Shown here piece after piece: positions 1 through 40,794 of a stretch of 40,794 nt of DNA (positions within the stretch are counted from its first letter, which is position 1; every line of letters begins with the position of its first letter). The stretch is taken from the NCBI GenBank assembly GCA_013388555.1, contig JACAFD010000088.1, forward strand, positions 1 through 40,794. Reading direction: 5' to 3'. Origin of the DNA: Nitrospirota bacterium (lineage in GTDB: Bacteria; Nitrospirota; Nitrospiria; Nitrospirales; Nitrospiraceae). The position numbers and the translations under genes were made by a program. The notes under the pieces are model-generated. The model saw only the letters and a program-made list of their open reading frames with translations. It did not search any database and was not told the DNA's origin.

Positions 1-368
1 ATGTCGTGTTCATTTTTGAGGAGATAGCCAAGGACTCCTGCTTTGTCGGTGGCGAGCCGCATAATAAATTTGTCCGGTTCAAGGTCGACCAAATTGACAG
101 GACACTACCCGGCCCGATCATCAGAGAATGGTGGACGAGGACACTTGACGAAGTCATTGCCCCCTTTGTAAAGGACAGGGGGTATGATTGGGAAATCTCC
201 ATTGACGAGACGCCTTTTGATCTTTGGTCCCTTCAAGGGGAATTGGCTCCGCCATTTGAATCCGTGGCTGAGAAGCGGTGGGTAAAAGAAAATAAGGCGA
301 GTTCCTATACCTTAGCGGAAAAGTTGCCTGTCAACCTCATCCTCGCTCCCGGGATCGCTGACCGTTAG
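1..368 (+). CDS. hypothetical protein, probably 5'-truncated by the window edge
   Basis: ORF 6..368 has coherent composition; the frame stays open upstream to the window start. Confidence 0.5.
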   Translation, partial: VVFIFEEIAKDSCFVGGEPHNKFVRFKVDQIDRTLPGPIIREWWTRTLDEVIAPFVKDRGYDWEISIDETPFDLWSLQGELAPPFESVAEKRWVKENKASSYTLAEKLPVNLILAPGIADR

Positions 369-519
369 GCTTCGGTTTAACTGTCCGGAGTTTGCGGGGA
401 GTTGTACCCAAGAGAGATGACGACCAACACGGCAACGTCAGCTTTCTTGGGTCAAACTTCGATCTAGGTTGAGCATCGAAGCATCGCGAGAACGATATGC
501 GAATATTATCAACAGCCTG

Positions 520-1383
520 CTAATCGAATACCACCGTTTTTCTACCATACACCAGCACGCGTCGTTCGACATGGCGACGCACGGCGCGGGCCAGCACAAT
601 CTCCTCCAGATCCCGCCCCTTCCGTACCAGGTCTTCGACGGTATCCCGGTGGCCCACACGCATGACGTCCTGCTCAATGATGGGGCCTTCATCCAGATCT
701 TCTGTGGCATAGTGCGCCGTCGCCCCGATGATTTTTACACCCCGGTCATAGGCCTGCCGATAGGGATTGGCACCGATGAAAGCAGGCAGGAAGGAATGGT
801 GGATATTAATGACCGGGCAACCGATCTGTGAAAGGAAGGTGCCGCTAAGGATCTGCATGTACCGGGCCATGACCACGAGTTCGATCCGATGCTCTTTCAG
901 TAGGGAGAGGACTTGCTGCTCCTGTTGAGGCTTGGTCTCCTTGGTCACGGGATACACGGTGAAGGGAATTTTGAACAGCTCGGCCCAGGCGGCGCAGGTG
1001 TCGTGATTGGAAATAATCACGGGGATGTCGATGTGCAACTCGTCTCGTTTGTGCCGCTGGAGCAGATCCGCCAGGCAATGATCCTGTTTTGAAACCAATA
1101 GTGCGGTTCTTGTTCTGCAGCTTGACGGACGAACTTCATAACGCATCTCGAACGTCTTCGCGACCGGAGCGAAGGCGGCGGCAATCTCATCGGGTGGAAT
1201 CTGTAGGCCTTCGGAGGCAAACTCCATGCGCATGAGAAACTCGTTCGTCTCTTCATCGGTATGGTGATCCGAGTCGAGAATGTTCCCGCCGAAGTCGTGA
1301 ATGAAGCCCGAGACGCGGGCCACAATCCCCCTGCGGTCCTTACAATGAATCAGGAGAACAACGGATTCTTTTCGATGTGCCAT
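520..1383 (-). CDS. purU: formyltetrahydrofolate deformylase
   Basis: N-terminal ACT-like segment (VLLIHCKDRRGIVARVSGFIHDFGGNI) plus formyl-transferase core (VINIHHSFLPAFIGANPYRQAYDRGVKIIGATAHYATEDLDEGPIIEQD). Confidence 0.95.
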   Translation of the reverse strand: MAHRKESVVLLIHCKDRRGIVARVSGFIHDFGGNILDSDHHTDEETNEFLMRMEFASEGLQIPPDEIAAAFAPVAKTFEMRYEVRPSSCRTRTALLVSKQDHCLADLLQRHKRDELHIDIPVIISNHDTCAAWAELFKIPFTVYPVTKETKPQQEQQVLSLLKEHRIELVVMARYMQILSGTFLSQIGCPVINIHHSFLPAFIGANPYRQAYDRGVKIIGATAHYATEDLDEGPIIEQDVMRVGHRDTVEDLVRKGRDLEEIVLARAVRRHVERRVLVYGRKTVVFD

Positions 1384-1508
1384 CGTGGGCCTCTCTTTCC
1401 GCTGAGAACGATTTGTTCAAGTGTAGCAGGTGAGACGCGACCACGGTAGAAATAGCGCGAGGCGGTTGAGGAGACATCGTTGTTGCAAGCAGAGAATCCA
1501 CTTGACAG

Positions 1509-1631
1509 CAGGATGCTCAAAAAGGCTGTCCAGCAAGGCCGCAGCGAGTGAGGGCCCGAGGCGTACCCTTGGGGTACGTTGAGGGTCTGAACGATGCGAG
1601 AACGCCGCTGGCGGACTTTTTGAGCATCCTG
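1509..1631 (+). repeat. interspersed palindromic element, copy 1
   Basis: Perfect 16-bp terminal inverted repeat CAGGATGCTCAAAAAG (1509-1524) / CTTTTTGAGCATCCTG (1616-1631); central CGTACCC-TTG-GGGTACG palindrome; ends 1 nt before the rimO stop codon. Confidence 0.85.
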
Positions 1632-1632
1632 C

Positions 1633-3012
1633 TTATGTGACGATGTGGCCTACAAGGTCGTAGAGAGCCGCATCAGTGATTTCGACCTTGACGAGTTCGC
1701 CTGCAGTGGCTGATCCATCATTGATATACACAACACCGTCGATTTCCGGAGCCAGCCCTTCATGACGTGCTTCGAGCAGTAATTCTGTCTCTTCTGCGAC
1801 CCCTTCGACCAAAACTTCCATGACTGAGCCGATACGAGCCTGCCCTCGCGCCGCCGCAATCCCTTCTTGCACAGCCAGAAGTTCATTCCTTCGCTCATGC
1901 ATGACTGATCTTTCGACCTTGTCATCAAACTCGACTGCGGGCGTGTCTTCTTCGTCTGAATACAAAAATACCGCCACTCGATCGAACTCGGTCTCTTCCA
2001 CATATTCCCTGAGTTCCTCAAACGCCCATTCTGTTTCTCCTGGAAATCCCACGATGAAGGCCGTACGAAACGTGACGCCGGGAATGCGCGTCCGAATCCG
2101 ATCGACGAGGGAATTGATGGCAGCGCGATCACCAAGTCGGTGCATCCGCTTGAGCATCTGATTGTTAATATGTTGCAGCGGCATATCGATATACTTGGTA
2201 ATCTTTTCCTCTCCTGCATAGAGATCCAATAACTCCTCTGACACTTGCTGAGGATAGAGATAGAAGGGTCTGATCCAGCGCAAGTCCTTCACCTTCACCA
2301 ACTCGCGAAGCAGGGCAACGATCCCTTGACGCAGGCCGAGGTCGACGCCGTAATTCACCGTGTCCTGGGAAATGAGATTCACCTCCTTCACTCCTTCAGC
2401 TGCAAGGCGAGTGACTTCTGCCACAATGGATTCCACCGGGCGGCTACGCTGTTTACCCCGCATCAGAGGAATCGCACAGAATGCACAGTTGCGGTTACAG
2501 CCTTCGGCGATCTTCACATAGGCACTATGGGCCTTTCCGAGACGGAGTCGTGGTGCATCTGCGTCATATAGGTAAGGAGGCTCGCTGATCCAGAGCCGCT
2601 GCTGCCGGTTTTTGGGCGCCAACAGATCCCGGCAAATCTGCGCAATCTTTCCAAACTCACCGGTTCCAACTACCCCGTCCAGCTCCGGGAGTTGCTTAAG
2701 GAGATCTCCTTGGTATCGTTGGGCCAGACAGCCGGCAGCGATTAACACACGACAGGATCCTGTTTTTTTTAGTTTGCCGTGTGAGATAATCGTATCAATC
2801 GACTCCTGCTTGGCCTCTTCGATGAAACCACAAGTATTAATGATGACCACTTCAGCTTTCTTCGGGTCATCTGTCAGGGCAAAGCCATCTGTCACCAAAG
2901 TACCTAGCATGACTTCGGAATCGACCTGGTTTTTCGAACAACCCAGATTGACAAACCCAATGGTGGTCTTCTTGCTACCTGATCGAATCGGAGTGATCAA
3001 TCGTGAGGGCAT
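1633..3012 (-). CDS. rimO: ribosomal protein S12 methylthiotransferase
   Basis: Radical SAM/MiaB-like family: GFVNLGCSKNQVDSE, INTCGFIEEAKQES, CNRNCAFCAIPLMRGKQRSR. Confidence 0.95.
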   Translation of the reverse strand: MPSRLITPIRSGSKKTTIGFVNLGCSKNQVDSEVMLGTLVTDGFALTDDPKKAEVVIINTCGFIEEAKQESIDTIISHGKLKKTGSCRVLIAAGCLAQRYQGDLLKQLPELDGVVGTGEFGKIAQICRDLLAPKNRQQRLWISEPPYLYDADAPRLRLGKAHSAYVKIAEGCNRNCAFCAIPLMRGKQRSRPVESIVAEVTRLAAEGVKEVNLISQDTVNYGVDLGLRQGIVALLRELVKVKDLRWIRPFYLYPQQVSEELLDLYAGEEKITKYIDMPLQHINNQMLKRMHRLGDRAAINSLVDRIRTRIPGVTFRTAFIVGFPGETEWAFEELREYVEETEFDRVAVFLYSDEEDTPAVEFDDKVERSVMHERRNELLAVQEGIAAARGQARIGSVMEVLVEGVAEETELLLEARHEGLAPEIDGVVYINDGSATAGELVKVEITDAALYDLVGHIVT

Positions 3013-3134
3013 AGGAGGCAGTCTACGGGACGGTTGAAAAGCCTGTCAATCAACGCCCCTTTGCGTGGTCTGTTCATATTCCATTCCTTGGAGGGCGAGG
3101 AGGCAGCTCCCTGGCTGCACGAAGATTTCTCACC

Positions 3135-3178
3135 CGCTCAGGTCACTGGCACACCGAGACGCGCCAGTGACCTGAGCG
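3135..3178. repeat. perfect 16-bp hairpin
   Basis: CGCTCAGGTCACTGGC (3135-3150), 12-nt loop, GCCAGTGACCTGAGCG (3163-3178). Confidence 0.8.
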
Positions 3179-3420
3179 AGGGCCTTCTGATTCTTGTACC
3201 TCTCTTTAGGGGAGGGGCCAAGGCTGCCCTTCACTGCGCGCATCGAACGAGCACAGTTTTATCGTGCGCGTTCTGTGAGCAAGAAGGGCACCTGGTCGCT
3301 CCCCCCTGTCTTTCTGAGGCCGCGCGTTGCGCGAGCACAGAAGATCATCAGGCTCCATCCCCGCGCCTCCTTGCCCTCCCCTCGCCTCTTATGGCATCAT
3401 GCGCCACTTCGGAGATGAGG

Positions 3421-3846
3421 ATGGAGCATTTGCTCGAATACGTCGGTTCTGTGCATATTTATCTCGGGCCCTACCGCGGGAACCCGATTGCCTTATACTT
3501 GAAGCGGACGAATGCCGGGTGTCAAATAGGTCCTAAGGCCTATCCATGGAATGATGTCGAAGGGACTGGTGAGACACCGAATAAGGCAGCAGCGGATTTC
3601 GAAGAGAAATGGAAAACAAAGGGGCTCTCGGCGGATATGTACTCTGGTCCTTCATGGGAAGGGGGTATCAAGCCGGAGAAACCTGCTCCTCCCAAGCCAC
3701 CAGCAGCTCCCAAACCAGCAGTGGCCGCTGCTGTATCAGTACCAGATGGCCAACCCGTCAATCCACCCTCCTCGAGCCCTTCGGCTGACACTGCACCTGC
3801 CCCTGCTTCAGCTCTAGCGGCCCAGCCCACAGACAAATCGGATTAG
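3421..3846 (+). CDS. hypothetical protein with Pro/Ala-rich C-terminus
   Basis: Best start at ATG 3421 (MEHLLEYVGSVHIYLGPYRGN), preceded by GGAG; the upstream part of the 3034 ORF reads through repeat-like sequence. Confidence 0.65.
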   Translation: MEHLLEYVGSVHIYLGPYRGNPIALYLKRTNAGCQIGPKAYPWNDVEGTGETPNKAAADFEEKWKTKGLSADMYSGPSWEGGIKPEKPAPPKPPAAPKPAVAAAVSVPDGQPVNPPSSSPSADTAPAPASALAAQPTDKSD

Positions 3847-3932
3847 TCCACTCTGTCTGATTGATTTAGTCCATCTGGTTAGTTTCGTTCACCAATCAAG
3901 ACAAACCAGACACCGGTTTGTATCATGGCTGG

Positions 3933-5441
3933 CTATCGTGAACGTTTGGACAGATGATCTTCAGAAGAGTGGGCGACCAGTTTGCTGTGGCTCATACCAT
4001 AACCAAGATAGACCACAATGCCGATGGCAGTCCAGACGCCGAATCGAATCCAGGTTAACCATGGGAGAAAGCTCATGAGGCCCAGGCAGGCCAGCATGCC
4101 CAGAATGGGAACGACCGGCATGAAGGGAAGCCGGAATGGGCGCGGCTGGTTTGGTTTTGTGTAGCGCAAAACTACGACACCGATACAGACCAGAACAAAA
4201 GCAAAGAGCGTGCCGATATTCGTCATATCTGCCGCGTCGCCGATAGGAATCAGGGCGGCGAGTATGGCCACGCCGACGCCGGTGAGAATGGTGGCCTGAT
4301 GAGGCGTGCCATAGCGTGGATGCACGGTTGACAGCCAAGGGCTCAAGAGATGGTCACGCGACATGGCGAAGAAGACCCGGATCTGCCCCAGCATCATCAC
4401 AACGAGGACGCTGGTAATTCCGGCTACGGCACCGATCGCCACCAGCGCCGCTCCCCATTTAAAGCCTACCTTGCTCAGCGCGTCCGCGACCGGTGCGTGG
4501 ATGTCAATTTGTTCAACGGGGATCAAGCCGGTCAAGACAGCAGCCACGGCAATATAGAGAACTGTGCAGATGCCAAGTGAGGCGATAATCCCAATCGGCA
4601 GATCCCGCTGAGGGTCTTTAGCCTCTTCTGCGGTGGTCGAGATGGCATCGAATCCGATATAGGCAAAGAACACGATTGCCGCCGCGGCACCGACACCGGC
4701 GAATCCCTGCGGCATAAAGGGCGTCCAGTTACCCGTATCCACGGCCGGCGTCCCCACAGCAATGAAGAAGAGGATGACTGCGAGCTTCAAGCACACAATG
4801 ATGCCGGTTGCACGGGCGCTTTCTTTGATTCCAATAACAAGGATGATGGTGACGAGTAACACGATAATGGCAGCAGGGAAGTTAGCCACGCCTGGGTCAG
4901 GCCCTACCGGTGGATGTGTAGCCCAGTACGGCAATTCGATTCCGGCCAACCGGAGCAGCTTATTGAAATAGCCGGACCACCCGATGGCGACAGCAACGCA
5001 GGCCACGCCATATTCAAGAATCAAGTTCCAGCCGGTGATCCAAGCCAGAAACTCTCCCAACGTGGCATAGGAGTAGGTATAGGCAGAGCCGGCCACGGGA
5101 ATCATGGTGGAAAACTCTGCGTAACAGAGTGCCGCGAGGGCGCAGGTCAGACCGGAAAGGACAAAGGACAAAATGATGCCAGGCCCTGCCCCTGGTCGGT
5201 GGATATCGCCGACGATGGCGGTGCCGATCAGGACGAAGATGCCGGTGCCGATGATCGCACCGATGCCGAGCGCGGTCAGATCCCAGGCCGTGAGGGTCTT
5301 TTTCAAACGATGATCCGGATGATCTGCGTCAGCGAGGATTTGCTTGATCGACTTGGTTCGGAAGAGTCGGCTGATCACCCTGTCTCTTCTGATCACTGGG
5401 CTAGCGGAAGGCGCTGTAGGATCTGTTGGCTTCGGTTCCAT
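3933..5441 (-). CDS. amino acid permease (APC superfamily)
   Basis: LTALGIGAIIGTGIFVLIGTA and many transmembrane segments; IGFDAISTTAEEAKDPQRDLPIGI motif typical of CAT-like APC transporters. Confidence 0.92.
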   Translation of the reverse strand: MEPKPTDPTAPSASPVIRRDRVISRLFRTKSIKQILADADHPDHRLKKTLTAWDLTALGIGAIIGTGIFVLIGTAIVGDIHRPGAGPGIILSFVLSGLTCALAALCYAEFSTMIPVAGSAYTYSYATLGEFLAWITGWNLILEYGVACVAVAIGWSGYFNKLLRLAGIELPYWATHPPVGPDPGVANFPAAIIVLLVTIILVIGIKESARATGIIVCLKLAVILFFIAVGTPAVDTGNWTPFMPQGFAGVGAAAAIVFFAYIGFDAISTTAEEAKDPQRDLPIGIIASLGICTVLYIAVAAVLTGLIPVEQIDIHAPVADALSKVGFKWGAALVAIGAVAGITSVLVVMMLGQIRVFFAMSRDHLLSPWLSTVHPRYGTPHQATILTGVGVAILAALIPIGDAADMTNIGTLFAFVLVCIGVVVLRYTKPNQPRPFRLPFMPVVPILGMLACLGLMSFLPWLTWIRFGVWTAIGIVVYLGYGMSHSKLVAHSSEDHLSKRSR

Positions 5442-5597
5442 ATTTGGTCAAGTATAGCAGGGCATTTTTATGGAAGATGCTGAGCGAAACTGCCGGGACA
5501 GACTCATCTGCGTTATTTTGTTCATGTAGTGCGTTGAGTTCAGCCGAACAAACCAATCAGACAACATAAACAAGAAGAACAATCCGGTTATCGTGTT

Positions 5598-6344
5598 TCA
5601 CACGCCGCGGTCGGTAGCGCGCGACGCGCGCAGAAATGCCTCAAACAACCGCCGGTGGATGGGGTACCGGTCGAAGAGAAATTCCGGGTGCCACTGGATG
5701 CCGAGAAAGAAACGGTGGGCCGGAGATTCGATCGCCTCCACAATACCATCGGAGGCCTGCGCACTGGCAATCAATGAGGGCGCCACAGCATTGACCGATT
5801 GATGGTGCGAGCTGTTCACTCGCATCGACGCCGAGCGTACGATACGACGAAGCAGACTGCCTGGTGCGACTGTGATGGCGTGACTGAGATTCGTCGCATG
5901 AGTCTGTTGCCTGTGTTGGAGCGGTTTTGAGGTTTGAGCTGGGATATCTTGAATCAAACTGCCGCCGCAGGCGACATTCATGGTCTGCATGCCGCCGCAG
6001 ATGCCGAGCAGCGGGAGATCAGCTTGTTTGGCCAGGCGAACGATATCCAGTTCAAAACTCGCACGACGCTCGCTCACGATCTTGAACGGAAACCGCTGTC
6101 GCTCACCATACAATGACGGTGGAAGATCCGGTCCGCTTCCGGTGATAAGGAGTCCATCGAGGTTGTGGAGAATATGCCGTCTCGTGGTCCGATCGGCATG
6201 GAGTGGAAGGACCAGCGGGACCCCGCCGAGTTCTTCGATGGCACGGATGTAGCGCGCGCGCAAAAAGTAGGTGGGCTCGCGCCCACCCCATTCTTTTCGA
6301 TCACCGGCGTTGAAGTCTGGTGTGACGCCGATAATCGGTTTCAT
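5598..6344 (-). CDS. gamma-glutamyl-gamma-aminobutyrate hydrolase-like class I glutamine amidotransferase (peptidase C26)
   Basis: PIIGVTPDF, GLLITGSGPDLPPSLYGE, LLGICGGMQTMNVACGGSLIQDI, GIQWHPEF. Confidence 0.9.
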   Translation of the reverse strand: MKPIIGVTPDFNAGDRKEWGGREPTYFLRARYIRAIEELGGVPLVLPLHADRTTRRHILHNLDGLLITGSGPDLPPSLYGERQRFPFKIVSERRASFELDIVRLAKQADLPLLGICGGMQTMNVACGGSLIQDIPAQTSKPLQHRQQTHATNLSHAITVAPGSLLRRIVRSASMRVNSSHHQSVNAVAPSLIASAQASDGIVEAIESPAHRFFLGIQWHPEFLFDRYPIHRRLFEAFLRASRATDRGV

Positions 6345-6347
6345 CGG

Positions 6348-6794
6348 CTAGCGGATGGGTTCCGGAGCAGGGGCAGGGGTAGGGGCCTCATTCGAATCGG
6401 CGATCCCCAGAAATCGGATGGGTCGATTGCCTTCTAGATGGTCCGGGGTAATGATATAGGTACCGTAGAGACTGGTGTTCCAGACGCTCTTGGCTGCATG
6501 TTCATCTCCAGCGGTAAATACATAGGTGAGTCCTCCGACAATCCCTCCACCGATGGCGAAGGCTAGCTTTAGCGGAAGATACAACAGGGTGGATAAACCG
6601 GCAGCCACTTGCATACCTGCGCTTGACGCGGTTCCGCCTTCGGTGCTTTGGCTCGACGGGGAGCCCGTACTTTCTTGGCTCCACGCCGATGGCACAATCG
6701 TGATGGTGCACAGGGCCAGGAGTAGGAAGACTGCCACCAGTTTGAAGCCGGAAACTTCACGGGGGTGACGGGATAGAGACATGTGGGTATTCAC
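6348..6794 (-). CDS. hypothetical secreted/membrane protein
   Basis: N-terminal signal-like hydrophobic segment (FKLVAVFLLLALCTITIVPSAWS) and a second hydrophobic segment. Confidence 0.7.
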   Translation of the reverse strand: MNTHMSLSRHPREVSGFKLVAVFLLLALCTITIVPSAWSQESTGSPSSQSTEGGTASSAGMQVAAGLSTLLYLPLKLAFAIGGGIVGGLTYVFTAGDEHAAKSVWNTSLYGTYIITPDHLEGNRPIRFLGIADSNEAPTPAPAPEPIR

Positions 6795-6931
6795 AAATAA
6801 TCCTCCTTCTTCGATGGGGCGAGCGACGTGGGAGTGGTTAAATCCAAGGCGCTCACCAACGATTCAAGTAGTGGGGTTATAACAAATCCAACTCTGAATG
6901 CAAACCCCCTGCCGCACCAGGGCGGGATGTC

Positions 6932-7396
6932 TTATGGGGCGGCAGCGTCTCTTGGTACGAGGTCCAGTTCAGATACAATATATGACCTGATGAAATTTGT
7001 CCGGCTGCTCACGCTGTCTCTGACTTCTGCGGTCCATGTGTCGTCTGCGAGACATTGGTTCTCTTGAGTAATACCAGATTGTAATGCCAGGTCTAGCTTG
7101 CACCAGCAGACCGCTTGAACAAACAGCTCCCGGGCTCGTTCCTGATAGGATGGACGATCTTCGTCTGGCAGATCAGTCAAGGCCCTGACCAACCAGCTGG
7201 AGAAATCAACATCGGTGCTGAGCCTATCGATCTGACTCTGATCGATAGCGACGTCGACCTGGATCCCGCCCTTCCAGCTCCGTTTCTTGACGTTGAATAC
7301 ACAGGAATACGTGAAGGGTCTTCCATTCACTGGCTGCGGTCCGACAAACAGGGTCACACGGAACTGGGACGGTTCTGGTGCATGCTCGAATGCCAT
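6932..7396 (-). CDS. hypothetical protein
   Basis: 154-aa ORF with plausible globular composition; no family recognised. Confidence 0.65.
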   Translation of the reverse strand: MAFEHAPEPSQFRVTLFVGPQPVNGRPFTYSCVFNVKKRSWKGGIQVDVAIDQSQIDRLSTDVDFSSWLVRALTDLPDEDRPSYQERARELFVQAVCWCKLDLALQSGITQENQCLADDTWTAEVRDSVSSRTNFIRSYIVSELDLVPRDAAAP

Positions 7397-7465
7397 ATTT
7401 CGAGTGTAACATGATCACCGGCCTGAATGGCCATCGCATTGACTGCCTGATAGTGCGACGATAAG

Positions 7466-8674
7466 ATGGCTTGCATTATGACCCAGGCCATACAGCAGCG
7501 TGTCAACGAGATTCAGCGGGCTCTGTGTGATGCCGAGATCGACGGCTGGCTCTTCTATGATTTCCGTGGGAGCGACCCTCTCGCCTATCGCATACTCCAA
7601 CTCGATCCTACCCTCCATGTGACGAGGCGATGGTACTACTGGATTCCGGCGCAGGGGATTCCAGTCAAGCTGCTGCATCGCATCGAGCCGCATGTGCTGG
7701 ATACATTGCCGGGGCAAACCCATTACTATGTATCATGGGAGCAACAACGGCAGATCCTTGCGCGCATGCTCGCCAGTGGCCTCCGCGTGGCCATGCAATA
7801 CTCCCCGCTCAATGCCGTGCCCTACGTGTCGCGTGTTGATGCTGGCACGATCGAGTTGATCAGAAGTTACGAAGTTGAGGTGGTCAGTGCAGCGGACTTG
7901 ATTCAGACATTTGAAGCGCGCTGGACAGACCGTCAACTCGAATCGCATCAATTTGCTGCAACGGCACTGCGACGCATTGTTGACCAGACATTTGGTCATG
8001 TGCAGGACGCAGTCGTGCATGGCCGCAGTCTCACTGAATACGGGGTACAGCAGTTTATTTTGGCCCGCATCCGCGAAGCCGGGATGGTCACATCGAGTGC
8101 GCCGATCGCCGCCGTGAATGCCCATAGCGCTGATCCCCACTATGGTCCGGCAGAGACAGGGTCTGCCGAGGTCGTCCGCGATGCTTTGCTCTTGATCGAT
8201 CTCTGGGCCAAACGAGCGGAGACCGGTTCCGTTTATGCCGATATTACCTGGACCAGCTATGTTGGATCGACAGTGCCGGTACAACACCGTGAGATCTTCG
8301 ACCTGGTCCGCCATGGGCGGGACGCGGCCTTGACATTCGTCCAGAGAGAAATAGCAGCCGGCCATCGCCCATTCGGGTGGGAAGTCGACGATGCTTGCCG
8401 TCAGGTCATCCAACGCGGCGGCTATGGTGATCAGTTCGTCCATCGCACGGGGCATTCGATCGGCGAAGAAGTCCATGGTAACGGAGCCAATATCGACAGC
8501 TTGGAGACGCGGGACACCCGCCGTCTGATACCGAGAACCTGCTTTTCCATTGAACCAGGGATCTATTTGCCGGGCGAGTTTGGGATCAGGAGCGAACTGG
8601 ACGTATACCTCACTGAACGCGAAGCGTTGGTGTTCGGTTTACCCTTACAGAACGAACTCGTACCGCTCTTCTAG
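7466..8674 (+). CDS. M24 family metallopeptidase (Xaa-Pro aminopeptidase-like)
   Basis: HRTGHSIGEEVHGNGANIDSLETRD...FSIEPGIYLPGEFGIRSELDVYL typical of M24; start could be 7478. Confidence 0.88.
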   Translation: MACIMTQAIQQRVNEIQRALCDAEIDGWLFYDFRGSDPLAYRILQLDPTLHVTRRWYYWIPAQGIPVKLLHRIEPHVLDTLPGQTHYYVSWEQQRQILARMLASGLRVAMQYSPLNAVPYVSRVDAGTIELIRSYEVEVVSAADLIQTFEARWTDRQLESHQFAATALRRIVDQTFGHVQDAVVHGRSLTEYGVQQFILARIREAGMVTSSAPIAAVNAHSADPHYGPAETGSAEVVRDALLLIDLWAKRAETGSVYADITWTSYVGSTVPVQHREIFDLVRHGRDAALTFVQREIAAGHRPFGWEVDDACRQVIQRGGYGDQFVHRTGHSIGEEVHGNGANIDSLETRDTRRLIPRTCFSIEPGIYLPGEFGIRSELDVYLTEREALVFGLPLQNELVPLF

Positions 8675-8784
8675 CCTTCTCTCCCTTCCTTGACAGCACC
8701 TCCCGCTGCCCTATAGAGTTGAATCGGGTTCTCAAACAGGCAAGGCCTACTGCGATTTACCGGACAGGGAGAAGGAACTACGCC

Positions 8785-9597
8785 ATGTTTGGTACCATGG
8801 GGATCTCGGAACTGATTATTATCCTCGTCATCGTCCTTATCATTTTCGGGGCGGGAAAGCTTCCGCAGATCGGTGAAGGGGTCGGTAAAGCGCTCAGAGG
8901 GTTCAAAAAAGAAGTCAACGATATTCCCCCGCCGGATACGGTATCGCCCGAATCGAATCAACCGACACCGGTACACATGCAATCGGCAAGTCAGACTGCA
9001 CCGACCCCAGCAATAACGCCGGACCAGACGCGCTCAACCCCGAAACCCACGGCAGCCTATACGCCCGGGCCGGAACTGACTCCCGGAACCACCGCCGCCT
9101 TAATGTACAACGTGGCTGCTCCACCACAGCCAAGGACAGTGAGCCCCACAGAGGCCCACCCGGCCTCAGTCCCCCCGAAAGAACTGGGTCAGCAGCCTCC
9201 CACGATGGAAGATCGAGCCGCTGCCCCCGCACCGATGATGCGTGCGCAGTACCCACCTCTCCCTGCTGGCACCCCGGCAAAGCCGATAGCGAAACGCCCG
9301 TCTGCCATTGTCAATAAAGATGCCGTGGCCCGCGTACAGGCACAGCAGGCGGCAATGAAAGCGAAGGCCGCGCAACCCTCCGGCATTTCCCCAGGAGATA
9401 TGCAGAGTCTGGGCGAAGGACTCGGGGATGCATTGCGGACGTTCAAGCAAGCCGTTACCGATGTCCGACATTCCGTCGATCCTGAGATACGGACAATCCA
9501 AGCCGAGATAGACTCTGCCCAGAAGGAATTCCAGCAATCGATCGATGCGGCCAAAGAATTACCTGCCTTGCACGAAGAGCCCCCGAAACAAGCGTGA
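8785..9597 (+). CDS. tatA: twin-arginine translocase TatA/TatE-family protein with long Pro/Ala-rich C-terminal extension
   Basis: MFGTMGISELIIILVIVLIIFGAGKLPQIGEGVGKALRGFKKEV; ATG at 8785 preferred over 8719. Confidence 0.88.
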   Translation: MFGTMGISELIIILVIVLIIFGAGKLPQIGEGVGKALRGFKKEVNDIPPPDTVSPESNQPTPVHMQSASQTAPTPAITPDQTRSTPKPTAAYTPGPELTPGTTAALMYNVAAPPQPRTVSPTEAHPASVPPKELGQQPPTMEDRAAAPAPMMRAQYPPLPAGTPAKPIAKRPSAIVNKDAVARVQAQQAAMKAKAAQPSGISPGDMQSLGEGLGDALRTFKQAVTDVRHSVDPEIRTIQAEIDSAQKEFQQSIDAAKELPALHEEPPKQA

Positions 9598-10340
9598 GCT
9601 GGGGAAAGACCTTAGGCTGCTCAGTCGCCCTCTCATTCATCTCTCTGACCGGTTGCGTCCAGGATTCTCCACCTCCTTCGAGGGAGCGCACGGTCTTGCT
9701 CCTGCTGGAGTTACTTCGCGATGAGGGTCCAGAGATGCGGAGAACAGCTGTAGAATCTCTGGGCAAGATCGGCGACCCACAAACCGCGGACCCTATGCTT
9801 CCCCTCATACATGACCCGACAGCAATAGTTCGGGAAGCATCAGTGTTAGCCATGGGACGGGTGAAACCCACAGCCACCCATAAAGTGATCGGCCTGTTGA
9901 CGCAGGCGCTGGAGGATCCTACCGAATCGGTTCGGCAGGCGGCGGTGGTGGCGATCGGGGACATCGAACCAGGGTTTCAATTGTTGCAGCCCGTTATAAG
10001 GTTATTGCAATCTTCGGATGTGACGATTAGGAGAGCCGTAGTGAAGGCTTTCTTGCAAATTGACGCGAGCCAATTGATCCCTGCACTCATCGCAGCTGGG
10101 GGTGACTCCGATACGGAGGTTCGCCAGGGAATCGTGGCAGCGGTGGGGGAATGGGGTGGAGGAGCGGTCTCTCCTTGGCTCAGAGAGCGCTTGGCTCAAG
10201 ATCCCTCGCCTGGGGTGCGAGCAGAAGCAGCCTATCGACTGGGAATGCTCAGTGATTCTGATACGAAGGCTGCGCTGGAAAAGGCGGTGGCGAAGGATCC
10301 AGATAGTGGGGTGCGGGGCTGGGCGAAACGGGGAATTTAG
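9594..10340 (+). CDS. HEAT-repeat lipoprotein
   Basis: GTG start overlaps the tatA stop by 4 nt (GTGA); lipobox LTGC; repeated helices such as EMRRTAVESLGKIGDPQTADPMLPLIHD. Confidence 0.85.
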   Translation: MSWGKTLGCSVALSFISLTGCVQDSPPPSRERTVLLLLELLRDEGPEMRRTAVESLGKIGDPQTADPMLPLIHDPTAIVREASVLAMGRVKPTATHKVIGLLTQALEDPTESVRQAAVVAIGDIEPGFQLLQPVIRLLQSSDVTIRRAVVKAFLQIDASQLIPALIAAGGDSDTEVRQGIVAAVGEWGGGAVSPWLRERLAQDPSPGVRAEAAYRLGMLSDSDTKAALEKAVAKDPDSGVRGWAKRGI

Positions 10341-10858
10341 GTCGGTACGCGGGAACGATTTAACGCATCAACAAGCTCGACAAGCTCTTCACGGGCCTTT
10401 TCGTCGATATGGATAAACTGGATGCCCATCCCGGGAAAGAGGAGATGCCGTTCAGGCTTGTTACGTGTCCAGGCTACCTTCGCCGTGGCCTTGTATTTTT
10501 CCCACGGACGATCGGGTAATGCAAATTCAACGGACAGGTCGGTTCCAGGAGCCAGCGGGGTGCTGCTTTCGATGAACAACCCCCCTGCACCGATTCCTCC
10601 GGTTAAGCTTTCAAATTGTTTGCCCTCGGGCGTTGTATAGCGGACCTTCACGGCAAGCGGGGCTCTTGGATAAGAGCGTACATGGGCAAACCGGGCGTCG
10701 TCGTCGCTGCTGGTAAGAACTTGTTCTATGACCATTCTCCATGACAGGGTGCCAAGCAGTGCTCCCGTCGCACTATGAAGTGTGACAACTTCCTGGTCGG
10801 CATTCATCTCAAGAACTTTTCCCTCATGCCCTTCCGTCATAGTCACAGAAAATTTCAT
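10337..10858 (-). CDS. PilZ domain protein
   Basis: RSYPRAPLAVKVRYTTPEGKQFESLTGGIGAGGLFIES; convergent with the HEAT gene and overlapping it by 4 nt. Confidence 0.85.
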   Translation of the reverse strand: MKFSVTMTEGHEGKVLEMNADQEVVTLHSATGALLGTLSWRMVIEQVLTSSDDDARFAHVRSYPRAPLAVKVRYTTPEGKQFESLTGGIGAGGLFIESSTPLAPGTDLSVEFALPDRPWEKYKATAKVAWTRNKPERHLLFPGMGIQFIHIDEKAREELVELVDALNRSRVPT

Positions 10859-10907
10859 GGTAGATCCTTGCCTCGAACGCGAACGGGTTCTGTAGCGGTG
10901 TGACCAA

Positions 10908-11426
10908 CTAGGCTGCCTGCCCGACGGTCTGGAGGGATTTCACCAGTTCGAGCACGCGGTTACGAATATCGGGGTCAATCTCCGTAAAGCGCACTCCCAT
11001 TCCAGGGCTAAATGTATATTGATCTGCTTTAGGGCAGACCCATGCGACGAGACCCTTGGCCGGTAGCCATTCCGAGGGCTTTTCCGGTAGCGAAAATTCA
11101 AGCGCAAGCATGGTATCAACCGGTGGGGGGCTCAGACTTTCAATAAAGAGCCCGCCTCCTCCGATACCGCCTGCGCGACTTTCAAACTGTTGACCTTCCG
11201 GGGTTGTGTATTTGACACGGAAGGTGAGCGTCACACGCGGTTCATTCCTGGCTTCTCGACTCGCAGGGGGCTTACGGTAGGCCAAAATCTGGTCGATGAC
11301 GAAGTCCCAGGACAAGTGGCCCATAGGCTCGCCGTTGATCCCCAAGAGGGTGATCACTTCACGGGTTGCATCAAGGTCGAGGGCTTTCCCCTTGTGCCGA
11401 AGGCTTGAAGACACGGGATATTTCAC
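10908..11426 (-). CDS. PilZ domain protein, paralogue of the adjacent gene
   Basis: NEPRVTLTFRVKYTTPEGQQFESRAGGIGGGGLFIESLSPP; GTG start at 11426 preceded by GGAGG, preferred over the ORF start at 11468. Confidence 0.85.
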   Translation of the reverse strand: MKYPVSSSLRHKGKALDLDATREVITLLGINGEPMGHLSWDFVIDQILAYRKPPASREARNEPRVTLTFRVKYTTPEGQQFESRAGGIGGGGLFIESLSPPPVDTMLALEFSLPEKPSEWLPAKGLVAWVCPKADQYTFSPGMGVRFTEIDPDIRNRVLELVKSLQTVGQAA

Positions 11427-11648
11427 AGGTCCTCCACGTTGATCCGTACCGCAAGTATAGCGCAGCATTTCATCTTGTCGAGGAAAAGCGCAGAGTCATG
11501 AGCACTGCCCCACGTTAGAGGCGGAAAGAAGGAGCAGCTCTCGACTGGAGAAGGGATGAGGTGAAGAAGTGCCGTGGCCAGGATGGTCCTGGCCAGGAAT
11601 TCTGAGTCGGCGTCCTTGTATTCTGAAAACGTCTATACTTCTAATAAC

Positions 11649-12905
11649 TTAGGCAGTCTTCGCATCCTTGTCTTGTTCGAAGATTCGGATGGGAGGGTGC
11701 TTGCCGAGGATGGCATCCTCCGTGATGAGAACTTCCTTAATCTGCTTCTGCGAAGGAGCATCGTACATCACGTCTAGCATCACGTCTTCGAGTATCGCAC
11801 GCAATCCTCGAGCGCCGGTTTTCTGAAGAAACGATTTCCGCGCGATCGCCCCGAGGGCGCCTTCCGTGAACTTGAGCTTCACTTTCTCAAAGGAGAGCAA
11901 TTTCTCATACTGCTTCGTAAGCGCATTCCTTGGTTCGGTCAATATTCGAATGAGCGCACGTTCATCAAGCTCATCTAAGGTGGCTACGACTGGAAGCCGA
12001 CCGACGAACTCCGGAATCAAGCCGTACTTGAGGAGGTCTTCCGGCTGAACTTTGGCGAATAGTTCCCCAAGTCGTACGTCGCCTCGCCCGCGAACCTCAG
12101 CGCCGAATCCCATCGCCTTCCGGTTCAGGCGTTGTTCGATAATGTGTTCGAGCCCGACGAAGGCCCCACCGCATATGAACAGAATGTTGCTCGTATTGAC
12201 CTGTATAAACTCTTGATGTGGATGCTTGCGCCCACCTTGAGGCGGGACGTTGGCCACAGTCCCTTCGATAAGCTTGAGTAGTGCTTGTTGTACCCCTTCA
12301 CCCGAAACGTCTCGGGTGATGGACGGGCTATCGCTCTTGCGGCTGATCTTGTCAATTTCATCGATATAGACGATGCCCCGCTCGGCCCGTTCCACATCGT
12401 AGTCCGCAGCTTGCAGGAGCTTGAGGATGATATTTTCCACATCTTCGCCGACGTACCCTGCCTCTGTGAGCGTAGTCGCATCGGCCAGCGTGAAGGGGAC
12501 ATCCAGGTATTTCGCAAGCGTCTGAGCCAGTAGAGTTTTCCCTGTTCCCGTGGGCCCCAGCATGAGAATGTTGCCCTTCTGGAGTTGCACATCGTCAACG
12601 TCTTTGTCCTTGGACGAGATTCGCTTGTAGTGGTTATGTACGGCCACCGAGAAAATTCTCTTGGCCCGTTCTTGTCCCACGACATACTGGTCCAAATGGT
12701 GCTTGATTTCCACGGGCTTCTTAAGCTTCGACGAAATCTCCTCTTTGGCTTCTTCCCAATCCTCGGCGATGATGTCGTTGCAGAGGTTGACACATTCGTC
12801 GCAGATATAGACGGTGGGCCCGGCAATCAACTTGCGGACTTCGTCGCGGCTCTTTCCACAGAACGAGCAGCGGAGATGTCGATCCATCTTATCCAGCTTC
12901 GCCAT
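11649..12905 (-). CDS. clpX: ATP-dependent Clp protease ATP-binding subunit ClpX
   Basis: N-terminal C4 zinc domain (CSFCGKS...CDEC), [22 protein letters not shown], Walker B/sensor motifs. Confidence 0.98.
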
Positions 12906-12918
12906 GAGTCCTCCCCTG

Positions 12919-13554
12919 TTACTTGTCCTTGGCTACGTCTTTTCCTGCGTCGCCACTGACAGCCTTGAGGAGCTTCGGTGGCCGCGTGATGACTTCGTCG
13001 ATGAGACCGTACAGCTTGGCTTCTTCTGCCGACATGAAGTAGTCCCGCTCGGTATCCTGGGATATCTTCTCCAGAGGTTGGCCGGTATGTTTTGCCATGA
13101 TTTCATTGAGTCGTTCTCGGATTTTCAAAATCTCTCTGGCATGAATATCAATCTCAGTTGCTTGCCCCTGAAATCCACCCATGGGCTGGTGAATCATCAC
13201 CCTTGCGTTCGGCAGGGCGAATCGTTTGCCTTTTGTTCCAGCGGTGAGGAGGAAGGCTCCCATGCTGGCGGCTTGTCCGAGACAGATGGTGTTGATCGGG
13301 GGTTTCACGTACTGCATGGTGTCATAAATCCCCAATCCTGCTGTGACACTTCCTCCGGGGGAATTGACGTAGAGGTTGATGTCTTTTTCAGGATCTTCTG
13401 CTTCGAGGAACAAGAGCTGAGCAATTATCAGATTGGCAAAGATGTCGTCGATCGGCGCACCGAGGAAAATGATACGGTCTTTCAAGAGGCGAGAGTAAAT
13501 ATCGTAGGCACGTTCGCCTCGGTTCGTCGTTTCGATCACAATGGGAACAAGCAT
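12919..13554 (-). CDS. clpP: ATP-dependent Clp protease proteolytic subunit
   Basis: [43 protein letters not shown] (Ser), ARVMIHQP (His). Confidence 0.98.
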
Positions 13555-13576
13555 GCACGTCGTTCCTTTCAGTTAA

Positions 13577-13743
13577 CAGGGCACTGAAAAAGTCGCCCTT
13601 CTCACCCGCCCAACCCTGATGCGCCGAGACGCACCTCTTCCCAAACTTCGTTCTCGCTTCGCTCAGAGACTCAACGTACAGAAGCGTACGCCTCGCCTCT
13701 TCGCTCACTGCGGCCTTGCTGCACAGCCTTTTTGAGCATCCTG
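13577..13743 (-). repeat. interspersed palindromic element, copy 2 (inverted orientation)
   Basis: Reverse complement begins CAGGATGCTCAAAAAGGCTGTGCAGCAAGGCCGCAGTG and ends ACTTTTTCAGTGCCCTG; internal GTACG...CGTAC and GAGAACGAAG motifs shared with the other copies. Confidence 0.75.
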
Positions 13744-13810
13744 CGCGTTATACCCCTAGTTCCCCAACATACTGACCAATGAAATCCTGTCCGGCGCTGC
13801 ACCGCAAATG

Positions 13811-15115
13811 CTATCCCTGAATCACCGCATTGCGGTATACGAAATCCAACGCTTTGTCCGCCAAAGTCCTGTTACGTAACTCATTGATGGATTCCTGTCC
13901 GCCGGCTTTGATCATCTTGACGAGATCGTCCGGCGAAATTTTGAGATCCGATGACAACCTCACAATCTCGGCATTGAGATCGTCCTGCGTGACCGTTAGT
14001 CCTTCTTTCTCTGCGATTGTTTCTAGTACGAGCCCGAGCTTCACGCGGCGTGCCGCTTCGTTCCGATGCTCTTGGCGAAGCTGTGTGAGATCCTCCGTGC
14101 CGGGCGACTCCTGGCCGCTCCCCTTCTGCTGCTGCATATGCTGTCGGATAATGGCCTCTAGCTCACGTTCAACTAGAGTCTCTGGGAGGTCGAAATGGTG
14201 GGTCTCCACAAGCCGTTTAATAATCGTATCCTTATAGCCATCTTCAATCTCTCGCTTCAGTGCACGTTCCATCCCCTCCCGTAATTTATCTTTGATTTCT
14301 TGTAGCGAATTGAACGGGCCACAATCTTTAGCGAACTCATCGTCCAGAGCCGGCAGCTTCTTTTCCTTGACAGATTTGATTGTGAGTGTGAAGAGAACCG
14401 TTTTACCGGCAACGCGAGCATCGGGATGGCTGCCAGGGTAGGGCTGGGGTACTTCAAGTTGGTCGCCCTCTTTCTTTCCCCCCACATGCGGATCAATGTC
14501 CAAGCCCAAGACGGATGCATGTGACCCCACCTTGTGGAGTTGACCTTCCTTCTTCGTTCCTTCCAGCGGCAGCCCATCGAGGGTGCCTTGGATATCCAGC
14601 ACGAGATAGTCCCCGTCTACGATGGTGTGGCCGGCCGGTACCGCTTCCAGCCGTGCCTGTTGCTCGCGCAAAACTTCGAGCCCTCGCTCCAGCTGTTCAT
14701 CGGTCACCGTGCGCTTGTCGGGCTTGAGCGAGATCGGACTCGGCGCCTTGTAGTCCCGCAACTCAATGTGTGGCCTGATCTCGACAGTTGCAGTAAATGT
14801 AAAGGGTTCATCTTTTTTGATCTTGGCCCGGTCTAACGGAGGAATTTCGACATGAACCGGTACAATCCCAGCTTGGCGGACGGCCTTGTCGTAGAAGTCC
14901 GGCACGAGGTTCCGGATGACATCCTCTTCCACAGTCTTGGCATAACGTTTTTCTAACAGGGCAACCGGTGCCTTACCAGGGCGAAATCCTGGAATGTTGA
15001 CCTGGCGGTTCAACTCGACGTAGGCCTTGGTAAGCCGTTGGCTGACCTCATCAGCTGACACCTCTATTTTAAGGGCGCGTTTCATTGGCCCCAGTTCAGT
15101 CACTTCCATTTTCAT
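13811..15115 (-). CDS. tig: trigger factor
   Basis: MKMEVTELGPMKRALKIEVSADEVSQRLTKAYVELNRQVNIPGFRPGKAP; synteny tig-clpP-clpX. Confidence 0.97.
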   Translation of the reverse strand: MKMEVTELGPMKRALKIEVSADEVSQRLTKAYVELNRQVNIPGFRPGKAPVALLEKRYAKTVEEDVIRNLVPDFYDKAVRQAGIVPVHVEIPPLDRAKIKKDEPFTFTATVEIRPHIELRDYKAPSPISLKPDKRTVTDEQLERGLEVLREQQARLEAVPAGHTIVDGDYLVLDIQGTLDGLPLEGTKKEGQLHKVGSHASVLGLDIDPHVGGKKEGDQLEVPQPYPGSHPDARVAGKTVLFTLTIKSVKEKKLPALDDEFAKDCGPFNSLQEIKDKLREGMERALKREIEDGYKDTIIKRLVETHHFDLPETLVERELEAIIRQHMQQQKGSGQESPGTEDLTQLRQEHRNEAARRVKLGLVLETIAEKEGLTVTQDDLNAEIVRLSSDLKISPDDLVKMIKAGGQESINELRNRTLADKALDFVYRNAVIQG

Positions 15116-15194
15116 AGCTGGTGCGCACCCTTTACGTTGTATGAAGCCTTCCGCGGCCTATCGAGCCATCGCTGGCTGCCATGCCGTGGTCTGG

Positions 15195-15274
15195 TGCGAG
15201 AGGGGGGACTTGAACCCCCACGGTCACCCACGAGATCCTAAGTCTCGCGCGTCTGCCAGTTCCGCCACTCTCGC
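15195..15274 (-). tRNA. tRNA-Leu (anticodon TAG)
   Basis: Minus strand GCGAGAGTGGCGGAACTGGCAGACGCGCGAGACTTAGGATCTCG...GGTTCAAGTCCCCCCTCTCGCA; anticodon loop CTTAGGA; CCA apparently not encoded. Confidence 0.93.
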
Positions 15275-15647
15275 ATGGTGGGGTCTGCAGGAGTCAACTC
15301 CAGCCTGACACACACACAAAGAATGCTAGATGTTCTAGTGTGTCTTTTGTACCGTTGGATGCATCCCACTGTCAACCCATACTCCCGCAGGGTGGGAGGC
15401 TGTTCACTTGGGTACCCACGAGGCGGTTACCAGCCATTTTTGCACAATAGATCTTCCAAGGCGGACCAATCGCCGATTCAGCCCATGAGAAGCCATTGAT
15501 CACGGGTTCTGGGCGACGCCTCAATGGATGCCCTGATGATGGAAACCATCAAAGAGCCTCAGCATGCCTACGATCGCCTCAACCTCAGCGGACGGGATAA
15601 TCCGGCAGCGTACATAATCCCTCCCCCGTATACCGGTGAGGAGGTGC

Positions 15648-15836
15648 ATGATGCCACTTGCCTCTCCTCTTTCATGGGCCTATCGTGACTACTTCACAGT
15701 GGAGCAGAAAACGCTGCTGGAGAAGATTCAAACCCTGCGGGTTGAGGCGATTGCGCTTGCAGACCAGGGAACTCTTGATGCTACGCCCATTAGTGCGCTT
15801 GTAGCCCGCCGATGGGTGAGTTGGGGTTCAGGGTGA
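15648..15836 (+). CDS. small hypothetical ORF
   Basis: GAGGAGG Shine-Dalgarno-like sequence before ATGATG; short and without recognised family. Confidence 0.3.
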   Translation: MMPLASPLSWAYRDYFTVEQKTLLEKIQTLRVEAIALADQGTLDATPISALVARRWVSWGSG

Positions 15837-16006
15837 CACGAGAGGCTGGTAAGCCCCATGACGCTGTGCTCAACGTAAAATGCGAACAGCGCCAAACATG
15901 GGAAGGCACCACTACCGCAGGAGGCGATGCGGAAGCTGAAAGAAGTGCTCAAAGATCGTGACTTCGCGAAGCAAGCGATTGGGGCAGGGGAGCGAACGAG
16001 ACGAAG

Positions 16007-16033
16007 GGGGCTTCTCCGGTATTGAGAAGCCCC
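16007..16033 (-). terminator. hairpin downstream of the OmpA-family gene
   Basis: GGGGCTTCTC (16007-16016) / GAGAAGCCCC (16024-16033), 10-bp stem, 7-nt loop, 26 nt past the stop codon. Confidence 0.6.
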
Positions 16034-16058
16034 TTTCATCGTTCTCCTGCGCGAAGCG

Positions 16059-17042
16059 TTACTTCGTAACGCGAACCTCCACGCGGCGGTTCTTTGCCCG
16101 ACCCGCGGGCGTCGTGTTCGGCTCAACCGGCTTGCTGTCTGCGTACCCGTGTGTTGCCGGAGCGCTCAGGCCGCCTTCTTCGAGCGCCTTTGCTGCATTG
16201 GCCGCACGGGATTCAGAGAGTTCCTGGTTCGTGGGGAACTTCTTCTTCAGTGCACCTTGGATTGGCACGTTGTCGGTATGACCGTCCACCGCCACCTTGT
16301 ATTCAGGGTAATCCTTCAAGACCGCTCCGACTTGCTTCAGCGCATCGGCACCAGCCGGTTTCAGTTCATCCTGGCCGGAACCGAACAGATAGCTGGAGGC
16401 CAGGTTAATCAACAACCGTTCGTTGTTGAGATCGACGGTGATGTCACCCTTCTCGATCTGAGGACGAAGCGCCCGGAGCAATCCACGTTGCGCTTCTTTC
16501 AGTTTCGCCATCTCGGCAGAGAGTTCGCCGCGCAGACCAGCCAGTTCCTTGTCTCGATCGGCCAGTTGGCGTTCTAACTCCGCGATACGCTGCTTGTGGC
16601 TAGCCATTTCGGCTGTCATGCCGCTCATCCCGGCGAGTTGCGCTTCGAGGCTACTATTTTTACTGTTTGCTGCGGCCAAGCTGCTTTCGAGGCTGCTATT
16701 CTTGCTGTTTGCTGCAGAGAGCTGGCTCGCCAGCTTGGCTGAATCCCCGGCACCGGAACGCAGAGACGCAAGCTCCCGATCGCGGTCGGCGAGCTGTCGC
16801 TCCAGATCGCTCACGCGGCTGCTGAGTGCGCTGTTCTGTTTCTGTGCTGCGGCCAACTCGCCGGCCAGATCCCTCGGTGCTGCAGGGGGAGGATTGCAAC
16901 GGACGTCAGACCAAGCCGTCCATCCGTGAGTCTTCTCACAAATGGGGCTCAAATCCGCATTCTTGACGTCCTTCTCCAAGCTCCCGCAGCCTGCCAGAGC
17001 GGCCAAGCTTGCTACCATGATGGTGATTTTGAATGCCTGCAT
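16059..17042 (-). CDS. OmpA family lipoprotein with coiled-coil region
   Basis: Start at ATG 17042 (MQAFKITIMVASLAALAGCGS, lipobox); C-terminal OmpA domain (VAVDGHTDNVPIQG...NQELSESRAANAAKALEEGG...NRRVEVRV). Confidence 0.9.
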   Translation of the reverse strand: MQAFKITIMVASLAALAGCGSLEKDVKNADLSPICEKTHGWTAWSDVRCNPPPAAPRDLAGELAAAQKQNSALSSRVSDLERQLADRDRELASLRSGAGDSAKLASQLSAANSKNSSLESSLAAANSKNSSLEAQLAGMSGMTAEMASHKQRIAELERQLADRDKELAGLRGELSAEMAKLKEAQRGLLRALRPQIEKGDITVDLNNERLLINLASSYLFGSGQDELKPAGADALKQVGAVLKDYPEYKVAVDGHTDNVPIQGALKKKFPTNQELSESRAANAAKALEEGGLSAPATHGYADSKPVEPNTTPAGRAKNRRVEVRVTK

Positions 17043-17124
17043 GATGATCTCCTTCCGATGAATTGCACGGGCATCTGTCGTGTAAGACTTCCTACTCCCG
17101 TATTGTAAGAAGCTTCGGTCTACC

Positions 17125-17553
17125 TTAGACATTGGATGTACAATGTGCGCATTTCGTGGCCTTGACCGGAATTGCCGACAAACAATGCGGGCAGTCTTTG
17201 GTCGTCGGGGCCGCGGTCGGTTCAGGTTTCTTCAGTCGGTTAACTTGCTTTACGAGCAGGAAGATTACAAATGCGATGATAATAAAGTCAAATGTGGCTT
17301 GAAGAAAAACCCCGTAGTTGATGGTCGGTGCCCCTGCTGCCTTGGCTGCGGTGAGAGAGGGTTGTGGCGTTCCGGACAGATTGATGAACAGGCTGGAGAA
17401 ATCCACCTTTCCCATCAACAATCCAAGGGGAGGCATCAACACGTCGCTGACCAGCGAGGAGACGATTTTCCCGAACGCTCCGCCGATGATCACACCGATC
17501 GCCATGTCGAGCACATTGCCCTTCATGGCGAAGTCTTTGAATTCTTTCAGCAT
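17125..17553 (-). CDS. mscL: large-conductance mechanosensitive channel with C-terminal zinc ribbon
   Basis: [49 protein letters not shown]-terminal CPHC...CAHC. Confidence 0.95.
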
Positions 17554-17601
17554 AGTTCTTCCTCCCGAGGGTGAGGGTGCACAGCATTGGCTCTGTCGGA
17601 A

Positions 17602-18702
17602 CTACCGTTTCCTGGTCGTATCGAAGTTGTACCCAAGGGTCAGGAGATACAAGTTATCCGTTTTCTCGGTGTCCGTCGTCGGGCTACTGTTATACCGGGT
17701 CGTCATTTGGATGTTGCTCACGAAGCCCGCAACTAATTTGAAACGGACGCCGTTGTCCACCGTCATGTAATAATTCTTGGTACTTTCCGGGTAAAATTCC
17801 TGGCTGTGGTAGAACGTCACGCGATCATCCAAGATCGGCCAGTTGAGCCTGACCGCCCAGCGGGCGCGGAGGGACTTTTCATCTTTAGCATCTTTGAAGT
17901 CTTCATTAAAGTAGGCAAGTCCGGTCTCGGCATAGAGTGTCAGGTCCTTGAGCCAGGGACTTTCATAATCGCCCTTTTCGATAAAGCTGTATCCGGGACC
18001 GGAGGAAAGGGCGGTTCGCAAGTTGAGGTCCTGAAATTCATCCTTTTCAAAGTAGGAGGCCGCGAACCAGAAAAAGCGTTTGGTGATAAAAAAGTCCATC
18101 TTGATCAATGCTCGCGCGTTTTTAGCAGAGAGTTCGCCGTCTTGATGACTGTAGACATACCGGCCGTTGAGAGTCAGGCGGAGTTGCTCGCCCCGGGCTA
18201 CCAAGTCTCCGAGGAGGCTGCCATTCTTCGTATGGCTGTTTCCGGTTGCTTGCGAGTAGCCGCCGGTCAGGGTACCTGAATAGATGACCGGGGCTTGGAT
18301 GATTGGATTCAGAGCGGTGATCGAATCCAGCGGAACCTCCATCGTTCCCTTCAGAGGCTCAGCTCGCACATTGATGGTTCCGTTAGGACCCTCGGTGGCC
18401 GTGCCGATCAGCACGGTCCCCTCTTTGAGATGAAACGGGATTGGGTGGCTCACGGAAAGCTTGGCGATACTCTCCCATTTCACCTTCACCAGATTGTCAG
18501 GGCCGGCCGGGGTCTTGAGGTGTAGGATGCCGCCCTCCATTCCGATGACCTCACCGTAGAGAATGCTCCCGTCCTTCAGCGTCACGATGTCGAGCGACGC
18601 AGGAGCGGGAGTATCCACCACCGCTGGAGCGTCCGCGGCTATAACAAGTCTCGGCGTCATGAGACAAGCCAGAAGAATAAGAAACCAGAACCCCTTCTTC
18701 AT
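17602..18702 (-). CDS. DUF481-family outer membrane protein
   Basis: Signal peptide; beta-strand-rich region SGTLTGGYSQATGNSHTKNGSL...RFFWFAASYFEKDEFQDLNLRT...GPGYSFI; terminal aromatic-rich strand. Confidence 0.82.
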   Translation of the reverse strand: MKKGFWFLILLACLMTPRLVIAADAPAVVDTPAPASLDIVTLKDGSILYGEVIGMEGGILHLKTPAGPDNLVKVKWESIAKLSVSHPIPFHLKEGTVLIGTATEGPNGTINVRAEPLKGTMEVPLDSITALNPIIQAPVIYSGTLTGGYSQATGNSHTKNGSLLGDLVARGEQLRLTLNGRYVYSHQDGELSAKNARALIKMDFFITKRFFWFAASYFEKDEFQDLNLRTALSSGPGYSFIEKGDYESPWLKDLTLYAETGLAYFNEDFKDAKDEKSLRARWAVRLNWPILDDRVTFYHSQEFYPESTKNYYMTVDNGVRFKLVAGFVSNIQMTTRYNSSPTTDTEKTDNLYLLTLGYNFDTTRKR

Positions 18703-19153
18703 CGAACTCTCCTTGCCAGTGAGTGAATGTCCACGTTTCCATCCCTAAGACTCATGAGGATACGGTGAAAGACGTAGGCCCTCAGCCCTATGAATATCGC
18801 AACTGTATAACTCAACTCATTATGGGGCGCAAGGATGGGCACAACGATAATTCTGGTGCGAATGTCGTGAGCTTTACATATGTAGGGTCTGATTGCCCAC
18901 GCTAGCAAAGGCGGTGCCATGAGCATTGGGAGGGCGATTTCACAAGGAAACGTTTCATCTGAATGGTTGTAGAGGGGGCATGCAAAGACATTATTCTCCC
19001 GCTCTGTAGCGTATTTGGTCAGGACTAAGGCATTCCACCACAGCCAGGACGAGCGAAAGAATCCGGGCGAGTATGAATACGAAGGGAAGCTGATGCGGAG
19101 AACATGACAGCTGTGAGAAGGGGTTCTTTCGACATTTTCTCCTTGCGCGCTGC

Positions 19154-20803
19154 TTATCGTCCCAAGAGCCCTTTCAATACATCCTGGCTTTTGTGTTTAA
19201 GGTCTCCTGGCTTGGTTGAGCCTCTGAGCAGATCGCCGATTACTTCCTTCACTTTCTCCTTCATCTGCTCCTGAACCCTGCCCGTCAAGGCGTTCGAATC
19301 TAACCCGTACGACGGCGCTTGCAAGGTTCCGGTGATCAGTAGGGGCACATTGAGCCGTCCTTCGGTCAGCGCAAGTCTAGCAGCCGGGGACGACCCGGTG
19401 ATTTTCTGGCTGAGGGTCTGCGACAGATTCAGCGTCACTTTGAGGTTCAAGGTTTGATCAAAGCCGACGGTTCCATTTCCCGTGGCTTGGAAGTCATGGC
19501 TGTCCATCAGAAGCCGCTGAACATGAATGATGCCTTCTTTGATCGCCAGGTCCGTTTCGATCGTCGAAAATACCGTCGCCTTGGGATGATTGAGCGAGAT
19601 GCCGACGACTTTGAGGAGAGAGATGGCTTCCTGGAGGAGGTTCACGCCCTCAATCTTCCCATCTTTGACCGCGACGTGGCTGGTTCCTTCCAGGGTCTTG
19701 GTGAGGTCCTGCATGGAGAATCCATGGCCTTTCAGCGCGAGATCAACTCCCGCCGTCCCGCTGATTGACACTTGTGGAGCTGCCAGCGCGTCCAGAGCAG
19801 GTCCGAGCTGCAGACCCTGAATCGTCGCCGTGCCGGTGAAGGGAGGGCTGTCGGATCCGGAGGTGAGGCCTCCCTGTACCTTCACCTGTCCGTCAAAGAG
19901 TTGGAATGAAAGATTGCTCAGATACGCGTCTTGACCCTTGACCGCTGCGGCAATTTCAAAGTTCTGCAATTCAACGGGCTTCTTCAGCGGCAGGGTAATT
20001 GGAATATGTGCCGTGTTGATGACCGGCGAAGTGATGTGGACATTCGCATCGTGCCCCGCAGCGCTGCCGGTGACGGTGAAGACGGTCTTCCCCAATGCCA
20101 GCTGCAGATGAATGGCTTCAATGTCAGTCGTTTCCTTGAGCGGACCGAATGTGCCGTCCAGCGTCACGGGCAGATTGAACGGTTGTACAAGGGCGGCAAC
20201 ATGAAGACTCGGGCTCTGGCCGAGGCGAACAGACTTGAGTGCAACTTGCAGATCTTGCATTAGATACTCATTTGGTTTGGCCGCAGACAGGTCACGATAC
20301 GTCAGTGTTCCGCCGACGATAGAGACTCGATCCACGGCCAGCAGCGCCAGAATCTTGAGTGGGCCTTCGGTTGATGGAATCGGCGCCCGTGATGGAGTTT
20401 TCGGCAGCTCGACACCTGTACGGCCGATGGTGGAAATGTTCAAGACCCCCTTCTCGTTCTTGATGATCGTGATCGTAGGATCACGGAGTGTGATGTCTTC
20501 TACCTCTACCTTGCCACCAAATAACGGCATGAATTTAACCCCGACGTCCAGCGACGTGAGGGTGGTAAATGGGCTCGCACCAAATGCCGGATCATCCAGC
20601 ACGGCAAATCCGGCCACCCTGGCCCCGATCTGAGGCCAGATTGTCAGACGGATGTCTTGCAGCTGAACCTTGCGATTGAGCGCATCTTCAATGAGTGGCT
20701 TGTATTGGTCTTGATACTTGTTGAGGTCGATCAGAAAGGGAAGCGCCAGAATGACCGCAGCCACCACAACCACGACAATGAGTGAGCCTAATACGATTTT
20801 CAT
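19154..20803 (-). CDS. AsmA family protein
   Basis: Single N-terminal transmembrane segment, LIEDALNRKVQLQDIRLTIWPQIGARVAGFAVLDDPAFG, TITIIKNEKGVLNISTI; C-terminal AsmA-like region. Confidence 0.88.
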   Translation of the reverse strand: MKIVLGSLIVVVVVAAVILALPFLIDLNKYQDQYKPLIEDALNRKVQLQDIRLTIWPQIGARVAGFAVLDDPAFGASPFTTLTSLDVGVKFMPLFGGKVEVEDITLRDPTITIIKNEKGVLNISTIGRTGVELPKTPSRAPIPSTEGPLKILALLAVDRVSIVGGTLTYRDLSAAKPNEYLMQDLQVALKSVRLGQSPSLHVAALVQPFNLPVTLDGTFGPLKETTDIEAIHLQLALGKTVFTVTGSAAGHDANVHITSPVINTAHIPITLPLKKPVELQNFEIAAAVKGQDAYLSNLSFQLFDGQVKVQGGLTSGSDSPPFTGTATIQGLQLGPALDALAAPQVSISGTAGVDLALKGHGFSMQDLTKTLEGTSHVAVKDGKIEGVNLLQEAISLLKVVGISLNHPKATVFSTIETDLAIKEGIIHVQRLLMDSHDFQATGNGTVGFDQTLNLKVTLNLSQTLSQKITGSSPAARLALTEGRLNVPLLITGTLQAPSYGLDSNALTGRVQEQMKEKVKEVIGDLLRGSTKPGDLKHKSQDVLKGLLGR

Positions 20804-20950
20804 GGGTGGACCTCCCTACGAGCTTCAGCCAGTATATAGGAACGGACTCGACCATGGTCAATGTGGATCAGGTGTCACTCTGTGAGGCCGCTCCTTCACC
20901 TTGCCGGTCATCAGACCGCGTGTTAAGATGCCGCCTCGCAAAATCGGTGC

Positions 20951-21040
<90 letters not shown>

Positions 21041-21349
21041 CATGAGGACGTGAAACGTGAAGCGTAAGAGGCAAGAGCGTCGAAAGACAGGAGTGGTCTG
21101 AGGGTGGGATTCGAACAAGGGGGATCGCGGGGGATGCGTCACCCGCGTGGGGAGTTTACGAGGGGGCTGGCTCCCCTCTGTAGGAGCGCGAGCAGTTTAT
21201 GCGAGCGCGACTTCGAATGCCCACCCTCTCCGCCATAAGAAATAGTACTAAGGGTTGAGTGCTGTGTGCTGAGTTTCGTCTGGCAGGGACGGTCGAGGGT
21301 GCTCCTCACTGACTCATCACTCATGACTGAGCCCTCAGCGATGGAAGAA

Positions 21350-21450
21350 GGGGCCGGGCCCTGTGCAACAGAACCCTGTGAACCCCGCCAGATCCGGAAG
21401 GAAGCAACGGTAAGCGGTCAGTTCTGTGTGCCGCAGGATCACCTGGCCCC
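21350..21450 (+). ncRNA. ffs: bacterial small signal recognition particle RNA (4.5S-type)
   Basis: Conserved GAACCCCGCCAGATCCGGAAGGAAGCAACGGTAAG domain enclosed by GGGGCC.../...GGCCCC stem; T-rich tail; located upstream of dnaX. Confidence 0.93.
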
Positions 21451-21560
21451 GCTTTTCTCTTGCGAGAAATCGTAAATGGTAGATGTGCAATGTTGAATTC
21501 TCTCGGCTCTTATCATTCAAAAGTTACCATTCATTCCTCAGCATACGGAGCGTAGCGACG

Positions 21561-23396
21561 TTGGACTACCAAGTCTCTGCAAGAAAATACCGGCCGGGCA
21601 CGTTTGATGACGTGATCGGACAGCCGCACGTCGTTCAGACACTCGTCAATTCCATCACCACGAAGCGAATTGCCCAAGCCTATCTTTTTTCCGGGACCCG
21701 CGGCGTAGGGAAGACCACGGTCGCGAGAATTCTTGCGAAGGCGCTCAATTGCGAACGGGGGCCAACCGGCACGCCCTGCGGCACCTGTTCCAACTGCCTC
21801 GAAATTGCGCAGGGGACCTCTGTCGATGTCATGGAGATTGACGGGGCGTCCAACACGAGCGTGGACGACGTGCGTGAGATCCGCGAGAATGTCAAATTCG
21901 CCGCCTTTCGTGGGAAGTACCGCGTCTACATCATCGACGAAGTCCACATGTTGTCAAATTCGGCTTTCAATGCGCTGTTGAAAACGCTGGAGGAGCCGCC
22001 CCCACACGTAGTGTTTATCTTTGCAACCACCGAAATTCACAAGATTCCGGCGACGATACTTTCCCGCTGTCAACATTACAACTTTCGCCGGATTGCCCGA
22101 ACTGAGATCGTCGAACGGCTGCGCCATGTCGTCGATCAGGACAAGATCGTGATCGAGGAACGGAGCCTGATGGCGCTCGCGAGGGCCAGCGAAGGCAGCA
22201 TGCGCGACGGATTGAGCCTGCTCGACCAGGCGGTGGCGTTCGGTGGCAAGACGATCGTGCATGCGGATTTGGAAGCCCTGCTGGGGGCGGTTCCGCAGGA
22301 ACTCGTTCGTGCACTGATTCAGGCGATCACGGCTCAGGAGAGCGCTGCAGCACTTCGCGTAGTGGCCCAACTGTTGGACCAGGGGCATGATTTAAGGAGC
22401 TATTGTGCTGAGGTTGTCGAGTATCTTCGCAACATGCTGGTGGTGTCCGTAGTTCCCTTGCCGCAGGAGCAGCAGAGCTTGATCGAGGCATCTGCGGAAG
22501 ATCTCACGCAGATGGCCGCTGACGCGCGCACGTTCTCGCCGGAGTTACTTCAGGAGCTGCTTGCTATCTTCACACAAGCAGAGGATTCGCTCAGGCTCAG
22601 TGCCCATCCCCGGTTTGTGCTTGAAACAGCGGCCGTACGTGCGACGCGGTTGCTGCGTCGAGCAGATGAGAAGTCACCGTTACCCCAAGCGGTGCAGGCA
22701 GCCCAGAGGACAGGCCAACCTCAGCCTATTCCAGTGGGCACAGGCAAACCAGTTTCGCCGGCTCGTTCCGCCGGTCCAACATCCTCTTTGGCACCGCGGT
22801 CTCCTCAATCAACGGACACCGCTCTGAGGCCGTTGACGTCTATCGTTGTCGGAAACTCGGGTCCTTTCCAAGGCCTCTCGACGAGTCCTCCAAAGGTCAT
22901 ATCCCCTGGCACTGCAGGTGATGTGACGGCTTCGGTGCCGGAGACATCGCCCTCAACTGACGAGGGACGCGTAGCGGTCAGGCTCAATTGGGAGCAAGTT
23001 CAAGAAGACGTCGCTGGAGCCTTTTCCAATATCGCGCCTTTTTTGGAAATGGGCCGGCTCGTGAGCGTGGACGGCCATGTGGTGACGATTGGATTTACCA
23101 AACAGGCGACGGTGGCCCGGGCAATGATCGAGAAATCCGACAATATGGCGGCACTCACATCGACGTGTGAACGGCTAAGCGGACAGGCTATTCGGCTCAG
23201 GATTGTCGAATTGACTGAGTCGGATGCCCCTGGACCGACGATGGCGCAACTTAGAGTGGCGAAGGAAAAAGAACAACGGCTGGTGCTCTTCGAACAAGCA
23301 CGAGCACATCCGGTCGTCAAACAGGCATTGGAGATATTCGGCGCAGAGCTCGCAGATGTCAGACCTGTGTCGAGCCAGAAGGAGGTCGAGAAATGA
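21561..23396 (+). CDS. dnaX: DNA polymerase III subunit gamma/tau
   Basis: YQVSARKYRPGTFDDVIGQPHVVQTL, FSGTRGVGKTTVARILAKALNC, DEVHMLSNSAFNALLKTLEEPP; probable TTG start at 21561 (ORF opens at 21483). Confidence 0.95.
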   Translation: MDYQVSARKYRPGTFDDVIGQPHVVQTLVNSITTKRIAQAYLFSGTRGVGKTTVARILAKALNCERGPTGTPCGTCSNCLEIAQGTSVDVMEIDGASNTSVDDVREIRENVKFAAFRGKYRVYIIDEVHMLSNSAFNALLKTLEEPPPHVVFIFATTEIHKIPATILSRCQHYNFRRIARTEIVERLRHVVDQDKIVIEERSLMALARASEGSMRDGLSLLDQAVAFGGKTIVHADLEALLGAVPQELVRALIQAITAQESAAALRVVAQLLDQGHDLRSYCAEVVEYLRNMLVVSVVPLPQEQQSLIEASAEDLTQMAADARTFSPELLQELLAIFTQAEDSLRLSAHPRFVLETAAVRATRLLRRADEKSPLPQAVQAAQRTGQPQPIPVGTGKPVSPARSAGPTSSLAPRSPQSTDTALRPLTSIVVGNSGPFQGLSTSPPKVISPGTAGDVTASVPETSPSTDEGRVAVRLNWEQVQEDVAGAFSNIAPFLEMGRLVSVDGHVVTIGFTKQATVARAMIEKSDNMAALTSTCERLSGQAIRLRIVELTESDAPGPTMAQLRVAKEKEQRLVLFEQARAHPVVKQALEIFGAELADVRPVSSQKEVEK

Positions 23397-23716
23397 AAAA
23401 CCCGTTAGGTAATATGGGGAACATACTGAAGCAAGCGCAGGCCATGCAAGCGAAAATGGCAAAGGTGCAGGAGCAGGCATCGACAAAGACGGTGACCGGG
23501 ACGGCCGGTGGTGGGAGTGTGACGGTTACCGCCAATGGGGCTATGGAGCTTGTCGGCATTGTCATCGATCCCGAAGCGGTGAAAAGCGGCGACGTAGAGA
23601 TGGTGCAGGATCTGGTCATGGCCGCGTCGAACGATGCCCTCAGGAAGGCTCGCGAGATGATGGCGGAGGAGATGAAATCTGTCACCGGTGGGATGAACGT
23701 CCCCGGACTGATCTAG
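23393..23716 (+). CDS. YbaB/EbfC family nucleoid-associated protein
   Basis: NILKQAQAMQAKMAKVQEQ...VTGTAGGGSVTVTANG; located between dnaX and recR. Confidence 0.95.
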   Translation: MKNPLGNMGNILKQAQAMQAKMAKVQEQASTKTVTGTAGGGSVTVTANGAMELVGIVIDPEAVKSGDVEMVQDLVMAASNDALRKAREMMAEEMKSVTGGMNVPGLI

Positions 23717-23730
23717 CAGGCTTACACGAC

Positions 23731-24333
23731 ATGGCGGTTGATCAACAAGGATTACTCGCAAGGCTGGTGCGTGAGTTAGTCCGTCTTCCAGGCATCGGCC
23801 AAAAAACAGCGCAACGATTGGCCTTCCATGTCTTGAAGGCTGAGCGAGAAGACGCGCTTCGCCTGGCTGATGCGATTCGTGCCGTCAAAGACGGGCTCTC
23901 ATTTTGCCGGCAATGCCGGAACATCGCCGAAGGAGAACTCTGCGAATATTGTCTCGACCCGAAGAGGGACCAGCGGAGAATCCTGGTTGTAGAAGAACCG
24001 AGTACGACCTATGCGATCGAGCGAGCTGGGGCTTACCGAGGCTTGTATCATGTGTTGCTGGGTGCCTTGTCTCCCCTAGACGGAGTCGGACCGTCCGATA
24101 TCAAGGCCGAGGAATTAGTCGATCGAGTGAAACTAGGAGGAGTCGAGGAGGTAATTCTCGCGACGAGTCCGACAATCGAGGGCGAGGCCACCGCCATCTA
24201 TCTTACAAACCAACTAAAGCCTCTCGGGGTCCGGGTTTCTCGTATCGCCTATGGTATTCCGGTTGGAATGGATATCGAGTATGCCGACGAGGTAACGCTG
24301 CTCAAGTCGATCGAAGGCCGCCGGGATCTCTAA
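23731..24333 (+). CDS. recR: recombination protein RecR
   Basis: LVRELVRLPGIGQKTAQRLAFHVL, C4 zinc finger CRQCRNIAEGELCEYC, Toprim region. Confidence 0.97.
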   Translation: MAVDQQGLLARLVRELVRLPGIGQKTAQRLAFHVLKAEREDALRLADAIRAVKDGLSFCRQCRNIAEGELCEYCLDPKRDQRRILVVEEPSTTYAIERAGAYRGLYHVLLGALSPLDGVGPSDIKAEELVDRVKLGGVEEVILATSPTIEGEATAIYLTNQLKPLGVRVSRIAYGIPVGMDIEYADEVTLLKSIEGRRDL

Positions 24334-24343
24334 CAAGACGGTT

Positions 24344-24470
24344 ATTTAGTTTATTTGGTTTGTCTCGTTTGGTCTATATAGTCTATCTGGTCTATTCGGT
24401 CCATCTCGTGTGTTTAGTTCAACCAGATGAACCAGACAGACCGGATAGACCAAATTGACCGGGCTCACGC
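24344..24470. repeat. 9-nt-periodic intergenic repeat forming a large imperfect hairpin
   Basis: Left: TTTGGTCTATATAGTCTATCTGGTCTATTCGGTCCATCTCGTG; right: AACCAGATGAACCAGACAGACCGGATAGACCAAATTGACC (its reverse complement has the same TCTGGTYTA words). Confidence 0.75.
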
Positions 24471-24547
24471 TGCCCATTGACCCCCCTCTGAGCCCCTGCT
24501 ATAGTTTCGCTCTTTCAAACTATCTTACTCTTCAAGCAGGTTACAGT

Positions 24548-24991
24548 ATGAAAGCAGGCCCTTCTGCCAAGCGTATTTCGCCCACGCCACCAGCCACGAA
24601 ATCTGTCATGGCCAAGCACAAAGCCAAGACATCGTCCCAGGGGAAAAAATACGCAGCGATTCGTCGTGACCTTGAGCGGCAGCGTAAGGCCATGTTGGAA
24701 GAGGCGGTCGAGGGTCTCGCCAATCCAAATGGGCCTGCGGCATTCCCGGATGTCAGCGATCAGGCGTCTGCGGAGGCCGAGCAGAATTTTACATTGCGGA
24801 TCCGTGAGCGAGAGCAGCGATTGATCAAGAAGATCGACGAGGCGCTCGATCGGATAGACCAGAATACCTATGGCATCTGCGAACGTTGCGAAGAAGAGAT
24901 TCCCTATCCCAGACTGAAAGCCCGCCCTGTCACCACCCTTTGTATCAACTGCAAGACGCTCGAAGAACAGGAAGAGAAGGTTCGGCGCTGA
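24548..24991 (+). CDS. DksA/TraR-family C4 zinc finger protein
   Basis: REQRLIKKIDEALDRIDQNTYGICERCEEEIPYPRLKARPVTTLCINCKTLEEQ. Confidence 0.9.
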   Translation: MKAGPSAKRISPTPPATKSVMAKHKAKTSSQGKKYAAIRRDLERQRKAMLEEAVEGLANPNGPAAFPDVSDQASAEAEQNFTLRIREREQRLIKKIDEALDRIDQNTYGICERCEEEIPYPRLKARPVTTLCINCKTLEEQEEKVRR

Positions 24992-25058
24992 ACCGGTCGT
25001 GCCGCTCCCCCCTCTTCAAAGCGGCCAGAACTCAGTACAAACTTTCCTGTACGAATGA

Positions 25059-26213
25059 CTAGCGTCTCAACGCCTTGACGCGTTGTTGGACCACTGTGAT
25101 GCGACCGGCTTCATCGGGGATACCTTCAACGAGTGCGAGGTAGGTCTCATACTCTGAGAGAGCCCGCTTCGGATTTGTCGGCTCGAAGGCTTCAGCCAAA
25201 TTATAGCGGGCGATCGCATAGTTGGGACGGAGCGTAACGGCTTTTTCGAATGAGGCAAGCGCATTCGCCTTGTCCCCCAGCTTGGTGTAGACCGTACCGA
25301 GGTTGTTTAGAATTTCTGGAGTGTTGGGTCTGATGGTCAGGGACAGAAGCATCTCCGCCTTGGCCTTTTCGTGCTCTCCCTTCCCTTCCCACGCCAAACC
25401 CAGTTTGTGGTGAACTTCTGCCTGCCACACCTTATTTGTAAAGCCGCTTGTGATCGCTTTCTGATAGGCAGCGGCTGCGATATCGTAGTTCTGGGGCCCG
25501 CAGTAGGAGAGTTGCGCAGTTTGGCCACGCGCAAACTGCTGGAGCGAGACGAAGGGCTCTTTGTCCTCTGCGCCTTGATTATCTAGCGGTTGCACGGGCT
25601 TCTGGCTGCTCGGATGGCGCAACCGATCCAAGAATTCGCGCCGATATGGTGAAAATAGCCGTACATAGGGGTCGATCGTCACAGAAGCCTGAAGCAGCAC
25701 CGGCTGTTCCCGCGTCCCAAGAACCAAGTACTGAGTCGTCGTTTTTTCGTCGCCTGTTTCGTAAAGTGCGCTGGAATTCATGCCCGTCTTTGAGGGTAGT
25801 TTTGCCACGTTGAGATAGAACTCTAAAACCGGCTTCAGCATTGTTAGGGTGCGGCGGAGGACCGGGAATGGATTCAGGTCGAGCCCGGACGGAAAGGTAA
25901 AGACCGTTCCTACCAGCAGGCTATCTTCATCGAAAAAGTAGGACTCGTCGCCATGCGACGAGCTTCGGTCGGCAGTGAGAACGAACTCTTGTCCAGTTCC
26001 CCAGCCTTGTAGCTTGAGGGTAGAGGCCGGATGGGTTTTGAGGAAGTCGGATTTCGAAATGCAGAGGGTCGTGGACTTTAAGAGAACCAGATCGGTTTCA
26101 GACGGAGGTAGGTTCGGTTTCTGAACCGGAGTTCCGCAGGAATTGAGCAATAGGCTCAGTCCTAACCCGCAGACCAGCCACAATCGAAAGGGCATAGTAC
26201 AAGGTGCCTGCAT
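25059..26213 (-). CDS. TPR-repeat lipoprotein
   Basis: Lipobox LLNSC; TPR motifs (VHHKLGLAWEGKGEHEKAKAEMLLSLTIRPNTPEILNNLGTVYTKLGDKANALASFEKAVTLRPNYAIARYNLAEAF); start could be 26195. Confidence 0.85.
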   Translation of the reverse strand: MQAPCTMPFRLWLVCGLGLSLLLNSCGTPVQKPNLPPSETDLVLLKSTTLCISKSDFLKTHPASTLKLQGWGTGQEFVLTADRSSSHGDESYFFDEDSLLVGTVFTFPSGLDLNPFPVLRRTLTMLKPVLEFYLNVAKLPSKTGMNSSALYETGDEKTTTQYLVLGTREQPVLLQASVTIDPYVRLFSPYRREFLDRLRHPSSQKPVQPLDNQGAEDKEPFVSLQQFARGQTAQLSYCGPQNYDIAAAAYQKAITSGFTNKVWQAEVHHKLGLAWEGKGEHEKAKAEMLLSLTIRPNTPEILNNLGTVYTKLGDKANALASFEKAVTLRPNYAIARYNLAEAFEPTNPKRALSEYETYLALVEGIPDEAGRITVVQQRVKALRR

Positions 26214-26284
26214 GTCACGTGGATCCCGACTCACGAAGGAAGCATACACGAAAGGTGAAGGGGTTTGCCAACGGGGCTCAAAGA

Positions 26285-26317
26285 CAACGCCCGCTCTCTT
26301 CACGAGAGCGGGCGTTG
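26285..26317 (-). terminator. GC-rich hairpin between two minus-strand genes
   Basis: CAACGCCCGCTCTC / GAGAGCGGGCGTTG, 14-bp perfect stem with 5-nt loop. Confidence 0.75.
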
Positions 26318-26343
26318 CCGGTGAACACGATGTATATGAAGAA

Positions 26344-26685
26344 TTATCGCCGTTGGCTATCCAACATCGAATCTTCAGCTGTGTATCCGAAGAGGTACTG
26401 CATCTTGCTGGGGAGCTTGTAAATTGGCCGATTCACTCCGTAATCTAGTGCGACCCCGACAGGGTGCAAGATAAACCCTGCCCAGCGCCAGGGGTTATCA
26501 TGTGCGGCTGACCCGGCCGCCACATCGGTATAGATCAAGGATGTGGAATCCATCACACTGTAAATGCTGGCTGGGGCGGTATAGGCTCTATCTGCATCTA
26601 CCGACGCCTGTTGAGGACGGTCCCCGGCACACCCGACGGCGGTAGCCAGGAAGAGAATCCCCAGGGCAAGAGCTGTAGTTCTCAT
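26344..26685 (-). CDS. hypothetical lipoprotein
   Basis: MRTTALALGILFLATAVGCAGDRPQQ lipoprotein signal; GAGG before ATG 26685. Confidence 0.75.
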   Translation of the reverse strand: MRTTALALGILFLATAVGCAGDRPQQASVDADRAYTAPASIYSVMDSTSLIYTDVAAGSAAHDNPWRWAGFILHPVGVALDYGVNRPIYKLPSKMQYLFGYTAEDSMLDSQRR

Positions 26686-26852
26686 AGATGACCTCATTTG
26701 TCTGTATGATTCAGCTACGATGGTCTCTCGACAGATCCAAGTGTAGCCGACCAACAGGATTCTGTCCAGGATTGGAGAGGTTCACGCACCATAATAGAAG
26801 CTGTCTGTTTGGATGAGGGATTGTGGATCAGGAATGGACACGATGGAGACTA

Positions 26853-26927
26853 TGGTAGGCGATACTGGTATCGAACCAGTGGCCTCTTCCGTGTGAAGGA
26901 AGCGCTCTACCCCTGAGCTAATCGCCT
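26853..26927 (-). tRNA. tRNA-Val (anticodon CAC)
   Basis: Minus strand AGGCGATTAGCTCAGGGGTAGAGCGCTTCCTTCACACGGAAGAGGCCACTGGTTCGATACCAGTATCGCCTACCA; loop TTCACAC; CCA encoded. Confidence 0.95.
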
Positions 26928-27071
26928 ACGCAATGAAAGTCTAGCATGGGGTTATAAATCGGATCAACCGTGCTGCCCTGCGTCAGGCATAGCCACGTCG
27001 CCTTGACATCCCCAAAACCAGGTTCCTACAATGCCCCCGCTCTCTGTCTTCCTTCGCGGAGTTTCACTCGC

Positions 27072-28388
27072 ATGCGCGGTGACATTGTCATTATCGGTGG
27101 TGGGCTGGCCGGGTCTGAAGCGGCTTGGCAGGCGGCCAATCGCGGCGCGAAAGTAACGTTGTATGAAATGCGCCCTAAAGAGATGACGCAGGCACACAAG
27201 ACCGGTGGTTTGGCTGAGCTGGTCTGTTCGAATTCGCTCGGCTCCGCGGATCTTCTGAATGCCCCAGGTATTTTGAAAGAAGAAATGCGCCGTCTCAACT
27301 CCCTGATTATTCGGGTGGCGGATGAAGTACGGGTTCCGGCTGGATCGGCCCTAGCCGTTGATCGCGAACAGTTCTCGCTCAGGATTACTCGAGCTTTGGA
27401 GGGGCATCCGAACATTCGCATTCTGCATGAAGAGATGACGGAGATTCCAACAGACTGTCTCTGCATTCTGGCGACCGGCCCTCTGACATCCGATAAATTG
27501 TCTCAGGCGATTGCGCAATTGACCCATTCAAAGCATCTGTACTTCTACGATGCTATCTCTCCGATCGTGGATGCCGACTCCATCAACATGGATGTCGTCT
27601 TTCTTGCATCCCGCTACGACAAAGGCGGTAATGATTATCTCAATTGTCCCATGGACGAGCTGGCCTACAATGCCTTCTATGATGCGTTGCTAGCGGCGGA
27701 GAAAGTCCAACCCAAAGAATTTGAAAAGACGCCCTACTTTGAAGGTTGCATTCCTATTGAAGTGATGGCTGAACGGGGCCGCCAGACCATGCAATTCGGT
27801 CCGTTAAAGCCAGTGGGCCTTGAGAATCCCAAGACTGGTGCCCGCGCTTATGCTGTGGTACAGCTCCGCACGGAAAACGCCCATCGGTCCTGTTACAATC
27901 TCGTGGGATTCCAGACTAAATTGACCTATGGGGAGCAGAAGCGGGTGTTCCGCATGATTCCCGGTCTGGAGCAGGCGGAGTTTTTGCGTTACGGCAGCCT
28001 GCATCGCAACACCTTTATCAATTCCCCTCAACTCCTGCGAGATACCCTTCAGTTCAAAGCGCGCGGCACCCTCTTCTTTGCAGGACAGCTGGTCGGTGTC
28101 GAGGGCTATACGGATTCCGCCGCGATGGGAGGGTTAGCAGGAATCAATGCCGCACGTGGTCTGGCGGGATTGCCGTTGGTGACACCGCCTCCCACCACAG
28201 CACACGGCTGCCTCGTATCGTACATTACGACCACAGACCCTCGGCATTTTCAACCGATGAATACCAATTTCGGGTTGTTCCCTCCCCTTACCACACCGAC
28301 AAGAGACAAGGAGCGCAAACGGCGGCTCATGGGACAACGGGCGCTTGGGGATCTGACGGCATGGATGACGCAATTCGAGCTTTTATGA
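27072..28388 (+). CDS. trmFO: methylenetetrahydrofolate--tRNA-(uracil-5-)-methyltransferase
   Basis: DIVIIGGGLAGSEAAWQAANRGAKVTLYEMRP...FAGQLVGVEGYTDSAAMGGLAGINAAR; start at ATG 27072. Confidence 0.96.
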   Translation: MRGDIVIIGGGLAGSEAAWQAANRGAKVTLYEMRPKEMTQAHKTGGLAELVCSNSLGSADLLNAPGILKEEMRRLNSLIIRVADEVRVPAGSALAVDREQFSLRITRALEGHPNIRILHEEMTEIPTDCLCILATGPLTSDKLSQAIAQLTHSKHLYFYDAISPIVDADSINMDVVFLASRYDKGGNDYLNCPMDELAYNAFYDALLAAEKVQPKEFEKTPYFEGCIPIEVMAERGRQTMQFGPLKPVGLENPKTGARAYAVVQLRTENAHRSCYNLVGFQTKLTYGEQKRVFRMIPGLEQAEFLRYGSLHRNTFINSPQLLRDTLQFKARGTLFFAGQLVGVEGYTDSAAMGGLAGINAARGLAGLPLVTPPPTTAHGCLVSYITTTDPRHFQPMNTNFGLFPPLTTPTRDKERKRRLMGQRALGDLTAWMTQFELL

Positions 28389-29317
28389 CGTTCCTTGAGC
28401 TCGAACGTCATGCATCGCATGAAACAGTGCGCAATTACGCTTCGGATCTTCGACAGTTTCAGTCCTATGCGAGGAGGGAAGATCCGAGAATGCCCACCCT
28501 CGATCCTGCTACGGTGACAACAGAATCCATTCGTGCCTACCTTCATTGGCTGGACCGCAAGCGTGAGAAAAGCACGTCGATGGCTCGGAAGCTCGCCACT
28601 CTCCGCAGCTTCTTTCGTTATTTGCAGCGGGAAGGCATGGTTGCACTCAATCCTGCCGAGGCTATAAGAACGCCGAAACAGCCGAAGCAGCTTCCGCGCG
28701 TCTTGACCAAGGACGACGCGGCAACGTTGATGGAGTTCCCCACTGATCCGGCAGGAGGGTCGCTCCGGGACCGCGCCTTGCTGGAGACCCTCTATTCGAC
28801 CGGGGCTCGCGTGAGTGAACTTGTGGGGATCAATCTCGAAGATCTCCGTTCGTCCGATGGATTGGTCTACTTGCGGGGGAAAGGCAGGAAGGAGCGGATC
28901 GTGCCTATCGGAGCCGTGGCCCTACGTGCCGTTCAGGCATACCTGAATCAGCAGCCCCTGACGAAGTCTCGAGATCTGACGGCAAAGCCGAAGCAAGCTC
29001 CATTACCGATCTTTCGAAATAGCCGAGGCGGGCGGTTAACAACTCGGAGCGTCGCCCGCATCGTGGCTCGCTATTCGAATCGGCTTGCCGGTGGCTTCGT
29101 GAGTCCCCATACACTGCGTCACTCCTTTGCCACCCACCTTCTCGATGAAGGGGCCGACCTGCGATCGATTCAAGAGATGCTTGGGCATGCCTCTTTGAGC
29201 ACGACACAGAAGTATACGCACCTGGCCATGGACCAGCTCCTGGCCGTCTATGATAAGACTCATCCGCGAGCCGGTCGTCCGACCAATGCGCGTGTCGTGA
29301 AGGACATCAAACCATGA
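28361..29317 (+). CDS. xerC: tyrosine recombinase XerC/XerD-like
   Basis: TGARVSELVGINLEDL (R), HTLRHSFATHLLDEGADLRSIQEMLGHASLSTTQKYTHL (HxLRH...Y); follows trmFO. Confidence 0.93.
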   Translation: MDDAIRAFMTFLELERHASHETVRNYASDLRQFQSYARREDPRMPTLDPATVTTESIRAYLHWLDRKREKSTSMARKLATLRSFFRYLQREGMVALNPAEAIRTPKQPKQLPRVLTKDDAATLMEFPTDPAGGSLRDRALLETLYSTGARVSELVGINLEDLRSSDGLVYLRGKGRKERIVPIGAVALRAVQAYLNQQPLTKSRDLTAKPKQAPLPIFRNSRGGRLTTRSVARIVARYSNRLAGGFVSPHTLRHSFATHLLDEGADLRSIQEMLGHASLSTTQKYTHLAMDQLLAVYDKTHPRAGRPTNARVVKDIKP

Positions 29318-29437
29318 TGATCTTACGGTTACTGACGACCCTCCGAGTCAGTCCATTGTCGGGGGCATTGCGAATAGCAACCCCGCTCGCCCCCTGTATC
29401 CAGCCGTTGGCGCTTGTCGGTCCATGGGAGTCAGAAC

Positions 29438-30334
29438 ATGAACAGATTGATTAAAAAAGCAAACGTGCTGATCGAAGCACTGCCCTATATTCGCACGTTC
29501 AAGGGCAAGACGATTGTCATCAAATATGGCGGTCATGCAATGACCGATGTACCGCTGAAAGAGCGGTTTGCCCAGGATGTCGTACTCCTGAAATATGTAG
29601 GTCTCAACCCGGTTATTGTGCACGGCGGTGGACCTCAGATCGATAAGATGCTCCAACGCCTGGGTATCGAAGCCAAGTTCCGTCATGGAGTGCGGATCAC
29701 AGATGAGCCCACGATGGAAATCGTCGAAATGGTGCTGGCCGGTAAGATCAATATGGAAATCGTCGATCTCTTGAACCGCCATGGCGGCCTTGCGGTCGGA
29801 TTGAGCGGAAAGGATGGCGGACTCATGCTCTCTCGGCCACTTACTGCTAAAGCCTGGGCCGAAAGTCTGGAAAAGGATATCGATGACGGTGAGGGAGACG
29901 AAGATTTTGGCTTGGTCGGAGAGGTCCAGTCCATCGACCCCACGTTGGTGAGGAAACTTCAGCAGGATCATTATATTCCCGTCATCGCGCCGATCGGCAC
30001 TAACCGGGAAGGGAATACATACAACATCAATGCAGATCTGGTAGCTGGGGCAATGGCCGCCGCGCTCGGTGCAGAGAAGCTGGTCATGATGACCGACGTG
30101 AAAGGCATTCGCGATACGAACGGGCGCCACCTCTCGACGGTCTCCCGCAAAGATGTGCAGCGGATGGTGAAGAAAGGCACGATCAGTGAGGGGATGTTGC
30201 CCAAGGTCCACGCCTGTCTGGATGCCCTCGGCGGCGGCGTCGGCAAAGCCCATATCATTGACGGTCGGATTCCGCATGCCATACTTCTCGAAGTCTTTAC
30301 GCGTAAAGGTATCGGGACCGAGATTACATCGTAG
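29438..30334 (+). CDS. argB: acetylglutamate kinase
   Basis: IVIKYGGHAMTD, NPVIVHGGGPQIDKML, GKINMEIVDLLNRHGG; ATG 29438. Confidence 0.97.
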   Translation: MNRLIKKANVLIEALPYIRTFKGKTIVIKYGGHAMTDVPLKERFAQDVVLLKYVGLNPVIVHGGGPQIDKMLQRLGIEAKFRHGVRITDEPTMEIVEMVLAGKINMEIVDLLNRHGGLAVGLSGKDGGLMLSRPLTAKAWAESLEKDIDDGEGDEDFGLVGEVQSIDPTLVRKLQQDHYIPVIAPIGTNREGNTYNINADLVAGAMAAALGAEKLVMMTDVKGIRDTNGRHLSTVSRKDVQRMVKKGTISEGMLPKVHACLDALGGGVGKAHIIDGRIPHAILLEVFTRKGIGTEITS

Positions 30335-30355
30335 CCGTCCGGTCAGTCTTTCGTT

Positions 30356-31231
30356 GTGGTAAACCAGCTCTCCCGAATCAATCGCCATTTTCAAGCCCTC
30401 GTCGGCGAGCGCCATCCTGAGACGAGTTCTCGTGCGCTTCGAAAGGCAGCACACTACCTGTCGACGCAGTTTTCCAAAACTGGGTGGGCCACCGGCAGCC
30501 AGCTCATGAGTGCCTGGGGTAAGGTTCATCGTAATGTGGTGGCAATCAAGTACCCGGACTGGTCCAGACAAAGAAAAGAGTTGCCTCCACTCCTGATCGG
30601 AGCCCACTACGACACTGTGTCTGGGTCACCAGGTGCGGATGATAATGCGAGCGGACTCATAGTCCTCCTCGAAGTAGCTTTTCGACTCCGCGCACAGCCT
30701 CTCGCGCGACCTGTTTGGCTCGTGGCATTCTGCCTTGAAGAGGAGGATCGACTAGGGAGTCAGGCCTTCGTATCCCGTTTGAAGGCCGAAGACCGCGAGT
30801 TGGCCGGTGCGATTATCCTGGAATGTGTCGGGTTCGCCAGAAACGAGGCCGGCACGCAGCAGGCCCCACCAGCGGTGCCTCTCACCGTGCCTAGCCAGGG
30901 AAACTTTCTTGCCATTGTGGGCAACGAGGCATCCAGGTCTTTGGTAACTCAGCTTGAACAGGAGGCCCAGCGTCATGCGGTACAGCTCAAAACTCTATCC
31001 TTGGTGGTACCAGGGCGAGGAGAGGCTATGCCCCATACCCGTCGCAGTGACCATGCATCTTTTTGGGATGCAGGTTATCCAGCCGTGGTGTTGACCGATA
31101 CAGCGAATTTCCGAAACCCCCATTATCATCGTGACACTGATACCCTGGACACACTTAATCTCAAGTTTCTCTCCGATGTCGTCACCACAGTGACCGCGAC
31201 AGCGATTCATATCGCTGGAGTACGACCATGA
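30356..31231 (+). CDS. M28 family zinc peptidase
   Basis: LLIGAHYDTVSGSPGADDNASGLIVLLEVA, FCLEEEDRLGSQAFV, TRRSDHASFWDAGYPAVVLTDTANFRNPHYHRDTDTLDTL. Confidence 0.92.
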   Translation: MVNQLSRINRHFQALVGERHPETSSRALRKAAHYLSTQFSKTGWATGSQLMSAWGKVHRNVVAIKYPDWSRQRKELPPLLIGAHYDTVSGSPGADDNASGLIVLLEVAFRLRAQPLARPVWLVAFCLEEEDRLGSQAFVSRLKAEDRELAGAIILECVGFARNEAGTQQAPPAVPLTVPSQGNFLAIVGNEASRSLVTQLEQEAQRHAVQLKTLSLVVPGRGEAMPHTRRSDHASFWDAGYPAVVLTDTANFRNPHYHRDTDTLDTLNLKFLSDVVTTVTATAIHIAGVRP

Positions 31232-31947
31232 AGACAGGTCGCATGATGTTGAGACCTGCGACACGCCATCTCATCACTGAGGTATATGAGAGGCTCGACT
31301 ATGGAGCACTGGGACCAGTCTACTGTTACGAAGGCGGCGAAGAGTTCTGGCGCGCGAAGCGAGGCCCCTGTGATCGCCTCGGGAGGCGGATCGCCGTTGT
31401 GTTGAGAAAGAAACTAGAACCGGGCGGCCGCAGCCTCTATGTCGGTGCCGGAGTTGCGGAGATTCCGGCATTGATCATGGAAACAGTGGAACTGGATCGA
31501 ACGGTAGAGCCCTATAATCTTCGGAGAGCTGAAGTCACAGCCCTTAACTCTGCTTCCCACTCAATCCCTCTCAAGTTCCATCTCGCTGATGCGGCCGGCG
31601 CAAAAGGCCGATTCGACCATCTCTGGATCGTCAGTGTATTGAATGATCCTGAGCGGTTCCCACATCTGTCTCCTCTGTCTTATGGACGAGGCAATCCTCT
31701 CACTCTCGACCCTTTGAAGTTTAGCAATGAGCGTCGCATCGTGCGTGCGTTGGTTGCACGTTGTATGGGAAAACTCGCGAGGCCTGGTTTCGTCACCACT
31801 ACCACAGAAGAAGTTCTATGGATCGCAGAGTGGTGCCACCGGCATCGAGTCCCCTATCGGGTTGGAACGCACCAGTATCCGACGGCATTAGTGGGTGATC
31901 CCATCTGCTTTCTTGAAATTGGGAAGAGAGGGAAATGGTCTGGGTGA
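31228..31947 (+). CDS. hypothetical protein, possibly Rossmann-like
   Basis: 239-aa ORF overlapping the M28 gene by 4 nt (ATGA); GGRSLYVGAGVAEIPALIMETVELDRTVEPYNL resembles a nucleotide/SAM-binding loop only weakly. Confidence 0.75.
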   Translation: MKTGRMMLRPATRHLITEVYERLDYGALGPVYCYEGGEEFWRAKRGPCDRLGRRIAVVLRKKLEPGGRSLYVGAGVAEIPALIMETVELDRTVEPYNLRRAEVTALNSASHSIPLKFHLADAAGAKGRFDHLWIVSVLNDPERFPHLSPLSYGRGNPLTLDPLKFSNERRIVRALVARCMGKLARPGFVTTTTEEVLWIAEWCHRHRVPYRVGTHQYPTALVGDPICFLEIGKRGKWSG

Positions 31948-31961
31948 GGCGCGAGAAATTC

Positions 31962-32510
31962 CTATAGCTGCGAGATCTGAAAGCCGGGCTTGGTTCTCGA
32001 TGAGGTGTCTAAGTACTGGCCAGCGTACTTCACATAATTCTCCGCCGACTCCTTAATCCACGCGAGTTCGGTTTCCGATACAGCGCGCCTGACACGACCA
32101 GGCGATCCGAGGATCACACTCTTAGATGGCACAATCATACCTTCTACCACCAGTGTACCGGCCCCCACGATCGAATCTTCTTCGATCACCGCTCCATCCA
32201 TGACAATGGCTCCCATGCCAATCAGGACACGATCCTTAATCGTGCAGCCGTGGAGGATGGCCCCATGGCCGATAGTCACCTCGTTACCGATGATCAGCGG
32301 ATGGATATCGTGGGTGACATGGAGCATACAGATGTCCTGTATGTTAGTCCTGTCACCAATCCTGATACAGTGCACGTCTCCTCGAATGACGGCATGGAAC
32401 CAGACACTACAGTGCTCACCCAGCACAACATCGCCGATGACGACGCCTGTCTCTTCGATAAAACAGGAGGTGGGAATGGTCGGTTTGATTCCCTGAAATG
32501 TGCGGATCAT
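31962..32510 (-). CDS. gamma carbonic anhydrase family protein (left-handed beta-helix)
   Basis: VVIGDVVLGEHCSVWFHAVIRGDVHCIRIGDRTNIQDICMLHVTHD...IGHGAILHGCTIKDRVLIGMGAIVMDGA hexapeptide repeats. Confidence 0.92.
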   Translation of the reverse strand: MIRTFQGIKPTIPTSCFIEETGVVIGDVVLGEHCSVWFHAVIRGDVHCIRIGDRTNIQDICMLHVTHDIHPLIIGNEVTIGHGAILHGCTIKDRVLIGMGAIVMDGAVIEEDSIVGAGTLVVEGMIVPSKSVILGSPGRVRRAVSETELAWIKESAENYVKYAGQYLDTSSRTKPGFQISQL

Positions 32511-32569
32511 GCAGCCCACTGTAGGGGAATTGCCCCGCTACCCGCAAGGGGGTCAGGACGCATTAATTG

Positions 32570-32601
32570 AAAGGCCCATCCAGCTCTTCGGATGGGCCTT
32601 T
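32570..32601 (-). terminator. Rho-independent-type terminator
   Basis: AAAGGCCCATCC / GGATGGGCCTTT 12-bp stem, 8-nt loop, downstream of the minus-strand PCP_red gene. Confidence 0.75.
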
Positions 32602-32627
32602 GCGACACACTCACAAGAATCCTGTCC

Positions 32628-33383
32628 CTACATAAACTTTAGGAACTTCTCTTTCACGTCATCCATCACTTGAGCAGTAATAGTCGCCATCCCGCGCTCC
32701 TTCGCCACACGCTCAACCTCTTTGCGAGCCATCGGCCTGATGAAATCTGGAATATTCTCCAGCCGTTTCTCAGCCTCAGGGGTCCAGGTCACCCCATTAC
32801 TCGATTCGCTCTTGGAATCGTCCATCACTTGCAACGTGATCGTCTGATATCCCTGCTTGCGGGCAAAGGCCTCTACACTGCTCTGCACCATCGGCTTGAC
32901 AAATGAGGGAAGGCGGTCCAGCTTCTCCTTCGCATCAGTCGACCATGAAAACTCCGATATCACTGCTCCGGCGCTACCCGGCTTACTGCCCGACGTGAGT
33001 CCCATTTCAGCCACCATCGCGGAGAAGGGACATCCGCTGCTGGTTTTCTCTCCGGCCGTGGCGGTTGTGGCAGCTGCGACCGGAGCCGTCGGCTGGCCTC
33101 CTTGAATCTTCTCATTCAAATAGGCCGCCATCTGACCAGGAATTGGGGCGGCTTCGGCTTTCAGCGTACCCTTCGTCATCTCAAACGGCTCGGCCTCAAC
33201 AGTACGCCCTCCCAGCTTCACACCGAGAGAATTGACCATTTGGGTTTCGCCTGGATTCGTCACCATGGAGAACTTGGCATTGCAAGATGGACAGCCGAAG
33301 AACACGCCAAGCGTGCCTTCCCCAGGCTTTTCCACCTTCTCGAAATTCATGTAGGTTTCACAGTTGAGGCATACGAATTTCAT
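32628..33383 (-). CDS. protein with N-terminal zinc-ribbon-like motif and two PCP_red-type domains
   Basis: CLNCETYMNF...CPSC; FSWSTDAKEKLDRLPSFVKPMVQSSVEAFARKQGYQTITLQVMDD and VTWTPEAEKRLENIPDFIRPMARKEVERVAKERGMATITAQVMDD, resembling the C-terminal domain of protochlorophyllide reductase B subunits. Confidence 0.82.
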   Translation of the reverse strand: MKFVCLNCETYMNFEKVEKPGEGTLGVFFGCPSCNAKFSMVTNPGETQMVNSLGVKLGGRTVEAEPFEMTKGTLKAEAAPIPGQMAAYLNEKIQGGQPTAPVAAATTATAGEKTSSGCPFSAMVAEMGLTSGSKPGSAGAVISEFSWSTDAKEKLDRLPSFVKPMVQSSVEAFARKQGYQTITLQVMDDSKSESSNGVTWTPEAEKRLENIPDFIRPMARKEVERVAKERGMATITAQVMDDVKEKFLKFM

Positions 33384-33407
33384 GGGTCTCCTCTTCGGTA
33401 CGTCACA

Positions 33408-34328
33408 TCACAGTTTATCTGCCAGCACAGTCTTATAATCGAGCAACGTTCTGATGCGCCCGGCAATGTCTTGGTACCGTTGAATCGTCGGATCCGTTTC
33501 GTCAAGCAACGGCTCTCCCTTGTCGAACGTACGCGCGAGTTTCCGGTCGAAAGGAATCCGTCCAAGCAACGGCAGGTCCAACGCCTCACACATCGCTTCT
33601 GTGTTGCCCTCGAACAATTCATTCACGTCTCCACAGGAGGGACAGCGATACTCGCTCATGTTCTCGACCATGCCCATGACCTTGATGCCCATATCGCGGG
33701 CATAGGTGACCGACTTCTGCACTACATCCGAGGCGACCTCCGATGGCGTTGTGACGACGATCGCTCCCGCCAGGTCCGGAATAAACCCGGCGATGACCGG
33801 CGGCTTGTCCGCCGCAGCCCCGGGAGGCAGATCGACCAGCAGATAATCGAGTTCTCCCCAGATGACATCGGCCAAGAACTCTCGAATGACATTCATTTCC
33901 ATCAGCCCCAACCACGCAGGGCTCACGTCCATCGGCCCCTTCCAGCGTACCGGCGACGCATCATCCAAGAAGAAATCCATCGACGCAACCTTCACCCCGA
34001 GTGGTCCGACCGGGGGGATCGCCCCCTCAAGCGTCATCGTCAAAGACCTGCCATGCAAGCCCAACATGCGGGGTACACAAGGCCCGTTCAGATCCACGTC
34101 TAAAAGGCCGACCTTCGCTCCTTGCCGCGCAAACGCCAAGGCCAAGTTGACCGTGGTCATGCTCTTGCCCACACCGCCTTTTCCACTCATGACCACCAGC
34201 TTGTGCTTGATGCCGGCCATGCGAGCTTGGACCTGTCTGGTATGTGCTGAAATTTGTTCGAGCACTTTGGCGTCGTCTGAATACTTCAATTTGCCAAGAA
34301 TGGCCTTCAAATCTTTTTCAACTGCCAT
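33408..34328 (-). CDS. mrp: Mrp/NBP35-family ATP-binding protein
   Basis: KLVVMSGKGGVGKSMTTVNLALAFARQGAKVGLLDVDLNGPCVPRMLG; C-terminal CPSC. Confidence 0.93.
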   Translation of the reverse strand: MAVEKDLKAILGKLKYSDDAKVLEQISAHTRQVQARMAGIKHKLVVMSGKGGVGKSMTTVNLALAFARQGAKVGLLDVDLNGPCVPRMLGLHGRSLTMTLEGAIPPVGPLGVKVASMDFFLDDASPVRWKGPMDVSPAWLGLMEMNVIREFLADVIWGELDYLLVDLPPGAAADKPPVIAGFIPDLAGAIVVTTPSEVASDVVQKSVTYARDMGIKVMGMVENMSEYRCPSCGDVNELFEGNTEAMCEALDLPLLGRIPFDRKLARTFDKGEPLLDETDPTIQRYQDIAGRIRTLLDYKTVLADKL

Positions 34329-34442
34329 AACGGGAACCCCTCGCTAACTGTGCGAATACACGGAGGATGACCGTAACACAGGGATTTCCGGCGAGTCAAA
34401 CGCTACGCATCCAGTCCGCCAGATGGCGCACATTCCGACGCC

Positions 34443-34657
34443 TAACCCGCATTATTCATGACGGTTCGTCGCGAAATCGCGTAGTCGCCATGCGAGACAG
34501 GCGCGCGGAGCCGCGAGGGAGGGAGACATACTTGAAACAGTATGTTGACCGATCGAACGGCGAGCCCGCCTGCCTGGACGCCGGGCCACCGCGTCCAGGC
34601 TTGTCGCAGCGGCGAATCCGCGATTGCAGCAGAAGCGTTCATGAATAATGCGGGTTA
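34443..34657. mobile_element. MITE-like palindromic element without an ORF
   Basis: 19-bp perfect terminal inverted repeats TAACCCGCATTATTCATGA (34443-34461) / TCATGAATAATGCGGGTTA (34639-34657); subterminal sequences also loosely complementary; inner 9-bp hairpin CCTGGACGC/GCGTCCAGG. Confidence 0.75.
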
Positions 34658-34924
34658 AGGCTAAGGATTAAGGGGTCTGACCCCTTTGTTTTGTTCCAGA
34701 CGCCCTGTACATTTTCTTTTCTTCCAAAGACCTTCGTATTTCTCCGAGATAGGCTCCCGGCGAGACTTCAACGGACCTCATGAATGGCCACCTGCTGCTA
34801 ACCACATTCTGGGAGCATATGTGGTAGAGTGAAAATTCTCCAAAGACGGAAGGTGCTATCTGGTGGTCTGCACCTGCAGAAAGGTTTTAATGGAGGTCTT
34901 TTCATTTCTTTTGAGAAAGGGAGA

Positions 34925-35314
34925 ATGCCGATGAGACGATCTACAACGCAACTAGCTGTCACGCTGGCTGGCGTCCTAGCCTTAGTCGCCACCACAATGC
35001 TGCCTTTGCAACCGGTATTCGGCGAGGGCGGGGCGCGGCGTGACGTTGTGCGTCAAGAAGAGCAGAACCTCAAGGATGCCCTCGAGCACGCGAAGGAGGC
35101 GGTGGACCATGGCAAACAGGGTCATGCTGAGGCACTCCTGGCACATGCGGAAGCCGCGCTGCAGCATGCCTTGAAGGGAGGCAAGGATCATCCGCATGTG
35201 AACGAAGGGATCGCACATCTGAAAGAAGCCATTGAGCATGGGAAAGCGGGCCATGCTGACGTAGCCACGAAACACGCAGAAACCGCTGTCATGCACCTGT
35301 CTCAGGGAAAGTAA
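34925..35314 (+). CDS. SmbP-like small His-rich metal-binding periplasmic protein
   Basis: Signal peptide then LEHAKEAVDHGKQGHAEALLAHAEAALQHAL...HLKEAIEHGKAGHADVATKHAETAVMHLSQ; regularly spaced His residues. Confidence 0.8.
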   Translation: MPMRRSTTQLAVTLAGVLALVATTMLPLQPVFGEGGARRDVVRQEEQNLKDALEHAKEAVDHGKQGHAEALLAHAEAALQHALKGGKDHPHVNEGIAHLKEAIEHGKAGHADVATKHAETAVMHLSQGK

Positions 35315-35579
35315 GATAGCAAGGCAAAGAGGGTAGGTGAAGAAAATGGAGTCAGCAACAGTAGAATCTCGCGTCTGGTTACGGTCAGTCGCTGCTTGCA
35401 GCAGCGCCGAGTCGTCCAATCTGTGATGACAAACCCTGAATTGTCCGTCAAACCCGGGCTAGCTCAGTCTGACCCCTTTTTTTCTCTTGCGATTGTTGTA
35501 CGCGACGGCTTGGATCTTCATAGCAACCCCTCAGGAGGAGGTCTAAGGGATCGACCTTTTTGTTTCTCCCTGATTCCCC

Positions 35580-35975
35580 TTACGGGTGGATGACATTCAA
35601 ACCAAGCACATCTTCAAATGGATCATAGTCGCGGTCATTGTGGAGTAAGGTATGGCCTTCCAATAAACAAAACGTCGCGATCAGAGAAACAATCGGCTTG
35701 CGCACAGTTCGCCCGGCAGTTCTCAGGCGCCGATAGTTCAGGGCGGCTTCGACTGCGATTCCAACCGTCCCTGTCTCAAAAACCCCAAACTTCAACAGCT
35801 CCGCTCGAACCGCCTGAAATTGCTTATCGGTGGTGATCCCCTGCATCACTTCACAGAGAATCAAATCGGTGAGACCCAACCGTTCTCTCGGCAACTGAGC
35901 TTCAAACCAGTCGGTATGGGGAGTACGCGTTCCCCGGAGGTAATCGACCCATACCGTCGCATCGACAATAATCAT
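35580..35975 (-). CDS. vapC: PIN-domain toxin, VapC family
   Basis: MIIVDATVWVDYLRGTRTPHTDWFEAQL, acidic PIN motifs, TLLHNDRDYDPFED; ATGA overlap with the antitoxin. Confidence 0.88.
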   Translation of the reverse strand: MIIVDATVWVDYLRGTRTPHTDWFEAQLPRERLGLTDLILCEVMQGITTDKQFQAVRAELLKFGVFETGTVGIAVEAALNYRRLRTAGRTVRKPIVSLIATFCLLEGHTLLHNDRDYDPFEDVLGLNVIHP

Positions 35976-36181
35976 GAAGCCGCCTTGATACGACCTTCCC
36001 GCATCGCGCCGAGATCTCCCTCCCACTCAATCTTGTTACGCAAACGGCGAATGCCTTCTTGTCCCTTCACCTTGATCAGCAATCGAAGGCCCTCTTCCAC
36101 CACCGCTTTCTTGGTCGAAAGCCCGGTGGCCTTCATGGCTCGCTGCATCAAGCTATTGTCGATCACGATGTTGGTACGCAT
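35972..36181 (-). CDS. vapB: VapB-type antitoxin
   Basis: MRTNIVIDNSLMQRAMKATGLSTKKAVVEEGLRLLIKVKGQEGIRRLRNKIEWEGDL; SD before ATG 36181. Confidence 0.87.
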   Translation of the reverse strand: MRTNIVIDNSLMQRAMKATGLSTKKAVVEEGLRLLIKVKGQEGIRRLRNKIEWEGDLGAMREGRIKAAS

Positions 36182-36462
36182 AGCTCCTCCGACATGGAAT
36201 GTGTAAGTATTCATAAATGATACACACGCGAATCAGGAGACGCAAGCGAAGCGAACGTCCGTCTTGGTAGCGCAGGAACCGCAAGGCGGTCAAATCAGTC
36301 CTGCTAGCAGAATAGGCTCATCCTGATTAATCATATGCCAATGAATTACCAGGTCAGAAAAAACTCCCGGTACATTTTCATATCTTCCGCAAACAAACAC
36401 CCCACTTTTCCTTCTGTGTCCCCGGGGTTGGCTCCAACCGGCCGTTGGGCGTCATTTAGTTG

Positions 36463-36844
36463 TTAACGCATTGCACTTTGGATTTGATCTTCAGCAACTT
36501 TTTCGGTGTCCACTAAGAACTCTTCAGCGAAAGCGTACGCCGCTTGCCAATTGGGAAACGTAGCGGCAAAAAGTTCGATGGCTTTTATTAACTCGGTTCT
36601 GGCATACGACGGAGGAGTACTACGTTCAATGATGCCGTCAAGGACCATTGCTGAGAGTGTGTCTCTGAACTTGTCTTCGACATTCTTGTAAGCAGCCAGA
36701 CCCTTGTCTTTTCCAAAAAAAACTTTTCTTCCCTCGATTGTTGGAGAAGTCGGCCATGGCCATTACCAAGTGCTGCAATGAGTTGAATGTGTGCGGGAAG
36801 TTCGTTTGAAACGCCGCAGCATTGGTCCAGTTGGTTGTTGCCAT
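36463..36844 (-). pseudogene. cassette-type hypothetical gene interrupted by a +1 homopolymer frameshift
   Basis: MATTNWTNAAAFQTNFPHTFNSLQHLVMAMADFSNNRGKKS... continues in another frame as ...GKDKGLAAYKNVEDKFRDTLSAMVLDGIIERSTPPSYARTELIKAIELFAATFPNWQ...QSAMR; A8 run at 36715-36722, 7 would be in frame. Confidence 0.65.
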
Positions 36845-36865
36845 GAAAAGCTCTCCTCCTATGAC

Positions 36866-36926
36866 GCCCAACGCTTTGGGTGAGACGGCGCGGCCCGCCG
36901 CGTCTTTCTCAACTCAAGAGTTAGGC
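36866..36926 (-). other. integron-type attC recombination site
   Basis: Minus strand GCCTAAC (RYYYAAC) ... GTTGGGC (GTTRRRY), 61 bp, complementary inner arms (TTGAGTTGAGA / TCTCACCCAAA); stop codon of the upstream ORF lies in GCCTAAC and the next ORF starts 21 nt after the site. Confidence 0.72.
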
Positions 36927-37340
36927 CGCGCGCGCCCCTTCGCGAAGGCGCTCATACGCCTGCTCAAGATCCGAAACGTACTTCGCAACGTTGGCCTCCA
37001 GTACAGCCAGCTCCGACTTCTCTTCTTCGGTCGCGTCTCTGGAGCGAAAGCCCGATATGTGGGTGGCATCCGCCACCCGCAGCCGAGAGTTGATGCGATC
37101 GATCCGAGAGCGGTGATGGTCAACGAGCGTTGTGATGGCTGAGAGTTGGGCGGTAGCCTCTTGTGCTGAAGCTGTCCGCTCGGCCTCGCTTCGGGCCAGC
37201 TTCATTTCTTCACGCGTGGCTTGCAGCTCAAGGCGTTGCAACTCGAGCTCACGACGCTGCAACAGAATTGCGTAAATGAGGCCGGCGAAGGCAAGGCCGA
37301 AACGGAGTTGCAAGCCAAAGGACCACGACTGTAGCCACAA
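36921..37340 (-). CDS. hypothetical membrane-anchored coiled-coil protein (putative cassette gene; 5' end uncertain)
   Basis: Hydrophobic N-terminus then LQRRELELQRLELQATREEMKLARSEAERTASAQEATAQL; TAA stop embedded in the attC site. Confidence 0.55.
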   Translation of the reverse strand: MWLQSWSFGLQLRFGLAFAGLIYAILLQRRELELQRLELQATREEMKLARSEAERTASAQEATAQLSAITTLVDHHRSRIDRINSRLRVADATHISGFRSRDATEEEKSELAVLEANVAKYVSDLEQAYERLREGARAA

Positions 37341-37429
37341 GAAGCAGGGCTACGAAAATGGACGGATTGCGCGGTAGTTTTCTTTTCCCACCAGGGAAGC
37401 CAAATGCTGGTCCATGAATTCTTCTCGCG

Positions 37430-37529
37430 GCTTAACGGCCCCGCGGCTCACCGGCAGGTGCGGGAACAATCGGAGGTTGTGCAGCCGCAGGTTCGGGGGA
37501 CGCGAAGCGTCGCCCGAACCAGTGTTTAG
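37430..37529 (-). other. degenerate attC-like site
   Basis: GTTAAGC and GCCTAAAC on the minus strand about 90 nt apart, enclosing a hairpin GGTTCGGG-g-GACGC-GAA-GCGTC-g-CCCGAACC (37490-37520). Confidence 0.3.
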
Positions 37530-37655
37530 GCCGATCCGCACAAGAGCCGGATCTGCCAACTCTATCCGTATAACACGCCATTGGTTCCCCTGAAAAATAC
37601 GCGACAAACTCTACCATTTCAGTCAGTGGCAATTTTTCTGGTAGTTGGCCCAGGA

Positions 37656-37843
37656 GGATGCTCAAAAAGGCCGTCCAGCGAGGCCGCAGGCGAATCGAAA
37701 CCGGAAGCGTACCCTCAGGGGCGCACGGTGCGACGAATAAGGAGCACCACGTTTGTGCGCGCCGCCGAGTCGGTGAGGCGGCCGGGTCCCCGTTGAGGAT
37801 TTTGATGAGTCGAGAACGAAGCTGGCGGGCTTTTTCAGCATCC
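37656..37843 (+). repeat. interspersed palindromic element, copy 3
   Basis: GGATGCTCAAAAAGGCCGTCCAGCGAGGCCGCAG ... GAGAACGAAGCTGGCGGGCTTTTTCAGCATCC; ends just before the cysNC stop codon. Confidence 0.8.
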
Positions 37844-37845
37844 GA

Positions 37846-39690
37846 CTAGATTGAATACTGAAATGTCGGTTTAGCCCCAATCGCCTGAGCCAACACTCCA
37901 CGGCGCTTGAGTTCCTCAATAATTCGACGAGTGGCCGCATCAAAGTCTGCCGGGCCAGACAATACGATATCCGTATTGGGCGGGGCTTCTTCGGGCGTCT
38001 TACTCATATGGACGGCGATCACAGGGACCGGGTGGACGAGCGTGCGGATGACCTGTGCCGCTTCGACGTAGGCCATGCCAAAAGGATTGGTCGTTGAGAC
38101 AACGATCAGCCCTGTATCGACCAGCAGCCTTGCCACCTCACCATAGCGGCGAGCCATTTCGGCTGCCTGCCCTCGCTCTCCTTCTGAAAGGTCTGCATCG
38201 AGTCCCCGTCGGAGATTCTCTCCATCGAGCAGATAGGCATGCCGGCCATCAGCCACAAGCCTGGCCTCGATGGTCCTAGCCAGGAAAGACTTCCCCGTAT
38301 GCCGCCCTCCTGTCACCAGCACAATAGCGGCTCGGTGGCCATATTGCTGCGCTCGATCCTCGACGCCGACCTCGCCCTTCACCCAGGCAAAATCGCGCTG
38401 CCGAGCTTCTTCGCGGAGAAATTCCTGATCGTCATGGACCAGCTCTGTCACGATGCCGCCACCGGCAATGTCGTATTCATCCACAAGGACGAACCGGCCA
38501 GTCGATTCAAACGAGGCTGAGAGATCGAACGCCACCGGCATTTTCGCCCGAATGGTCAATTCAGCAACTTGATTCTTATTCACCACATTGCTGCCTTGCT
38601 GCTGAGCCAGATCCATTGTGTCGATGATCCGGTGGATGGTCGCCACTTCACAATCCACTTCCTTCGTGGCCACTCTGAGCTGATAGCGCCGCCCCCGCTC
38701 CAACGGCTTCCGGCCCAGCCAGAACACATTCGCGCGCAAGGCCGTCGACACCAGCGGCAGTTCACCTTGATGCGAGGCGATCTCCCCTCGCTCCACAAAG
38801 ATCTGCTCATCGAGCGTCACACCGACTGATTGGCCAGCCTGGCCTTCTGTGGGCGGAGGATCGACGTTGAACGCTTCAATGGACTTGACCGTCGCTCGTT
38901 TGTTCGACGGTGAAAAGACGAGGGAATCACCGACCTTCACACGCCCGGCTGTGACCCGCCCTGTAATAATGCGGCGAGCGTCGAATTTATACACATCTTG
39001 AATAGGCAATCGCAGCGGCTGTTCTGAACGTCCTGGCTCCTTCTGAAACGCACTGAGCACGTCCAGCACGGTGGGGCCGCTATACCATGGCATCTGCTCG
39101 CTCCGGTTGGCGATATTATCTCCGAGCTTGGCGCTGACCGGAATGATCTGTTGTGGAACCGCCTTAAACTGCCCGAGGAACTCCCGATATTCCTTTTCAA
39201 TCCCGTCGAACACGTCCTGCCGATAGCCGACCAGATCCATCTTGTTCACCACGACGGCAAACTGGCGGACGCCCAGAAGCGATAAGAGATACCCGTGCTT
39301 CTTGGATTGTTCCTTCACTCCCTCCAACGCATCGATCAGCAACAACGCCCCTTCGGCTCTGGCTGCCCCGGAGATCATGTTCTTAAGAAACTCCTTGTGT
39401 CCCGGCGCATCGATGATGATGTAGTGCCGGCCCTTCCAGCCAAAGAACGTCCGCGCCGTATCGATGGTAATGCCCTGCTCCTGCTCCTCAAGAAAGGCAT
39501 CGAACAGGAACGCATATTCGAATTCCTTCCCCTGCTGCCGACAGATGGCTTGGACCTTTTCAAGTTTGCCATCCGGCAACGATCCCGTATCGGCATAGAG
39601 ACGCCCCAGCAATGTGGACTTTCCATGGTCCACATGCCCGACGATGACGATGTTTAAATTGTCAGATGGTTTTGAGATTGTTTCTGCCAT
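37846..39690 (-). CDS. cysNC: bifunctional sulfate adenylyltransferase subunit 1 / adenylylsulfate kinase
   Basis: GTPase motifs [37 protein letters not shown]-terminal APS kinase [20 protein letters not shown]...[11 protein letters not shown]. Confidence 0.95.
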
Positions 39691-39700
39691 GCTTAAACTC

Positions 39701-39825
39701 CAGAATGTTCAAACAGGCAGCCCCGCAAGGCCGCAGGAAGCGGGACAACTGAGGCGTACCCTTGCGGTACGTCGCAGGGAGGCACGCGACCGAGAACGAA
39801 GCTGGATGCCTGGTTCAACATTCTG
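39701..39825 (+). repeat. interspersed palindromic element, copy 4 (diverged), inside the cys operon
   Basis: Ends CAGAATGTTCAAACAGGC / GCCTGGTTCAACATTCTG; core GCAAGGCCGCAG, GGCGTACCCTTGCGGTACG, GAGAACGAAGCTGG; ends 4 nt before the cysD stop. Confidence 0.75.
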
Positions 39826-39828
39826 CCA

Positions 39829-40626
39829 CTACATGTACCCGTCTTTTCGCAGCAGCTCCATCCCACGCCCTTCATCCTGCGCGCGGCCTGATCGCTCGGC
39901 CACTGTGGTATGCCGTAATTCGTCGATGATGTCGTCCACGGATTTTGCCGTCGATTTGATCGGCGTCGTGCAAGGCGCGCAGCCGAGGCTGCGATAGCGA
40001 GTCCCATCCCCCTTGTCGAGATAGAGATCCATGAAGGGAATGCTCTCGAGCTTGATATATTCCCAAATATTAATTTCCGTCCAATCCAGCAGCGGGTGAA
40101 TTCGAATGTGTGTTCCTGGAGGAAATGTCGTTTTGAATTGATCCCAAAGCTCCGGAGGCTGATCGCGGAAATCCCAATCACCATGTTTGTCACGGGGCGA
40201 AAAGTAGCGCTCCTTGGCTCTCGTCCCTTCCTCATCTGCCCGCACACCGAGAATGATGCCTGTATAACCCTTTTGCTCGATCAATTGCTTGAGTCCATTC
40301 GTTTTCAGGGCCGTGCAGCAATTGACGCGGCCCAACGTATGATTCATTCCAGCCGCAAGCGCTTCCTTGTTTTGCCCCACGACCAACTTGAGGCCCCATT
40401 CACGAGCCACGCGATCGCGATATTCGATCATTGAGGGAATTTTGTAGCTCGTGTCGACGTGGAGGAGGGGGAAAGGAACATGGCCGAAAAAGGCCTTTCT
40501 AGCCAACCACAGTAGCACGGTCGAATCCTTCCCCATCGACCACAGCATGGCCAGGTTGTCAAAATGCTTATAGGCTTCCCGGAGGATGTAGACGCTCTGG
40601 TCTTCTAATTGACGAAGGTGATGCAC
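39829..40626 (-). CDS. cysD: sulfate adenylyltransferase subunit 2
   Basis: [69 protein letters not shown]. Confidence 0.96.
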
Positions 40627-40647
40627 GGACTCGATCCTCTCCTAACA

Positions 40648-40794
40648 GGATGCTGAAAAAGGGGGGATGGGGTAGCTGGGACGATCCCCTTGCTCGCGCA
40701 ACGCGCGGTCAAGGACTCCCCTCGTTGGACGCGCGCAGTTGGGATCATCCCATCCACCCCTTATAAAGTGACCGCTCACTGCGGCCTTGCTGGA
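40648..40794 (-). repeat. interspersed palindromic element, copy 5, truncated by the window end
   Basis: Begins CAGGATGCTGAAAAAG; the visible end CACTGCGGCCTTGCTG matches the conserved inner end of copy 2; large internal inverted repeat GGGGATGGGG.../...CCCATCCACCCC. Confidence 0.65.

Follow-up and report, generated by a model that had tools for sequence, protein, structure and literature searches.

Among short bacterial repeats, ERIC elements are imperfect intergenic palindromes of up to hundreds of copies with a TA target duplication, and BOX elements are modular. ERIC insertions at the 3' ends of genes affect mRNA decay; Correia repeat enclosed elements of Neisseria are MITEs of more than 120 copies that form hairpins in transcripts, which are processed by RNase III; SPRITE of Streptococcus pneumoniae is terminator-like, and BOX, RUP and SPRITE insert into one another (PMC10969869). 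The REP unit is 20-40 bp long (PMC3733652). IS5 of E. coli inserts at YTAR and duplicates YTAR (PMC10359306).

The Nitrospira hairpin family described here is like IS5-family insertion sequences (ISs) and MITEs in its IS5-model DDE transposase, duplicated YTAR target, inverted ends and small non-coding derivatives, but in the Nitrospira MITE the two ends are not alike, the hairpin inside carries an arm that looks like a third end, and the cores can be interchanged. Its size, copy number and probable RNA effects are like those of ERIC and Correia elements. Its sequence is unrelated to either; unlike ERIC, it has a YTAR duplication, an IS5 parent and cores replaced within covarying arms. Correia elements are mostly found upstream of genes, with promoters, whereas the Nitrospira elements lie mainly past stop codons and have variable cores. 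In contrast to BOX, RUP and SPRITE, whole cores alternate in Nitrospira inside one shell at one orthologous site. The literature searched contained no description of the hairpin family or its sequence, and Nitrospira repeats appeared there as incidental mentions only.

The window (the whole stretch of DNA analysed, 40,794 nt of contig JACAFD010000088.1) carries five copies, which are listed below with their host genes.

1458..1508, minus strand: putative tail module of copy 1, decayed, with a CTCG end (CTAG in relatives), recognised by comparison with genomes G004, G005, G006 and G031
1509..1631, minus strand: copy 1, hairpin with GTAC core, 1 nt past the rimO stop (TAA, 1633-1635)
1633..3012, minus strand: rimO, host gene of copy 1 (TIGR01125, above cut-off)
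13577..13743, plus strand: copy 2, hairpin with GTAC core plus CTCACCCGCCC insert, left arm degenerate
37654..37845, minus strand: copy 3, hairpin with GGTGCTCCTTATTCGTCGCACC core, immediately past the cysN stop
37846..39690, minus strand: cysN, host gene of copies 3 and 4 (TIGR02034, above cut-off)
39701..39825, minus strand: copy 4, hairpin with arm type I (CAGAATGTTG/GAACATTCTG), which occupies the gap between cysD and cysN
39829..40626, minus strand: cysD, with copies 4 and 5 on its two sides (NF003587, above cut-off)
40646..40794, plus strand: copy 5, hairpin upstream of cysD with a core of the GATC type, truncated where the contig stops

All five copies reported in the first-pass annotation are real, with the limits of copies 3 and 5 moved by 2 bases (to 37654-37845 and to a start at 40646, respectively). 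The central GTAC hairpin that it ascribed to the whole group is present in copies 1, 2 and 4; the core of copy 3 is ~190 bp long and unlike the GTAC type, and the core of copy 5 is based on GGGACGATCCCC/GATCATCCCA and lacks GTAC. The adjacency to stop codons noted there holds: the gap is 1 nt between rimO and copy 1 and 3 nt between cysD and copy 4, and copy 3 abuts the cysN stop. Copy 2, in the clpP-tig interval, runs antisense to these two genes, and the C-terminal part of cysN is adenylylsulfate-kinase-like. The 16-base arm pattern (≤3 mismatches) had 10 matches in the window versus 0.66 expected, a number reached in 0 of 100 shuffles. RNA folding was strong (z of -7.25, -4.21 and -5.04, the first being copy 1 at -57.9 kcal/mol), and the Rfam scan of the window detected tRNAs and the SRP RNA only, with no hairpin match above the gathering score.

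A scan of the source genome (3.52 Mb, ≤2 mismatches), one of the checks proposed in the first-pass annotation, confirmed the family with 273 arm matches (137 + 136) versus six (3 + 3) in the reversed control. The arm was also present in 31 of 31 Nitrospira congeners searched, at 15 to 362 matches per genome and in tens to hundreds nearly everywhere, the two smallest genomes (1.7-1.8 Mb) having the fewest; G016 had 27 matches genome-wide and G021 had 15. Other genera of the same family gave 7 to 49 arm matches, and the records matching a longer 28-base arm carry the names Nitrospira, Nitrospiraceae or Nitrospirota. From 779 kb of contigs of the source genome we extracted 72 hairpins with both arms, mainly 122-126 bp in length, followed by 153 bp and longer; the element itself is a hairpin of 123-330 bp with a tail. 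Several contigs of this genome (e.g., C17, C24, C77, C235 and the window end) stop in or near elements, and the family therefore probably breaks short-read assemblies.

When the copies are oriented, they read YTAR-CAGGATGCTGAAAAAG, tCCGCCAGC, core, GCGGCCTTGCTGG and CTTTTTGAGCATCCTG, and many copies extend ~75 nt further downstream, terminating in TTTTTCCGCAGCCTG and followed by a second YTAR. The complete unit (n = 56, collected across all loci) is ~200 bp long and consists of YTAR-CAGGATGCTGAAAAAG, the hairpin (stem, core and inner arm CTTTTTGAGCATCCTG), a tail of ~60-75 nt that terminates in TTTTTCCGCAGCCTG, and YTAR. Since complete units have a tail and a second YTAR, the hairpin seen at first is a component of a mobile unit 200 bp long; the first-pass annotation had treated this component as the entire element and did not notice the tail, the duplicated YTAR or the exchange of cores. 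The unit is short and non-coding with terminal inverted repeats, as in a MITE (ends CAGGATGCTGAAAAA / CAGGCTGCGGAAAAA); its two ends, CAGGATGCTG and CAGGCTGCGG, are unlike each other, and the hairpin inside has the third end-like arm. In the orthologues of copy 5 in G014, G017, G028 and G029 the tail is visible.

Next, we examined target duplication and the parent of the family. In the 41 complete elements flanked at both ends by TA, one outer base was identical in 36 versus 23.3 expected and the second in 30 versus 20.5 expected, and 0 of 5000 shuffles was as high. The flanking 4-mers match beyond chance, which gives a 4-bp target duplication, YTAR, and rules out a duplication of TA only. A search for the tail end across the genus found two places with an inward-facing pair 1.33 kb apart (L252 and L253). 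These are copies, in two congeners, of a 1.32-kb IS with YTAR flanks, one open frame of ~366 codons and an identical 16-base terminal inverted repeat, CAGGCTGCGGAAAAAC, at both ends. The 366-aa protein matched NF033581 (IS5 family transposase) at 280.6 bits (cut-off 140; E 1.4e-83) and contains the DUF772 (PF05598) and DDE_Tnp_1 (PF01609) domains. Compared with the ends of this IS, the tail end of the MITE is exact and the hairpin end has other bases at positions 5 and 9. More distant IS copies in G028 and G031 also have YTAR on both sides, and an IS of another genus (g3, G033) has an end, CAGGATGTTGAAAAAC, that is an arm variant of the MITEs of that genome. An intact parent was not found in the fragmented source genome (G000) at E 1e-40. 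The duplication and the transposase with matching termini that the first-pass annotation had proposed to look for are both found, and its non-autonomous reading is supported by the autonomous relative in two congeners. An IS630 parent, suspected at first from the CTAG and TA flanks, was rejected: 30 DDE_3 loci lacked matching ends, except one at a contig edge.

The age of the insertions differs between sites. Upstream of cysD (the copy 5 site), the element occupies the same place in six congeners including the source genome, and most other congeners have plain sequence, CATTGACCATACGAGAGGATCGAG or similar; copy 5 is therefore an insertion. Every congener with a readable cysD-cysN gap (the copy 4 site) had an element there, including G016 and G021, genomes of 1.7-1.8 Mb in which nearly all other copies have been lost. 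At the rimO site (copy 1), most species have an element and a few, e.g., G016 and G021, have remnants. We concluded from the filled and empty sites and the retention at cysD-cysN that the family is mobile and that some old copies have been retained.

Of the 72 hairpins of the source genome, 34 have a long open frame that ends no more than 14 nt from their outer end, versus 4.9% of non-coding YTAR-site sides, gene context here being based on the 779 kb of contigs and a simple gene caller (69% coding, lossy). This location can be explained without any function because YTAR contains TAA/TAG and insertion into a stop would restore the stop. A strict polarity, in which the hairpin end faces the stop, was considered and dropped: the ratio of hairpin end to tail was 34 versus 3 in all hairpins of the source genome and only 16 versus 12 in complete elements, the excess in the former being due to the tail, which displaces the other end. 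The hairpin has the make-up of a 3'-end structure (A-tract, GC stem and short T-tract) readable on both strands, and a stem with a 5-T tract (CTTTTTG) is present; the terminator scan flagged no cys copy. The terminator or mRNA-stability role suggested in the first-pass annotation is compatible with these data. We regard it as an even bet that the hairpin terminates transcription weakly in both directions or protects the mRNA 3' end, a role favoured by its retention, covariation and T-tract. Copy 4 lies inside an apparent operon and its T-tract is interrupted; as a terminator it would have to be leaky, or a processing hairpin, since the type I tract reads CTGTTTG.

At a given orthologous site, compensatory changes keep the outer stems paired, and a G.G mismatch stays constant within them. 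In the rimO-site orthologues, 94.1% of cells were paired and 4 pairs had changed on both sides; stem column 5 is AU, CG or GC. In the cysD-cysN orthologues, 98.1% of cells were paired with 7 doubly changed pairs, although these changes mostly represent two whole-arm alleles and hence fewer events than the counts. At both sites 0 of 500 shuffles reached the observed values (cells paired and covariation score at rimO). Position 10 is G opposite G in 84% of 57 hairpins of the source genome and in 23 of 23 cysD-cysN orthologues. The examined IS ends also have G at position 10, and the inner arm, read outward, has C; we infer that G at position 10 marks true ends.

The same shell encloses five or more kinds of core in a single genome: GTAC (40 plus composites), AAGGTTAAGG (15), GGTGCTCC (4), GATC/GCGCGC (4 plus composites) and others; certain core motifs are also found outside recognised shells. 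The rimO site has undergone at least 8 core-type changes across 20 labelled species, and the cysD-cysN site 6-8 arm-type flips on two host gene trees. In the sister species G028 and G029 (~92% identical), all 5 comparable shared sites differ, namely rimO, upstream of cysD, cysD-cysN (by arm type) and two more. G004 and G017 have the same unusual CAGGGTG/CACCCTG arms at rimO and different cores. The allele shared by G007 and G028 is 97.8% alike over 275 bp versus 90.3% in cysD, and that shared by G000 and G017 is 96.9% alike versus 88.8% in the flanking gene. Short-tract recombination between copies or between species is the best account of these allele and core patterns.

We put at roughly 0.8 the probability that the family consists of polar IS5-type MITEs with stop-codon insertion, tail decay, a 3'-end hairpin that is kept and cores recombined via the shared arms. 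An IS5-family transposase would mobilise the ~200-bp unit in trans; insertion into a stop codon would regenerate the stop, so that copies abut gene ends; afterwards the tail would usually decay and the hairpin be kept as a 3'-end structure, and short-tract homologous recombination via the shared arms would replace cores, the donor being another copy or the corresponding locus in a different species. The first-pass annotation had called the family REP/MITE-like, and the target duplications, empty sites and matching transposase uphold the MITE half of this name. REP/BIME elements moved by a RAYT (Y1) transposase are likewise high-copy extragenic palindromes, known by hairpins with a conserved mismatch, and part of the genus encodes Y1_Tnp proteins. 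We consider this origin very improbable, as an IS5 parent with the same DDE-type ends and the 4-bp YTAR duplication indicate an IS5-type MITE, the hairpin with its tail is longer than a REP unit, and the family does not show the 20-40-nt palindromes with a linked Y1 transposase that define REP/RAYT systems. A RAYT parent was rejected because copy number does not track Y1/RAYT transposases: G001 (225 arm matches) and G004 (>220) have no Y1_Tnp match.

The hairpins might instead be purely selfish repeats placed at stops by the YTAR target and purifying selection, with stems that look conserved through the exchange of whole alleles. Stop codons within YTAR, complete elements that face stops with either end, and alleles that pass between species all fit such an explanation; we think it rather unlikely because the compensations at rimO use several pair types at one position (column 5), the cysD-cysN copy persists in all readable species, even those with 27 and 15 arm matches, and the arms stay paired while the G.G mismatch is left unrepaired. 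Chimeric assembly, in which short-read assemblers join arms of different copies, could partly explain the core differences and is the main caution on core exchange at shared sites. Many of the genomes are fragmented MAGs, contigs often stop in elements, and some G031 hairpins contain runs of N. As a general explanation, however, it is improbable: the shared arms span just ~25-40 bp, site-specific arm variants flank swapped cores (CAGGGTG..CACCCTG in G004 and G017), and one allele recurs at one site in independent assemblies. In two cysD-cysN gaps (L167 in G026 and L183 in G012), the left and right arms are of unlike types; these hybrids are either recombinants or assembly chimeras.

More speculatively, and with less than an even chance of being right, the shell may be a maintained docking hairpin and the interior an exchangeable cassette, in which the constant G10 would mark the true ends for the transposase and the inner-arm base would bar a cut between hairpin and tail. 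Arm-guided recombination or template switching would then exchange palindromic cores of several unrelated types in situ, at a rate above that of host-gene divergence, and Nitrospira would draw on a common pool of 3'-end hairpins that can replace one another. These bacteria, which are major nitrite oxidisers, are hard to manipulate. The same gene ends with different hairpin cores form a natural series, so the effect of a 3' hairpin on expression is testable by comparing species; the covarying stems with their preserved mismatch make it possible to ask directly if selection acts on recognition by the transposase or on RNA structure.

Other arrangements were also observed. In L048, L049, L057, L078, L086 and L257, the left arm TAGCAGGATGCTGAAAAAG is followed by TTGGTTTGTTTGG / AACCAGATAGACCAGA repeats or unique sequence, representing another core class or truncated elements. 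A CTCACCCGCCCA...GGCGCGCCGAGACGCGCC module is located at the hairpin base in copy 2 (13577-13743) and in L059, L061, L063, L067 and L073; it also occurs outside recognised shells, 5 of its 10 occurrences being inside. A different palindromic MITE of ~140 bp, with IS5-type ends CAGGCTGCGGAAAAAC and CTAG flanks, was found at L254 and L259 (G023:C50 and G031:C17), apparently at the same site in the two species.

Follow-up and report, generated by a model that had tools for sequence, protein, structure and literature searches.

In Xanthomonas, chromosomal integrons lie downstream of ilvD (PMC12444791). For the phylum considered here, the IntegronFinder 2.0 study lists two CALINs, both in Ca. Nitrospira inopinata, and reports no attI (PMC9024848); by the default of that program, a CALIN has at least two attC sites (PMC9024848). 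That study is the only report on Nitrospira integrons that we found in the open literature. Here we analyse a 40,794-nucleotide stretch of DNA (the window) from a bacterium that is Nitrospira-like by its gene content, together with a comparison set of 32 genomes of the genus and 176 of the family Nitrospiraceae. We conclude, with a probability of about 0.9, that positions 37622-34440 on the minus strand hold the relic of a sedentary chromosomal integron with a fixed position between cysNC and an mrp-like gene.

A probable integron relic between cysNC and an mrp-like gene

Read in the direction of the cassettes, the relic opens with a putative promoter and an attI-like site. A mini-cassette without a gene comes next, then two cassettes with genes, an attC that has been cut, sequence inserted later and, last, a terminal R' box. 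The features, all on the minus strand and with a slash marking a crossover point or edge, are as follows.

39690-37846, minus: cysNC (sulfate adenylyltransferase/APS kinase, TIGR02034), the fixed left neighbour, its DNA 83-89% identical in genomes of the genus
37622-37594, minus: putative cassette promoter Pc, with a -35 box CTGAAA (37622-37617), a 17-bp spacer and a -10 box TATTTT (37599-37594)
37576-37518, minus: attI-like site ending in ...GGCAGATCCGGCTCTTGTGCGGATCGGCCTAAACACTG/, conserved beside cysC in relatives
37519-37430, minus: cassette 0, a gene-less mini-cassette that starts G/TTCGGGCGACGC... and holds the right half of an attC of the ~132-bp type, with R' box GTTAAGC (37436-37430)
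37436-36926, minus: body of cassette 1, with a short membrane/coiled-coil ORF (36921-37340)
36926-36866, minus: attC1, 61 bp, crossover G/TT at 36872/36871
36872-36444, minus: cassette 2, which starts with GTTGGGCGTCAT and ends with its exact complement ATGACGCCCAAC; ORF from ATG 36844 to TAA 36465-36463
36450-36385, minus: attC2, R'' side only (GCCCAAC), truncated at the border of the vapBC block
36384-35560, minus: vapBC block, an insertion that also occurs in other species (VapC NF047959, VapB PF09957)
34446-34440, minus: terminal R' box GTTAGGC, the far end of the array, upstream of mrp; homology resumes here in most relatives
34328-33408, minus: mrp/ApbC-like P-loop ATPase gene, the fixed right neighbour, conserved in relatives (best NCBIfam match MrpORP, 258 bits, below its cut-off)

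The original prediction, made from the DNA letters of the window, had described an integrase-less cassette remnant of CALIN type. A remnant without integrase it is, but the extent proposed was too small, with both the attI-like site and the array end lying outside it, and the name CALIN had to be dropped: because an attI is present, the locus is no CALIN as the term is usually understood. A promoter-like Pc and attI are retained about 600 bp upstream of attC1, as is the far end of the array, and the window has one complete attC, the only one above threshold, against the default of two, while the lack of a nearby integron integrase is as in a CALIN. Set against a complete integron, the locus has attI and three attC sites in different states (one complete, one reduced to its right half and one truncated to its R'' side), and it lacks an adjacent intI. 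That only one complete attC is left counts against the relic reading.

The attC site between the two gene cassettes

The 61-bp sequence of attC1 agrees letter for letter with the one first reported, so that the coordinates given for it were right. Its boxes run in the order R'' GCCTAAC, 5 nt, L'' AGTTGAGA (with one bulge), a GC-rich stem, L' TCTCACC, 6 nt and R' GTTGGGC, and this spacing and architecture are those of class 1 integron attCs (from two plasmids, L060 and L061) and of Nitrospiraceae arrays that lie beside intI. The gene-attC-gene layout that had been proposed also holds, as ORF 36921-37340 has its stop codon in the R'' box, and the R' box is followed by the next ATG (36844), which has a Shine-Dalgarno sequence.

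Plain folding of the site was weak (z=-1.1 for the cassette strand and z=-1.9 for the other), and a rule-based motif and stem finder alone gave about one match per shuffled window. Since neither was specific enough, we built an attC covariance model (R1), trained on 16 attC sites with the window's own left out. Within the window, R1 scored attC1 at 27.8 bits (E=1e-4) on the cassette strand, compared with 13.2 bits for the runner-up and 10.9 bits for the opposite strand of the same site; over the whole genome of the organism the E-value of attC1 was a modest 0.009, and three matches on other contigs scored higher. An Rfam scan returned no family near attC1. The covariance-model check that the original prediction had suggested thus found the site where it was expected and showed it to be real, whereas the folding of the bottom strand, suggested alongside, was by itself weak. 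The folding scores, like the ease with which shuffled windows yield simple motif matches, would be in keeping with a chance palindrome or a terminator between two ordinary genes, but such an origin has next to no probability in view of the covariance score on the correct strand, and we count it as already refuted by the attI, the two array edges and the complementary R' and R'' boxes of cassette 2.

An attI-like site and a putative promoter at the cysC edge

The attI-like site of the window matches one in an intact Nitrospira integron (genome G015, locus L043). There, a site ending in ...GGCAGATCCGGTTCTTATATGGATCCGCCTAAACATTG/TTAGAC stands directly downstream of intI and in the same orientation, and a cassette with an attC comes next. 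The attI model (R2) includes the window's own site; re-scored with a weight matrix built from the 42 other copies, the window attI reached 53.5 bits, while the best score in 100 shuffled windows was 16.1. The -35/-10 pair stands 46 nt upstream of attI, as in other copies, and the position and 17-bp spacing of Pc are those of a TTGAAA-17-TATTGT pair found in the majority of 43 attI copies that were compared; Pc may act as a promoter. The junction of the window attI has an extra G (CACTG/GTTCGGG), which we count against the relic reading.

Sites of the attI type also lie near cysC in G021, G008, G011, G028 and G002, and G005 keeps the right part only. After the cysC-side attI each genome continues with its own sequence, starting with an R-box-like GTT, with the exception that G021 and G005 share their first cassette. 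In G008 the cysNC locus has a tandem arrangement, with attI site and array end each present twice (L026, 2721-2783 and 6177-6238). Another attI of G008, in L044, was considered as an intI-adjacent site and rejected, as about 2 kb separate it from intI upstream and it forms part of a promoter-attI unit (see below) that follows an attC.

Cassettes and later insertions

The right half-attC of cassette 0 is 91% identical to long attCs in L064 and L066 (genomes G139 and G141), and the start of this cassette matches, at 93% identity, what comes directly after another attI, in G016 (L108). The ORF of cassette 1, which is probably frame-disturbed at its 5' end, has no Pfam match above cut-off and no NCBIfam match, and its protein has only weak partial matches in three other genomes of the family. 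The reading frame of the cassette 2 ORF (36844-36463) shifts by one base in an A/T run near 36722-36730; an intact homologue of 126 aa, 58% identical over 83 aa, is found in a Desulfobacula MAG (L152), where R1 found no attC. Neither cassette gene has a close relative in the 176 family genomes, and the expectation that the cargo would consist of small uncharacterised proteins was borne out. Cassette 2 is closed by the R'' box GCCCAAC (36450-36444), which is exactly complementary to its R' box, and no GTTRRRY partner for attC2 is found before 36384.

At that position the vapBC block begins. It had been taken for the outer flank of the cluster, a placement that we reject, since vapBC belongs to a separately shared block within the interval of the array. 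This block is 92-94% identical in four relatives (L023, L024, L041 and L042), with a sharp common edge at 36383/36384. A GGAAAATGTACCGGGAGTCTTTTCT-like motif near the edge of the block recurs in L043, which suggests a mobile unit.

Other stretches in and around the array are shared as well. A repeat of about 190 bp directly downstream of cysC (37655-37843) has numerous copies, 84-97% identical, across Nitrospira genomes, and a second dispersed repeat of about 215 bp (34442-34657), with many copies in the genus, abuts the terminal R' box. Between this repeat and the vapBC block, a block with a plus-strand gene for a small metal-binding protein (SMBP, PF16785; 34795-35362) is about 95% identical in G015 and G019, where its neighbours are 85-88% identical, and was likely exchanged recently.

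A fixed slot with different cassettes in related genomes

About ten relatives have the cysNC-mrp slot with the same attI edge, the same terminal edge or both, and differ in the cassettes between. At the attI edge, the relatives part from one another exactly after ...AAACATTG/TT. At 34446, most resume homology at G/TTRGGC and go on into a conserved GGAATGTGCGCC-like stretch. Upstream of this point each has a sequence of its own, in several cases with attC matches. Because attI edge and terminal box recur with varied content, the interval from one to the other is the position of a cassette array between cysNC and mrp. Matches to the attC model lie in the same slot in L023-L026 and L028-L032, and the first cassette of the cysNC array of G002 (L032) is 93% identical to sequence that follows an attC-like stretch in another genus (L146). 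Cassettes have therefore been exchanged at fixed points, with content that differs between the attI edge and the G/TTRRRY end. The original prediction had named the same two genes fixed in place among close relatives as the outcome that would speak against cassettes; the relatives carry other cassettes there, and the two genes are without close kin in the family. Four loci (L024, L034, L040 and L042) are without one clean array edge, and these, too, we count against the relic reading.

Matches to the attC model are scattered over many contigs in 25 of the 32 genus genomes, as might be expected if the locus were a CALIN that arose when cassettes were inserted at a secondary (attG-type) site and had never been a full integron. 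We regard this origin as very improbable: it is already contradicted by the conserved promoter-attI at the array edge, and by the 3' stubs of intI in G002 and G005 described next.

Integrase genes and stubs

No match to intI (TIGR02249) above cut-off was found in the genome of the organism, a MAG of 327 contigs that is 99.5% complete, and the absence of an integrase that had been noted for the window thus extends to the assembly. Among the relatives, intI above cut-off is present in 2 of 32 genus genomes and 19 of 176 family genomes. The complete genes of the two genus genomes are at other loci, away from cysNC-mrp, and none of the 32 genomes has a complete intI at cysNC-mrp itself; 3' stubs of intI do lie beside cysC in G002 (L032) and G005 (L029), and intI therefore once stood at this locus. 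The proposed search for intI and attI outside the window accordingly gave integrase genes in relatives and attI in multiple copies. A recombinase gene in the window (28361-29317) was considered for the missing integrase and rejected; it belongs to the XerC/D family, is XerC-like, falls below the integron cut-off and follows a trmFO/gid-like ORF.

The further attC matches in the organism's own genome are these.

Contig C153 (L084), 1-49 and 949-1020: a partial attC at the very start of the contig, and an attC about 950 bp from that end
Contig C254 (L085), 6752-6811: attC at a contig end, followed by block A of a promoter-attI unit
Contig C311 (L086), 9999-10070: attC at a contig end

Since these matches lie at or near contig ends, further arrays exist that are broken in the assembly, and in a MAG so fragmented an intI may have gone unassembled, a further point against the relic reading. 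This bears on whether the locus is still active in trans, with an IntI encoded elsewhere in the genome or on incoming mobile DNA exchanging cassettes at attI. CALINs are stated to be mobilisable by IntI in trans (PMC12444791), neighbouring species have different cassettes at the same attI, and G008 combines intI at another locus with attI sites at cysNC. Because complete intI genes occur in two genus genomes and our own assembly is fragmented, trans action has to be kept in mind, but we consider it unlikely, given that no intI is found in an assembly of such completeness and that the frameshift in cassette 2 and the truncation of attC2 are as for an inactive array. The relic would then now be static, save for any IntI acting in trans.

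Promoter-attI units across the Nitrospiraceae

Sequence matching the attI model R2 is present in 127 of the 176 family genomes, in up to 18 copies per genome and mostly without intI, which scores above cut-off in only 16 of these 127; single-contig genomes without an intI match (G048, G051, G063, G085, G124 and G148) are among those that carry it. In many cases the copy is the right-hand portion of a unit without a gene, about 240-300 bp long, that consists of a block A, the promoter and attI, and at least partial matches to this unit occur in 114 of the 176 genomes. Its left edge is exactly G/TTAATGC (with small variants) after differing attC or attC-like stretches in more than 30 contexts, one of which is C254 of our own assembly. 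Paired comparisons of loci support this edge. One cassette and its attC (98% identical over 201 bp) precede the left block of the unit in G022 and a different cassette in G028. Two more attCs (96% and 90% identical over 72 bp) each stand before the left block in one genome and before a different sequence in a second genome. Promoter-attI units repeat every 0.6-3.5 kb in arrays at L096, L097, L098, L106 and other loci of the family, with attC-G/TTAATGC on the left and attI on the right.

The favoured reaction of integron integrases is attI x attC, and for this reason a promoter-attI unit would be able to enter at any attC. We think it fairly probable, on the pattern of these edges, that the landing site itself became a cassette, namely that the gene-less promoter-attI unit has been inserted by integrase at attC, spreading promoters and entry points in trans. 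Mobility of the unit is inferred from sequence, and nested fusions of arrays in series could be the source of some of the same edges. The window has no G/TTAATGC edge directly after an attC; its attI is of the cysNC platform type and would be a platform-type relative of the unit.

Discussion

In the history that we propose for the relic, an IntI of the type found in L043 would have inserted cassettes at attI, downstream of the promoter. With attI lying 3' of intI, integrase and cassettes would have shared one orientation, and intI would later have been lost from the cysNC-mrp locus. What is left today is the promoter-attI, the gene-less cassette, two gene cassettes whose reading frames are disturbed, and a truncated attC that the vapBC and repeat insertions have overrun.

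These findings place an ancestral chromosomal integron in a nitrifier genus for which we found only two CALINs reported, in one species. The locus exemplifies loss of intI with retention of attI, and its exact array edges can be used to read cassette turnover across species. Taken alone, the window is a further attI-bearing chromosomal integron relic; what is new is the family's multi-copy promoter-attI units. If these units move as cassettes, an array need not rely on a single promoter and a single entry point, and their mobility would bear on the expression of silent cassettes far from Pc and on the persistence of integrase-less arrays. We found no earlier description of a promoter-attI cassette in the open literature, which was our scope, subscription papers and preprints falling outside it.

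As in Xanthomonas, an ancestral integron occupies one fixed locus at which intI is often inactivated or deleted, with lineage-specific cassettes and with attC clusters elsewhere; here, however, the anchor is cysNC-mrp, none of the 32 genus genomes has a complete intI at the locus, and attI is multi-copy (PMC12444791). In Treponema, too, intI points with the cassettes, and one species keeps attC sites after loss of intI, but Treponema belongs to another phylum, and in the case described here it is attI that is kept after intI loss, in multiple copies (PMC3607928). The CALINs of Ca. N. inopinata are likewise cassettes without integrase in Nitrospira, whereas here we find attI, array ends and complete intI in other members of the family (PMC9024848). 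The promoter-attI unit has its nearest counterparts in two known kinds of cassette. It resembles the delta-attI cassettes of class 1 and class 2 integrons, in which the 3' recombination site is derived from attI and not attC; those cassettes carry a gene and mostly short attI fragments, while the Nitrospiraceae unit is gene-less, comprises promoter and attI, and is found in most family genomes (PMC12901181). Finally, the promoter cassettes of Vibrio superintegrons are also gene-less and can drive downstream cassettes (PMC11014356), but they end in attC, whereas the Nitrospiraceae unit ends in attI and would add an insertion point (PMC11014356).
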